NCBI GenBank assembly: GCA_020631485.1
Contig: JAHDHC010000006.1
Location: 1-64,000, forward strand
Source: Candidatus Altimarinota bacterium
Lineage (GTDB): Bacteria > Patescibacteriota > Gracilibacteria > BD1-5 > UBA6164
Direction of reading: 5' to 3'
DNA: 64,000 bases
The position numbers and the translations under genes were made by a program. The stretch's first letter is position 1, and each line of letters opens with the position of its first letter. The notes under the pieces were generated by a model, which saw nothing but the letters and a program-made list of their open reading frames with translations, did no database searches and was not told where the DNA came from. This document shows, one piece after another, positions 1-64,000 of the stretch.

Positions 1-466
1 AGCTATATCAACATGTAGCTTGGGGTTGGTATCATCCACTATTACTACTACTGCTACTTGATGGACTTGATTTACATGTACCAAAATAGAGAAAAGTCCC
101 TCCTTCTCTCTTGAGATGACATTCACTCAGATAAAGACGAACAGTTCATGTTTTCGACCTTCCGCACAATTTTTTGCCAACGACAGGACAGCTTGAGTAT
201 GAAGTATTATCTTGATATACTATAGGATGAGATGGCACATACACACTGTATTGATGTGTTTGTGCACACGCTCCATAATACTCAAATATAGCTCAAGCTT
301 TGCGGAGTTCACAAGCACTTTGATAGGTAGTAAGATATCAGTGACTATTTTCTCAACATACTTTTCTCGCTCATAAATTGTTACAAGTTGTTGCTGCATG
401 AAGACCTTCTCACACAAAGAAAAGGTAGATGAGAGCAAAAAATAAGATTTTAAAAAGAAATTTCAT
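1..466 (-). CDS. Secreted Cys-rich protein with two Kazal-like repeats (partial, runs off window)
   Basis: The start is at 466; the 3' end lies outside the window. With UGA as Gly the N-terminus is a signal peptide (MKFLFKILFFALIYLFF, ending near HAA about residue 25). Two Cys-rich repeats follow. Repeat 1 (about residues 28-67) has the Kazal signature VCG..., a TY about ten residues later, C-x-L-x-x-A and GAC at the end. Repeat 2 (about 93-131) has LCG, C-x-L and GTC in the same spacing. Then comes a Ser/Gly linker (SSPSSSSSNSGG) and a further Cys at the window edge. Kazal domains are usually protease inhibitors or follistatin-like extracellular modules. Here each repeat shows only four of the canonical six Cys, so 'Kazal-like' is the safe name. 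A target outside the cell is an inference. The gene is unrecognisable if UGA is read as stop. Confidence 0.62.
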
Positions 467-632
467 AAGTGTTTTACAGGAATATTAAAATGTAAATATT
501 GCCATTACAATAACCCTTATAATTATATTTTTATAATTGTCAATACTTTTCCATTTTTATTAATTGTAAAATAATATTTTATATATACTATTTTCCTCGA
601 TTAATATTTTTTGAGAAAAAACAAGCTCCTGC

Positions 633-2072
633 ATGTGATTTAAAAAGAAAAAACTTCAAAAACAAACAAAAAAGAAATGAACAAAAGCATTTTCTTATTT
701 TTTTGGATTCCTATGAATGATCCTCATATTTTTTGCAGGAGTTTCGAGTCTTGCCTATGTTTCTGATATAGATATAAGTGGTCTCAAGAAAATAGAAAAG
801 TTTTATAAGATTACAAATACAGTAAAACTTACAGAAGAAGAGGAAGTAGAGGTAGATGATCTCAAAAGAAAAGATAGTAATAAGATCAATATCCTTATTG
901 CTGGAAGATGATGAGGAAATCATGAAGCACCAGACCTCACTGATACTATTATGCTTCTGAGTATAAACACTGAAAAAAATACAGTCTCTATGCTCTCTAT
1001 ACCAAGAGATCTGTACGTAGAATATGGAGAAAATAGAAAAGGAAAAATCAATAGACTCTATGAAGACGCTTACTATGCGACTGATTCAGTAGTCTTGGCA
1101 ATGGAAGCACTCGAAGAAAAAGTAGAAGAGATCACAAACGAAAAGATCGATTATTTTGTAAATCTAGACTTTAAAGGTTTTATAAATCTTATAGATACTG
1201 TAGGGTGAATTGATGTAGAAATACCTGAGACACTCATAGACTATAGATATCCTGATGGTTATGAGTGATACACTACCTTTATACTCAGAAAAGGAAGCTG
1301 GAATCTCGATGGAGAAACAGCGTTAAAATATGCGAGAAGTAGACATTCAACAAGTGATTTTGACAGATCACTGAGACAACAGATTATTATAAAAGCACTT
1401 AAAGATAAAATGATAAGTCTTGACTATCTCATAAGTCCAACAAAGATATCTGCGCTTTACGAAACATTTCAAAAAGACATACAAACAGATATCCCTCTGA
1501 GAAAAATCATCCCACTTGCAGTCAAAGTGCAAGAAATACAAAAAGAAGACATCATCAGCTCAAATATAAACGATACTTGTTTCTTTTGACTCGATAAATG
1601 TGAAAAATGAGGATTCCTCTACTACCCGAGAAAAGACCTCTTTTGAGGAGTAAGTGTCTTACTTCCAGAATGATCTGACGAGCAGGAAATATCACAATAT
1701 GACGTGATACACGAGTACACTGATTACGTATTTAATCGTCAAGAAGTCCTAAGTGAGAAGGTCAAAATAAACATATTTAATACAACACAAGAAACAGGTC
1801 TCGCCTCAAAACTTGGCTTTGATCTCATACGATATGGCTTCAATATTCCAAGTATCTGAGGAATGTGAAATAGCGAAAATAAAACTTGAGCCAAATCTGT
1901 TATCTTATATAATAGGATATCAGAAGACAGTCCTACTCTTGTAGACCTACAAGAAAGAACAGGGCTTCCCATAAGACAAGTACCTTTCACTGAAATAAGC
2001 TCAGACAATGACGTAAGGATCGAAATAATACTTGCAAATGATTATATAAACACAACAAATGGTTGAATTTAA
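633..2072 (+). CDS. LytR-CpsA-Psr (LCP) family cell-wall transferase
   Basis: 479 aa. LCP enzymes transfer undecaprenyl-linked glycopolymers to peptidoglycan at the outer face of the membrane. The start at 633 gives a very basic N-terminus (KKKKLQKQTKKKG) and then one membrane segment (about residues 20-42); a later ATG at 717 would lose both. The LCP domain shows DLTDTIMLLSI, the SIPRDLYV motif, the GGIDVEIP motif and the basic YARSRHSTSDFDRSLRQQ motif with its conserved Arg residues. A LytR C-terminal domain follows (about 370-479; VKINIFNTTQETGLASKL). It overlaps the downstream PBP gene by 14 nt, so the two are translationally linked. Which polymer is attached cannot be told. Confidence 0.88.
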
Positions 2073-5000
2073 AAAAAGGGAAATAAAGGCAAAATCAGTC
2101 GAACCACTGAAATATAAAAGAAAATACGCAAAAAAATCAAAGAAAAAATGATGATTTTTCTTAAAGTCATTTTTATGGCTTGTCCTGCTCTGAACAATTT
2201 TTGTTATCATATGATCTTTCATACTTTATATTAAGTACATCAAGCCTCTGCCTCCTGTGGATCAACTAGAGACTATGGCTATACCAGAAGCATCGATTAT
2301 ATATGATAGTGAATGAAATGAACTCTATACCTTTTATGGGGAAGAAAAAAGAACCTATGTAGGATATGATCAGATTTCTCAAAATATGATCAATGCTATA
2401 GTTGCCTGAGAAGATCAAAACTTTTTTGAAAACAAATGAGTTGATTTTTATAGAATGTGATGAGCAATTTATCAATACATCACAGGACAAAATGATGAGA
2501 TCGAAGGAACTTCTACTATTTCACAACAACTCATCAGAAATACTCTCATCGGAAACGAAAGAAAAATAGAAAGAAAAATAAAAGAAATGTATCTTTCATA
2601 TAAGATGAACACAAAGCTCTCAAAAAAGAAAATTATGGAGCTCTATCTGAATAAAATTTCTTTTTGAAGTAATGCATATGGGATAGAACAAGCAGCAAAA
2701 ACATTTTATGGGAAAAAAGCAAGTGAGCTAAGTATTCTCGAGTCGAGTATGTTAGCGTCACTCCCAAAATGACCGACATATTTTTCTCCGTATAGAAACT
2801 ATGAAAGAACCGTATGATCAGCATATGCGTATTCAAACGAAAGTCCTGATGAAATCACAAATATACTCTCACCAAAAGATCGTGTTATATACAACGATCA
2901 ACTCACAAAAATAAAAGAACTTATAGAAGGATTTGAATGACAACGTATAAGTGAGAAACAACTTGCACTCTGTGGTATTAAAGAAGAAAACTATAAAAAG
3001 AAAGTAAACGTAGACAGTGATGGGTGTAGAGTACTCAAGTATTCTGATCTATTATGAGTACTCAATAATCTCATAGTACGTGGAGAAGAAGAAACAGTTG
3101 AATACCAAACTGGAAGAAAAGACTTTATCCTTTGAAGAATGCTTGAAGAAAATTTCATCAGTTTTGACGAATATAAGGAAGCACTTCTTTGAGCCTTTGG
3201 GTTTAAATTCACAGAATATAAAGAAAACATAAAATACCCACACTTTGTATTTTATGTAAAAGACTATCTTGTAGAAAAATATGGAGAAGAACTTATAGAA
3301 CAATGAGGTCTAAAGATATTTACCAGTCTTGAACCTACACTTCAAAACAAAGCCCAAGAAATCGTAAATGCACAAATACAGCAAAACACAGCAGTATATG
3401 GAGCAAAAAATGCAGCTCTAGTAACGATAGACAATAGAACAGGAAATATCGTAACGATGATTTGAGGTGGTGACTACTACGATACAGACAACAAGTGAAA
3501 CGTAAATGTTGTAACCTCTCCTCTCCAACCAGGATCATCATTTAAACCTTTTGTATATGCTCTTGCTATTGATAAAAATCCAATAGGAACAAAGACTCCA
3601 GTATATGATGTAGAGACAACTTTCCCAGGAAGCCCATCTTATACTCCATCAAATTTTGATGGAAAATTTAAAGGAAAAATGTCTCTGACAAGTGCCCTCA
3701 ACCAATCCAGAAATATACCAGCTATCAAGATGTACTACCTCGCATGAGGACAAGCAAGCATTGTAGATTTTGTAAATATTATATGAGGGAATTCTCTCAA
3801 AGCAGGACAATACGGACCTTCACTTGCGCTTTGAACCTGACTCATGACTCCTCTTGATATAGCAAAGTCATATACAACTTTTGCAAATATGTGATATAAA
3901 AAAGAGATAAGTCCTATTAAAAGGATCGAAGACTCACGCGGAAATACTGTGGAAGAAACCAACGCGCAAAAAAATCTCTGAGAACTTGTGATAGATGAAT
4001 CTCTCGCATACATCGTAAACTATATGCTCAGTGACTCAAGCGAAAGACCAGAGTACTGGAATAAATTTCTCGCACTTTCAGATAGAAAAGTAGCAGCAAA
4101 AACCTGAACTTCTACATTTCAATACAAAGAAAATGGAGAAGATGTAAAACTCCCAAGAAATCTCTGGACAGCTTGATATACTCCCCAATATACAACGGTT
4201 GTATGGGCATGAAATACCGATGGGAAACCTCTCTTTCAAAAGTGAAATGGTCTTGAGTGAGCAGGGCCGATTTGGAAAAAATTTATGGAATTTATCCATA
4301 TATGAGAAGAAGTCAAAAACTGGCAACAGCCAAGTTGAGTCAAACAAGCAAGTATATCAAATATATCCTGATTTCTCCCTGGAAAATCTACTCCTTCTTC
4401 ATTTGTACTCAGTTCACTCTTCAAGAATCTCCCCAATAAGTATGATAATAGCTTCACATCTGTTCAATATGATGCGCTCTGTAATTGAAGACTGAGTGAG
4501 ACTACACCAGAAGGAGCAATAAGAACATGAGTTTTTATTGCTCTTAATTCTTTAAAACCGAACCTTCCTGCATGGGAAAACCCTGTACAGATATGGGCGA
4601 AAAATTGATGAATTCGTTCTATTGCTGGGCAGTCTTGATGAAATATACTTTCAGCTGCTATCGGTGGACCATGTAAAGACAGAGAAACATATAGCGGAAG
4701 TAAAATAGAATTGTGAACAAACTTGAGAAATGGTGACACTGTTTCACCTGGAAATAACAGTATCGAAATATGATATAGAAATGAAAATCCAGTGAATAGA
4801 ATTGAGTTTTATGTATGAGGGACACTTGCTCAAAGTATCGATACATGAGGAAACACACAAGGGGTCGTACGTCCAAGTTTCTATGTACCTACGAATGCAA
4901 ATAGTATACAACTGCGTATCAAAGCTGTTGATTCTCTATTTTATGCTCAAGATAGAGCAGTTACTCTCAATATCGCAAAAGATACGACTCCTCCTCTCAT

Positions 5001-5571
5001 AAATCTCATAAATCCATCTTCCTGAAAGATAAGTATCTACGAGTGAGATACCTTTAATCTGAGAGCAAACATAGACGAGGTCAGTAACCTCAGAACTATC
5101 AATATATATCTCAATGGAAAAATTATTAGTGCTTGAACTACGGATAAAAATTTTGTGATGCCTATAAGTGGAGGTCTTCCTGCAGGAAATTATCCTTTAG
5201 TAATAGAAGCTATTGATCAGTCATTCAATAAAAATACACGTACTGTACAACTTACAATCCTGGAGTGAGGAAATTCAAACAATCAAAATCAAATCCTCAA
5301 TAACGATGAAGGATCTGAGACCACAGATCCACAAGATACTGATCAAAGCTTAACAGATCTCCTCCCTGATCCAGTTTCTGAAGAAACTAGTGATGAAACA
5401 AGTGAGTCTGCTTCAAGTGAAGAGACTACTCAAGTAAGCGAAGAAAATTCTTCAACAGAAGCTCCTGGGCAAGCTCCAGATCAATCTGAAACGAGCGAAG
5501 ATACATCTTTATGAGAATCTGGAACCACTGATACAGTTCTAGCACAAGATCTATCTTTAGAATCAGAATAA
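2059..5571 (+). CDS. Class A penicillin-binding protein (PBP1a-type) with long C-terminal extension
   Basis: 1170 aa, longer than the usual 750-850 aa. A bifunctional peptidoglycan glycosyltransferase and DD-transpeptidase. It has a basic cytoplasmic N-terminus, one membrane anchor (about 37-58), and a GT51 domain with EDQNFFENKGVD near residue 117 and GTSTISQQL after it. The transpeptidase has SxxK (GSSFKPF, about 493), SxN (QSRN, about 551) and KTG (KTGTS, about 681, Gly written as UGA). The region after about 780 carries Ig-like beta segments (DTTPPLINLINPSSGK) and ends in a Ser/Thr/Glu/Asp-rich disordered tail from about 1075. It starts inside the LCP gene and ends 2 nt before rsmE. Function is secure; the role of the extension is unknown. 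Confidence 0.93.
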
Positions 5572-5573
5572 CT

Positions 5574-6299
5574 ATGAAAGTGAAGCATAGATTTTATCTT
5601 GAAAATCAAGATTTCTGAGATACTCTCACAATACATGACAAAGAAATAGTTCATCAGTGTAACAAAGTCCTCAGATTAAAAAATGAGGACTTTGTTCGTG
5701 TATTTAACGGGATACAAAATTGTGATTATGTGTATCAGATACGATGACTTAGGAAAGACCTCATAGACTTACAGCTTATAGATTCTCAAGAAAAAAGTGT
5801 TATCCAAAATGACATCTATATCTACCAAGCCTTCCCAAATAAACTCTCAAAGTACGAATACCTCATACAAAAATGTAGTGAAGTGTGAGTAAAAAAAATA
5901 TGCTTTTTTCGCTCAAAATTTACACAAAAAACTCCGTTTCTCACAGAAAATAAAAAGGAGAGACTCCAAAAAATCGCAAAAGAAGCAGCAGAACAATCAG
6001 GGAGAAACACTGTAGTGAAACTAGAGTTTATAGACACTATACCTTTGTATAATATCTCCCAAGAAAACAGTTATTTTTTTCACACACAAAAAGATAATTG
6101 CCTTAAACTTCGTGACATAATTCAAGATAATCAAAGCGCATTTCATCTCATCATATGACCCGAGTGATGATTTGAAAAATCAGAAATAGATGATTTTCAA
6201 GAAGCTCAAATACAATGAGTACACCTCGGACAATATGTATTGAGGACAGAAACAGTCTGAGCAGTTGTTGCATTTTTTATTTTACAATCTTTTACTTAA
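5574..6299 (+). CDS. rsmE: 16S rRNA (uracil-1498-N3) methyltransferase RsmE
   Basis: 241 aa, the normal RsmE length. A SPOUT-class, SAM-dependent enzyme that methylates U1498 of 16S rRNA. The N-terminal PUA-like part (HRFYLENQDF ... VLRLKNED) is followed by the knotted SPOUT domain. Its SAM-binding signatures are IIGPEGGF near residue 195 and LGQYVLRTETVGAV at the end; both contain UGA-coded Gly. It begins 2 nt after the PBP stop and is followed after 1 nt by the next gene, so it belongs to the 633-9262 operon. No oddity. Confidence 0.93.
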
Positions 6300-6300
6300 C

Positions 6301-8922
6301 ATGATACAGATATTAAATCGTATTGGCTGGATAGTATCGATAGCATTGTGAATTGCGATTCTTTGAATATTTAATATATGAGAATCCTCTCTTATATGGT
6401 GAGCGTTACTTGGAGCAGTGATAAAATGACTTGTATTTTCACAAGATTATATACAAGAAAGAGTAGAACATTTTTCACGTGTACAAAAGCAAAGAGTACT
6501 TGGGAACTCTCATGAAATAGAAACTCTCACTTCAGAACATAAAACTGACGCTCACCTCCAAGATGAAAAACACTCAGAGGAACTCAGTAGTTCAGTAACT
6601 ATGTCAAAAAACACTCCAATTATACACGAAACAAAAGATATAAAGACAGATTCTCAACAAGAAGAACAAGAAGAAAATATCATACATGCTTTTTTTTCTG
6701 AAAACATCCTCGCAAAACTTTGAGGAATTTTTGTATTTTTATGAGTTATCTTTTTGCTAAGTCTTGTGTGGAATAATATTCCTGAGATTTTAAAACTTCT
6801 TATCTGATTTTTGATAGCATGACTGAGCTACTTCTCTTGAATGCTGATGTATAAAAAAGGCTCAGAAGATATCGCGCGTATACTCTTATGAATATGACTC
6901 CTTATAAACTATGCTGTGATCTTGGCTTGAAGGTATCTCCTATGAGATATAGATCCTTTTCTCTCGATAGGTATGAGTTTTTTCTTACTTATCCTTAATA
7001 CTCTTTTCGCAGTAGCTACAGCTCTTCACTATCGATCAGAACCTCTTCTTATCTTTGCTTTTTTATGTGCCTATCTCAACCCTTTTCTCGTGGGACTCAA
7101 AGAATCTGGACCTGAACTCCAAGTTTGATACGCACTTATTATCAGTTTAGGAGCTCTCTTAGTAGCAAAACTCCAGTCTATTTCATGGATCATTATTGCA
7201 TGCTTTGTTTTGGGAAATATTCTCATCTGATTTGCTCCAAATACAACTAGCGAAAGCTGGCAACTCTGATACACGATTAAATTCATAGCAAGTATATTTT
7301 TAAGTGGAGCTGTACTCTTTTCAGCTATAAAAATGAATGTGAAACAAAAGTACTATATAGAACTTCTTTTCTCACTGACTCTTTGTATAGTATGATTATT
7401 TTGAATCTACGCTCTAGCGTATAGGAGCTTGGATCCATTATATTTTTACATGGTTTGTTCGGCTGCTGCAATATTCATTGGATGATCATATTATCATATG
7501 AAAAGCTGGCCAGCTCTCTATACCATTGGGAGTATAGGAGGGATATTTATACTCTGAACTCAGATATCTTGGCACGAAATGAGTATGGAGTATATCTATA
7601 TACTTGTTTTGACCCTGTACCTTTTCACAAATATATGTGCAGGAGTACTTCTGAAACCAAAAAATCTCACTCAACTCAAACATCTCATCATTTGAAGTAT
7701 TTCAGCTATCAGTTTTATATGATATATAATCTATAGTCATGCAAATGTATTTGAGATAAGCTCTCAGATTGTATGATATACATATCTCCCTCTTGCTCTT
7801 GTTTATAGTCTGATTGCATATTTATACTATCGAAAATATATCCGTAGCACTGAGAAAGCATCGCAAGACATCAAAAAAAATATATTGTATAACTATGCAT
7901 GAATAGCCATTACGATTTTGAGTATCGCTATTGCACTGATATTTTGAAATATGGATTTTGTTGTATGACTTTTTTGGATGTTTGAGTCTGCAATACTTAT
8001 ATTTTTCTATAAAAAGATACGAGATATAAAAGTATTGATTGCGAGTCTCATACTTATGTTTCTCTGAGTTTGAGAGTGGTGCACATCAATCCTTGGTCTT
8101 GAAAGTATAATGTATTATACTATTCCAGCAATCCTCATGCTTATGATTCTTCTCTGGAATAGCCTAGAAATGAACAAAAGTCCAAATAGTGATTGTAGAG
8201 TAGTTCATGACCTCATACATATAATCTGAATAGCCTGAATATTTGTATGAATAGCTGTGAGCTTAGAATCTGATAAAGACCTCATACTTCTCCTCTCTAC
8301 ACTTCTCTTGTGTGTTTTGGCTTATTTTTATAAAAGATATGGATCTCTTCTACAAAAAAACTGGTGTAGTATCATTTTCGCTCTCCTATGACTCGTACAT
8401 ATATTTCTATTTTGAGATAAAATCTATAACTCTGTGAGTATTGATACTACTATTTTTCAGTATCTCATAACTCTGGCATATGCATTTTCATGATTTGTAT
8501 ATATATCTACTCTTCAATCATATCCAAAAGCAGTATTCTCTTCGAGACTTATATATAGTATCGCTCTCCCCTATCTCTTTATCATAACAAGTATGTATGT
8601 GTATCACCTATTTCAAAATACCTTTGCCATAACTCTCTACTGGGGAATTATAGCGTTTATACTTATGACTCGTTGAATCTCAAAAGATATAATACGATTT
8701 AGAACTCTTGGACTCTACCTCATAAGTCTTATAAGTATAAAAATATTTCTCATAGATATCACTACGTGAATCAATCAGGCAGTGATAAAGGTAATAGCCT
8801 TTATAGCAGTCTGAGTTATGCTTATAGTCATAGGAACTATGTATTCAAGGAAATATGGAAGCACTCTCAAATGAGAACTTGATATCACAAATATTATCTG
8901 ATCAAATGCATCTAATAAATAA
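6301..8922 (+). CDS. Large polytopic membrane protein, DUF2339-like
   Basis: 873 aa. The N-terminus has two membrane segments, then a hydrophilic stretch (about 60-140, rich in Glu, Ser, His), then more than twenty hydrophobic segments to near the C-terminus. The length, the hydrophilic N-terminal part and the pattern of short TM helices match the DUF2339 family of predicted membrane proteins, whose function is unknown. Many helices contain UGA-coded Gly. It lies 1 nt after rsmE and 4 nt before csaA, in the cell-wall operon, so a role in envelope transport or polymer handling is possible but only inferred. It could also belong to another large multi-spanning family; the topology is the firm part. 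Confidence 0.7.
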
Positions 8923-8926
8923 CCTT

Positions 8927-9262
8927 ATGAAAAATATAGACTTCCAAGACTTTCTCTCTGTAGAGCTTCGCTCTGGAACTATTATAGATGTCCAAGACTT
9001 CCCCGAAGCACGTAATCCTGCATACAGAATCTGGGTAGATTTTTGAAAAGAGTTTGGGATCAAAAAAACCAGTGCGCAAGTAACAAATTATAGTAAAGAA
9101 GAACTCCTAGGGAAACAAATCATCGGGGTCCTGAACTTCCCTCCCAAGCAAGTAGGCAAATTCATGAGTGAGTTTCTCCTCACAGCCTTTGTGGATGAAA
9201 AAGGAACAGCCATACTTGCTGTTCCAGACTCAAAGATTGATAATTGAGAGAAGTTAGTATAA
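8927..9262 (+). CDS. csaA: CsaA-type tRNA-binding (EMAP/Trbp111) protein
   Basis: 111 aa, the typical CsaA length. An OB-fold, usually dimeric, that binds tRNA or acts as an export-related chaperone in other bacteria. Diagnostic stretches are FLSVELRSGTIIDVQDFPEA, NPAYRIWVDFG, GIKKTSAQVT, LLGKQIIGVLNFPPKQVG and FMSEFLLTAFVDEKG. In-frame ATGs at 8855 and 8907 exist, but 8927 follows the upstream stop directly and gives the standard MKNIDFQDF start. Last gene of the operon; the next gene is convergent. Confidence 0.88.
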
Positions 9263-9332
9263 GAGATATGATAGAATTTTAAATACATCATATTATGATC
9301 TTTTGATTCTATAATCAAGATCAAGCATATAT

Positions 9333-9914
9333 CTACAGTCTAAAAAATCAGGCAATTTTTAAGAAGAAGCTGTCTATTTTATACATAAATTGAGATGCTT
9401 GATATCTATAGATAAGATATCCAGAACTTAGTCATACTGTCGCTCAGGCAAGTATGTCATAGGGCCAATGAACTCAGGCAATGACGCGTGAGAGATTCAT
9501 GATGAGACAAAATGGAAGATACATATAGGCAAGTCTTCTAAATCAAAAGAGATATAGTGCTGCGAGGAAGGCAAAACTGACTGTTGCGTGATCAGAAGGA
9601 AAACTTGCATCAGGGATATGATCCAGGATCAATTTTCCTGTCCCCTCTATCGCAGTCTCTGGTCTCTCGATAGTTGAAAACTGTTGAATAAAAAGGCTCA
9701 CACAGATTCAAAGAACTGTCGCATAAAAGATATGAAGCAAGACTTTCTTTCAGTCAGTATTTTTGTGGTAGGCATAAAAAAACCACATTGTGAGTAAAAA
9801 TACCGGAAGAAAAAAGATTGGTCCATCAGCCATAACTCTGACTATAGCTTCAATAAGTGGATAGTCTAAGAGACTATTGAGATATTGGAGGAGTTGTTTG
9901 TTGAGTTCTTGCAT
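9333..9914 (-). CDS. PAP2-family membrane phosphatase (undecaprenyl-diphosphatase-like)
   Basis: 193 aa. A membrane acid phosphatase of the PAP2 superfamily. Five to six hydrophobic segments are visible. The catalytic motifs are present: PSDHA (about residue 107) and SRVIAGVHWPYDILAGA (about 141-157), containing the catalytic His pair and Asp. The first motif (KxxxxxxRP) is represented by the nearby ERPETAIEG segment. The best-known bacterial relatives (BcrC/PgpB) recycle undecaprenyl pyrophosphate, which would fit the neighbouring PBP and LCP genes, but substrate specificity cannot be read from the sequence. It ends convergently with csaA. Confidence 0.85.
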
Positions 9915-9974
9915 GAAATTTTACTAATAAATATTGATCAAAGTATAAAGGTTTTAGAAGTTTTTTCAACGTTG

Positions 9975-10047
9975 AATCCCCCTCCTTCACTTCGTTAGAT
10001 TCCCACTTAATAAGAGGGATGTCGAACGCATGTGAGACAGGGGGATT
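9975..10047. repeat. G+C-rich palindromic repeat element, intergenic
   Basis: AATCCCCCT at the left end is mirrored by AGGGGGATT at the right end, with a 55-nt interior that also holds short inverted segments. Its composition contrasts with the AT-rich surroundings. It sits between the 5' end of the PAP2 gene and the 3' end of ftsZ and resembles the palindromes found inside genes elsewhere in the window. It might also act as the ftsZ terminator. Confidence 0.6.
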
Positions 10048-10061
10048 TTTAATAAAAAATA

Positions 10062-11252
10062 TTATTTTTTCTTTCTTAAAAACGCTGGTACATCGAGATC
10101 ATCTTCAACTGTTTCTACTTTTGGAGCTGGCTTAGAAGCACTTTGAGTTATACGTGAGTCGGATACAGCCTTTCTCCCAAATGGAGTATTAGATGAAGTA
10201 GTAGCAGGAGCTGCTTTTGCTCAGAAATCTTTATTTGTTGCTTCATCAAATCCAGTTGCTACTACTGTAATCTTTAGTTCTCCTGTATAATCTTCGTTTA
10301 CTGTTGTACCAAATATGATATTTGCATCTGTATCGATAGCTTCGGTAATGATCTTTGCAGCTTCATCAACCTCAAACATACTCATATCTGTTCCACCCGT
10401 TACGTTAAACAAGAGTCCTTTTGCTCCTGCAATTGAGAGTTCTAGAAGTGGACTATCAATTGCTGCTCTTGCAGCTTCAATAGCTCTATTTTCTCCACTT
10501 CCATATCCTATACCCATAAGGGCTGATCCTGCATTTTCCATAACAGACTTCACATCTGCAAAATCTACGTTTATGAGCCCTGATTGTGTTATAAGGTCTG
10601 ATATACCTTGCACTCACTCTCTGAGTACTTCGTCAACGATTGAAAACGCATCAAGAAGTGGGGTTTTTTTATCGATAATACTGAGTATCTTGTCGTTTGG
10701 AATGGTGATGAGCGTATCTACTTTGTCTCTCAGCGCTTCAAATCCTTCGAGTGATTTGAGTTGTCTTTTTTGTCCTTCAAAAGAAAATGGCTTAGTTACA
10801 ACTCATACTGTGAGCGCTCCAAGTTCTTTTGCGAGTTCAGCAACGACAGGAGCTGCACCAGTCCCTGTTCCTCATCCAAGACCACAGGTTATAAAAACCA
10901 TATCAGCTCATTCGATAAGCCCTTTTATCTCTTCACTTGATTCTTCAGCAGCTTTTTTCCCCATCTCTGGGTTAGATCCAGCACCAAGTCACCCTGTTGT
11001 GACCTTTCAAATGTTGAGTTTTTTACTCGCGAGAGAATTGTAAAGTGCTTGTGCATCAGTATTTATCGAGATGAATTCTACTCCATCAAGTCATACCTCG
11101 ATCATCCTATTTACTGCATTTTGTCATCCTCATCAAACTCAGATAACTTTTATCTTCGCTATTGGGGAAATACTTTCTGAAATCTTCACTTCTTGTGGAC
11201 CTGAAGCACTTTTTGAGTTTCAGAGTAATGTTCTTAGTTTATCATCTGCCAT
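10062..11252 (-). CDS. ftsZ: Cell-division tubulin FtsZ
   Basis: 396 aa, full length. A GTPase that polymerises into the Z-ring. GTP-binding motifs: VIGVGGGGQNAV near residue 36, the tubulin signature [12 protein letters not shown] near residue 116, the synergy-loop region [17 protein letters not shown], and [11 protein letters not shown]. Several signature glycines are UGA codons. The C-terminus after a Ser/Thr/Pro linker ends [13 protein letters not shown], a recognisable FtsA-binding C-terminal peptide. It lies 23 nt downstream of ftsA in the classic order and is probably co-transcribed from the promoter ahead of ftsA. Confidence 0.98.
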
Positions 11253-11275
11253 GTTTCTATTTTAATTGTTAAATA

Positions 11276-12517
11276 TTATTTTTTTATTTGTAGGTTTTTT
11301 AAAAATCTCAGTATTGATGAAAAAAATCATCATATACTAAAGTTCAGAGATTTTGATTCTCATACATACCTATTTGCAAGTATCATCGTTCACACAACAG
11401 ATGCAAACACTGAATCATTTACCGGCATGTCCGAAAACAAGTCTTTTTCTAGAGGAGTTCACATGATAGATGGAAGCCTCAAAGTCGACTTAGAAAGGTC
11501 CAGAAATCATCTCATTTTTACTACTCATCATACATATACAGCTCCCTCCGGAAGCATACCATCACGCCCTATGAACTTCAACTCTTTATTGATGAAAGAA
11601 AGAAGCTCTTCTATTCTCGCCGTTATTATTTGGGATAGGTAGAGTTTTGAGACCAGAGAGTCTTCTGATGAAGAAATTTTTGAAAGATCTATTTCTACAT
11701 CTCTGTAGTTTTCTTTTAACTCAAGTCCTATTTCTCAGTAGTTATTTTTCAACTGTTCAGCTACATCTATAGAAGTTCTGAGTCAGAGAGCAATATCACT
11801 TGTGATAGAATCTCATCCTATAGGAATAATTGATGCGTATTTGAGACTTCCCTCTTCATACACTGTAACACCTGTAGTCGAAGATCCTATATCTATACAT
11901 ACTACCCCAAGTTCTTTTTGTCTTTTCGTCAAAACTGATTCTGGGGATGAGATAAGTCCTGGATAAATATCGTACACCTCAATCCCAACATCTGCGATGG
12001 CTTTTTTGATATTGTTTAAGATATTCGAATTCATCGAAAATACATTTGCAGTCACTTCCATTTTTCTTGCAGCCATTCAGATTGGACTTTTTATCCCATG
12101 CTCGAGATCAACAACAAAACTGTCTGGGATAACTTTGAGGATCTCCTTATTTGGAAGATCTACTCCATTTTTTGCCATCTCAAGAACTCTATCTATATCT
12201 TCTTCTACAACTTCTGATCCAGATATTGCTACTACTCATTTTGACTGGATTACTTCCATAGACGAAGAATTCAGACAAATGTATACTCCAGCAATTTGTT
12301 CTCATGCCATTTTCTCAGCTTCTTCCAGAGACTTATCGAGCTCGTTTTTAAACTCTTCCATATCGAGGATATTTCACTTTCTGATAGATGTAGAATCTAC
12401 ATTTCATACTCACAAAATATGCAGATTTGAATCATTTTCTTCATCAAATTTCCCTATCACCGTTCTGATTTTCGAACTCCCTATGTCTATAGTAGCTATT
12501 AAGTTATCATATCACAT
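11276..12517 (-). CDS. ftsA: Cell-division actin FtsA
   Basis: 413 aa. An actin-fold ATPase that ties FtsZ to the membrane. Phosphate-1 motif IATIDIGSSKIRTVIG at the N-terminus, phosphate-2 motif VVCIDIGSSTTGVTVY near residue 208, SHS2/1C region in between, and the adenosine-motif Gly-rich segment late (AVYVGGVVKM). The C-terminus ends LRFLKNLQIKK, a plausible amphipathic membrane helix. The start is set at 12517. An in-frame ATG at 12583 would add 22 residues, but 12517 gives the usual distance to the first phosphate motif. Upstream of ftsZ, in one transcript. Confidence 0.95.
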
Positions 12518-12626
12518 GATTTTTAAAAGGTGCTTATTACGTACTAAAATGTTATACAACTCGTTTTCTTTTATGTAAGCCATCCTAAGGATTTTTTGCT
12601 TCATTTATGAGCAACGAACTCATACA

Positions 12627-12654
12627 ATTATATCTAGCAAAAAAATCGTGACAA
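12627..12654 (-). promoter_or_regulatory. Sigma-70 promoter for ftsA-ftsZ
   Basis: On the minus strand TTGTCA (12654-12649) and TATAAT (12632-12627) are separated by 16 nt, about 110 nt upstream of the ftsA start. It is a near-consensus pair and reads toward ftsA. Confidence 0.65.
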
Positions 12655-12716
12655 AACGAAGCGCTAAACTCATGTTAAAAACTTTTTAAATCTAGTTAAG
12701 AAATCAATACCAGCAT

Positions 12717-12748
12717 TAAAAAAAGACTTATTCTAAAGTCTTTTTTTA
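12717..12748 (-). terminator. Rho-independent terminator after the VirB4 gene
   Basis: AAAAAAAGACTT and AAGTCTTTTTTT form a hairpin with a T-run on either strand; it lies just downstream of the VirB4-like gene. Confidence 0.8.
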
Positions 12749-12770
12749 ATCGTCTCCATAAAACTCATAC

Positions 12771-14618
12771 TTAGGTCGTAATCACCTTTTCTTCGAAGTA
12801 ACTCGCTATAACTTGGATAGCTACATGTTCCGTACCTGCAAAAAAGAGTCATTGTCCCACTGCGGAGTTGAGAAGGATATTTTTTTCTTGGTCTGTGAGT
12901 TTAAAAATATCTTGGAGTGCATCAATAGAAGCTGTTGATTGTTTGAGTAATAACTGGATAGAAGAATTGGTAACAATTGGCTTTCCATAAGGACTTCCGA
13001 TAAAGTCTTCAACATCCTGAGTAATCGTAGTTACTCAGAGCTTATATTTTCTGGCTCTTTTAACGAGTCAAAACAGAAACTTCGCACTATCTTCATACTG
13101 CATAATATTCCATGCCTCATCTATGACTAAAAGTCTATTTTTGCTTGAACTTTTTACTTTGTTCCATATATGATTAAGAATCACATACATAGCTGATGGT
13201 CTCAGTATATCGTCAAGATCACGGACAGAAAATACTTGAAGACCTTCTCAGAGGTCTACATTTGTTCTCTTACTAAAAAGCCCAGAAAATATACCACTCG
13301 TAAATTTCTCGAGTTTTTTCTGAAGTGTGCTCGCTCAATCCATAGTCTCAAGTACCGACTCTAGATCTTTCATGATTGGTATTTCCTTTCCTACTATATC
13401 ATCATCTTCAAAAGTAATTCACTTGAGACTATAAGTTGTTATGATAGCTTTTTCCATAATTGACTCCTCAAGTGGAGTCATTTTTCCAAGTACGAGATTC
13501 ATAAGCCCTAAAAGTGCTATTACTCAACTTCTCAGGAGATCTCATGGTTTTGCATCTTGGTCTTTGAGCTTGAGTGGGAGATCAAAAGGGTTAATTCTTT
13601 GATTTGAATTCAGACTCACATCGAGATAACTTCCTCATATAGAATCAACGAGATTCTTATATTCATTTTCTGGGTCTATCACAATCACATCAGTTCCAAG
13701 CATCAGAGCTCTGAGTATTTCGAGTTTCACTGCAAAAGATTTTCATCCTCATGATTTCGCAAATACACACATATTTGCATTTTCAGCCTTAAATCTATCA
13801 TAAATAATCAGTGAATTGTTGTGAGTATTGACTCCATAAAGAATACCATCTTCGTGACTCAATGTAGAAGAGGAAAAAGGAAAAGCTGTAGAAACAGCTC
13901 CTGTAGCCATATTTCTAAATACTCCAAGTTCATCTATTGCAAAAGGTCACGTAGCTGTAAAACCTTGCTCAGCACGGAGATAGCTCTGTTGTTGCAAGAC
14001 ATTACGTCCAGCAAGAATAGTTTCTATATCATTTCAAATCTTATTGAGTTTCTCTTCATTGTCTGAATATATAGTTATGTATATAGAAAGATGAAAGTAT
14101 TTTTCCTGTCATCTTGTGAGGTTGTGTCGAAGCTCCTCTACATCTTGGATCTGGGCATCAACTGCTGGATCATTTACGATTCATTTATCTGCATTCATAG
14201 ATCTTTCAGAGTTGAGCTCTGTCAGTCTTTTTCTCAGATACTTTTGTATCTTTCAAGAATCTATCGGATATACAAAGAGACTGATATCATACTTTGTATC
14301 CCAGTTAATGATGGGTGAAAGCCAATTCCCTTCGAGATAGTTTGGATACGCGTATATAAAATAGGTCTTTGCATACGTATTATTAACACGTATCTTATCT
14401 GGATACACACGCATAAAAGCAGGAGAAATAACATCTTTTACATAGGCAAGAGCATCACTATATTCTTTAAACGACTGTTCTTCCTCTTTTGTAATCGCAT
14501 CACTTTCTGTTTTTTTTGAAACCTTTGTCTCCTTCCTTCATGAAACAGATCCATAACCTGAAAGATCTCAAGTATATCTCTTTTTCACCAAGGCTAAAAG
14601 CTTACTTTTATCAGCCAT
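12771..14618 (-). CDS. VirB4/TraC-type type IV secretion ATPase
   Basis: 615 aa. VirB4 ATPases drive type IV secretion or conjugative pilus assembly from the inner membrane. Walker A FAKSGGGKSFAV is near residue 288 (two of its glycines are UGA), followed by ILRALMLGTDVIVIDPENEY. Walker B RLLVIDEAWNIM is near residue 496. Typical VirB4 C-terminal motifs are GVTTITQDVEDF and ITNSSIQLLLKQ. The N-terminal domain (to about 230) resembles the CagE/TrbE/VirB4 N-domain. No other secretion gene is adjacent, but four VirB2-like genes lie at 29252-30866. No relaxase or coupling ATPase was seen, so conjugation is not implied. CPR genomes often carry isolated VirB4 genes. Confidence 0.87.
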
Positions 14619-14694
14619 TATTATTTTTTATTTCGCTAAATTTCTTTGATCCCAGTCTAAGCAAAACTTGTTTTATTTCAATTTTGTCGCAATA

Positions 14695-14726
14695 AAAAGA
14701 CTTTACATTTTTCTGTAAAGTCTTTT
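14695..14726 (-). terminator. Rho-independent terminator after pilin-fibrinogen gene 1
   Basis: AAAAGACTTTAC and GTAAAGTCTTTT form a 12-bp stem with an AT-rich loop, right after the stop of the 14732-16132 gene. Confidence 0.85.
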
Positions 14727-14731
14727 AACTC

Positions 14732-16132
14732 TTATCTAATTGCGGTCATACAATAATTTGTAGTATCAATAGGCTGACTACTATTCGTTCATGTAGTGTA
14801 GGTTGGTCAGTTTGATGACCAAGATGGCTCAACAGTCATAACAGTTCATGAAGCTAAGGCAAATACCAAATTTCAGGTATCAACTATATAATGACTTGTA
14901 GCTGCACTACTTCATGCATAACCTGTTCATAGTTGAAATTGCTTATTTCTATATTTCGCTTTTAAGCTCTTAGTTGCAAATGGTGTAGCTTGTTTCGTTT
15001 GTCTCTCTAAATTTCATATATCTGCCTTCAAGTATCAATAGATGATAAAAGGGCTTTCATAACTTTTGTGATTTTCACTTGTTGTTTTACACACAAGCAT
15101 AATATCTTTATTCTGATCATCGTTCCATATATTACTGATGGTTCACTTTGAAGAAATGTCACTTGTAATACTTGTTATTTTTTTTGTATTTCAAGTATCA
15201 AATAAGTTTCTTGTTGTGCTATCTGCAAGCATTGTCGCATAGGTCCATCCTCCTCCATCAGTCTCCATGTCACAGTATACTTCAAATGCGTTGTTTCAAT
15301 CTGGATTGATCTTGTACACTCCACTCTTACTTGATCCCTTCATCTGCTTGATCCTTAAACAACTCCCACTTGGATTGATTGACACAAGATCAGTACTATC
15401 CCCCTCTATCACATCATCATCTTTCAAGTATGCCTTGTAACTATCCGACGTAGATCAGATATCAAGAAGCCCAGCTGTAGTCACACTTCATATCTCCTGG
15501 ATCGGAGTATTGAGATCATCAGTCAGGACTCAGAGCTTCTTTCACAGTACTGTCGGAATCCTCTCAGAGTAAGTGTTAGCATATGCTCTATCCACCAAAC
15601 TCAGCTCCCCCTGCTTTTCAGGCATCCCCCTCATTGAGGGGGAACTATCCGTTGTCAGATCAGATCACTCCTCAAGAAATCACAAGAGTTGAAAATACTT
15701 CCTGTCTTTCGTGAGATAGTAGGTAAAATAGGTATTGTCTTTTGGATCAACTCCTCCCTTCTCGTACTCGATAGTTTCAAGCACACTTGATCCAGCGTAT
15801 CACTGGTATCAGATCAAAGATCCATTGATCTGTACTTCTACATAATCCTCTGGGATTGGAAGTGCATTTCTCGTAGAATAGAGATTGAGTCCATCTGACA
15901 TCTTGGTCATCTGGGCTATTCTATTGGTATCTCTGACTCAGATGAGATAACTTGAGTAGCTGACAAATCAGATAGTTGCGAGAATCGCAAGGATCGTTAC
16001 AACCACTATCAATTCAACAAGAGTGAAGGCAATAACCCCTCCTAGCCTCCCCTTATCAGGGGAGGAAAACTGAGATAAAAATAAGCTCTGAGGAGAGCTG
16101 AGATGAGGATTTGTATGTTTTTTGTGGAGCAT
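14732..16132 (-). CDS. Type IV pilin N-terminus fused to fibrinogen-like C-terminal domain (copy 1)
   Basis: 466 aa. It has a class III signal / pilin helix FTLVELIVVVTILAILATIG (residues about 36-55), then a long beta-rich body. The C-terminal half carries the fibrinogen-related signature: C-x-L-x-x-I, SGVYKINPDGNNAFEVYCDM, then TDGGGWTYATML (about 315-335). Such domains bind sugars or proteins in eukaryotes, and bacterial examples are rare. So this is probably a pilus-borne adhesin. The leader before FTLVEL is unusually long (about 35 aa) and consists largely of translated palindromic repeat; the residue before the cleavage Phe is Ala rather than Gly. A second palindrome is translated near residues 163-176. 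Paralogue: 57435-58793. Confidence 0.85.
15606..15643. repeat. Palindromic repeat inside pilin-fibrinogen gene 1 (body)
   Basis: TCCCCCTC and GAGGGGGA pair around a 3-nt loop (15625-15643), preceded by CTCCCCCTGC. The insert stays in frame and encodes SSPSMRGMPEKQGEL. The paralogue at 57435-58793 has no equivalent. Confidence 0.75.
16035..16065. repeat. Palindromic repeat inside pilin-fibrinogen gene 1 (leader)
   Basis: CCTCCCCT-TATC-AGGGGAGG (16046-16065) is a perfect 8-bp hairpin preceded by ACCCCTCCTAG. It is translated as part of the leader (SSPDKGRLGGV), just before the prepilin cleavage region. Confidence 0.75.
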
Positions 16133-16136
16133 AAAT

Positions 16137-16178
16137 AAAAACTTAGTATGAATTATATGAATTTATACTAAGTTTTTT
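16137..16178 (-). terminator. Terminator after PP2C phosphatase gene
   Basis: AAAACTTAGTAT and ATACTAAGTTTT form a perfect 12-bp stem between the phosphatase gene and the pilin-fibrinogen gene. Confidence 0.85.
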
Positions 16179-16201
16179 GGAACTGATTGCAAGAATTATG
16201 A

Positions 16202-17377
16202 CTAATCCCAGTTCCATTCGGTTATAAAATCATCTGCTATTTTTGTACTAAAATCATCTTCTTTATTATAGTACTCATCTTTATAATGTATGGTTGTAAG
16301 CGTAATATCATCAAGCTGCGCATATTTGTATCACATATGTTTTGAGAGTTCTATCGTGATATTGTTAAATACTGAAATAGCTGACTTATGTTTTTTTCAC
16401 TTCATATTTGGTGCTTCTTCGATAGCTTCAATAAGCTTTTGTTCTCCAAACATTTTTTCCTTCCCATCTTTCTGTGGTCTATCAATAGCTTCGGTAATAC
16501 CATCACTGTAAAGTACTATAACATCATTTTTTTCAAATTGAATTTCACGTTCTTTTAAGAGTTTGTGAATATTTTTTGTCATACCAAGAGCAAGACCTCA
16601 TGATTTAATCATATGACATTTTTCTGATTTATTTTTATATATAAGGAGATATTCGTGTCACGCTCAGGTCATAAATATACGTTGTTGTTTTTCATCCCAT
16701 CTCACAAGCAACATGCTCATCAAAATATTTGATTTGATACGTGGCTTCAGTATATCATTTGTACTTGCTAAGATATCAGCTCATGAAGCATAGATTTTTG
16801 AAAATCCGGCTATGAGTGCATTTACCATGACCATTACAAATCATGCTCAGACTCCATGTCCTGTAGCATCTCAGACATAGATATAATAATTGTCATTTTG
16901 CATGATAATATCATAACTATCACCTCCAACCTCTCATGCTGGGGTAGAGCGTGCCACTATATTGAGTGAAGGGACTTCGAGAAGTTTTTTCTTGAGAAGT
17001 TTTCATTGGAGTTCAGATGCGAGGTTTACTTCAGATTTTATGTCTTTTCCATGCATAAACTCATCATGAATACTTCTCAGTGTTTTCAATGCTCTTCAAA
17101 AAAATGTTCCTACATAATTAAGTCTTGGGTTGATTCATTGTTGAAAAAATATATTGTCATCTTTGAGCTCTCAGACGACAAAGAGTTGGATATTTTTCTT
17201 TAATATGCCAATAGGTCATTCATAAAATTTATTGATAACCCCTACTACAAAAAATGAGTTTATAAGCATCAAAAGTCAAAACTCTGTTGTCGAGATACTA
17301 ATATCACGTCCATTCCAAAATCAATACAGGAGAGTGTTAGAGATGAGGATAAGCACTATAAAAACATCAGCTCTCAT
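16202..17377 (-). CDS. Membrane-anchored PP2C/SpoIIE (RsbU-type) serine phosphatase
   Basis: 391 aa from the ATG. Two N-terminal membrane helices (about 4-22 and 31-52), a linker, then a SpoIIE-type PP2C domain. Metal-binding motifs: TPAGEVGGDSYDI (about 180) and GDATGHGVGAGFVM (about 203), then GLALGMTKN and VIVLYSDGITEA; the final Asp motif is AQLDDITLTTIHY. RsbU-like phosphatases usually dephosphorylate anti-anti-sigma factors; none is next door, so its target is unknown. A GTG at 17413, directly after a TAG, is an alternative start adding 12 basic residues. Transcribed divergently from hrcA. Confidence 0.88.
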
Positions 17378-17497
17378 AACTGACTGACTGATTTTTTTAA
17401 ATAGTTTTCCCACCTAATAGAATCTTTAGTGCTAATATACTAGATATAATAGCATATTTTCTCAGTGTGAGCAAAAAAGCAAGCACTTAAAAAATTC

Positions 17498-17527
17498 TTG
17501 AAAAACACATAAATATATCTATAGTAT
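17498..17527 (+). promoter_or_regulatory. Likely promoter of hrcA
   Basis: TTGAAA (17498-17503), then TATAGT or the overlapping TAGTAT (17520-17527) at 16-18 nt spacing, 25-30 nt before the hrcA start. No CIRCE inverted repeat (TTAGCACTC/GAGTGCTAA) was seen here. Confidence 0.5.
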
Positions 17528-17550
17528 AAAGGTATCTTAGCAAACATACA

Positions 17551-18249
17551 ATGAGTCAACTTACAGAGAGAAACATACATATTCTCAAAATCATTATTGA
17601 TGAATATATAAACACTTGAAACGTTATTGGAAGTAAGCTCTTACTCAAGAAATATGATCTTGGAGTGAGTTCAGCTACCATCAGAAACGATATGGCAAAA
17701 CTTGAGCAATTGGAGCTCGTCTATCAGCCATATAATTCTGCTGGACGCTTACCAACAGCAAAGTGACTGAGAGCATTTGTAAACTATTTAATGGAAGAGA
17801 TTCCAGATCACTTTTTGAGTCAAGAAAATACCTACACTGGAACAACTAACAGTGATAAACTCTGAGATTTTACGCATAAAGTATGTTTTGAGCTATCAAA
17901 AAATACAAAAGAAATTTCTTTTTTTTCTATCCCTGAAACATGACATTACAGTTACTGTGGTATTGCAGATTTTTTGCAAAATAACTATGAAAAAATGTGA
18001 GATGAGCTTCTACAAATAATACGCATACTTGAAGACAAGGAAAATTTTTCACACTTTATAGAAAGTGTAGTTTTAGAGAATTGAGTAAATGTATTTATAG
18101 GTGAAGAAAATGTAATCCCTTTTCTCAAAAACTACACCATAATCGTAAAAAAAACAAAACTCAATGGAAAGATTTGATATGTATGAATTATTTGAAGTCT
18201 AAAAATGGACTACAACTTCAATATATCAGCAATAAAATGAATAATATAA
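17551..18249 (+). CDS. hrcA: Heat-inducible transcription repressor HrcA (short form)
   Basis: 232 aa against about 340 for typical HrcA. HrcA represses chaperone operons by binding CIRCE. The N-terminal winged helix is well conserved ([56 protein letters not shown]). The remaining GAF-like part is cut down but keeps an end resembling the family ([20 protein letters not shown]). No CIRCE element is visible upstream of hrcA, dnaJ or htpG in this window, so its operator may differ or lie at dnaK/groE elsewhere. It is followed by the sigma4/HARE-HTH gene after 67 nt. Confidence 0.82.
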
Positions 18250-18316
18250 TTGACTTTCGATTTAAAATAATTATATTTTTCAGTAAGCTTAATAATACAA
18301 AATTAAATATATAATT

Positions 18317-19387
18317 ATGTCTACAGATAATCGTATGTCTCCAACAACAGAAAAGGAGATAACCGCGTCCCTCAACCAGGTTTTACAATCTGTAAGTGAA
18401 AAAGAAAAAGTAGTCATTTGTAGTAGAATAGGACTTGGAAGTAGCAAAAAAACTCTTCAAGAAATAGGAAATAATTTCAAGCCAAATATAACAAGAGAAA
18501 GAGTAAGACAAATAGAAGCTTCTTGAATCGAAAAAATAGGAAGAGTAATCAGGAGTAGTAATCTCTGAAGTCTTCAAGAAAAGGCTATTGAAATACTTAA
18601 AGTACATTGAGGAGTGCTGACAAAAGACAGTCTCGTAAACGCAATAATCAAAGAAAGTGATCTAGAATCTAACCTCAACCCTTCGATACTCGAAATTATC
18701 GTTCAAGCAGAAAAAACTATCAGTAAATCAAAACCAAAGCTCTGATACAGAACATATTTTTACTTAGATGATGTCAATACAAAAATCATATCTGAAATAC
18801 ATAAAGATTCAGTAAAAGCCCTCAAGAAAAAGAAAGACGTTATTGAAGACAGACTTTTATTTTCGATTGTTTACAGAAATCTTCAACAAACCTATGCAAA
18901 TCTCGATTTTGTTCTCGTAAATAGTATATGGGATATTTTTGAAGACATCGTAAAATGAGAAGGAAACCTTGTTTGACTCACAAAGTGGAAGATTCTCAAT
19001 CCAAAAACACTCAAAGATAAAGCGATCTACGTGATGAAAAAAGAAAAAATTCCTATGCATTTCGTCGATATATCAAATAAGATAACCGAATATCTCTGAG
19101 AAAAAGTAAAGATTTCAACAATTCATAACGAGCTTATAAGAAACAACGATTTCGTACTCATCGGAAGATGAATCTACGCTCTTAAAGAATGGTGATTTAA
19201 ATCTGGGACAGTACTAGATGTCATCATAGATGTTATGAAAGAAAATGGAGATGCTATGAAAACTGAAGATATAATCACAAATGTACTCAAAGTAAGAAAT
19301 GTGAAAAATGCTACTATCTATATGAACTTACAAAATAAAAAGTACATAGAAAGAGTCTGAAGAAACTACTACCAATTGAAAAAATAA
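18317..19387 (+). CDS. Sigma-70 region 4-like plus HARE-HTH transcription protein
   Basis: 356 aa. Residues about 20-80 look like sigma-70 region 4: KTLQEIGNNFKPNITRERVR then QIEAS, closely matching the RpoD equivalent in this window ([16 protein letters not shown]). Further on (about 235-300) is a HARE-HTH-type winged helix as in RNA polymerase delta subunit (KISTIHNELIRNNDF, then GRGIYALKEWGF), and a third possible HTH ends the protein. Region 2 of a real sigma factor is missing, so it cannot act as a normal sigma. It may be an RNA-polymerase accessory factor or DNA-binding regulator. It sits directly after hrcA and may be co-transcribed. Confidence 0.72.
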
Positions 19388-19396
19388 TACAACAAT

Positions 19397-19431
19397 AAAA
19401 AATACTCTCATTTACTTTGAGAGTATTTTTT
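19397..19431. terminator. Bidirectional terminator
   Basis: AAAAAATACTCTCA and TGAGAGTATTTTTT flank a short loop between two convergent genes (ends 19387 and 19446), with T-runs on both strands. Confidence 0.85.
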
Positions 19432-19445
19432 ATTGAGCGAAGTTA

Positions 19446-19880
19446 TTACGCTTCGTCTTCTGGAGTTACTTCAGCATCTGCTTCAGCCTCCATTTCTGCT
19501 TCTATTTCAGCATCTGCTTCAGCAGCAGCTCTATTATTCGCTGCAGCTTCTTCTTCAGCTTTTTGAGTTGCAGCTTCCATTTCAGCATCAGTTGTTGGAT
19601 CTGTTACAGCTTCAACAGCATCACCAGCAGCGTCAACAGTTGCTTCAACTGCGTCAGTAGCAACATCAGCAGTAGCTTCAACAGCATCTCCTGCAACATC
19701 TACAGTTGCATCAACTGCATTACCAGCAACGTCTACAGTAGCTTCAACAGCATCAGTAGCAACTTCAGTTACGCTTGTTCCTGCATCTACTGCTGCATCT
19801 TTTACATCAGTTATAGCTTCTCCACAACTAGCAAGTAATGCAGTTGCTAAAAGAAGTGATAAGATTTGTACTTTTTTCAT
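19446..19880 (-). CDS. Ala/Val/Asp-rich repeat lipoprotein
   Basis: 144 aa. The lipobox LLATALLASC places the acylated Cys at residue 19, so the mature protein is membrane-anchored outside the cytoplasm. The body consists of near-identical 11-residue units of the form DAVEATVDVAG, DAVEATADVAT and so on (about residues 30-95), giving an 11-mer amphipathic helix as in LEA or apolipoprotein-like repeats. The rest is a very acidic Ala/Glu stretch (EADAEIEAEMEAEADAE). No known family; function unknown. It is read through without any UGA codon. A -10-like TATAAT lies upstream near 19897. Confidence 0.78.
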   Translation of the reverse strand: MKKVQILSLLLATALLASCGEAITDVKDAAVDAGTSVTEVATDAVEATVDVAGNAVDATVDVAGDAVEATADVATDAVEATVDAAGDAVEAVTDPTTDAEMEAATQKAEEEAAANNRAAAEADAEIEAEMEAEADAEVTPEDEA

Positions 19881-19987
19881 AATAGTTTTTTGTTAGATTA
19901 TAAACAAAAGCATGCATATTATATGTATAATATAAAAATGGCAAACTTTTTTAATATAGGCTTAAGTTTCAAGAATATAGTGAAAAA

Positions 19988-22168
19988 TTAATCTATTTTT
20001 TTGAGTCCTATCCTTCATTTTTGCATATCGACTTGTATGACTTCAAACTTTACTTTTTCTCATACCTTTACTACGTCTTCGACTTTTTGAATTCTCTCTT
20101 TTGAGAGTTTTGATATATGGATCATTCATGTGTGCTGCGCTTTGAGTGCAACTATAGCTCCAACTCCATCAATAATCTTTATAATTTCTCCTTCATTACT
20201 GTAACCAAGCTCAGGTTCCCAGATCTTGTCCTCAATATCCTGAATTGTTTTTTTTCAACTTTCTTGGTCTTTTGCAGTGAGAGTAATGAGTCAGTCATCT
20301 GCTATAGATATCTTTACCCCATATTCTTTTTCCATTCTTTGCACGTTTTCTCCTCATTTTCCAATTATGGGACTTATTTTATCTTCATGTACTTTCATAT
20401 TCATGATAAGTGGAGCGTATTCAGAAAGGCTTGGTGCAACTCCTGACTGAGTTTTCAACATTTCATCTAAAATATAATCAGATGCTTCTTTTCATTGTGA
20501 AAAAGCTTTTTCAAAGACTTCCATTGCAAGTCATGCTATCTTTACATCTAACTGCATAGCTGTGATTCCTTTTTTTGTACGAGCTACTTTAAAATCCATA
20601 TCTCATAAAAAGTCTTCTTGCGCTTGTATATCAGAGAGTATAACATAATCTCATGTCACATCATCATATATCATCCCCATAGCAACAGCAGAAACAGGAG
20701 CAGTAATAGGAACTCAGGCGTTCATAAGACTCATCGTGGAAGCACATACAGACCCCATCGAACTCGACCCATTACATGTAGTTACTTCTGAAACAGTACG
20801 AATCGTATACGGAAAATCTATTTCTGATGGAAGTACTGGTTCAAGGGCTCTTTCAGCAAGTCTTCCATGTCATATCTCTCTTCTCCCGACTCATCTCATC
20901 ATACGTACTTCTCCAACAGAGTATGGAGGAAAGTTATAATGATGTAGATATCTCTTTTCTGACTCTTCATACATCCCATCAATTATTTGTTTATCCTCAG
21001 GTCAGCCAAGAGTCGTGATATTGAGAACTTGTGTTATTCCTCTCTGAAACAGAGCACTTCCATGAGTTCTTGGAAGAAGTCCTGCTTCTGAAACTATTGC
21101 TCTGACATCATTTGGAGCTCTTCCATCTAGACGTTCTCCATTTTCTAAAATCTTCTTTCTCATCACATATTTCACTCGTTTATATACAAGATCTCCTACA
21201 AAATCTAGATCTGCTGACTCTAAAATATCTTCGTGAAGATGTTCTTCTACTTCATATATCTTGTTTTTCACAAGGTAGTCTTTGACTTCTAGATCAAGTG
21301 CATCAAGAGCATATTGAAATTCTTTTTTTCCAGTATTATACAAAACCTGAAGCTTCTCCTCTGTCAGATAATCTGAAACTTTTTCATATAACGATTCATC
21401 AGTCACATTATAACTTGCTTCAAGTTCTTCAAAAGCATATTGCTTTTTGTATGCTTCTAAAAAATCATTTTGTGCGTGGCAGAGTTCTTTGATTATGTCA
21501 TGTGCATATCCTAGTGCACCAAGCATTTCCCTATCACTTACTTGCTTCGCTCATGCTTCTACCATAGTAATAGCATCAAGTGTCCCTGCTACTACGAGAT
21601 GGAGCTTTGCATCTTTTTCTTGTTCAAAGTTTGGGTCGTATATATAGTCTCATGACTCCGTGAGAACAATTTTTACCCCTGAAACTGGTCATTCAAATGG
21701 TGTCCCAGCAAGGAGTAGAGCAAGTGAAGCAGAACTTATTCACCATGAACCAAGCTCAGAGGCGTTATCTGATGAAAGAACTGTACATATTATCTGCGTA
21801 TCATTTACAATCCCTTTTCAAAACATTGGTCGTATTGGTCTATCTATCATACGAGCAGTGAGTGTCGCATTTTCGCTTGGCCTTGCTTCTCTTTTCATAA
21901 ATCTATTTCCTCAAATTTTTCCAGTTGCATAGTACTTTTCCTGGTAATCTACTACGAGTGGGAAAAAGTCTGCTTTTTTATTGATTCATACTTGTTTAAA
22001 ACCGGCTGTAGTAAAAAGCATATTTCCGTGCGTATCACTCATCGTAATAGCTCAGGATGCGAGGAGTCCAAGCTTCCCTGTTTCAAAAGTGTATTTTTTT
22101 CAGGCTATGGTATACTCTTTTTTTAATTGCTTCAATGAAGCAACATTATTGTCTGAGATTCAAATCAT
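19988..22168 (-). CDS. pnp: Polyribonucleotide nucleotidyltransferase (PNPase)
   Basis: 726 aa, family length. A 3'-5' phosphorolytic exoribonuclease of RNA turnover. First RNase PH domain at the N-terminus ([18 protein letters not shown]), the alpha-helical linker (about 220-330), second RNase PH domain ([49 protein letters not shown]-like region on the 20700s), then KH and S1 RNA-binding domains at the C-terminus. Start 22168 (ATG ATT UGA ATC) extends the frame beyond later Met codons and gives the expected length. Single gene with its own upstream gap of about 250 nt. Confidence 0.95.
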
Positions 22169-22422
22169 ATATTATTGTATTGAAAATAAGGTACTATATC
22201 AAAAGCATATTTTGAATTTATATAAGACATAAACAAAGTTTATATATCATATAAATCCATAATAGTGATACAGTCTTTTTAGAGTATATAAGAAATGTAA
22301 TGAACACAAAAAGATAATTTTAGAAGCGATAAAATCTCAAAAAAATACAAACAATATAAATTTACATTCTTTATAAAATAAGTATTTTTCTAAGCATAAG
22401 AAAAAATCATCTAAGCCCAAAA

Positions 22423-24027
22423 ATGATCAAAATAAAAAAAAATGATTCTCTGCTAGAAGCCATAAAAAAAGTTCAAACTCATAAAGACACTGAAGTATTT
22501 CTTCATTTCCCTATATGACACGGGATTTTACATGATTATAGCAGTTTAAAAATACTTAAAAAAAGCTGTAAAAGCAAAAAAATAATCATCGTAACAAAAG
22601 ATGTTTCTGCAAAATCCTACATAAAAAAAGTAGGCTTACAATCAAGTTTCATAAAAGATGAATGATATCTTAAACAACATGTAGAAAACAAGCAGCATCT
22701 GCTTAAAACAAACACAAGTTTTTGAGAATATCTCCAATACGAACTGAAAAAAAAGTGAAACCAGATACAAAAAAAATTGAAAAAAAAGGTTCCAAAAAAG
22801 TACAAACATTCATTCCCTTTTATATTTGTTTTGAGTATTTTTCTCATATCACTGATTCTTTTACTCTTTATATTTTACCTTGCTGTACACAAGACCTATA
22901 TCTATGTCACACCTGAAGTTGAGATCATGAAAGTACAGAGAAATTTTGTATTTCACAATTCTGAAGAACTGAGTTTAGATGAAAATATGATCAAGATGAG
23001 TACAGTTGATATCGAAGTCAGCTTGCAAGATACATTTTCATCTACAAATATAGATTATGAAACTACTACACAAGCAAGTTGAGAAGTAGAGATACTCAAT
23101 GAACTTACAAAGTCTATTACTGTTGTACAAGGAACAAGGCTTGTGAGTGAAGAAGGGATCATCTATAAAATTCAGAAAAAAACTACGATACAAGGAAAAC
23201 TCAGCGAAAGTGAAGAAGCAGCATCTACGATCGTATATGTTGTCGCTGAACCATTTGATCAAGAATGAAATTTCGTAGGAACAAGAGCAAACACTCAAAA
23301 TATAGTCTTAAATATACCTGGTTTACAATGAGAATTTAAAAACAGAATATATTGAAAAGCAAAAGAACTCAGTGGATGAAGTGATAGCTATGAAGTTGTG
23401 GTATGAGAGGATGATATAGAAAATTGAGCAAAATTACTCAGGCTCAAACTTGAAAACGAAGCAAGAAAAAAACTCCAAGAAAAGATACAAGCTATAAATA
23501 CAGAAAATAATGAGAACTATGCACTTTTACTGAGCGATTCCTCTCTCCAATATTCTGACTTTATATACAACAATACTGCAAACACTGTTCCATGAGAGAA
23601 AAAAAGAAAATTTGAACTTGATGGGAGTATAAAACTCAAAGCCTTTCTTTACAATAAGAACTTTGTTTTTTCACAACTCAAAAGTATAGCTCAAGACAAA
23701 ATAATCGATGAAAATCAAGAACTTATAATCATAGATAAAGAGTCACTTATACTTTTGTATAACATATATGATAGGATTAACGATGACTGAATCGTAAGGA
23801 TAAAGGCAACTATGGAGATAGAAGCCCTCGTGAGAAATACCTTTGATCAAAAATGATACTATTCAGAACTTTTAAAAAATAAAATACGTGGTTTAGAAAA
23901 ACAAGAAGCATATGACATACTATTGAATGGAAATGATATAAATAAAGTTACGATCAGAAATTCACCTTTTTTCATACAAAAAATTTCGACAAAACCCGAA
24001 AATATATTTTTTAAGATAAATGATTAA
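22423..24027 (+). CDS. Single-pass membrane protein with baseplate-J-like extracytoplasmic domain
   Basis: 534 aa. The N-terminal cytoplasmic part (to about 125) is basic and Lys-rich. One membrane helix (about 128-152, FIFVLSIFLISLILLLFIFY) follows, and then a long extracellular beta/coiled region of about 380 aa. The part around residues 200-330 (VQGTRLVSEEGIIYKIQKKT; VRGTRANTQ-like segment; NRIYGKAKELSGGSD) resembles the baseplate J/gp47-like domain found in anchored CPR proteins. Its role is not known; an envelope-spanning or contractile-apparatus-like part is possible. It is followed by the pilin genes but by a 186-nt gap, so it is probably separate. Confidence 0.62.
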
Positions 24028-24213
24028 TTGGTAAACACTCTAAAATCTAGACTAGGAAATAATAACAATATCTTATAACTCATATTTCCCTTTGGAGTCA
24101 AGTCATTTTTTTGGGAAAGGTTTGCTTCTCTTAAAGATTCTAGTAGTATAAAATTGCAAAACTTAATATAATATTAAAGTTTTGTGTGTAATTTTAAATT
24201 TTAATTTTCGTGC

Positions 24214-24807
24214 ATGAAAAAAATGCAAAATAAAGGGTTCACTCTTGTTGAGCTCATCGTCGTAATTACGATTCTTGCAATTCTTGGTACTATTGCCTTT
24301 ATATCTCTTCAAGGATATGGAGCTGAAGCAAAAAACTCTAAGGTAACTTCTGATCTTAGAAATCTTGTTTCTGCAATTGAAACAAAAAGAACAAGAGAAA
24401 GTATAAGCCTTTCTAGCCTCATAAGTGGTGCTGGACAAACTACAACTGGTGCAAATGCTGTATCAGGAACTGTAGGAAGTGGTGTTACTATCGCTGCTGG
24501 AAACTACAACGTTTGAAACATAGACTTTGCTGCTCTAAACCAAAACGGTACAGACTTCAAAGATCCAAACAACCCAGCTGGAGAAATTGATTATCTTTAC
24601 GCTTACACTACTGGTACTAACGGAACAAACACTTTTTCTTACTACCAACTTGTTGGTCAAATCATAGAAAATGATATACCTAGAGTAAGAGTCAACGGAA
24701 CATATGTTCAACAATGAACAGATGTTGCAGGTCTTGTATCAAGAAACGGTGATACAACTCCTCTTTCAAATGAAGATTCTCTTGGAGCAGGAAACAACCT
24801 CTACTAA
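24214..24807 (+). CDS. Type IV pilin (major-pilin-like)
   Basis: 197 aa. A classic class III leader and helix: MKKMQNKG then FTLVELIVVITILAILGTI, with the prepilin-peptidase site G-F and Glu5. Then KVTSDLRNLVSAIE and a Gly/Asn/Thr-rich globular domain. Only two of its many Gly codons are UGA (before NIDFAALN and before TDVAG), while most genes around use UGA freely. That suggests selection for GGN in a highly expressed gene. A strong terminator follows. Probably a pilus structural subunit secreted by the type IV pilus machinery (not in this window). Confidence 0.9.
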
Positions 24808-24815
24808 GCACTTCA

Positions 24816-24855
24816 TATATTATAAAAGCTAGCTTTTGCTAGCTTTTATAATATA
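24816..24855 (+). terminator. Strong terminator between the two pilin genes
   Basis: ATTATAAAAGCTAGC and GCTAGCTTTTATAAT form a 15-bp stem with a short loop. It would separate or attenuate transcription into the second pilin. Confidence 0.85.
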
Positions 24856-24890
24856 TGAATATTCTCATTACTTTTTCCTTACAAAACAAT

Positions 24891-25475
24891 ATGAAAAAAA
24901 CAAAAAAAGGATTTACTCTTGTTGAACTCATTGTTGTGATAGTGATCTTAGCTATACTTTCAACTATAGGTTTTACAACTCTCAGTAGCTATAATGACGA
25001 CTCTCGTAATGCAAAGGTAACTTCAGACCTTCGTAACCTCGCATCTGCTATAGAAGTAGTTCGTTCAAGAAACAGTATAACATTGAATTCTATAGTACAA
25101 AATACCAACACTAATAACACGGTTGCACTCTCAAGTGTTGTGAATAACTCATGATCAACACTCTGAACTCCATGAGTGAGCTATCTTGTGTGAAATATAG
25201 ATTTTATACAAATCAATCAAAACTGAGCAGAGTTTAAAGATCCAAATAGTTTTGATAGAAAACAAGAATATGTTTATGCTGCAGCAAATAACTGAGATTT
25301 CTCATTTTATCAAATAGCTGGAACTATCATAAAAAATGATGTAGCAATGGCCAGGATAAACGGAACCTATGCAAAGTTTGATCCTGCAAATGATACCAAT
25401 GGTCTTATTTCAACCTTTGCAAACACTATTCCAGTAGTCGACTCTGAGCCTTTGATCGGAGATCTATATCAGTAG
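24891..25475 (+). CDS. Type IV pilin, paralogue of the preceding gene
   Basis: 194 aa. MKKTKKG then FTLVELIVVIVILAILSTIG, KVTSDLRNLASAIE and a C-terminal domain clearly related to the 24214-24807 protein (VGNIDFIQINQNGAEFKDPN versus VGNIDFAALNQNGTDFKDPN). The start was set at 24891 rather than the in-frame ATG at 24855, because 24891 gives a standard short leader and 24855 lies just after the terminator stem. It uses UGA for Gly more often than its neighbour, which fits a minor pilin. Confidence 0.88.
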
Positions 25476-25497
25476 TATTTTTCACAAGCTCACACTA

Positions 25498-25531
25498 AAA
25501 AAGACGAGAATATTATTCTTGTCTTTTTTAG
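25498..25531. terminator. Bidirectional terminator
   Basis: AAAAAAGACGAGAA and TTCTTGTCTTTTTT pair between the convergent pilin and rlmH genes; the stop of rlmH lies within its right arm. Confidence 0.8.
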
Positions 25532-25977
25532 TGATGATATTTTTTTCAAACCTTTATGGTATAAGACCTGTAAATCTGCTCGAGTATCATAAGGAGCGCC
25601 ATTGAGTGTGGAAATGTCATATCAGAGAGTGATATCTTTGTATCTACATATTTTTCTATACTCTCTGATACTCAAAAAATCCCTCATATGATTATGTAGA
25701 TATCTACACTCTGCTGAAGCTGGGTTTCTACAAAGCTATGAAAATCCTCAGTTTTGAATTGTTTTGCTCATATATCCAATAGCACAGTGTATCATTTTCG
25801 TTGACTCAGTTCTTTTAATAACTTCTTTTCTTCATCAGCAATAATTTCGTTTTTCGTATTTTTCTTGCTAGGCTTTATATATTTTAATGTAATACTTTTT
25901 CAGAGTCGTTTTATGTACTCATCGATAGCTGTCTGAAAATGCTTATTTGAGTCTGAAAGAGCATAAATATATATCAT
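25528..25977 (-). CDS. rlmH: 23S rRNA (pseudouridine1915-N3) methyltransferase RlmH
   Basis: 149 aa, near the family's 155. A SPOUT methyltransferase acting on helix 69 of 23S rRNA in assembled ribosomes. Signatures: TVLLDIGAKQ, YIIIGGIFGVSESI (the SAM-binding Gly stretch), LSDMTFPHSMALLMILEQIY, and the C-terminal KVGKKYHH, matching the usual GHPYHK end. Single gene, convergent with the second pilin and divergent from nth. Confidence 0.92.
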
Positions 25978-26036
25978 AGTTGTCAGAAAAAAAAATATGT
26001 TTAGTATATAGTATAAATAATTTTATATATACCAAT

Positions 26037-26687
26037 ATGAAACGTGCAGAAAAAATAAAAAGACTTAGAGACTACTGTGAAGAATTGTTTTGAAACCCAG
26101 AGACAGAGCTCGTCTACGAAACAGAATATCAACTTCTTATGGCTATACTGATGTCAGCGCAAGTAACAGATAAACAAGTAAATAAGGTAAATGCAATATT
26201 TCATACAGTACTCAAACAACCAGCAGACGCACTCAAACTATGAGTAGCTGAGATAGAATGATATATAAATACTATTTCATTTTATAAAAATAAATCCAGA
26301 TTCATATATGAATCGAGTCAGATACTCCTCGAAAAACACAAATGAATTATCCCAAAAACTCTTGCAGAACTTACAGCTCTTCCCTGAGTGTGAATAAAAA
26401 CCGCAAAGGTATTTTTATGAATTATTGATAATGCTCCATTTCTCTGAGTCGATACACATGTGCATAGAGTGCTCAATAGAACTGGTATTGTAAATACCAA
26501 ATCTGCACTTGAAACAGATAAAGAGGCTGAAAGAGTTATAACTACATGAGATCTTGCCTCGCTTCATAACACACTTATCTTTTTTGGAAGATATCAGTGT
26601 ATAGCACGAAAACCAAAATGCGAAACATGTAAACTCACAGATTTTTGCAGATACTACAAAAAGTCTACATCAAAAAAAGCAGCCTAA
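26037..26687 (+). CDS. nth: Endonuclease III (Nth)
   Basis: 216 aa. A bifunctional DNA glycosylase/AP lyase of base-excision repair. The helix-hairpin-helix LPGVGIKTAKVFLG supplies the catalytic Lys, and VDTHVHRVLNR the catalytic Asp. The C-terminal 4Fe-4S loop is complete: CIARKPKCETCKLTDFC (C-x6-C-x2-C-x5-C). The stop codon overlaps the stop of the convergent small gene on the other strand. Confidence 0.95.
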
Positions 26688-26699
26688 GCTGCTTTTTTT
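26672..26699. terminator. Bidirectional terminator embedded in overlapping gene ends
   Basis: AAAAAAAGCAGC and GCTGCTTTTTTT pair across the stop codons of nth and the convergent gene. The arms are at the same time coding (KKAA at the end of both proteins). Confidence 0.8.
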
Positions 26700-27064
26700 T
26701 GTACGCTATTATTTTCAGATTGTGGAAGTTTTTCTTCAGGTTTCCCTCTAAAAGCAACAACATTGTCAGGTATTTTTGTGTATCATGTATCTCATGATGC
26801 TTGTGTTGCAGTTTGTTTTGCATGTCATCACCTTTCTAAGAGTACTCTGAGTTCGTTGAGTCTAGCCTTAACATATTCCCACTTTTCCGGCTTTTCTATG
26901 AGTATTCTTTTTGCTAGAAGTCTTGTCAGATTCACATGATCATCTATATGAGGTCCATCTACCAAATTTTCTTCAATTTGACGGAGCATTGTGTCTAGCT
27001 GAGCTAAGCTGACTGGTTCATTATCTCTAATCTCAGAAAGAGTAGATTTTTTCTCATGAAGCAT
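26684..27064 (-). CDS. Small conserved-looking hypothetical protein
   Basis: 126 aa. Not recognised. Residues 1-78 look helical and hydrophilic (LSEIRDNEPVSLAQLDTML; LARLLAKRI-like segment; ARLNELRVLLER). The C-terminal 45 aa are Gly/Gln/Thr-rich and probably disordered. No signal peptide or membrane helix. The upstream gene (27082-27378) ends 17 nt before its start, so both probably form one short operon. Its last codons overlap the stop of nth on the opposite strand. Confidence 0.7.
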
Positions 27065-27081
27065 GTTTTTGTTTTTATTTT

Positions 27082-27378
27082 TTAGTTTATTTCTCCTTTC
27101 AAGCTATCGATACTTTTTTGAGCTTGATTTTGAATATTCTTACTCTTTGATCCTTTGAGAAGCTCATCAAAATCAGTAATAATATTTTCAAACAGTATAT
27201 TTTGCTCTATAGCTATATCTGCATTGATCCTCTCAATATTGTAGCGGAGGGTTTCAAAATTGCTTATGAGCCTTTGCTGTTTTTCAGGAGGAAGAATACA
27301 AAAGATTTGTCGTATGTCATGTATATCTTTTTCACAAAGCTGTGATCATGATAACAATTTTTCAAAGAGTGTATTCAC
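27082..27378 (-). CDS. Small helical hypothetical protein
   Basis: 98 aa, starting with GTG directly after an in-frame TAG and CTC; no ATG is available. Not recognised. Wholly hydrophilic and probably alpha-helical (PPEKQQRLISNFETLRYNIE; FDELLKGSKSKNIQNQAQKS), with two Cys near the N-terminus. Adjacent to and probably co-transcribed with the next small gene; nothing in the context gives a function. Confidence 0.6.
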
Positions 27379-27450
27379 GAGCTATATTTGTATCACTAAA
27401 ATAATTTTATCATATATGAGTATAACCTGCAAAAAAAAAATTCAAAATAA

Positions 27451-27485
27451 AAGAGCAATTTTAATATGTTTTTGACATTGCTCTT
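27451..27485 (-). terminator. Terminator overlapping the smpB 3' end
   Basis: AAGAGCAAT and ATTGCTCTT pair across the smpB stop codon, with an A-run (U-run in the transcript) beyond. Confidence 0.65.
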
Positions 27486-27922
27486 CGTATATCTTTATCA
27501 ATAGTCTTTTTTTTGAGGCTTTCTTTTTTCTGGTAGAGCTTCTTTCATTTGACTAGTGCAACCTGAACTTTTATGAGACTTCCTTTAAGATAAATTTTTA
27601 GGGGGACGATACTCTGACCTGCTTCTTTCACTTTTCAGATGAGATGCTCTATATCTTTCTTTTTTAGATATAACTTCCTCTCACGTAATGGATCAACATG
27701 ACTTGTGTTTGGAAGCGCTTTCCACACGCTTACATGCATATTTTTGACATATAACTCTCAAGAAATAATTGATATATAACTTCCTTTCAGATTCACTTGT
27801 CATTGTCTGATTGATTTTACTTCGTGTCATAAAAGTTCTATTCATCATTCCCAAGAATCAATGATATCATAATCAAAAAAAGCTTTTTTATTTTTTACAA
27901 TATAGTCTTTTTGTTGGCTCAT
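27461..27922 (-). CDS. smpB: SsrA-binding protein SmpB
   Basis: 153 aa, family length. It binds tmRNA and delivers it to stalled ribosomes. Signatures: VKNKKAFFDYDIIDSWEGGI, ELLGHEVKSIRQG, GSYISI, then WKALPNTSHVDPLRERKLYL, and the C-terminal tail with basic residues (KKESLKKKTIDKDIRRAM) that enters the decoding centre. It sits 3 nt after the M23 peptidase stop. No tmRNA gene is visible in the window. Confidence 0.95.
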
Positions 27923-27925
27923 CTG

Positions 27926-29083
27926 TTATTTTACAAATATATCATATTGTTGTTTTTTAACTTCATCCATAGAAAGTCATTTTAATAACCAATCCCATCA
28001 CATATAATCGAGATATGAATATTTTCAGGCTTTATACACATTATATGGATTTTTCTGAATCGCAAAATGGAGATGATAATCAGTATATGCTCGAACTGGA
28101 ACTCAAGAAATTCATGTAGTTCCGAGTGTTGCTCCCTTAGAAACGAGATCTCATACTTCTATATCGGATCCTATTTCATCGAGATGAGAGTAAAACACAA
28201 CTTCTCCCTTCATCGTCTTGAGCCATACTTGGTTCCCTCTATGGATATCGAGGTTGATAAGTTTTTCTTCTTCTGTGAGTTGTGGACCACGTTTGATATT
28301 TTGCAGATCTGAAAACTCAAAACCTTCTACAATACGTACAATCAATCCTGCATCAATTGCTTGAACTGGAGTTTTATTTGGAGCATATATATCCCATCCA
28401 TGATGGATTCCATCTGTATATTCTTTTCTATATCCGCGTGAGAAATTTGGCATATGAGATTTTTGCGTTGGAAGCTCATAGCCTTGTATTGGAATAAGAT
28501 ACGGATATTCTCTACTTTCTAATATATTCTGAATAATTCCGTGAACATAGCTCACTTCGTCATATTTTCTTTTTTTACGAATCGCTAAGAAACTCGCGGC
28601 ATTTTCGGAGTTGATATTTTTGTATGCTTGTAATGTCCTTTGTTTTTTTGATAGATCTACCAAAACTTCTTCGAGTGCAGACGTAGAATAATCTGTAAAT
28701 TTATTATAAATCTCAAATGTAGTAAAAAACTTGAGACTGTGCATAGAACTAAAAATATTTACTCCATTTTTCTGTAAAACTATCATATTGTTTGCACATG
28801 CTTCTTGGTATTTGAGATAGTAAAAATAGATATCATCAGATTTTCATACAAATTTTGAATACATATTACATGACGAACGTGGGAGGTACTCACTTATATC
28901 TATCCCTGATTTATATCAGACTATGTTACTATTGAGTCCATCTATTCATAAAAAGATAGAGTTGCTTAATTGTATGTGAAATTGAGGCTGAGCTTTTGCT
29001 TCAAAAGATGCAGAGGTATAGTAAACAGCTCACATGAGTCAAAGGAGAGCAAATATAAACAAAGATATTTTCTTAAAAACCAT
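27926..29083 (-). CDS. Secreted M23-family peptidase (LytM-type)
   Basis: 385 aa. N-terminal signal/anchor (MVFKKISLFIFALLG...), a mostly helical region to about 200, then an M23 zinc-peptidase domain. Metal ligands: HHGWDIYAPN near residue 227 (H-x3-D) and YHLHFAIQKNP near 338 (H-x-H). Between them lies VVFYSHLDEIG with the conserved third His. It probably cuts peptidoglycan peptide cross-links outside the membrane. The insert between the H-x3-D strand and the core (about 255-275) is longer than usual. Upstream of smpB by 3 nt; divergent from the VirB2-like cluster. Confidence 0.85.
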
Positions 29084-29251
29084 TTTCAAAAAGTTATTGT
29101 ACCTATAAATAATAATGGAGGGATTATATGCCAGGACAAGAAAATACAAAATGTAAATTCTTCTTTTTTTGTACTTTTGTATGAAACATATTATTCATGC
29201 TATTTGTATTTGTAAAACACTGAGCTTTGCATAGAATAAAGTTTGTAATTG

Positions 29252-29671
29252 ATGAATTATTTTATGTATTATAAGTTATTATCTGCGTTTTTCGCTTATC
29301 AGTCTATTGTTTTGTATTGAGCCATTTGAAAAGCTCAAGCAAATGAAACACTCATATCAGAACCTGATTTTGTACTTGATGTATGAACTATCACTCCATG
29401 ACGTGGTGATAAATTTATAGGAGATGAGTGAGCTGTTGTTGGAGCAAATGAGTTTCTCGCAGTTGTTATCCAAAACCTCATGATTTTTATAGGAGGTTTT
29501 GCACTTTTGGTTATGACTATTTGAGCATGATACATGATTCTTCATCGTTGAGATGATGCTAGTCTCTCAAAGTGAAAAGAGATATTTTTTGCCTGAATCA
29601 TCGGACTCTGTGTCGCACTTTTCTCTTATCTCATAGTAAGTACTTTGAGATTCATTATCTACAATATATAA
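29252..29671 (+). CDS. VirB2/TrbC-like small membrane protein 1
   Basis: 139 aa. Signal-like hydrophobic start, a polar loop, then two membrane helices (about 75-97 and 112-134) joined by a short basic hinge (HRGDDASLSKGKEI). This is the layout of VirB2/TrbC-type type IV secretion pilins or of the T4SS-pilin-like family common in CPR genomes. First of four adjacent genes with the same layout, separated by 3-4 nt. Sequence identity to known VirB2 is low, so the call rests on topology, hinge and the VirB4 gene elsewhere in the window. Confidence 0.68.
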
Positions 29672-29674
29672 ATC

Positions 29675-30052
29675 ATGAAAAAAATACTGCTTTGATCTTT
29701 TGTTTTGCTCATATCACTTTCTGATGCTTTGGCTCAAAAAATGCCAAATATCACTTGAGAATGATGAGGAAACTCACAACTCCCATGGTGAGAATTCGAA
29801 ACACTCTCACCTGGTAACAACAGTGCTTTTGAACAGTTTATAAATGTCTTTGTTTCTGAGTTTATACAGTTTGTAGCAGCTGTTGCCGTTATCACTCTCA
29901 TGATCAGTGGCATCTTCCTTATTCTTTCTTGATGAGAGGAAGAAAGGTTCAAAAAAGCAAAACTTTGGTTTATACGGAGTCTCATATGAGTGATTGTCTC
30001 ACTGAGTGCATGGTTTCTCATCACTGGCTTAAATAATCTCCAAATTTTTTAA
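29675..30052 (+). CDS. VirB2/TrbC-like small membrane protein 2
   Basis: 125 aa. Cleavable signal (MKKILLGSFVLLISLSDALA), a short Gly-rich mature N-terminus, then two helices (about 55-80 and 95-118) joined by SGGEEERFKKAKLWF. The S-G-G-(E/N)-(E/D)-(E/D)-K-x-K-K motif after the first helix is the best mark of the TrbC/VirB2-like CPR pilins. It starts 3 nt after gene 1. In other type IV systems such subunits form the pilus or a conduit. Confidence 0.75.
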
Positions 30053-30055
30053 TAC

Positions 30056-30442
30056 ATGAGTCTCTTTACAATGAAAATTTCTAAGCTTATACTTTTCACC
30101 CTTCTCTCTCAGTTTTTATTTTTTCTCCATAGCTGAGTTATAAACGCTAACTCTTTGCGTGAAAATATAGACCCAAAATGAGAGAGTATTATAAATAGTG
30201 CTCGTGGAAGTGTCGAGGTATGACAGGGCTATCTTTTGTTTATAAGAAACTTTATATTTGAAATCATGTGGGTCATCGTAGTATGAGCATTTCTCTATGT
30301 GTGATATCTTTTTGTGACAGCCCAATGAAAACCTGATCAATTTAAAAAAGCTTGGCTACATGTGGTATATATTGTTGTGTGAATCGTCCTCGTATCAACC
30401 GCATGGTGAATAATAACGCTTATTTCAGCAATAAACTTTTAA
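30056..30442 (+). CDS. VirB2/TrbC-like small membrane protein 3
   Basis: 128 aa. Signal-like start, then two membrane helices (about 70-92 and 104-126) separated by a basic hinge AQGKPDQFKKAWLHV. Same architecture and orientation as its neighbours; 3-nt and 4-nt spacers on either side show translational coupling. Sequence diverges from genes 1, 2 and 4, so the four are not recent copies. Confidence 0.7.
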
Positions 30443-30446
30443 CAAT

Positions 30447-30866
30447 ATGAAAAAAATAGGAACTTTTATCTGTCTCTGTTTGAGTTTTGCTATAACACAT
30501 CAAAGTATTTATGCGAGTGGATGTGATTTTGACGTATCTGAGTGATGAAATCTGACTGAAGCTGTTGAGTGATGTATAAAAAAATGACAAGTGACTGTTG
30601 AGAGTAAAGATCTCGTCGTTTGAAGAGATACAAATGATATCATAAATGATCTTATACAAAACATATGAGTTATCTTGACTTTTTGAGCTGTAATTATGAT
30701 AGTGTATGCAGGACTACTGATGACACTTAGCTGAGGGAATGATGAAAAAGTAAAAAAAGGAAAAGATCTCCTTAAATGGACGCTTATAGGTTATATAGCA
30801 CTACTCACCGCAGGAGGAATCGTAAGTTTTATTATAGGATTCATATATGATATTGCCTGATGATAA
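30447..30866 (+). CDS. VirB2/TrbC-like small membrane protein 4
   Basis: 139 aa. Signal peptide (MKKIGTFICLCLSFAITHQ), an exported segment with two Cys (SGCDFDV and EGCIKKG) that could form a disulfide, then two helices (about 78-100 and 113-136) around LSGGNDEKVKKGKDLLKW, the typical VirB2-like hinge. Last of the cluster; followed by a strong terminator at 30885. Confidence 0.75.
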
Positions 30867-30884
30867 TAGTCTCAAGAGTGCTAC

Positions 30885-30918
30885 AAAAAAAGGTCTCCCA
30901 AATCCAAAGACCTTTTTT
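30885..30918. terminator. Terminator of the VirB2-like cluster
   Basis: AAAAAAAGGTCT and AGACCTTTTTT form a strong hairpin between convergent genes (ends 30866 and 30930); it can serve both. Confidence 0.88.
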
Positions 30919-30929
30919 GTATATTATTT

Positions 30930-31241
30930 TTACATTCCCCCCATTCCTCCAGGAAGATTCATTCACATTTGTCCCATAACTCATTGCATTTTTCATGCTG
31001 CTACTTCTTGAGCTTTTTTCATTCACTTATTTACTGCTTCTAAGATGGCTTTTTCAAGTGCTTCTTTGTTTCAGATAATAGCTGTATCTTCAAACTCTAC
31101 TTTTTCCACTTTCATTTCTCCATTTACCGTAATAACAAGTCAGTCTACTTCTGATTCGATAAACGTATTTTCGAGTTCTTTTTTTATTTTCATCGCTTCT
31201 TGCTGGAGCTTCATGAGCTCTCATGCTTTTGAGAAATCCAT
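30930..31241 (-). CDS. YbaB/EbfC nucleoid-associated protein
   Basis: 103 aa, the family size. A dimeric DNA-binding, nucleoid-associated protein. Motifs: the helical N-terminus KAGELMKLQQEAMKIKKELE, the beta region VITVNGEMKVEKVEFED, and the C-terminal helix AVNKGMKKAQEVAAGKMQ followed by a Met/Gly-rich tail (LPGGMGGM), usual for YbaB. No recR or dnaX neighbour, unlike in many bacteria. Confidence 0.88.
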
Positions 31242-31384
31242 AATTCCTATTTTTTAGATATATATTATATGAGCTTTTTATCGCTATATTGTTGTCGAAT
31301 GGTATGTATAATCATTTTTTTTGCAAATAAAAAATAACTGTGCTATTATTGAATCATATAATACAACTCTAACATAAAAACTCT

Positions 31385-32293
31385 ATGGCACCAAGTGTAA
31401 CTGAAGATGAAGACATCATTATATTTAATGACGAAGGAGATGAAGGACTTGAAATCGTAAACGACAAAAAAACAAGCCCTAAAAAAGAAACTCCAAAAAC
31501 AGACACTGTAACTGAAACAGCCACAAAAGATGGAACTATGATTCAATTTGACGCAGAAGAAGAATCTAATGCTCCGTCTGAAGAAACTCCAAAAGCTGTT
31601 TGAGTAAAAGAAGAACTCTTAAATCTACAAATTGAAAGTGAAGAAACCTCTGAAACCAAGGATGAAAAAGCGACTTGAGAAACACAAGATCAAACCGAAA
31701 CAAACATCAGTCTTGATTCAATATCGAGCACTTCTGACGAACTAAAGGAAGAACTCATAGAAGCACAAGATGCAGGAGAAGATACTACGAGCTTTGAAGA
31801 TATGGGAATAGACCTAAATAAACTATGAGACAGCGATGGAGAGAATCTAGAAAATTTAAATCTTGATAATGAGAATGCTGAAATTTCTCTCGTAGACAAT
31901 TCTCTGACGCTTACAGAAACAGAAGCTGATACAGATGATGTTTCCAATATAGCAATAGAAGAGGATGTAGATCTCGGTGATTCTCTTCCTGAGATCTGAG
32001 AATTGGATCTATGAGAAGTTGAGATGTGAGATACTGAAGAAAGTCATGATGGTATTCTAGAGGCTGCTATTTCTAAGCTTGTTCTACGCGAAGAAGGAAT
32101 CAATGACGCAATAGAAAAAGAAGAAAAAAAGAAATCAGCTAAAAAAGACGAGATAGCAGGTCTCAAAAAACAAATACAGTCTCTTGAAGCTGAGGTAAAA
32201 GAAATCGACAAAGAAATCGAAAATCTCAACAATGAGAAAAAAACAATTAATAAAACAAAAGAAGGACTCGAAAAAATGAAAATAGCAGTCTAA
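31385..32293 (+). CDS. Highly acidic protein with C-terminal coiled coil
   Basis: 302 aa. Not recognised as a family. Residues 1-230 are extremely rich in Glu, Asp, Ser and Thr and look disordered. Residues about 232-302 form a basic/acidic coiled coil (KSAKKDEIAGLKKQIQSLEA; EVKEIDKEIENLNNEKKT). No signal peptide, so it is cytoplasmic, perhaps a scaffold or a chromosome/ribosome-associated factor; this is a guess. Single gene with its own terminator. Confidence 0.7.
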
Positions 32294-32314
32294 AATAAGC
32301 CTTAGCCCTGCAAT

Positions 32315-32349
32315 AAAAAAACAATTGTGAAAGTCACAATTGTTTTTTT
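32315..32349. terminator. Bidirectional terminator
   Basis: AAAAAAACAATTGTGA and TCACAATTGTTTTTTT pair between convergent genes (ends 32293 and 32360). Confidence 0.88.
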
Positions 32350-32359
32350 AGAGTTATTT

Positions 32360-32812
32360 TTAAACACGGATTTTTTGTATCTTCTCTTTATACTTCAAAC
32401 ATTTTGACGTGATACACTTCCCTGTTATACCAGCTATGAGAGCTGGAAAAGCGAGGAGAAATAAAAGTGCATCAACATCAAGCTTTGGTGTTTCTACAAT
32501 TTTTGATGACATATACAAGAGAAGCACTCACATTCATCATTGAACATATCTCATATATTTCTTTTTAAGAATACACTGACGTGTGAGTCAAATATAAAGT
32601 GGGAAAAGTCATACTCCTACAAATAGCCATTTTATAATATACACAGTATTCTCACTCACATCTTGCCAAAAGAAACGAGTTTCTAAGAGATCATTTTGAT
32701 ATATCAAGTTGTAATAATTTGCAAGTGATATAATGAGTCAAAAGACAACGAGTCACCAGAGTATAGTTGAGTCTTTGGGTCTTTTCGTTGCAAACTGTAG
32801 AAGTTTCATCAT
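32360..32812 (-). CDS. Small polytopic membrane protein
   Basis: 150 aa. Not recognised. Four hydrophobic segments are visible (about 19-38, 62-82, 92-106 as a weaker one, and 118-135), with a basic C-terminus (KCLKYKEKIQKIRV) that predicts a cytoplasmic tail. Starts with two Met codons. Divergent from the tRNA gene, convergent with the acidic coiled-coil gene. Function unknown. Confidence 0.65.
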
Positions 32813-32982
32813 GATTGCTGAATTATCGAAATAAAATTCAGAGAGATGATAATATAAAAGCCAAAAAAGTAAAATATTTTTTTGACTTCATATATTTTTT
32901 TATATAATACGTCTTGTTTTAGAATATTGGCTTGTAATCAATATCTCAAAACCAAAAAATAACGCACAAGAAACACATATAT

Positions 32983-33057
32983 TGGGATGTCGCCAAGTGG
33001 TAAGGCAACGGACTTTGACTCCGTCATTCGGGGGTTCGAATCCCTCCATCCCAGCCA
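32983..33057 (+). tRNA. tRNA-Gln (UUG anticodon)
   Basis: The acceptor stem TGGGATG pairs with CATCCCA, followed by G and an encoded CCA. Anticodon stem ACGGA/TCCGT closes the loop CTTTGAC, giving anticodon TTG. The T-arm GGGGGTTCGAATCCCTC is standard. 75 nt including CCA. With UGA reassigned to Gly, the glutamine reading of CAA/CAG is normal. Confidence 0.95.
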
Positions 33058-33219
33058 TTAAAAGATATACATAAGTCATACAAATTGCAGTCTTGTATGG
33101 TTTATAAGTATTTTTTAGGAGAAGAAATAAAAAATAAGAAATATTAGGGTTTTTATTTTTTAGGTTTTCAACAAAAAAATTAGATCTAAAAGGTATTTAT
33201 ATATTAAAATAAGATAATT

Positions 33220-33534
33220 ATGCTCGCAGTAATAGAACTCTGAGGAAATCAGTTTATCGTAAGAAAAGACGATGTGATCGAAGTAAAAAAACAAAAAGAT
33301 GTAGCTGAAGGAAAAAAGATCACTACAGAAGCGCTTCTTGTATCTGACGAAGAATGAAAAGAAACTAAAATAGGTTCTCCTCTTGTATCAGGTTCAAAAG
33401 TAGAACTCAAAGTACTCGAACAAAAAAGTGGAAAGAAAGTAAGAGTATTTAAAATGAAATCAAAAAAGAGATACATGAAAAATACATGATTTAAACCACA
33501 AATTACTGTATTGAAAGTCACGAGTATTGCATAA
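33220..33534 (+). CDS. rplU: Large-subunit ribosomal protein bL21
   Basis: 104 aa, family length. Binds 23S rRNA. Signatures: [20 protein letters not shown] at the start (Gly 8 is UGA), [19 protein letters not shown], and the C-terminal RNA-binding [20 protein letters not shown]. Usually followed by rpmA (bL27); here it is alone with a terminator 6 nt after the stop. Confidence 0.95.
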
Positions 33535-33539
33535 GTATC

Positions 33540-33574
33540 AAAAAGAGATATAATTTCACTGTATCTCTTTTTTT
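33540..33574 (+). terminator. Terminator after rplU
   Basis: AAAAAGAGATA and TATCTCTTTTTT form a hairpin with a T-run 6 nt after the stop codon. Confidence 0.85.
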
Positions 33575-33661
33575 AGTACTAGGTTCTTAAGATTTTCTTA
33601 ATCTCAAGAGTTATAGTAAAGTGACAAAATTGAATAAGATATTACACTCTAAAATCACCAA

Positions 33662-34762
33662 TTGGCTTCAAAAGTTAATGTTAAAGCGAGGATAAAAAGA
33701 CATTCTCGTATCCTCAAAGAGGATATCAACAAACTCAACCCAATGAGAAGTTTATACCATAAGTATAACTACAAATTTGTACTGAGCTCTATTATGATTG
33801 TTGCTCCCTTTTATCCAAGTTTTTTCTGAATGGTGTATGGAAATAACACTGTATTTGAGTTTGATAGGGACAATATAGATGAATCAAGTATTATCGGAGC
33901 ATTTAGCGAAGAGGAAGAAGAAGACAATTATAGTAATAGTTCTTTTCTCAGTATCGAAACCAGTGCAAATACCAAACGTGATCTTTCAGAAACAAGCGAG
34001 GTTATTAAACACGTAGTAAAAGAATGAGAGACCTATGATTCTATCGCAAATGATTTTGGTATCAGCAAAGAGTCAATCTACTGGGCAAATGATCTATCTC
34101 AGTTCAAAACGCTCGAAAAATGAAAAGAAATCAAAATACCACCGGTAACAGGACTGATTTATGCTGTAAAAAGTGGTGATACCCTCTCAAAAATAGCACA
34201 AGAGTATAAAATAGATGTTGAAAACATAAAATCTCAAAATAAAATCAAAGAGTGAGAAATAGCCAAATGAATGGAACTCATTCTTCCATGAGCTGAAAAA
34301 AAATATGTTGCTCCACCTGCTCCGAAGCCAACCTATACGAAGTCAAAAACTACAAGTTGAGGTTACAGCTTTGCAAAAGCTGCGACGAGTACTTATGTGC
34401 CTCCAGTATCAGGATGATACACTCTAACGCGGAGAAAACCTCAACATACATTTTATTGGGGGAATTGTACGCGGTTTGTTGGGCAATACAAAAATGTAAA
34501 CTGGGGTGGAAATGCAAATCAGTGGCTTCGTAATGCACGTGCAAAATGACACGCTACATGATATAGAGCGACTCCAGGTGCTATTATCGTATTTTGAGGA
34601 AGATGATACAATCCAAGATATGGTCATGTTGGAATCGTGAAAAAAGTAGAGTGAAATCAGCTCGTTGTAGTAGATATGAACTATCGTAGACTCAACGAAG
34701 TTACCTATCGTAGGATTCCTGCAAATGATGCTTCTATCAGAGGATATATATATGTAGATTAA
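33662..34762 (+). CDS. Secreted LysM-CHAP peptidoglycan hydrolase
   Basis: 366 aa from a TTG start; an in-frame ATG at 33743 is the alternative but would shorten the basic N-terminus. A signal anchor lies at about 40-58 (YKFVLSSIMIVAPFYPSFFG). Two LysM-type repeats (about 115-160: VVKEGETYDSIANDFGISKE; and 165-215: VKSGDTLSKIAQEYKIDVEN) bind peptidoglycan. The C-terminal CHAP domain has catalytic Cys in WGNCTRFVGQY near residue 268 and His in YGHVGIVKKV near 321. It probably cuts peptide bonds in the wall, either the cell's own during division or a partner's. Own terminator follows. Confidence 0.85.
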
Positions 34763-34797
34763 AAAAATACTTCAGGAAAAAACTGAAGTATTTTTTT
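34761..34797. terminator. Bidirectional terminator
   Basis: AAAAAAATACTTCA and TGAAGTATTTTTTT pair directly after the CHAP gene and cover the convergent dnaJ-like stop. Confidence 0.9.
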
Positions 34798-35470
34798 AGT
34801 ATCATACATTTTCACTAATACGTTCGAGCATATTCATATCAACTTCCGATATATTTTTGGGCATTTTTGCATCTACTTTTACTATCAGATTTCCTGTCTT
34901 CCCTCAGACGCTTTTCCCATGTCACTTCAAACGAAATTTGGTTCAGGGTTTTGTGAACCTTGGGATTTTGAGTTTTACATTTTTTTTATTTGCTCACTGT
35001 AACTCTATCTTACATCAAAGTATGAGCTGAAATATCGGTACTTCATATACATGTTCTAGATCGAGCTGTACTTGTTTTTTTTGCTGAGTTTGAGAATTTC
35101 TTGTAGATCAAAATCAAGACATTTCTTCAAAAATATCTCAAAAATCAAAACTTGCTCATCACCCAGACTTCCCTCATCCAAATCATGAAAAGATATCTTC
35201 AAATCCCGAAAAATCTGCATTTCATTGAGCTCAAGCTCATGAAAATGGATTTGGTCATGAGCTTCAAAACATATCATAATTTTTCTTTTTTTTGCTATCT
35301 CAGAGAGTATCATATGCTTGATTGATTTCTTTGAATTTCTTCTCAGCTTCTTTATCTCACTTATTTCTATCAGGATGATATTTCATCGCGAGTTTACGAT
35401 ATGATTTTTTTATTTCTTCCTGGCTTGCAGATTTACTTACTCAAAGAGTTTCATAAAAATTCGTCGACAT
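34796..35470 (-). CDS. DnaJ-type co-chaperone lacking the zinc-finger domain
   Basis: 224 aa against about 375 for full DnaJ. J-domain at the N-terminus (NFYETLGVSKSASQEEIKKS, YHPDRN with the HPD motif), then a Gly/Phe-rich stretch (about 72-125, full of UGA-coded Gly), then one C-terminal substrate-binding beta domain (VQLDLEHVYEV; KLKIPRFTKPGTKFRLKGHG). The four CxxCxGxG zinc-binding repeats are absent and the second C-terminal domain is cut down, so it is nearer to CbpA/type II J-proteins. It would stimulate DnaK. No dnaK or grpE is next to it. Confidence 0.85.
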
Positions 35471-35592
35471 TTTTGTATATAATGATAAAAGTATGAAAAA
35501 TAATATTATTTTTCATACTTTTATCAAGTTATAACTTGATTTTTTAGTTCGTATCCTGTAAAATAGAAGGGATCTATAACAGAACTAATTTC

Positions 35593-37572
35593 GTGAAAAA
35601 AACAATTATTTTTTCTTGTCTCTTCTTTAGTCTCACACTGTGAGTTCAAGGATCAACAGGAAATGCCATTGATAACTTTAGAAATCTCGAATACGAGATG
35701 ATTTTTGAGTCTGACAATATTTTTTTAGAATGAGAAAATAAGAAAATCATAGAAGCTTCGAAAAAAGCAAATCTTTATGGATCCATACGTGCTTCAATTG
35801 AGGAAAAAAGAAAAGAAGCCGAAATAAAAAAAGAAATAGTTGATCGTGAAATATTCTCCCTTGAAAGTAGCATTTCAAATCTCGAAGAAGATATCAAAAG
35901 AACAATAAATTATATTGAAGAACTCAACAAAGAAGTAGTAAAAACAAATAAAAGCATTCAAGCAAATCAAAAAACTATTGCTTTTATGACTGATAAAGTA
36001 GAAAAAAGTGAAGCAAACCTAAAAAAATATATCTCCCATATCTATGCAAAATCTAATACCCTCTACAATGATGATGAAATAGACAACATAAAAGCAATGC
36101 TCTTGAGTGGGAAAGATATATGAGAATTATTGTCTGACAGCCACTATAAAACACTTATACAACTCACTGGAAAAAAACTTTTAGATAATCATAGAAGCTA
36201 TCTTCGTCAGCTCTATATCAAAAAAATAGAACTCGAAAAAGAGATAAAAAAACTCAAAGTACTCAGAAAAGAAGAGTTTATAAGCAAGAAAAATCTGAGT
36301 GACAAAAAAGCACTCAAAGAAAGATTTCTTGAAATATCAAAATGAGAGCAGGCAGAATACGAAAAATTCATCCAAAATAAAATTGAGATCGAAAAAGAAC
36401 TCAAAGACAAACAACTTGCAGAGCAACTAAAGTTTGAAGAGATACAAAAAGATATCCTCGCCGAATATGAATGTGAATACGTAAACGTAGAGGAACAAGA
36501 AGATGCCTGAGATTTTTTATCAGAAAAATGTTTTAACCTCAATAGAGCTATTGCTGCTGAAGCAAAACTCAAAGATGAAGAAATATCTGACACGAACTTT
36601 CTCGATTGGCCAGTAGCTCCAGTAAATGGGATAAGCGCGCAGTTCAATGATGCAAACTATGTAAAAGCTCTTGGAACAGATCACTGAGCTATCGATCTTC
36701 CACTGAATCAGGGGACAGATATTATGGCTGCAGCTGATGGATATGTTATCTATATACTTCCCCCAACATCAGAAGAGTACTCATATATAGCACTCAAACA
36801 CTCAAATGGATACGTAACTGTATATGCACATACAAGTGAGATTCTTGTAGACAGGTACGATTTTGTAGAACGCTGAGAAGTTTTTGCAAAGAGTTGAGGG
36901 ATTCCTGGAACGAAGTGAGCATGATATCTCTCTACCTGAGCGCATCTTCACTTTGAAGTATTTTACAACCAAGAACTCAGTGATCCTTTACAGTTTCTTG
37001 ACCTTTCCTACCTTAAAATAAAAGACATTCCAAAAAAATATGTTTATAAATTTTACTGAGACTTCCAAGCGCGTATGGGATATGAATACGCTGGACAAGC
37101 AACATGAAACAACGTCTTCCGTCTCTCTGGGGCAAATGAAATCGAAAGACAAAAAAATCTTTTAGACAAATATGCTACTCTGAGTTTCAAAAATTGGGAC
37201 ATATGGGTTGAAGAATCAATCGATTGATGAATTGATCCAACATTTACTATGTGTATATGACTTGCAGAAACAGGTCTAGGAAGAAATCTTAAAACTCCTT
37301 TTAATATCTGAAATGTCGGAAATACTGACTCTTGAGCTACGATTACTTTTCCAAATGCACGCTCGGGAATACATGCAATGATCAAATGACTCAATAACAA
37401 GTATCTCAGCCAATATGATGAAATCCGACTCCTGAGTCGTTATGGAAACAAGGATCAATCAAAACCTATATATGCATCTAGTCCTGATCACTGGCACAAT
37501 AATATCATAAAATGTATGAGCGCTATAAAGGGGAAATTTGTCCCAGATAACTACAATTTTAGACTAAAATAA
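35593..37572 (+). CDS. EnvC-like coiled-coil M23 peptidase with extra C-terminal domain
   Basis: 659 aa from GTG, the only start compatible with the signal peptide (KKTIIFSCLFFSLTLG). Residues about 55-340 are a long coiled coil (KKEIVDREIFSLESSISNLE and similar), as in EnvC/PcsB. An M23 domain follows: DHGAIDLPLNQG near residue 363, TVYAHTSEI, and GAHLHFEVFY near 451. After about 480 comes a C-terminal domain of about 175 aa with GLAETGLGRNLKTPFNIGNV and GNTDSGATITFPN, resembling lysozyme/glucosaminidase-like folds, so it may cut glycan as well. Probably a cell-separation hydrolase. Confidence 0.82.
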
Positions 37573-37595
37573 AAGCTCCGTATTTTTGCTCCCAT

Positions 37596-37631
37596 ATAAA
37601 AACTATGCTACAATATATACATAGTTTTTAT
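37596..37631 (+). terminator. Terminator after the EnvC-like gene
   Basis: ATAAAAACTATG and CATAGTTTTTAT pair with a following T-run, 25 nt past the stop and just before mscS. Confidence 0.75.
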
Positions 37632-37651
37632 TTTTTATAGCGTAAAACACT

Positions 37652-38560
37652 ATGAATATATTTTTAAAAATATCTCTATTTGTGATATTTTTCATGTCAC
37701 AGATAGCTCACAGTTTTGCTGTATTATCATGAGAAGAAGTACAAACAACCACAAGTTTTATTGAGTGACTTTCAAAACTCCTCAGTGCTGACATGTTTCT
37801 CAAACTTGTCTCAGCTCTTATTATAGTTGTTATTACTTTTTTTATCGCTAAACTCGTCCGTAACAAGATATTTACCTATCTCGAAGGAAAACTCTGATGA
37901 GAAGGAGCAAATAAACAGGAAATGTTGTTTATGACGAGTCGTGTCGTAAACATAACGATCATTATTACTTGAATCACTGTAGCACTTGGAATCCTCTGAG
38001 TTGATATGACTATATTTATGGGGTGAATCTGATTTGGTATTGGTTTTACACTGAGAACATTTCTTTCAAACTTCATAGCCTGAATTATCATGGTTTCTCA
38101 ATGAACCTATCATACAAATGATCTCATAGAAGTAGAGGGGAAACAAGGGAGGATACAAAGAATCAATACCCTCTTTACAACCGCGCAACAACTCGATGGA
38201 GTTATATTTACCATTCCAAATATCAATTTTCTCGATAAAGAAGTACGCAATTATAATTCTTCTGAAAAAAGGAGAATCGATATAGATATACACTTTGACT
38301 ATGGAGCAGATATCATAAAGATAAAATCTATCCTGAAAAAAGTTGCATACAGTTTCGATGAAGTTCTGACAAGTCCTGAGGCGACTATGATTATTGATTC
38401 ATTTGATGATTCATACATCAGAGTCCAATATAGACCATGGATACTCAGTGATACAAATTTTATTACAATGAAATCAAATCTCCTAGAAACTATAAATCTT
38501 GCATTTACCCAAGCTGGGATCGAAGTCGCAAAACAAAAAATCACGATTGAAAATGCATAA
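37652..38560 (+). CDS. mscS: Small-conductance mechanosensitive channel MscS
   Basis: 302 aa, near E. coli MscS (286). Signal-like hydrophobic start, then three helices. TM3 is the Gly/Ala-rich pore helix followed by the family motif: GIGFTLRTFLSNFIAGIIM, QGTYHTNDLIEV, then the beta domain (VEGKQGRIQRINTLFTTAQQ; VIFTIPNINFL). The C-terminal cage domain ends ARQ-like (AGIEVAKQKITIENA). A channel for osmotic downshock. Own terminator. Confidence 0.93.
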
Positions 38561-38592
38561 AAAATATCTTCTCATCTGAGAAGATATTTTTT
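38559..38592. terminator. Bidirectional terminator
   Basis: AAAAAATATCTTCTCA and TGAGAAGATATTTTTT pair between mscS and htpG, which are convergent. Confidence 0.9.
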
Positions 38593-38611
38593 ATAATGTG
38601 AAGTGAAAAAC

Positions 38612-40573
38612 TTATACGAACTTCTTTGCAAACTTTTGTGTGAGTTCTATAAATTCTCAGATATTTTCAAGCTCGCCTCATTCAAGCAATATAGCTTGAT
38701 AGTACGAATACATGATAAGATCTTTGAGTGCTTTTGATTTGATATCAGCTTGAAACTCTTTTTTCATAGTCTTTAAAAGAGTATTATTTGGGTTTAACTC
38801 CAGTATTCTTTTTTGTGCAGGTATATCTTGGCCCATTGATTTCATCATCTTCTCCATTTGAGGATTGAGTCATCATTCTGGTGTCTTAAGCGCTCAGAGA
38901 GCTGATCAGAGATTTTTATTGAGTACTACTTTCTCAATTTTCTCTTGGCCTATTATATTTTTCGTGAGCTCTAGGAAGTCCTTGAAATCCTTTTCTTGTT
39001 TTTCTTCTTTTTTCTTTTCTTCGTCTGTTTTTTCTGAAAGCTCTATATCATCACTCATAATCGACTTAAGTTTCGCTCAGTGATACTCAGTAAGACTTTG
39101 TACAAGCCATTCATCAATCGGATCAGTCAAAAGGAGTACATCTATATTTTTTTCCTTAAATTGGTTGAGATATGGACTTGCAAGTGCTTCAGATTTTGAT
39201 TTCGCTGTTATATAATAGATTACTTGTCATTCTGAACTTGATTCAGAATCTCTACTTGCTGTTTCACTCTCTTTAACATCTCATTCTTCATTCCCCTCTT
39301 CTGTGAGGAGAGGAGAAGCTTTTTCTAGATAGCTTTCAAGAAGAATATTTTTATTCTCAAGAAAGCTCTGAAACTTGAGTACTTCTGCTATATCTTCTTT
39401 TATATCTTGTTCATAATGAATACCTTCTTTGAGGTAGTTTCCGTAACTTTCGAGAAACTCATCGTATTGAGTTTCATCTTTTCTGAGAGATTTTTTGAGC
39501 TCAGCTATCACTTTTTTTGTGAGTCATTTTTTGATCTTCTCAAGTGCACTATTTCCCTGGAGCATTTCGCGACTAATGTTAAGAGGGAGATCACTGGTTT
39601 CAACGACTCCTGAAACAAATCTCAGCCACACTGGAAGCAGCTCTTTTGCATTTTCGAGTATTAAGACATTTTGTATATAGAGCTTTGGTCCGTATTCTAT
39701 GTTTGGATCAGATAGGTTTTTAAACATGTTTGCTTTCTGAGGGACAAACAAGAGAGATTTATAGCTCACCATTCACTCTACATTTGTATGTATGTGTGTG
39801 AGTGGTGCATTAAAATCCATTGAAACTGATTGGTAAAAGCTCTTGAGCTCTTCGTCACTTATTTCAGATTTTGACTTTTTCCATATAGCTTTACTATCAT
39901 TCACCTGCTCAAGTTTTCTCTTGCCTTTATTGTCATCATTTTCTATTTCGAGCATCATGATAGGTACTCACACATAGTTTGAGTATTTTTTTATGAGTTC
40001 ACGTATCTTCCAGTCTTCGAGAAGCTCTGTATTTGCTTCATTGATATGCAGAGTTATCTCCGTTCCTCTTTCTTTTTTATCTGCCTCAACTACCTCATAG
40101 CTGGATTTTCCATCACTTTTCCATGTATGAGACTTTGCATCTAACCCAGATCTTGTCGTCACTTCTACTCTATCTGCTACCATAAAACTTGAGTAAAACC
40201 CTACTCAAAATTGTCCAATAAGATTATGATCTCCATCTTCTTTTGCTTTTTTGAGTTTTTCTACGAACTCTTTGGTTCCAGACTTCGCAATAGTTCAGAG
40301 ATTGTTGTGGAGTTCTTCTTCTGTCATTCATATTCCATTGTCCTTGAGAACGATAGTTTTTTTCTCTTTATCTACAGATATTTCTATCTCAAACTGTTCT
40401 CCCTCTTTTAAAAAGGTAGTATCAGTAAGGCTCTTTATACGAGCCTTATCAATCGCATCACTGGAGTTTGAAATAAGCTCTCTGAGAAAAATCTCTTTAT
40501 TAGAGTAAATTGAGTGTGTCAATAACTCCAAGATCCTTCCAGTCTCTGCTTCAAAATTATGTTTTTTTGTCAT
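38612..40573 (-). CDS. htpG: HSP90 chaperone HtpG with in-frame repeat insertion
   Basis: 653 aa. An ATP-dependent chaperone. GHKL ATPase motifs: ELISNSSDAIDKAR (N/D box), a DNGIGM box near 100, GQFGVGFYSSFMVAD. Middle domain with PLNISREMLQG; C-terminal dimer domain with NPQMEKMMKSMG. Between LLESYLEKA and GQVIYYITA (about residues 417-450), where E. coli HtpG has a few residues, there is an extra stretch of about 28 aa. It coincides with two palindromic repeats (39229-39249, 39291-39316) and stays in frame. The lid and catalytic core are untouched. Start at the MTKKHNFEAE Met (40573), not the upstream Met. No CIRCE seen. Confidence 0.96.
39229..39249. repeat. Palindromic repeat inside htpG (1)
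   Basis: ATTCTGAA-CTTGA-TTCAGAAT is a perfect 8-bp inverted repeat, translated in frame (DSESSSEG region). The TCATTCTGAACTTGATTCAG core is of a repeat type common in other bacterial genomes. Confidence 0.7.
39291..39316. repeat. Palindromic repeat inside htpG (2)
   Basis: TTCCCCTCTTCTGTGAGGAG followed by AGGAGA is a degenerate copy of the CCCCTCTCC/GGAGAGGGG element of sufS. It is translated as SPLLTEEGNEE. Confidence 0.65.
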
Positions 40574-40687
40574 TGTTTTTTTATTTAATCCCTTAATTTT
40601 TTTGATAAAACCTTCAAAGGGGAAAATTAATTTAAGCACATAAATATACTAGGTGCTAAAATTTTATAGATTTTTATATCTGAGTCA

Positions 40688-40732
40688 AGAAAAATATAGA
40701 GATTTTATTCATTGAAATTGACAAGAGTCATT
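40688..40732 (+). repeat. 45-bp direct repeat, copy 1 (promoter region of paralogue A)
   Basis: Identical over 45 nt to 41491-41535. It contains TTGACA (40718-40723) with a -10-like TATCAT at about 17-nt spacing. It lies 47-91 nt before the gene at 40779. Confidence 0.9.
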
Positions 40733-40778
40733 GTTTTATTATCATAATTTATATATAAAATAAAAAAATACTAAAACT

Positions 40779-41384
40779 ATGGGAAATATACATATAGCTG
40801 ATGCTGATCAGTTTTTATGAGAACGAATAGAAGAATCAATAGAGTCTCAAAATTACACTGATTTTGTAACTACAATATTAGAAAATAATCAAACAAACCC
40901 TATTTCTAAGACTCCTCTCCCACACAGACTCATTACTGCATCTCAACTTCCTATCACCTACTCTCAAAGTATTTTAGCTTTAAGGGACTGAGTCATATCT
41001 GATATTGAAATGCTATTAAACGCTGAAATACAAGAAAAGATCTCGATAGGAACAACGCTTGCAAATATCAATACTCTTGTCTTCAATGCATATATCAACC
41101 ATATATGTATACAAAATGCTCTTCAATTCAACAGACTGAGAATCGACAAAAGAGATTGATACTTGTACAGGATACAAAGTGGTAATGACACAAAAACCGT
41201 AACAAGAAGTTTTTGAGAATGAAGAAGATCTCAGTCCGAAGCACTATTAGAAATAATAATTGCATGAATGTCACTCGAAAATATGACTAACACTGTGAAT
41301 ACATTAGAAGCATTGTGACCACTGCAGAGCCTCTCTATGACAAATGAATTATTAAAAAAAGCTAAATTTGCTCAACTCTCCTAA
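40779..41384 (+). CDS. Unknown protein, paralogue A of a tandem pair
   Basis: 201 aa. Not recognised. Hydrophilic and helical, no signal or membrane segment. It shares with the next gene a central block: FNAYINHICIQNALQFNRLR then DKRDGYLYRI, and SQSEALLEIII (here) versus SQSDALLEII (there). So the two are true paralogues of about 25-30% overall similarity by eye. Preceded by the 45-bp repeat with TTGACA. The shared DRDGY-Y-RI plus basic residues could bind nucleic acid, but this is speculative. Confidence 0.72.
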
Positions 41385-41490
41385 AATAACAAGTTAAAAA
41401 ACAATTCCAAGTTACTATACTGAACTCCATCATCCTAATATACTACTTTCTTTCCCTTTATCTACAGATATTCTGTTATTCTATATTCAA

Positions 41491-41535
41491 AGAAAAATAT
41501 AGAGATTTTATTCATTGAAATTGACAAGAGTCATT
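41491..41535 (+). repeat. 45-bp direct repeat, copy 2 (promoter region of paralogue B)
   Basis: Identical to 40688-40732. TTGACA (41521-41526) is followed by TATTAT (41543-41548) at 16-nt spacing, 31 nt before the gene at 41579. Confidence 0.9.
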
Positions 41536-41578
41536 AATTTTCTATTATTTTAGAATATTAATTCACTCTAGAGATATC

Positions 41579-42277
41579 ATGCACAAAATACCTATAACAA
41601 GAGCCGAAAGATTTTTATGTGAAAAAGTAACATCACAGTCACAAGAAGAAAGCTTTCTATTTCTCATAGAAGAAATATTAGACAGTGTAAATACTTGAAC
41701 AAATCACATTGTTATACCACCGGAACTCTGTACAAGTAGTTGAGATCCTGTTATATATGACCATAACATTGCCAGTATAAAATGATATACTACATCAAGA
41801 ATTTTAGATTTAGTTTCTGAAAGGATGGATTGTGAATGATTCTGAACTGAACTTCAAAGTCTCAGCTCGTCTCTATTTCATGCCTTTATCAACTATATAT
41901 GTATTCAAAACGCAACTGAAATCAATAGATTATCTATAGACGATAGAGACTGATATAAATATAGAATCGAAAAAGGTCCATATAGAAAAATGGTAAGTAG
42001 CAGGTTTGGAAAAACAAAATCTCAATCAGACGCGCTTTTGGAAATCATCAAAAAAGGAAAAGATCTCGAGCATGAATATGACTTATTAAAAGCTAACTGA
42101 AATCAATCTCAAGAAAGAAACCAATGAGTTGCCGTAGTTCGTGAGTGAGTAGATATGTACTGAATCTCTGAGAGAAACAAACCAACTCAAGAGCAAGAAA
42201 GACAAAGAGAAGTACAAAGAGATTTTGAACGTTTTTTTAATCAGAGTCTAGTTGATAATAATAAATTCACTATCTAA
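41579..42277 (+). CDS. Unknown protein, paralogue B of a tandem pair
   Basis: 232 aa. Not recognised. It has the same central block as paralogue A (FHAFINYICIQNATEINRLS then DDRDGYKYRIEKG; SQSDALLEII) and a longer charged C-terminus (NKPTQEQERQREVQRDFERF). Cytoplasmic by sequence. Independent promoter in the duplicated 45-bp repeat, so A and B may answer to the same signal. Confidence 0.72.
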
Positions 42278-42314
42278 ACTTCATTTTTTATACTCTAGTC
42301 TCATAAAAACTATT

Positions 42315-42776
42315 ATGCTCAATTGAATCCCAACACTCGTAGAACAGGAGAAGCAATCTCTAAGGTTCCAAAACAAAAATATCTCTATAAAAATATGAGT
42401 TGTATGTATTCTTATACTCCAACTCATACTTGCCTATTATATCCTTCAACCGATAGACCGTAATACTCTCAGTTTTACACTCATTCTCTTTTGGCCAGCA
42501 CTCGCCTCTATACTCCTACTTTGATCAAATATACCGAAAGAAAAAACTTCCTTCTCTCACGCATGGTATTACTGCTATAGCATAACAAGCATTGCGAGTT
42601 TATTTTATCTGATAGCTTATGCATTACAGGTCGCATGAATCGGAAAATCTTGAGAGGAAGCATGGATTATTGTACTCTTTCCATTGTATTGAGCTTTGTT
42701 TTTCTTTTGAGGATGAGCGCTATGAATTCTTATGGTCACATTTTATAGATTATCTCGCAAAAAAAAGAGTGACTAA
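42315..42776 (+). CDS. Small membrane protein with four helices
   Basis: 153 aa. Not recognised. A hydrophilic N-terminus (to about 24), then helices about 25-43, 52-70, 85-104 and 118-142 (the last Gly-rich through UGA codons: LYGALFFFGGGALGILM), and a short basic tail RLSRKKSD. It ends 4 nt before the convergent HD gene; careful frame tracking shows the two do not overlap. Confidence 0.65.
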
Positions 42777-42780
42777 ATCA

Positions 42781-43344
42781 CTACTTTTTTTCTTGGGTAT
42801 ATTTTTTCAGTCACTGTTTCATATCCTCGATAAACTCATCAATAGGGATCTCGAGAAGATGCTCACAGTTCATTACTTCGTGTCTTGAGACTCCAGCAGC
42901 AAAGCTCTTATCCTTGATTTTTTTCTTAATAGACTTTGGTTTAATCTCTCAAGGGTCATCAGAGGGCAGCATACGAAAATATGCCCACATAAATCCTGAA
43001 AGCTCATCAACGGCGCAGAGATATTTTCTTATGGGCGTATCTGGCTCTTCCTCAATCTCCTCTAAGAAATACCCATGAGACCTGATATCTCACTTCATTT
43101 CATCAGACATATCGATTTCTGCTCCAATCTCATCTAAAGCTTCTTTTAGATGCTTATCAGAGTCCTTTCCCACATAATCCCGGTCTATATCGTGGAGTAC
43201 TCCACAAGCCCACCAATAGTCAGCATCTTCTCCAAGTTTTTCTGCAAAATACTCCATACAAGCACCAACCTGATACAAATGTTCTTTCGTGGCATCCGAG
43301 TACTTATCCACCAGTGCGAGTATCTGCGATCTATTTATATTCAT
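42781..43344 (-). CDS. HD-domain phosphohydrolase
   Basis: 187 aa. HD motif: KEHLYQVGACMEYFAEKL with the first His, then GVLHDIDRDY (H-D pair near residue 53) and a later Asp in CAVDELSGF. HD proteins hydrolyse nucleotides or cyclic dinucleotides; this short version is like the HDIG/YqeK-less 'hydrolase' group, so the substrate is unknown. It lies 35 nt downstream of sufS and may be the tail of the suf operon. Confidence 0.8.
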
Positions 43345-43379
43345 AATATTTTGATTAATTTAAAAATACAATACTTATG

Positions 43380-44615
43380 TTATCATGACAGTTTTTCAAT
43401 CGCTTCATCAAGAGCTTGGAAAAATATATCTATATCTGCTTTGGTGTTGTAGATATAGAGACTCATACGACAAGTTCCAGTAAGAGAGTGCTCGATCATA
43501 AATGGTTCAGCACAATGCTGTCAGGCTCTGATACATATGTTTTTATCAGCAAGAGAGTCAGCTATATCTAGGGCATGAATAGTATCGTGTGAGAATGAAA
43601 ATACTCATACTCTTGTGTCAGGTTTTTTCGATCATTGAAGTTTGAGCTCTGGTCTTTTCACAAAACCTTCAAGCGCATACTCCATCAGTTCTTTTTCGAT
43701 AGATTCGATTGTTTCATATCATCATATATGTTCTATGTATTCTAGTGCTTTCAGCATGCTGACAGCTCCACTCAAGTTTGGAGTACCGGGCTCAAATTTG
43801 TCCGGAATTGGGGCTGACTTGAAAGTGTCAGTATGCACCCAAGAAATAGCTCATCATCATGAAATTCATGGATCAAGACATTCTAAAAATTCTTTTTTTC
43901 CATATAAAACTCCAATTCCACTATCTGCCATAAGTTTGTGTCCTGTGAAAAACAGAGCATCACATCATAGTTTTTGGACATCAATCTTAAAATGCGGAAC
44001 TGATTGAGAAGCATCGATGAAAAACCTCACCCCCTGCCCCTCTCCTTTGGAGGAGAGGGGAGCAATAAGTTTTCTTACTTCTTCTAGAGGAAATATTTCC
44101 CCAGTAACATTTGAAACATGTGTGAGTGAGACAATCTTCACATGTGAATTTTTAAGTTTCTCTTCAAGTTCATTTATATTGAGTTTATAGTCATCAGATA
44201 ATCATATGTATTCAAGTATCGCTCCTGTTTCTTCTGCGAGTATTTGCCATGGTACGATATTTGCATGATGTTCAACTATTGAGAGAACTATAATATCTCA
44301 TTTTTTCAATATATTTGATCTTCTGGCAGATGAAGCAAGAAGATTTGCTGCATAGGTAGAGTTCATCGTATATACTATCTCTCTCCATGAATCTGCTCCT
44401 ATCAACTCTGCAAGTTTCTTTTTTGAATCTATATAAAGCTTCTCAGAGTTTTCAGCTAGATCATAGCTTCCTCTATGAATATTGGCATAATCATTTTCTA
44501 GATACTGTTTTAGTCCATCTATAACATAACTCGGTTTTTGAGTTGAAGAGGTAGAGTCTAAAAAAACAAGATCTGGATGATGAGATAAAATCGGAAAATC
44601 TTTTTGTATATTCAT
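43380..44615 (-). CDS. sufS: Cysteine desulfurase SufS with in-frame repeat insertion
   Basis: 411 aa. A PLP enzyme that takes sulfur from Cys for Fe-S assembly. Motifs: [45 protein letters not shown] Lys in [14 protein letters not shown] (about 226), active-site Cys in [11 protein letters not shown] (about 366). Between KLI (about 184) and RFFIDASQ there is an extra [11 protein letters not shown] from a palindromic repeat at 44029-44062. It starts at 44615, 1 nt before the upstream stop (44616), so it is coupled to the preceding gene. Confidence 0.95.
44029..44062. repeat. Palindromic repeat inside sufS
   Basis: CCCCTCTCCT at 44037 pairs with AGGAGAGGGG ending 44060 (10-bp perfect stem), preceded by CTCACCCCCTG. 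It is translated in frame on the minus strand as [12 protein letters not shown] in a surface loop before a core beta strand. Confidence 0.85.
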
Positions 44616-45443
44616 CTATAAAACTTTATTGATAAGGTCGACGGTATTTCTCGGATCCTTTGCATAGTCAAGTGTAACGATACCTTTTTCTTGAGGAATA
44701 TTTCACTCAAGAAATATCTTTATATCTCCATAAGAAAACAACGAAGAAAATATAGACCTATAGGCTCACTCTATAGTTTTAATATTTTGTGCGACGATTG
44801 ACTGCTTACTCGAAAGTAATCACGTCTGGTCTATAACATACACTTTTCAAGGAACTACAAGTCAAAAATCAAGCTCCAAATTCATAGAAAGCCTTCTATG
44901 TTTAAAAATACATATCCCTGCGAAAATATTGAAAAATATTTCAAGGAGGATGAAGCTTATATTGTCCCCATCATAAAAGAAAATTGAAAACACAAGAGTT
45001 TCTAAAAGCGTAACTATGAGAAATAATGATACAAAAACTGATATATTAAAAAAACGTATAAAATTTTTATTTACAACATAATTACGTTTGATGAGGGTAT
45101 CTATATCATCTTCAATAGTATTTTCTCAATGTGTTGTACGATAGGACCAGAGATACCAAAAAGTGTCATATAGTATAACCATTCATAAGACAATATATGA
45201 TATCGGGAGTACTATTGATCAAAAAACTCCATCAAAATAATTCAGAGCAATAAGTGCATTAGAAAAGAGAAAAAAAGCTCCTAAAAGAGCTATAGAGCTA
45301 ATCTTGAGCGCATAAATCCAAGATCTTTTGATACTCAAAAATTGCGTCACTCACTCAGATTTCAGATCTGAGAGTAACTTCTTCTCTATATCAAAATCAA
45401 GCGAACTAAAGAGACGGAGATAGATTTTATGAAATGGGAACAT
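44616..45443 (-). CDS. Membrane protein with PH-like C-terminal domain, in suf operon
   Basis: 275 aa. Four hydrophobic segments in two pairs (about 42-62, 70-92; 135-155, 162-180), then a soluble C-terminal domain of about 85 aa (GKVYVIDQTGLLSSKQSI then VAQNIKTIEGAYRSIF; FSYGDIKIFLEG). This resembles the bacterial PH-like domain (bPH/YdbT type), often found in CPR membrane proteins. It lies between sufD (10-nt gap) and sufS (no gap), so it is co-transcribed with Fe-S genes, an unusual partner whose role is unclear. Confidence 0.65.
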
Positions 45444-45452
45444 AAGTATATT

Positions 45453-46184
45453 CTATTGAATAGTATGTATAATTTCTGTAAGAAGAGATTCATAAAAGTC
45501 TGTATCTATCTCTTCCAGCTCAGAAAATATATTTCTAATTTTAGCTTCTATCATGATAGCAAGAGCATTTTCTCTCCCAAGTCCTCTACTTCTCAGATAA
45601 AAAAGCTTTTCATCACTAATCCTCTCCACACGACAGGCATGTCATGCTTCCATATCATTGGTTTCTACATATAGTGTTGGTATTCCGGAAATCTGTGCAT
45701 CATCTCCCAAGAATATATTTTCTTCATCTAGCTCTCATACATTTCAACTCGTTTCTTTTTCGATTCTGAGTATCCCATCTACTGCTATCTTTCAGCCTTT
45801 TCAGGCAAAAGAGAGTATATTTGTATCGAGTCTTCCATTGTTCGTAAGTGACTCACTCCAGATACGCACATTCATGCTCTCAGCTTCTGAGTAGTTCATA
45901 CTTTGTATATATGACTGAGCTCACTCTCATACGAGAATTACTTCTTTGTTATAGCTCTTATTTTCTCCAGATTTTCATAAAAAATAGGAAAAATACTGAA
46001 GTTTTGCTCCTGCTCAAACCTCTATTTTGAGATCTCACTCAAGTGTATCAAAAAGACTCACCGTGAGATTTTCTCATATGTAGATTGTTTCTGTGCCTCA
46101 GCCCCTTGCTCCCTCTCATTCGAAAGAGAGAGGGGAATTTATTAGTTCATCTAACTTATAAAATCCTGATTTTTCTATGTTCAT
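45453..46184 (-). CDS. sufD: SufD-like scaffold subunit, short form
   Basis: 243 aa against about 420 in other bacteria. SufBD beta-helix core and C-terminus are present: SESLTNNGRLDTNILSFAG, ISGIPTLYVETNDMEAGHA (family HGATVG/KAxHG region, here EAGHACRV), DEKLFYLRSRGLGRENALAI. The long N-terminal helical domain is missing. The N-terminus instead includes SPLSFEGEGARG-like residues from a palindromic repeat (46101-46137). It should pair with SufB in the SufBC2D complex. Position in the operon supports the call. Confidence 0.85.
46101..46137. repeat. Palindromic repeat in the 5' part of sufD
   Basis: CCCTCTC and GAGAGGG with a loop ATTCGAAA, preceded by GCCCCTTGCT; translated in frame close to the N-terminus of SufD. 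Confidence 0.65.
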
Positions 46185-46192
46185 TGTATTTA

Positions 46193-46235
46193 GCTCACCC
46201 CTGCCCTCTCCTGCAAGAAGAGGGAGCAATAGGGA
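46193..46235. repeat. Palindromic repeat between sufA-like and sufD genes
   Basis: CACCCCTGCCCTCTCCTGCA followed by AGAAGAGGGAGCAA is the same family as the sufS element, here in the 59-nt gap upstream of sufD. Confidence 0.65.
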
Positions 46236-46243
46236 TTTTTTTA

Positions 46244-46681
46244 TTAATTAAATCTTGTTTTTAAATCTTTGAGTTTACTGAAATCAATTGTAGGCTTTTT
46301 CTTCTCAAATGCAAAGCTTGTTCCACATCCACATCTGTCTTGTACTTCATCAGAAGTATAGATGTATCTCGATTTCACTACTCAGGTATGGTCTGCCTTT
46401 TGTATTCTTGTGATTCTACAGTTTTCAAAATGCTCTCGGTCTTCTTTTGGAACATAGATTTTACAGCTCCCCCCTAGATCCCCTCTATCTTGTGAAGAAG
46501 AATCTTCTGTCCCCTCTCCTGGAAGGGGAGGGCTAGGGAGGGGTATCAAATCTCCAATTTCAAAATCATCAAACTCAATATTTACTTTTTTCCCGGAACA
46601 TCCAGCTTCATAAAAAAAGACCTTTATTTTTTTGATTCACTGTTCCTGAATCTCAGATAGGAGCTTTTTATCAAGTTTCAT
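46244..46681 (-). CDS. sufA: SufA/IscA-type Fe-S carrier with in-frame repeat insertion
   Basis: 145 aa, longer than the usual 105-120. A-type carriers hold or transfer Fe-S clusters by three Cys. First Cys in YEAGCSGKKV (residue 28); the C-terminal pair is in DRCGCGTSFAF (about 115-117). The region between (about 45-72: PLPSPPLPGEG ... DRGDLGG) has no counterpart in IscA and is a translated palindromic repeat (46476-46544). The remaining parts align to IscA without other gaps. Lies upstream of sufD in the suf operon. Confidence 0.85.
46476..46544. repeat. Compound palindromic repeat inside the sufA-like gene
   Basis: Outer arms CTCCCCCCTAG (46477) and CTAGGGAGGGG (46533), inner arms CCCCTCTCC and GGGGAGGG. 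About 69 nt, in frame, encodes a Pro/Gly/Ser/Asp-rich insert. Confidence 0.8.
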
Positions 46682-46691
46682 ATACTTTAAT

Positions 46692-46719
46692 TTGACAATA
46701 TAATTTTCAATATTATTAT
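46692..46719 (+). promoter_or_regulatory. Promoter of the 46758 small membrane protein
   Basis: TTGACA (46692-46697) and TATTAT (46714-46719) are spaced by 16 nt, about 39 nt before the start; the gene also has a GAGG ribosome-binding site at 46745. Confidence 0.65.
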
Positions 46720-46757
46720 ATGTTTTAGTCTTACTACAAAAAGCGAGGAAAAAGACT

Positions 46758-46961
46758 ATGGAAACGTTGGCATATATCTTCCGAGGTCAAGAAGTACTCT
46801 TGATCGGCTTCATCTTTATCACAGCGTTAGTTACTGCCGGACTTGGCTTTGTGATGAGGCAGAGAATGACAGGCTTTATCCCATTTTTAATGTTAGCGGC
46901 GTTTTTCGCCTATCATTACTTGGAAAATTGGCTAGGCGAAACTCTAAGGTTTAGCCTATAA
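46758..46961 (+). CDS. Small two-helix membrane protein of atypical composition
   Basis: 67 aa. Helix 1 about 14-33, helix 2 about 40-58, arranged around a basic hinge (MRQRMTG). No UGA codon and frequent GCG/GCC/GGC/TTG codons unlike its neighbours, so it may be strongly expressed or recently acquired. A real gene is supported by a consensus promoter, a GAGG ribosome-binding site 9 nt before the ATG, and a strong terminator 17 nt after the stop. It runs opposite to the suf genes on both sides. Function unknown. Confidence 0.72.
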   Translation: METLAYIFRGQEVLLIGFIFITALVTAGLGFVMRQRMTGFIPFLMLAAFFAYHYLENWLGETLRFSL

Positions 46962-46978
46962 CAGCACCAACAGCCTTA

Positions 46979-47001
46979 CCCTGCGTATGCAGGGTTTTTT
47001 T
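46979..47001 (+). terminator. Terminator of the small membrane protein gene
   Basis: CCCTGC-GTAT-GCAGGG then seven T's; it ends at the convergent sufB stop. Confidence 0.9.
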
Positions 47002-48406
47002 ATATCCCTCATTCCATCTCCATCGCGATGAGGACATTCATCTCAGACGCGTATTCGAGTGGGAGTTCTTTCATAATTGGACTGATAAATCCATTTACGA
47101 TCATAGCCTTTGCTTCATCTTCATCTATCCCTCGACTCTGAAGATAAAAAAGATCATTTGGGTTTATTTTTCCAGCACTCGCTTCGTGGGCAACGACACT
47201 TTCAGCATTGCGAACATGTATGTCTGGGACAGCATTGGAGATAGATTCTTTATCGATCAAAAGCCCATCACAGTCTACCTTCACAGTCGAATTGAGTGCA
47301 GATTTTTTGATGTCAACGAGGCCTCTATAGGTATTGATCCCTGATCATTTTGAAATAGACTTACTCATAATATTTGAGGTCGTGTTTTTTCCTATATGCA
47401 CCACTTTTGCTCCTGTATCTTGGTTTTGTCCATCTGATGCGAGCGCGATTCCGAGATGATCAGCTTTCGAGTTATCTCACTTCAATATACTACAAGGATA
47501 GAGCATCGTAGTATTGGAACCGAGGTTTCCACCAACCCATTCCATATATCATCCTTCTTCGACGATAGCTCTTTTAGTATTGAGATTATAGGTATCCATC
47601 GACCAGTTCTCTACAGAACTATAACGCATCGTTGCATTTTTTCACACAAATATCTCGACTCAACCAGCGTGAAGCGAATTTTCATCATACTTTGGGGCAC
47701 TACATCCTTCGATATAATGCGCCTTTGCTCATTCTTCCAGGATAATCATAGTATGCTCAAATTGTCCACCTGACTTTACGTTCATCCTAAAATAAGACTG
47801 TAAAGGCTCGTCTATCTCCACTCCTGCAGGAATATACATAAATGTCCCCCCACTCCAAACTGCATAATGCAATGCTGCAAACTTATGATCCGTTATCGGA
47901 ATAGATTTTGTAAAGTATTTTTTAATTATTTCTTGATACTCTGGATTTGTCAGAGCATGACTCATATCATCAAAAATCACTCATTTGTCTTGAAGTTCTT
48001 GTTTGAGACTGTGATACACGGTCTCACTATCGTACTGGGCACCGACTCACGCAAGTGCTTTTTTCTCTGCCTCTGGAATCCCAAGTCTATCAAAGGTATT
48101 TTTTATATCTTCAGGGACATCATCCCAGCTCTTGTTGTTCCCAGCTCCCTCAGGTTTCGCAAAATAGTAAATACTCTCAAGATCGAGTTTTTCGAGACTT
48201 GGCCCCCATTTTGGGAGAGACTTCTCTTGGTACACCTTGAGTGCCTTGAGTCTGAGCTCAAGCATCCACTCTGGTTCTTTATTTGACTCAGAGATCTGTC
48301 TGACTACTTCTTCGTTTATCCCTTGAATAAACTCAGTTATGTACTTCACTCCTTCATCCTTAAAGTCCCAAGTACCTGATGTTGTCACAGTTGTATTATT
48401 TGACAT
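47000..48406 (-). CDS. sufB: Fe-S scaffold protein SufB
   Basis: 468 aa, full length. A core subunit of the SufBC2D scaffold. Recognisable segments: [92 protein letters not shown], and the conserved C-terminus [40 protein letters not shown]. The first codons encode [15 protein letters not shown]; an almost identical start is repeated at 48993, beyond the DUF559 element. Probably transcribed from the promoter upstream of sufC, if readthrough of the element occurs. Confidence 0.97.
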
Positions 48407-48441
48407 AGATTTGTTAATTTTTAGATTTTATTTTTTGATTC

Positions 48442-48486
48442 CTAATCCATCAGTCCTCCGGACAGCTTCCTTTCAAAAGGAAGCCA
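48442..48486 (+). repeat. Left terminal inverted repeat of the DUF559 element
   Basis: Begins CTAATCCATCA, ends AGCTTCCTTTCAAAAGGAAG then CCA. It is the inverted counterpart of 48907-48949, with a few differences in the middle 9-11 nt. It contains its own hairpin GGCTTCC/GGAAGCC. Confidence 0.88.
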
Positions 48487-48488
48487 GA

Positions 48489-48869
48489 TTATATCAATTT
48501 TGTTTTTATATTTTTTAATACCTGTTCAATATCTTTTTCAATCTCATTGTTTTTTATTCGCAATACTTGAATTCAATGTTTCGAAAGTAAATCTTCTTTT
48601 ACTGTATCAAGTTTCTTAATATGATGAATATTATGAATTTTTCCATCAATCTCTAAAACAAATTTCTTTTCATGACAATAAAAATCTACAATAATATATC
48701 GATCACTTCAAGTATTTTCAGTATACACATAAATTGCTTTTTGTCTTAAAAATCTCACACCAATTTTATCATACCTCAAGTAGTTCCATAGTTTTCTCTC
48801 AGCTGGAGTCATATTTTTCCTCAATTCTCTCGCTGCTTTTTTAATGAGTTCTGGAATTTTTCTTGTCAT
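48489..48869 (-). CDS. DUF559-family (restriction-endonuclease-fold, Vsr-like) protein
   Basis: 126 aa, standard DUF559 size. N-terminus RELRKNMTPAERKLWNYLR, RFLRQKAIYVY, then the nuclease-type core: YIIVDFYCHEKKFVLEIDGK (D...E-x-D) and HGIQVLRIKNNEIEKD at the end. This D-(x)n-E-x-D pattern is that of PD-(D/E)XK/Vsr-like nucleases, though activity of DUF559 proteins is unproven. The gene fills the space between two inverted repeats, as described for the element. AT-rich coding, UGA used as Gly, so it is adapted to the host code. Confidence 0.88.
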
Positions 48870-48906
48870 AATAATATATTTTATTTCTCATCTTTATTCC
48901 AATTTA

Positions 48907-48949
48907 TGGCTTCCTTTTGAAAGGAAGCTCCCGAAGGGTGATGGATTAG
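48907..48949 (-). repeat. Right terminal inverted repeat of the DUF559 element
   Basis: Reads TGGCTTCCTTTTGAAAGGAA to GATGGATTAG on the plus strand, the reverse complement of the left repeat except for the middle (CTCCCGAAGGG versus GTCCTCCGGAC). Confidence 0.88.
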
Positions 48950-48993
48950 AAATACCAAGCTCCAGATGTTGTGACGGTTGTATTATTTGACAT
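48946..48993 (-). pseudogene. Duplicated 5' end of sufB (truncated by the DUF559 element)
   Basis: ATG plus 14 codons read [15 protein letters not shown] and then stop in the element end. The true sufB begins [15 protein letters not shown]. The two 42-nt stretches differ mostly at third codon positions, which suggests that both were once under coding constraint. It could still be translated as a 15-aa peptide. Confidence 0.82.
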
Positions 48994-49063
48994 TTTTTAC
49001 ACTTTAATTATTATATTTATACTTTTAGTCTAGGTTTTTTAAATTACTTTTAGTAATACCTTA

Positions 49064-49228
49064 ATGGCTTGGAGAAATAAAGTGGAAGATAAAGAAACGA
49101 CATTCATGGACATTTTGATATCTCCTGGGGGGCTTATCCTCATTCTCTTTTTAGGAGGTGGGGTATTACTCTTCGGAGTAATACAACTTGTCAGTTGGGA
49201 AATAACAAAGAATCGTTGATTTTTCTAA
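49064..49228 (+). CDS. Small single-helix membrane protein
   Basis: 54 aa. A charged N-terminus (MAWRNKVEDKETTFMD), one helix about 17-44 (ISPGGLILILFLGGGVLLFG then VIQLV), and a basic tail. One UGA-coded Gly near the end. Short but supported by a strong terminator 8 nt after the stop, like the other small ORF at 46758. It lies between the sufB fragment and sufC on the opposite strand. Function unknown. Confidence 0.6.
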
Positions 49229-49236
49229 TTCATTTT

Positions 49237-49259
49237 CCCGCATTTGCGGGCTTTTTTTA
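49237..49259 (+). terminator. Terminator after the 49064 gene
   Basis: CCCGCA-TT-TGCGGG followed by C and seven T's, ending at the convergent sufC stop. Similar in sequence to the 46979 terminator. Confidence 0.9.
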
Positions 49260-50006
49260 TACTAAGTTATCATAGCCCCCTTCCATCACTTTTTCAACAA
49301 GTTCTTTTCCTCCAGACATTGCAAGATCTCAGGCTTTCATTATATGGACACTATCTACGTCTATATATTCAAGTATCTTAAAATAGTGTGTGATGATTAT
49401 AAGCGTATTTTCTGTACTATCAATTGATTTGAGAAGCTCACATACTTTTCTAAAGGCATCAAGATCTAGTCCACTATCTATCTCGTCAAGTATAATATAC
49501 TTTGGAGAAAGGAGTTTCATCTGAAGAATTTCGAGTTTTCTTTTCTCTCATCCACTAAAACCCACATTGAGATCTCTTTCCAGAAAACTTTCATCGATAT
49601 CAAGATCTTGGAGATATTTTTTTACGTGTCGCTTAAAGACAAATGGTGAAAGTTCGGGAGTCTCTGGAGAATTGTATTTTAAATACTGATTGTATATAGT
49701 TCGTAAGTATTCACTCATTTTTACTCATGGGATCTCAGGCACATTTTGAAATGAAAGAAACACTCCAGCTTGACTTCTCTCTTCTGGTGACATTTCTAGT
49801 AGATTTTTTCATTCTATGCTTATAGATCCATGTGAGACTGTGTATTTCGGACTTCCTGCTAAAACCGCACTCAGTGTTGATTTTCCACTTCCATTTTTTC
49901 AGAGTAAACAATAGTTTTTTCCAAGATCAAAATCAAGCGATATATCATGGATAATTTTTTCTCAGCTATCAGCAACTTCAACTGCGAGTTTTTCGATCTG
50001 TATCAT
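49257..50006 (-). CDS. sufC: Fe-S assembly ATPase SufC
   Basis: 249 aa, family length. An ABC-type ATPase of the SufBC2D complex. Walker A LLGKNGSGKST (first Gly is UGA), Q-loop VFLSFQNVPEIPGV, signature LNVGFSGGEKRKLEILQM, Walker B YIILDEIDSGLD, H-switch IIITHYFKILEYI. First gene of the suf operon on the minus strand; its distance from sufB (850 nt) is due to the DUF559 element and a small opposite gene. Confidence 0.96.
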
Positions 50007-50159
50007 AATAAGGTATATGAAAAGTAAAACACTGATATTTTAGTAATATTTTTCTGAATGCAATACTTTTTTGTATTGTTTTTTTCTTTATAAAAGGGAT
50101 TTTAATATTAATTTTTTATAACAATTGATTTATGAATAGTTAATTTAACATATCTTTTT

Positions 50160-50189
50160 TTGACAAATCTCTTTTTAATATGCTAGAAT
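50160..50189 (+). promoter_or_regulatory. Strong promoter of the surface-protein operon
   Basis: TTGACA (50160-50165) and TAGAAT (50184-50189), 18-nt spacing, with T-rich flanks, 72 nt before the start at 50261. Confidence 0.75.
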
Positions 50190-50260
50190 ATATATGCTTA
50201 TAAAAAAAGAAGAAATTCTTTTTGCTATTTGCATGAAAATATTTTATTTTTTTACTTTTT

Positions 50261-50944
50261 ATGTACATGTTACAAACAAAAATAAAAAAAGTATTTGCAG
50301 TTACTGCCCTTGCATGTATTGCATTAAGTGGAACCATGAGTACTAGCGCGACTCAAATCGGTACTGGTACTGTTACAGGTTCAGGTGCATTTGATTCACC
50401 TATTGATTGGAATGATGTTTTTGGAGCAGGATCTAGTGCATCTGGTTCTGTTGAAAATATCAGAATCAAAGCAAGAATTCTTCCATCACTTAGCATGGAA
50501 ATTTCTGATGAAGAGATAGATCTCGGAGATCTTGTTCCAGGTGTACCATCAAATGGAAGCCTCGACATAGAAATCGGGACAAATGCTGTTTCTGGTGTTT
50601 CTATCACTGCAAGAAGTCAAAACGCAGGTTTGACGAATCTTAATGATGGAACAATCCAAATAAACGATCTTACTACTGATTGAGTAGCTGAAAGTTATAC
50701 TTGGGGATCTACACCAACTGCTGCTGATGATTCAAGCTTTACTACATTTAGTGCATCAGGACTTGCTACAGCTGTAGAAATAAATGACAATACTACAGAG
50801 CATACTGTATATACTACTAATAAGCCAGAAGCTACAAACCTTGTAGATGATGTAAAGTTTAATGTTGAAGCTACTGCAACTGCAGAAACTCCAGCAGGAC
50901 TCTACGAAGATTATGTAACGTTTACTGTTACTGCAAACTTCTAA
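50261..50944 (+). CDS. Secreted beta-sandwich surface protein
   Basis: 227 aa. Signal peptide (KIKKVFAVTALACIALSG then TMSTSATQ, cleavage near 31). The mature part is Thr/Ala/Gly-rich and beta-predicted, ending TPAGLYEDYVTFTVTANF, an end typical of WxL-, DUF4402- or spore-coat-U-like secreted sandwich proteins, though no WxL motif is present. Only one Gly is UGA (before VAESYTWG); all others are GGN, as in the major pilin, so it is probably highly expressed. It has a near-consensus promoter and a strong terminator. The start could also be the ATG at 50267. Confidence 0.75.
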
Positions 50945-50963
50945 TTATCTTTTGAAGATAAGA

Positions 50964-51005
50964 AAATAAAAAAGATTTAATAAATTATTAAATCTTTTTT
51001 ATTTT
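50964..51005 (+). terminator. Terminator after the 50261 gene
   Basis: AAATAAAAAAGATTTAA and TTAAATCTTTTTTATTT form a long AT stem 20 nt past the stop. Confidence 0.8.
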
Positions 51006-51059
51006 CTCTCTTTTTTTTATATAATAGCTCCCGTAAATGCTTTATATAATTGTTAGTTT

Positions 51060-52673
51060 ATGAATATACAAAAAATACTCTTATTCCTTGTAGTTGTTTT
51101 TTCTTTTTTTAGCTGATCGATACAACTCAGCTATGCAGCTATAAATTTCACCGTTACCCCACTCAAATACGAAATAGACGCTGAACCATGAGAAACAATA
51201 GTGAGAAGTGCACAAATCAGGAATAATTGACCAGATACAGTTACTCTTCCTACTGCCTCATCAGACTTTGAACCGAGTGGAACAAACGGAGTTCCGAGGT
51301 TTGTCAGAAGATCTGAACTTGTACATCCGGATCAACAGCTTTCGAGCTGGATAACTATTTGAGTTCCAAGTGTGACACTCGCTCCTGGAGAAACACAATG
51401 ATTTGATTTCGAGATTAATGTACCACAAAACGCAACACCAGGATGACACTATGCTGCTGTTTTCTTTAAAAATCCTAATTCTGAAACCTCAGGAGGATCA
51501 AATATATGAATCAACGTAGATTACGGAATCCTTCTTTTAGTAAATGTTGCTGGAGAGATCGTAGTTGATGTTGATATTGATGATGTTATCATCAGTGGCT
51601 GATCCTGATCATCAACTAGTTCTGGTGGCTGAGGTTGATGATGAGGTTGATGAGGTTGAGCATCAAATATATGAATAGATAATTGTCCTCTTGGAGATCT
51701 TACTGCGAGTAATTTTGATGGAAAATGTATCGATAACCCATTTAGCCCCTCTGATGATGAAGAAAACTGAAACAGCAACGAGAACAGTTCCCAGGGATCT
51801 TCTGATTCTCCTACAAATGGTTCAGAAAACACAGAATCAAATAGTGATGGAGCTTGAGATAATTGAGGATTATCAAATGATTTTGAGATAAATTTTGATA
51901 TCCCAATCAACAACAACTGAAATACTCATGTACAGCCAGTATGAAAAATACGACTTATAGACGAAGACGGTAGAGAAATACCATGAGTCGGAAAAGAAGC
52001 ACAGAAAAATGAATACGGTGCTGTTATTGGGCAAGAAATAGTTGATTACTTACCAATAAACGATCAATGAGGAAATGTTCTTCCAAAAACGAAAAGAAAC
52101 TTTGAAACAGACTGGAAATGATTTCCCTACAAAACCTATGATGAACGTGGAAATTTATTGATAAAATATAAAAACCCTGGTGATCACTACACCAGTCTCA
52201 ATACTGAGAGTGGATTGTACAGAATGCCTTGGCAAAGAGTCTGTGAAAGAAAAAAAACAAAGACTATAGAAGCTGTTTTAGAAATAGCATATAAAGATGA
52301 AAAATGAGATACGATTCAATATAACTCCGCACAAGAGTTTGAAATAGAATACACTGAACAGTATTTGTGAATCAATCCTTATCTCATAATACTCCTCTTC
52401 TGAATACTCTTCTTGTGGCTCCTATGGTGGTTTATTCTCGCAAAAAGAAAAGTCCCATGTATCAACAAAGACTGTAAAAAAAGGATTCCAAGAAAAACAA
52501 AAAGATGTCCAAAATGTGATACTATCCAAGATAAAAAAGCAGCAAAATACGAAAAAGAACTTCTCAAAGGAAAACTCGCATCAAAGAAACTCAAAAGCAA
52601 AAAATCATCACAAAAAAAAGAAAAAACTAAAAAATCCTCAGATTCTAAAAAATCTAAGAAAAAGAAAAAATAG
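51060..52673 (+). CDS. Membrane-anchored surface protein: DUF916-like domain, poly-Gly hinge, zinc-ribbon and Lys-rich tail
   Basis: 537 aa. Signal peptide, then an Ig-like domain (about 25-175: FTVTPLKYEIDAEPGETIVR; SVTLAPGETQGFDFEINVP; PGGHYAAVFFKNP) like the DUF916 domain that accompanies WxL proteins in Gram-positives. At 51624-51659 there is a run of twelve Gly, seven of them UGA, as a flexible hinge. Further extracellular beta regions follow, then one membrane helix (about 438-460). Inside the cell lies a zinc ribbon (CINKDCKKR ... KRCPKCDTI) and a C-terminal tail almost wholly Lys/Ser. It may anchor the protein encoded just upstream; this is an inference. Confidence 0.72.
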
Positions 52674-52697
52674 TATTTTATTTTATAAATAGTATCT

Positions 52698-53426
52698 ATG
52701 AAAGTATATCTATATATCCTCCTTGTAAGCTTATTTTTACTCAATTCTTGTGGAACGCAAAACAACAAATCATCTGGAGCAACTACACAAGCTGAAGTCT
52801 CTCAAGAAACTGATAATAATAATACTACAACAGACTTCCTCAAAGAATACAAAAAGCTCAACAAGAAGTATAGCCAAACAGAATCTTTTCAAACCTGTAT
52901 GTCTACAAATCTCAACTACTGTTATGAAAAAAGTATTGAAAAAACTGCATCTTTAGGCAACGATGTACTTATCTGTGATGATATAAAAGATGAACAAGCT
53001 CGTAAACAGTGTAAAGATACAATTCTCAGTATAACAGCACGAGAAAATAAAGATATAAACTGATGCGATAAGATAGAATGAACAGAAAAGATCAATTGTA
53101 GATTCTCAATAGTATCTCTTCAAGCACTAGACGAATCTGATCCTGATATCTGTGATACTATAATTTCTGAAGTAGAAGAGGAAGAAGAGAACATAAAGCA
53201 GTTATACAAAGAAAGTATTGTGAGTTGTAAATCAAGTATTTACACAAATCTAGCTATACAAAATCTCGATTCTTCGCTTTGTGAAAAAATCTGAGATGAA
53301 TCTGAGGAGAAAAATTGTATCGATCAAATAGAACAGTATAAAGAAGTACAAAAAGACAATTTGAAAAGTGAACAATCCCAGAGCATAAACCAAAAACTCT
53401 TAGAAGGTATAAAAAAGACTCAGTAA
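52698..53426 (+). CDS. Lipoprotein with repeated Cys-pair motifs
   Basis: 242 aa. Lipobox LLNSC gives an acylated Cys at about residue 18. After a disordered linker (to about 50) come five similar helical units, each with two Cys: TCMSTNLNYC, CDDIKDEQARKQC, CDKIEGTEKINC, CDTI...SC and CEKIGDESEEKNC, spaced about 30-35 aa. They probably form disulfide-stapled helical hairpins outside the membrane. No family recognised. Lies 24 nt after the DUF916-like gene, so same operon. Confidence 0.78.
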
Positions 53427-53444
53427 TACACTGAGTCTTTTTTT
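53411..53444. terminator. Bidirectional terminator
   Basis: AAAAAAGACTCAG and CTGAGTCTTTTTT pair; the left arm includes the lipoprotein stop, the right arm precedes the convergent VPETG gene end. Confidence 0.88.
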
Positions 53445-53454
53445 ATGTAAAATA

Positions 53455-54480
53455 CTATTTTCTCATTTTCATATGGATTCCAAAGCTACACATAAGTGTG
53501 AAAAGTATAAGGATCCATGTAGCAGTTCCTGTTTCTGGTACAGTTGTTGCTGATCCAGCTACTTCTGATAAATTTGAAGCAGGGCTTCATCATTTCGTTA
53601 CGTTTTCTTCTTTGTAGAGATTCGATCATTCAGCTGGAGTTTCTGCTTCAGTTACTTCAGTTAGTTCAGGAGTTTCTGATTCCATTTGTGTTTCCATTGT
53701 ATCATCATTTGTAGATGCTTGTGTTGTTTCTCAAGCTGAAGCATCTTCTTCAGAAGCTGCGTTGAGAGAGATGTCTTGATCTGTCTCTATTTGTTCTTGA
53801 GAATCTTGAGCTGTTTCAAGCTCTGTTGGTGTTTCAAAGTTATAAATCCCTCATCACTGCGAGATGTTTGCCTGTGATCACTCTTGCGTCAATGCAGATA
53901 AGAGCATATAAATATAATTACTATTCTCATTGAGATCCTGTGTTGTTTCTATCATGTATTCTTCTGATGAGATTGGAGAAATATCACTGACTGAAATATC
54001 TCATAATATTTTCAGTTCTAGATCATCTTCGAACACATCTTCATCGTATTGTACTTCAAAATTCTTTTGATCGACGATCGTTATAGAACGGATTCATGTT
54101 TCTTCTGCATTCATCAGTTCTTCCCCAGCGAGGCTTGAAGGTGTTTCAAAGACCATACTTCATTCTCCTCAAGAAATTGTTATGAGATTATATGAAGTGT
54201 TTTCCATAAGATCATAACTCAAGCGAACCATAACTTTTGTTTTATCGATACTATCTGATTCGATATTTTCAATCGCGATATCATGCATCAATTTCATATC
54301 TCCTTCAACAAGTTCTGAAGTATCAATTTTTGCATCCAACATCACTTCGATATTTTTTGAGTCCTTTACACTTATATTTTGGACTGATATCTCAGCTTCT
54401 TGTGAGTAAGCAGTTCCACTTATTCCAAACATATAGATTCATGTAAATCCAAGAATCAATAATTTCTTTCACACTTTCAT
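53455..54480 (-). CDS. Surface protein with VPETG C-terminal sorting-like signal
   Basis: 341 aa. Signal peptide (KLLILGFTGIYMFGISGTAY then SQ). Two Ig/Big-like beta domains follow (about 27-110; 120-195, with NLITISGGEGSMVFETPSSL), then a Glu/Thr/Ser-rich spacer (200-300). The C-terminus is VPETG followed by a hydrophobic stretch and MKMRK, the exact layout of an LPxTG sortase substrate. No sortase gene is in the window. An alternative is an archaeosortase/exosortase-like CTERM. The gene is convergent with the surface operon at 50261-53426. Confidence 0.75.
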
Positions 54481-54596
54481 ATATATAATTTTAAATAATA
54501 ATTAAGTCTTATATATTAAAACATTTTTATAATCATGAGTCAAAAAAAGATCAATAGATATATAAATTTACTATTGACCTTTTTTAAAATAAATAT

Positions 54597-55919
54597 TTAA
54601 AATATCTTTATCTTGTCGGCATTTGGGTGTTCTCTGAGTTTTTCAAGTGTTTTTGCTTCAATCTGACGTATTCTTTCTCTTGTGACTCAAAACTCTTTTC
54701 CTACTTCTTCCAGCGTATGTACATCTCAACCATCAAGTCAAAATCTCATAATTATGATTTTTCTTTCCCTTGGAGAAAGAAAATCAAGCATCTCATAGAG
54801 ATTGTCTTTTAGGAGATTCATATTTGTCTCATTGTCCGGAGTTGGAGTTTTATCATCTTCTACAAAGTCTCACAGAGATGCATCTTCTTCAGATCATACT
54901 GGAGCGTCAAGACTCAGTATATCCTGACTAATTCTCATGATCTGGCGAACTTTTTTAATATCGAGCTCCAGCTCAACAGCGAGTTCTTCCATGAGGGGTT
55001 CTCTCGTAAGTTCTTGTGTAAGTCTCCTGTATGTATGGGTAAATTTATTTATCGTCTCAACCATATGCACTGGGACTCTGATAGTTCTTGATTGGTCAGC
55101 TATTGCTCTTGTAACTCCCTGACGAATCCACCATGTTGCATATGTCGAAAACTTAAATCCCTTATCTGGATCAAACTTATCTACAGCTCTAAACAATCAT
55201 ACATTCCCCTCCTGTATAAGATCTAGAAGAGAGAGTCCTCTTCACATATATTTCTTCGCAATCGATACTACAAGTCTCAGATTTGCTGCAGCGAGTTTCT
55301 TTCTCGCATTTTGATCTCATGCTCTGATTTTTTTCCCTAGGCTTATTTCTTCGTCTGACGTAAGGAGCTCTACTCTCCCAATTTCATTGAGATACATACG
55401 GATAGAATCATCACTAATTTCTGAAAGAGATACAAAGGCTTTATCTGCTTTTTTGTCTTTTTCTTTCTTATCAGCATCAAAGAGGTTTGCCTTTGAGAGT
55501 GAATCTACGATGTTGATCTTGAGTGTGAGAAATCTTGTGTATACTTCATCAAGTAAATCAAGATCATCTTCTGCATTTGGAAGTGCAGCCATAACTTCAT
55601 CTTGCGTAACTTGACCATCTTTTTTTCACTTTTTCATGAGTTCTTGAACCTCTTCAGGCATACCATCAAGCAGCTCATCAGGCACTTTATCATCTATAAA
55701 CTTATTGAGTCATTTTCCAAGTCTTCTTTTATCGTCTTCACGACGAACTGGCATTTTAATTTCTTTTTCGTCTTTTTTTAATGCTTCTATCTGATATCAC
55801 TCAGGTGCGGATTCAATCGGCATCGAAGATATATCTAACTCTTCAATAACTTCTGTGAGATCTTTTTTAAGATCCTGATCGGTTTTTTTTCATTTTCCAT
55901 CTTTTTTTTGCTCTGCCAT
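54597..55919 (-). CDS. rpoD: Primary sigma factor RpoD (sigma-70)
   Basis: 440 aa. Region 1.2/2 ([76 protein letters not shown]), region 3 and region 4 ([37 protein letters not shown]). The N-terminal region 1.1 is a reduced acidic stretch (about 1-130). The -35/-10 pairs found in the window (TTGACA/TATAAT-like) fit this sigma. Between engB and pnp-type housekeeping genes; own promoter. Confidence 0.97.
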
Positions 55920-55945
55920 AATGTTGTTTTTAATTATACGAGAAA

Positions 55946-55978
55946 AAATAAGCTGTTTTTCTTCAAAAAAGCTTATTT
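55946..55978 (-). terminator. Hairpin after engB
   Basis: AAATAAGCT and AGCTTATTT pair across a T/A-rich loop between the engB stop and the rpoD start. Confidence 0.55.
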
Positions 55979-56046
55979 GTTTTTTATTTTTATTGCTAGA
56001 TTTTTCATTTCGATTTAAGTATATTGATTTTTTTTAATATTCAAGT

Positions 56047-56631
56047 TTATTGCAAAAGCTTTTTGCATACTCCAGCAAGCTCTTTCATTCATTCTTTTTT
56101 TGTAGCTGAAACGGCATATATTTGTTGTCAGAAGAATAATTTTTCTGAGTGATTTTTTGCTTTGAAAACATCATTTTTACTTATCTTGTCTGTCTTACTC
56201 AAAACTATTGTGAGAGGAATTCATAGTTCACTGAGATACTTATACATATCTATATCAGATTCTTGAGCACCAAGTCGCGAATCAATCAAAATAACCACAG
56301 AGCGAATGTATCTTTTCCTCTCTTCAATATACCAACTGATGAGGGCATCAAGATCAGCTTTGAGGTTTTTTCACATTTTTGCAAATCCATAACCAGGAAG
56401 ATCTGTGAAAAAGTATTTTTTATCAACAAGAAATTGGTTTGCTAAACGAGTTTTCCCAGGTTTTGCACTCGTTTTTACTAGATCTTTTTTTCAAAACAAA
56501 GCATTCATCAGTGTAGATTTCCCCACATTGGAACGTCAGACAAATACTATTTCTGCATGCTCTTCAAAAAAAACTTCAGTATTATGTATACTGACAGATT
56601 TATGAAATCTTACATCTTCAAATCGCAACAT
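56047..56631 (-). CDS. engB: Ribosome biogenesis GTPase EngB (YsxC/YihA)
   Basis: 194 aa, family length. G1 [12 protein letters not shown] (first Gly UGA), switch [13 protein letters not shown]3 [13 protein letters not shown]4 LSKTDKI, G5 VSATKKEGM. It assists 50S subunit assembly. Start at 56631. The opposite strand starts pyrH at 56710, so the two are divergent with a 78-nt intergenic region. Confidence 0.95.
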
Positions 56632-56709
56632 ATCTCAGTCAAAAAATTACTTGTAAAAACCATCGAGTTTCTTATACTTTTGGTCAATTATATGCGTTTT
56701 ATACAAAAA

Positions 56710-57417
56710 ATGAACAAAAAAACAAGAGTTTTATTAAAAATCTCAGGTGAAGCACTCCAATGAGAAAAAGATCATGGGATAGATCCAGAATTTATCCAAA
56801 ATCTTGCAAATGACATAAAAGAGATACATGAATCTGGTATCGAAATAGCACTCGTTCTTTGATGATGAAATATATTTAGAGGAATATCATGAGCTGCTGG
56901 ATGAATGAATCGAGTTTCGGCTGACTATATGGGACTACTCGCAACGGTAATGAATGCTATTGCCTTTAGAGACGCACTTGAAAAAACAGGAATGAAAGCA
57001 CATATTTTTTCTGCAATTGATATTCCTGAGATATGAGACAAATACATACAAAGAAAAGTCATAAGTAAGATAGAAAAATGAAGTATCGTTATCTGTACAG
57101 CAGGAACTGGGAATCCATATTTTACTACAGATAGCTGAGGAGTGTTACGAGCTTTAGAACTTGGCTGTGATCTCATGATCAAAGCTACAAAAGTAGATGG
57201 TGTATACGACAAAGATCCAAAAAAACACGATGATGCTATTATGATAGAACATGCCAGTTACAAAGATGTGATTCACAAAGATATACAAGTAATGGACCAT
57301 ACAGGTATTACGCTCGCAAAAGATGGGAATATGCCACTCAAAGTCGTAAACCTCTATAAAAAATGAGCAATTCTTAGAGCTATAAACTGAGAAAAAGAAT
57401 GAACTACGATCTCGTAG
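56710..57417 (+). CDS. pyrH: UMP kinase PyrH
   Basis: 235 aa, family length. Converts UMP to UDP; an amino-acid-kinase-fold hexamer. Motifs: VLLKISGEALQGEKDHGI, ALVLGGGNIFRG, RVSADYMGLLATVMNA, ICTAGTGNPYFTTDSG and IKATKVDGVYDKDPKKH. Start at the MNKKTR Met (56710), since upstream in-frame codons extend into the engB promoter region. No frr or tsf neighbour. Terminator follows within its last codons. Confidence 0.96.
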
Positions 57418-57430
57418 TTCATTCTTTTTT
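57392..57430. terminator. Terminator overlapping the pyrH 3' end
   Basis: AAAAAGAATGAACTACGA and TCGTAGTTCATTCTTTTT form an 18-bp stem; the last codons of pyrH lie in it and the convergent pilin-fibrinogen gene ends right after it. Confidence 0.88.
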
Positions 57431-57434
57431 TACA

Positions 57435-58793
57435 TTATCTGAGCCATATGCTTGCACTTCTTCCATCAGTCCAGGTGTTTACTGCTGTAAAAGTATCTCA
57501 TCATACTCTCCAAGTTCCATTGTATCTCGTATGTGGAAACCATAAATAATTATTTCGTACAGTACCATGATAATACATCCCATAAGTCATCATTCATAAT
57601 CATACTTGGTTATTTGAAGAACGTCTCCATCATGAAAAAAAAGTATCTGTATCTCATGCTATGTATCATTGGAGTTCATTTGTCGTCGTACCAGTTGTAT
57701 CATGATAGGTAATGTTTACGGCAGAAGCAAGCTCTCACGGTGAAGAATAGTGAATAGAGGCATCATCTCACCATAATGCATTGTCATAGGATGTTCAGGT
57801 CCCAACTACAAAGGCTCTTTTCCCTTCCTCCTTATTAAAAAACTTGTACCTATATGAAGCAACTGTTCAAGATGGAGAAGTGAAGATTCACATAAATTCT
57901 CAAAAGTCTAAATACTCTTTTAAGATACTATTTTCCTGCATAGATGAGTTTGAATAGCCATAGGTTGCCTTTGCACTATACAAGGTCCATCATCATCCAT
58001 CTTCGGTCATATCACAGTATACTTCTATCTTATCAGTACCATTTGGGGAAATCAGATATTTTCCGTCTCTTCCAACAAGCCCAGAATTCACACTCACGAG
58101 TTCTTTACAGTTACCTGCAATAAATCACGAACTATTTGCAAGAGCCTGAAGTGCTGATAGTTCGTTACTATCACCAGTAATACTATAATCATTTTTTACA
58201 ATCGCCGTATATTCTTGAGCTGTAGCTCAAATATCCAATATTGAGTTTTGAGTGACTGTAACATTATCTATTTCTTGAATTGGAACGTTCAGCTCCGTCC
58301 CCGTTCATACAATTATTCAGAGTCCTGCTCCAGTTACTACAGGATATCTATTTGCATAATCAAGGGCATATGTACTGGTTACGATATCACCGTGTGAAGA
58401 TAGTTCAGATCATTCTTCTAGAAATCCCAAAAGCTGAAAGGCTGTTGCCTCTTTATTGAGATAGTATGTAAAATACGTATCATCAAGTGGATCAGTTCAT
58501 GCTTTTTGGAGCCCTATACTTTCAATAATCGCTGCTCATGCGTATCACTGATATCACAATATTTCAGTTCAATTACGTATAGTGACACTCTCAGTTGGTT
58601 GAGGAAGTTTTGCTTTTGTGGCGTAAATTTGTAATCCAGATCGTATCTGTTCGAGCTGAGTGAGGCGATTTGCGTCTCTCACTCAATTAATATATCAGGT
58701 ATATGAAACAAATCATACTGTTCAAAGTATTGCAAGTATCGTTGCTACTACTACAAGTTCAACTAGGCTAAATCATTTTATTTTTTGCTGCAT
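57435..58793 (-). CDS. Type IV pilin N-terminus fused to fibrinogen-like C-terminal domain (copy 2)
   Basis: 452 aa. Normal short leader MQQKIKG then FSLVELVVVATILAILGTVG. The body shares many segments with copy 1 at 14732 (YINGVRDANRLTQLEQIRSG; DDTYFTYYLNKEATAFQLLG; FLEEGSELS). The C-terminal domain has C-x-E-L-V, GRDGKYLISPNGTDKIEVYC, then DMTEDGGGWTLYSAKA, the fibrinogen-related signature, and ends NTWTDGRSASIWLR. No palindromic repeat is present, so it marks what copy 1 looked like before insertion. Probably a pilus-tip or minor-pilin adhesin. Confidence 0.87.
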
Positions 58794-58805
58794 TGCTCTA
58801 TAAAA

Positions 58806-58838
58806 AAATAGATAAATATGAAATTATATTAATCTATT
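58806..58838 (-). terminator. Weak hairpin after yidD
   Basis: AAATAGAT and ATCTATTT pair between yidD and the pilin-fibrinogen start; an 8-bp stem only. Confidence 0.4.
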
Positions 58839-58855
58839 TCACTGTATTGTAAAAA

Positions 58856-59092
58856 TTACTTTTTCTCAAATGGATCATATCCCCCCTTAGACCAGGGCAT
58901 ACATCTACAAATCCTGCAGAATCATTTTGCAAGTCATATAAAAACTCATTTTTTTTCAATAGCTTCCTTACAATACTCAGAGCAACTTGGAGTAAATCTA
59001 CAGTATGGCAAATGATCTTTTGCCCAAAATGCATGATCTCTTGAGAGATATTTTTGATACCACTCTATCAATTTAATGATTATTTTTTTCAT
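58856..59092 (-). CDS. yidD: Membrane protein insertion efficiency factor YidD
   Basis: 78 aa, family length. Signature: WYQKYLSRDHAFWAKDHLP, CRFTPSCSEYCKEAIEKKG, then FIGLAKGFCRICRCMPWSKG and GYDPFEKK. Usually located between rnpA and yidC; here rnpA is not recognised next to it. It starts 2 nt after the stop of the small gene upstream. The run of eight A's in GAA AAA AAA UGA was counted carefully; the frame is correct. Confidence 0.93.
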
Positions 59093-59094
59093 AG

Positions 59095-59382
59095 TTATGT
59101 TCAAAATGCTCTTTTTTCAATATTCATTAATTTATGAATTCTCATTCTAATATATCTTTTTTTTGTATCAATATCTTTATCATTCAATTTTAATAAAATA
59201 TCAAGAGCAATACTTGTTTCTGCACAAAAATCATAGTCTCATATGTCTAGATTATGTCCAAAAATCATCATATTCTCAAAATAATTGTCTTTTCATTGCA
59301 TAAAAGTTATATCCACATTTCCACCTTTTAGTACTCCTTTTTCTTCCAAATCTGAGTGACTGATTTCATAGCTATGATGCAT
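59095..59382 (-). CDS. Small hypothetical protein next to yidD
   Basis: 95 aa. Not recognised. N-terminus MHHSYEISHSDLEEKGVLKG, then FGHNLDIGDYDFCAETSIAL and a basic helical end (KDIDTKKRYIRMRIHKLMNI). Its place just upstream of yidD is where rnpA usually lies, and the end is basic, but none of the RnpA motifs (RNR, KR..RE) is convincing. Probably co-transcribed with yidD (2-nt gap). Confidence 0.62.
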
Positions 59383-59416
59383 AATACATTTATATTAAAA
59401 AGTAAAAGTCAAAAAA

Positions 59417-59438
59417 AAATAACCGGAATCGGTTATTT
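59417..59438 (-). terminator. Terminator of the rpsT-infC-rpmI-rplT operon
   Basis: AAATAACCG and CGGTTATTT pair; on the minus strand the stem is followed by a long T-run. It overlaps the rplT stop. Confidence 0.88.
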
Positions 59439-59777
59439 TACATGTTTTACAATGTTGCTAAACACTTCGTTGTTACTAATCGCAAGATTAGATAGAACTT
59501 TTCTGTTGAGTCATACTCTTTTAGTGTAAAGAGAGTGAATAAGCTTTGAGTAGTTTGTTCCTTGTTCTCTTGCTGCAATATTGATTCTTGTATTCCAGAG
59601 TCTTCTGAAATCTCTTTTTTTATTTTTTCTTCAGATATATGCATTTGTCCCAGCTTTCATCCAAGCATTTTTTGCTCTTGAAAAAACCTTAGAACTTAAG
59701 AGTCTAAAACCTTTTGTTGCTTTTAATATCTTTTTATGTCTCTTTTTTGTCATAAGAGCCCTTTTTACTCTAACCAT
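59433..59777 (-). CDS. rplT: Large-subunit ribosomal protein bL20
   Basis: 114 aa, family length. RNA-binding N-terminus [40 protein letters not shown], then [20 protein letters not shown], and the C-terminal domain [40 protein letters not shown]. Reading was checked through CACTCTCTTTACAC; there is no frameshift. Last gene of the infC-rpmI-rplT set. Confidence 0.97.
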
Positions 59778-59801
59778 GGTAGTATCGTTATATGTTATCT
59801 A

Positions 59802-59996
59802 TTATAAATGTGGGAGCTGTTGGCTTATCTTTTTTGTTTCAGCTGCTGAAACAATAAGACCATACTTATTTCTTCCTTTTGCTTTTTTTGACTTATCAGA
59901 AAGTAAATGCCTTTTACATGCTTTTCACAACTTAAATTTTCAAGTTCCTGTTACTTTGACTCTCTTTTTAACTCAACTTCTAGTTTTTAATGTCAT
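59802..59996 (-). CDS. rpmI: Large-subunit ribosomal protein bL35
   Basis: 64 aa, family length. MTLKTRSGVKKRVKVTGTGK, FKLGKACKRHLLSDKSKKAK and a C-terminus ISQQLPHL, close to the usual K..RLLPY. Several UGA-coded Gly (RSGVKK, TGTGK, LGKA). In the conserved order infC-rpmI-rplT; 24 nt before rplT. Confidence 0.95.
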
Positions 59997-60013
59997 AATA
60001 ATTTATTTATATA

Positions 60014-60523
60014 CTACTTGTGTACTTTCAGCATAGCTGTAAAGTTGTTATTGGTTCTTACTATTTCTTTCTCTATTTTGTAGAAGGGACTGATCATTTC
60101 AACGAAAAGCTTCATTTTGTCCATTGCGAGATCTCAATAGTGATTTTCTCTTCATCGTAACATAAGTCCGACTTTGAGTGGATGACCATTTTCAGCAAAT
60201 TTTTCTGCTTGGTTTTTCTTTACTTCAAGATCATGGTCGCTTATCTTAAAGGTTATCTTTATTGTTTTTAAGTCTGCTGTCTTTGTTCTCTGCTTATTTT
60301 TCTGTCTTTGCTTTTTTTCTTTGTAAAGAAATTTTCAATAATCAAGAATTTTAACTACTGCTTTTTCTCAGTTATGCGACATTTGCATGAGATCGAGTCA
60401 TTTTTCAGAGGCAATTTGTTTCGCCTCTCATAGTGACATCTCTCCAAGATTTTCTCAATCGTCAGAGATCAGATTTATGCTTCTTGCCTGTATGTCATCA
60501 TTGAGGATTTTTTCTTTAGCCAT
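60014..60523 (-). CDS. infC: Translation initiation factor IF-3
   Basis: 169 aa, family length. N-domain (LNDDIQARSINLISDDGENL; GEMSLGEAKQIASEKGLDLM), the basic linker with KILDYGKFLYKEKKQ, and the C-domain (IKITFKISDHDLEVKKNQAE; FAENGHPLKVGLMLRGREN). It starts with ATG rather than the AUU-type start that gives autoregulation in E. coli. Followed by rpmI after 17 nt. Confidence 0.96.
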
Positions 60524-60541
60524 TGAGTTTAGAAATAGATA

Positions 60542-60844
60542 TTACTTTTTAGAAACAGTTTTAAGCATTGCAGAAAATTTTGATTTTTTTCTAGATGCAT
60601 TGTTTTTGTGAAGTATATTCTTTTTTTCTAATTTATCAATAATAGATTGTAATCCTGATGAAACTGTTTTTCCATCTTTTTTAGTGTTATAAAAAATTTC
60701 CTTTGCCTTTTTCGCATCGTTATCTTTTATAGCCTGTTCAAAAGCGATTCTAGACTCTCTATATAATTCTTTGAAATGTCTATTTCTTGCTTCATTTTTT
60801 CTATTTTGTCTCAACGCTTTTTTCGCTGATTTTATTATTGGCAT
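60542..60844 (-). CDS. rpsT: Small-subunit ribosomal protein bS20
   Basis: 100 aa. Lys/Arg-rich helical protein: MPIIKSAKKALRQNRKNEAR, NRHFKELYRESRIAFEQAIK, and NNASRKKSKFSAMLKTV near the end, as in bS20. It lies 18 nt upstream of infC, so joins that translation operon. No UGA codon in the gene. Confidence 0.92.
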   Translation of the reverse strand: MPIIKSAKKALRQNRKNEARNRHFKELYRESRIAFEQAIKDNDAKKAKEIFYNTKKDGKTVSSGLQSIIDKLEKKNILHKNNASRKKSKFSAMLKTVSKK

Positions 60845-60956
60845 GTGCTTAACTTAGTGAATACATACTTTTTTAGCGAGGAAAGTATATAATTAATCAT
60901 ACAATAGTCAAAAAATAATATGACTTTTTTTGAAAGGATGAATTTTATAGGAAAAA

Positions 60957-61943
60957 CTAGATACTATTTTTTATAACTTCTTCTATTTCTCATGCGAGTT
61001 CAGGATTTTCTTTGAGAAAAGTTTTCGCGTTTTCTCTTCATTGTCAGAGCTTAGTATCAGCATAACTGTAAAATGCTCATGATTTTTTTACAACTCATAT
61101 TGAGGCTCCTATATCTATAAGCTCTCATACTTTTGATATTCATTCATTGTACATGATGTCAAACTCTGCTTCTTTAAAAGGTGGAGCTACTTTGTTTTTT
61201 ATAACTTTTACCTTTGTGAGATTTCCATTTACTTCTTTGTCGATTCATGTTCCTGATTCAATTTTTGCTTTTCTCCTCACATCAATTCTTTGAGAAGCAT
61301 AAAACTTCAAGGCATTTCATCAAGTAGTAGTCTCTGGACTTCCAAACATTACTCAAATCTTCATTCTGATCTGATTGATAAATATTACTGTAGTTCCAGA
61401 TCTTGAAATAGCTCATGTTATCTTTCTCAGTGCCTGAGACATCAAACGTGCCTGAAGTCACATGTGTGAATCTCACATATCTCATTCAATTTCAGCTTTT
61501 GGAGTGAGTGCCGCTACACTATCAACTATAATCAAATCAATAGCACCTGAACGTACGAGCGAATCTACTATTTCAAGAGCTTGTTCTCCATAGTCAGGTT
61601 GAGAAATAATAAGGTTATCAGTATCTACTCCTATCTTTTTTGCGTATTCTGGATCTAATGCATGTTCCGCATCAATAAATGCTGCAGTTCATCATGCTTT
61701 TTGCATCTCTGCTATCGCGTGTAGTGTAAGGGTCGTTTTTCAAGATGATTCAGGTCCGTATATTTCTATAATTCTCCCCTTAGCGTATCATCCTCAGAGA
61801 GCTATATCAAGTGAGAGTGATCCTGATCATGAAGTTTCAATCTTCATTCCTCAGTCTTTATCTCAAAGTCTCATAATTGAACCTTTTCAAAATTGTTTTT
61901 CTATTTGTTCAAGTGCATTATTTAGCGCGTCTTTTTTATCCAT
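60957..61943 (-). CDS. recA: Recombinase RecA
   Basis: 328 aa. ATP-dependent strand-exchange protein of recombination and SOS control. Walker A GPESSGKTTL (its second Gly is UGA), [13 protein letters not shown], Walker [14 protein letters not shown], loop L1 [20 protein letters not shown], loop L2 [20 protein letters not shown], and [17 protein letters not shown]. The C-terminus is shorter than in E. coli (no long acidic tail). No clear LexA box was seen upstream. Single gene. Confidence 0.98.
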
Positions 61944-62007
61944 TTTTATATTTCTAATAAATTAAGTATATAAATAGTGTATATTTTGTATATAATAAGT
62001 CAATTTT

Positions 62008-62232
62008 TTATTTGATTTTATAGTTTGTGATAAGTCATTCTTTTGTTCCCAATACTATTTCTTCAGATTCACATTGTGTACATATAAATCTATATCCACG
62101 AGAATCTGGCCTCTGAGTTTCTACAAGTTGTTCACATTTTTTACAAAAATATGCAACTCCTCATCTATCTTCTTTGAAATACTCTCTTTTATTTCAGAGT
62201 TCATCTATATTGAGTAAATCTTCGTATGACAT
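62008..62232 (-). CDS. Small zinc-ribbon protein
   Basis: 74 aa. Two CxxC knuckles: YFCKKCEQLVE (about residue 30) and FICTQCESEEIV (about 51), forming a zinc ribbon. N-terminus acidic helical (YEDLLNIDELGNKREYF). No more specific family. Lies between recA and the FtsA-like gene; UGA used three or more times as Gly, so it is well adapted. Role unknown; many such proteins bind RNA polymerase or ribosomes. Confidence 0.7.
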
Positions 62233-62289
62233 GAAATTTTGTTAAATTATAGTATTTAAGTGTATGCAAAAAGATAAAATTTTACAATT

Positions 62290-63489
62290 TTATTGTTGTT
62301 TTATGAGCTTTTGGAGCATATGTACCATCTCATTATGTGATCATTTAAAATAGTTTTGAGTTGCTATCATCATCGCCAAAAGTGAAAAATTGGATCGAAC
62401 ATCTAACTGGAACTTTCCTTCAATATCTTGTATTTTATCTTTTGATATATCCTGAATACAGAAATTTTTTCTCAGCATAATATCTCGTCCTGTAGCTGAA
62501 AAATCCCTGATTTTATCACGTATAAAAGAATTTACACCCCCTCAAAATAGATATATATCGTGTGGACATATTGAGTGTGAAATAAGATCCTCAAGCGTTA
62601 TCTTGAGAGCTTCTTCCCATATTTGATAAAAGTCATTTTTTTCTTCTGTATATAGAGCATCTGATTCAACAGTTTTAATTGCGCGAATTTGTGTCAGTTT
62701 GTATTTTTTAGATATCGTTGAAAGAAGCTCTCATATTCAAATATTAAAATATGTACTCATAAAAACATCATGCTCTTTTACAATTACTATTTGAGTACGA
62801 GCATTTCCAATATTTATGATGATATGATCTTTTGTATTTCCTCATATATTTACAAGGTCTTTAATCGCGTTTTCATAAGGAATGACCAGCTCAAGAGTCT
62901 TTCCACAATGTGTACTAAACTTTTTCAATTGAGAATATTTTCAGTTTTCCATAAAAAACTGATCCAACTCAATCTCAATTATTTTTCCATCCTGAGCCAA
63001 GATATTGTGACGTTTCTCACTATCAAGAAATATAGACCTGATATTTCAAAGAATAAGTTTCATGTCTTTTGTCCAGTACAATCATTTTGCTAATGGCTTA
63101 TCATGCGCTTTGAGAGAATGTAAAAATTCTTGGAGTATTCCTTTGAATTCTGATTTTTTTACGGGTCATTTTTGTGTACGCTCGTGTATAAGTTTTTCTT
63201 TTGCAAAAAACGCTTTGAAAGTTCCAGTATTAAAAATCACTGACTTTACTTCAATTCCAGCTTCATTTTCAGCTTTTTTTATAGCGAGCTGGAGATTATT
63301 TGAAATACTATGTGTGTCTTGAATCTCTCCAAAATAAAAGTCACTTGGTTCTTGTTTTCTCTCTCCATATCACAAAATATGTATCTCATTTTTTTTGATC
63401 AGAACAACACAACAACGGATCTTATAAGTTCATATATCAACAAAAATAAACTTTTTTTCGTTTTGAAGGATATTCTTAATAAATCTCAT
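62290..63489 (-). CDS. FtsA/PilM-like actin-fold protein (divergent)
   Basis: 399 aa. N-terminus with a phosphate-1-like strand (KKFIFVDIGTYKIRCCVVLI), then a domain resembling SHS2 in FtsA/PilM, a phosphate-2-like segment (KDHIIINIGNARTQIVIVKE; about 245) and a late Gly-rich strand HDIYLFGGGVNSFIRDK (about 325). This is the FtsA/MreB/PilM fold; sequence is far from FtsA at 11276-12517. With four pilins in the window PilM is a reasonable alternative, but the usual PilN/PilO genes are not adjacent. Possibly a second division or pilus ATPase. Confidence 0.62.
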
Positions 63490-63530
63490 ATAATCTTCCT
63501 TTTTATTGTCATAAAAAGTATAGAGAATTT

Positions 63531-63560
63531 AAAAAAACTGCAAATTTTATGCAGTTTCTT
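63531..63560 (-). terminator. Terminator after the TPR gene
   Basis: AAAAAAACTGCA and TGCAGTTTCTT pair between the TPR gene stop and the start of the FtsA-like gene. Confidence 0.75.
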
Positions 63561-63570
63561 ATGATTTTTC

Positions 63571-64000
63571 TTAAGATTTTTTTATTTTTTCTTCTTTTCC
63601 TATCTTTTTAAGTAGCTCATTTCCTTGACGAATGTTTCACGTTCCTATAAGAGCCATAGCAAGATCTTCTGTTATAAGAGCGTCGTTTGGTGAAAGATTG
63701 AGGGCTCTATTGAGAATACTTATTCCTCTTTGCGTTTGCCCGAGTACATGATATGACCATCAAAGGTTTCTCAGGACTTCAGCATTGTTTGGCATAAGCT
63801 TATTTGACTTTTCTAGGAGCGCTACAGCCTCTGCTATCTTCCCATCAGATAAAAGGATAAATCACTTCAAATAACTCCCTGTTGCCGATTCTGGATTTAT
63901 CTCAAGAGCGTAATCTACTGCGAGAATGGCCTTTTTATACTCTCATAAAAACATGTAAATATCGGATATCTCCTCATATATACGATAATCATCAGGATAT
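63571..64000 (-). CDS. TPR-repeat protein (partial, 5' end outside the window)
   Basis: The last about 143 codons are seen. Tandem tetratricopeptide repeats: DIYMFLGEYKKAILAVDYAL then EINPESATGS; GFILLSDGKIAEAVALLEKS then NKLMPNNAEV; GWSYHVLGQTQRGISILNRA then LNLSPNDALI; and a final partial unit, each of about 34 aa with the W/L-G-Y-A-F-A-P pattern. TPRs bind partner proteins; the missing N-terminus may hold a signal or other domain. Function cannot be told. Confidence 0.82.

Follow-up and report, generated by a model that had tools for sequence, protein, structure and literature searches.

The window, a stretch of 64,000 nucleotides, carries between the genes sufB and sufC (the latter at 49257-50006) a compact element consisting of one gene of the DUF559 family and two flanking inverted arms (Table 1). 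The gene is read with translation table 25, under which its two TGA codons specify glycine; 2 nt lie between it and the left arm, and 37 nt between it and the right arm. The arms share a core of 23 nt with perfect complementarity (48464-48486 and 48907-48929) and an outer stretch of 25 nt that is 80% complementary (48438-48462 and 48929-48953); within the window CTAATCCATCA occurs exactly twice, at 48442-48452 (+) and 48939-48949 (-). Each of the two arms also folds individually as a hairpin, a property overlooked in an earlier note on this DNA. The coordinates bear out that note's description of inverted repeats around one DUF559 gene with 2 nt and about 37 nt of spare DNA, and its statement that a transposase is absent holds as well, since DUF559 is the only gene of the element. 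At 48441 and 48950, where the arms end, there is no short direct repeat, so that the target-site duplication expected of a DDE-type MITE or insertion sequence is not seen here.

Table 1. Positions of the DUF559 element, the sufB start and its duplicate, and solo repeats of the suf region.
Feature	Position	Strand	Basis
Left inverted arm: CTAATCCATCA, mini-hairpin and main hairpin GCTTCCTTTCAAAAGGAAGC	48442..48486	+	read from sequence
DUF559 (PF04480) gene, PD-(D/E)XK/EDxHD-type nuclease, 126 aa, TGA=Gly code	48489..48869	-	
Right inverted arm	48907..48949	-	
Intact sufB, start retains TSGTWDF of relatives	47000..48406	-	
Incomplete, diverged copy of the sufB start, then a stop, finishing exactly at the element edge	48950..48993	-	
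Solo CCTCACCC..CCCTCTCC-type hairpin, in frame within sufS	44025..44059	+	
Solo hairpin repeat at the beginning of the sufD reading frame (PLLAGEGRGE)	46193..46224	+	
Solo hairpin repeat, in frame within the gene at 46244-46822 (PLPSPPLPGEG)	46512..46543	-	

Outside the arms, a direct repeat of 44 nt, likewise overlooked in that note, connects 48950-48993 with the true sufB start at 48363-48406 (84% identical). The duplicate touches the right arm, and 35 poorly matching nucleotides part the left arm from the counterpart. Since relatives share the residues of the intact sufB start, this downstream start is the ancestral-like one, and the partial copy upstream is the odd member of the pair. Because the sufB start is duplicated and the two versions differ, we considered, as a tentative idea, a natural form of "cleave and rescue", in which the element would carry a recoded start of sufB; the intact copy, however, has the ancestral-like TSGTWDF, and cutting of sufB is speculative. 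The same duplication complicates the notion of an "empty sufB site", and the site-specific homing at sufB that had been suggested earlier finds no support. In relatives G008 and G016, independent hairpin insertions are present in frame at the sufB N-terminus, and G008 has a DUF559 gene directly upstream of the sufB start codon.

The window element is not a product of chance, because five of the seven gene-sized intervals bounded by inverted repeats (score at least 40) in a 464-kb sample of its own genome enclose DUF559, compared with no such interval in shuffled sequence. A unique local element was rejected, since the genome has six DUF559 genes and hundreds more occur in other genomes. Five of these six lie between inverted hairpins of differing sequence. 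Of the DUF559 genes sampled here, a single one (G000:C9:36889-37200) lacks clear inverted arms; on either side of it are related GTTCCCC..AGGGGGATGTCC repeats in direct orientation.

DUF559 is present in 36 of 60 relatives. In order to detect arms, the 400 nt upstream of each gene were aligned to the reverse complement of the 400 nt downstream, with a score of at least 36. Inverted arms were found at 73% of the 73 DUF559 loci of the order (53 loci), against 4% when flank pairs were mismatched between genomes and 3.5% when pairs were shifted along the same loci. A sample from many phyla (Proteobacteria, Bacteroidota, Chloroflexi, Cyanobacteria, Elusimicrobia, Patescibacteria, and others), which is biased to one branch because the scan profile was built from six sequences of that branch, had inverted arms at 53% of 79 loci, with controls of 6.5% and 1.4%. 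Inverted arms were undetectable at 27-47% of the DUF559 loci in these two samples of 73 and 79. The wider evidence favors the earlier proposal of a minimal selfish unit whose protein aids its spread; the arrangement is, however, not special to this locus.

Arms and genes are also matched in kind. In comparisons across the order's genomes, the more alike two DUF559 are, the more alike are their arms (Spearman 0.29, 0/2000 permutations, kinship ignored), and the arm match is 0.46 with the arms of the nearest DUF559 in another genome, compared with 0.24 for random loci and 0.24 for other DUF559 genes of the same genome. Judged by these comparisons of sequence, the arms go with the DUF559 lineage rather than with the host genome. 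They also occur without the gene: the genome contains ten solo copies of the window's arm family, CTAATCCATCCCnAnCCCTTCCTTTCAAAAGGAAGGGA (0 for a reversed control pattern). Some of these form inverted pairs, a glycosyltransferase-like gene has one in frame, and the leaders of pilin-like genes have two. Copy number follows the cognate enzyme. Among 60 relatives, CTCTCC hairpins reach a median of 12 in genomes with the cognate DUF559 clade and 0 both in those with other clades and in those lacking DUF559, an enrichment with p=3e-5 once the flanking arms are subtracted (kinship ignored). In Acinetobacter, where the DUF559 gene is frequently flanked by two-hairpin MITE-like repeats, the motif occurs in 71 of 79 genomes with a full DUF559 and in 18 of 62 without (OR 22, kinship ignored); the exceptions are thus 8 genomes that have a full DUF559 and no exact motif copy, and the 18 that have copies and no full DUF559. 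Arms alone and DUF559 alone, which the earlier note had taken as a sign of independent histories, are both found, but the two are not independent.

These patterns bear on the possibility that DUF559 is mere cargo, riding between mobile repeats whose movement depends on a different transposase, of the DDE or Y1 type. Random cargo would not be expected to display cognate pairing across genomes or to recur in many phyla, and no gene other than DUF559 is regularly bracketed in the 464-kb sample of the own genome. Y1 transposase does not predict repeat copy number (p=0.29), and 7 of 11 repeat-rich relatives lack it, which leaves Y1/RAYT unsupported as the mobilizer. A case that does fit the cargo explanation is relative G030, in which near-identical DUF559 units hitchhike within a larger DDE-type MITE that has the terminal inverted repeat GGCATAATCTAAATTTTGGTGGA and 8-bp target duplications, e.g., TCCCGATT and GAATATCT. 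As its copies ride the larger MITE, this multicopy burst was also rejected as proof of transposition by DUF559. We regard the cargo explanation as quite improbable overall.

The window protein matches PF04480 with 86.5 bits (cut-off 20.6, E=1.4e-24), and residues E24, D62, E73, D75, H79, and D88 are invariant across 42 DUF559 sequences. Its predicted structure (pLDDT 90.5) is most similar to 3HRL, a DUF559 protein of unknown function; next come I-Bth0305I, a homing endonuclease matched through its catalytic domain, and PvuRts1I nucleases. I-Bth0305I is the nearest solved fold outside DUF559 (Foldseek E 1.6e-3, prob 1.00; profile E 1.3e-4). DUF559 is hence predicted to be a small endonuclease that requires metal and falls in the Vsr/EDxHD branch of PD-(D/E)XK; its catalytic fold is intact in the model. 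As early as 2005 (PMC1189080), YcjD, the DUF559 protein of E. coli, was counted among the PD-(D/E)XK enzymes and placed close to Vsr.

This kinship with Vsr would suit a repair or tolerance enzyme that resolves hairpins or triplexes and is kept where repeats abound, with no part in moving them. Such an enzyme would likewise produce a correlation with copy number, and work on the Caulobacter DUF559 protein VsrA links it to DNA damage and to a cytosine methylase, and points to a Vsr-like DNA-damaging role. A repair function leaves unexplained, however, why the gene sits between cognate arms and why it is inserted together with them within housekeeping genes, and we give this explanation little credence.

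Insertions of the latter kind are found in relatives, in which whole units are read through in frame within recG, mnmA, priA, leuS, and tsaD, with further in-frame hosts among MiaB-like, rsmB/F-type, and mgsA-type ATPase genes and queH. Pfam reports the host domains and DUF559 within single reading frames at the inserted genes. The recG insert was read in ten genomes and always occupies one spot, between ..HAILES and IQVAIMAPTEI; nine of the ten are in frame, and the out-of-frame one lies at a contig edge, without its right arm. Other species of the occupied genera have the empty recG site. A tree of 73 DUF559 domains contains a well-supported clade of 15 rows that corresponds to the in-frame units and a clade of 24 rows of mostly stand-alone genes, the window's among them.

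Recurrence at a single recG codon in the ten verified genomes, together with the insertions at mnmA loci and in other conserved genes, is what a free-standing homing endonuclease might produce. Such an enzyme would cut empty recG, mnmA, or sufB sites, the element would be copied by homologous repair, and the arms would be structural passengers. The structural proximity to I-Bth0305I points in the same direction, and so may the diverged duplicate of the sufB start, a scar of the type that could result if a related donor served for repair on one side. However, the recG site is occupied by two DUF559 clades bearing different arms, so that recurrence at this site may instead reflect the tolerance of a loop, and for this reason strict homing to a single site was rejected as the main reading. 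Moreover, solo arms are spread over many sites, some of them intergenic, and, unlike the phage EDxHD enzymes, the window protein has no DNA-binding extension past its nuclease domain of 126 aa. We therefore consider homing an unlikely explanation.

The arms themselves resemble a known class of repeat. In 76 of 77 tested arms one strand of the stem reaches a pyrimidine content of at least 85%, and 28 of the 77 have a third strand that mirrors the stem with no more than one mismatch, where 3.4 would be expected. In the window's solo family (CCATCCC/CCCTTCC) the mirror has one mismatch; the window's own two arms have a mini-hairpin in the linker and a weak mirror. As a class, the arms are built like the intrastrand triplex motif known as PIT, TM, or BoxC, and in many genomes they also match it in sequence, with CCCTCTCCC..GGGAGAGGGTTAGGGTGAGGGG as one example. 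This motif is present in more than 260 bacterial genomes, with 23 copies in E. coli MG1655, and sometimes occurs as inverted pairs; its authors searched the gene contexts and reported no mobility gene (Holder et al., 2015; PMC4666352). Tandem inverted pairs and a wide distribution are further features common to both sets of repeats. What our analysis adds to the motif as described (PMC4666352) is DUF559 as a candidate mobility enzyme, none having been proposed there.

In MG1655, ycjD (1351407-1351760) lies about 170 bp from the triplex copy TMECO 9 (1351205-1351240) and also adjoins a truncated arm (1350000-1352800 was read). Other E. coli lineages have the eef efflux operon at this site instead (PMC12817139). 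A spread sample of E. coli genomes, searched with a joint BLAST query, yielded 17-30 matching places in genomes with ycjD, the locus itself counted, and 2-23 in those without, with about 14 in O157; because the lineages are few, this comparison of copy number is weak support. Two paired E. coli copies have empty alleles in other strains, and no clear target duplication was seen at these alleles.

On this evidence we think it likely that DUF559 enzymes disperse their cognate hairpin or triplex repeats, with the arm-gene-arm unit as the autonomous form, in a manner similar to RAYT and REP. The nuclease would recognize its own cognate arm and cut at or near it, probably when the arm is extruded as a hairpin or triplex, and the host's own machinery might then use the break or the released arm in a repair that places the arm at a new site. 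The arm-gene-arm unit would be autonomous in this process, and solo arms and inverted arm pairs would be non-autonomous derivatives moved in trans. An insertion into a coding gene may survive if it keeps the reading frame and falls in a loop that tolerates it. The association and the cognate pairing are demonstrated; both cutting and transposition by DUF559 are steps that we infer. Whether the proposal extends to hundreds of species, with DUF559 as the transposase-free mobility enzymes of triplex repeats in general and ycjD/BoxC as a resident example, is to us evenly balanced.

The resemblance to REP/REPIN sequences and their RAYT (TnpA-REP) lies in the inverted palindromes on either side of a single-copy nuclease gene, in cognate pairing, and in solo and paired non-autonomous copies elsewhere in the genome. 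Unlike RAYT, which is a Y1 HUH transposase, the DUF559 enzyme is PD-(D/E)XK/EDxHD-like and unrelated to it. The DUF559 arms are of the homopurine/homopyrimidine triplex type and lack the GTAG/CGTC tag of REP, and whole DUF559 units lie in frame within essential genes, in which they also differ from RAYT/REP. The DUF559 element would work like RAYT/REP but is not a member of that system, as its enzyme is unrelated and its arms are of another kind. EDxHD homing endonucleases such as I-Bth0305I share with it the catalytic fold and residues as well as occupied and empty alleles in conserved genes; unlike the genes of these enzymes, DUF559 units have no intron, intein, or DNA-binding extension, and their flanking repeats are widely dispersed. 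Palindromic repeats that lie in frame in protein genes are also known from the Rickettsia palindromic elements, which differ in sequence and are not known to contain a nuclease gene.

If this proposal is true, the function of DUF559, including that of E. coli ycjD, and the spread of PIT/TM/BoxC would explain each other. In the available portions of the DUF559 literature, our search found no link to triplex repeats. The proposal would also mean that essential enzymes such as RecG and MnmA can accommodate, without splicing, a nuclease domain that a selfish element has placed in their reading frame. The idea is directly testable in laboratory E. coli.

Two minor observations concern further repeats of these kinds. 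The window contains another homopyrimidine palindrome, CCCCCTCATTGAGGGGG, at 15626-15642, which belongs to a different arm family. In the pilin-like genes G000:C2:36021 and C26:30974, two differing in-frame hairpin repeats are located in the leader peptide before GFTLVELIVVVTILAILATIGF.
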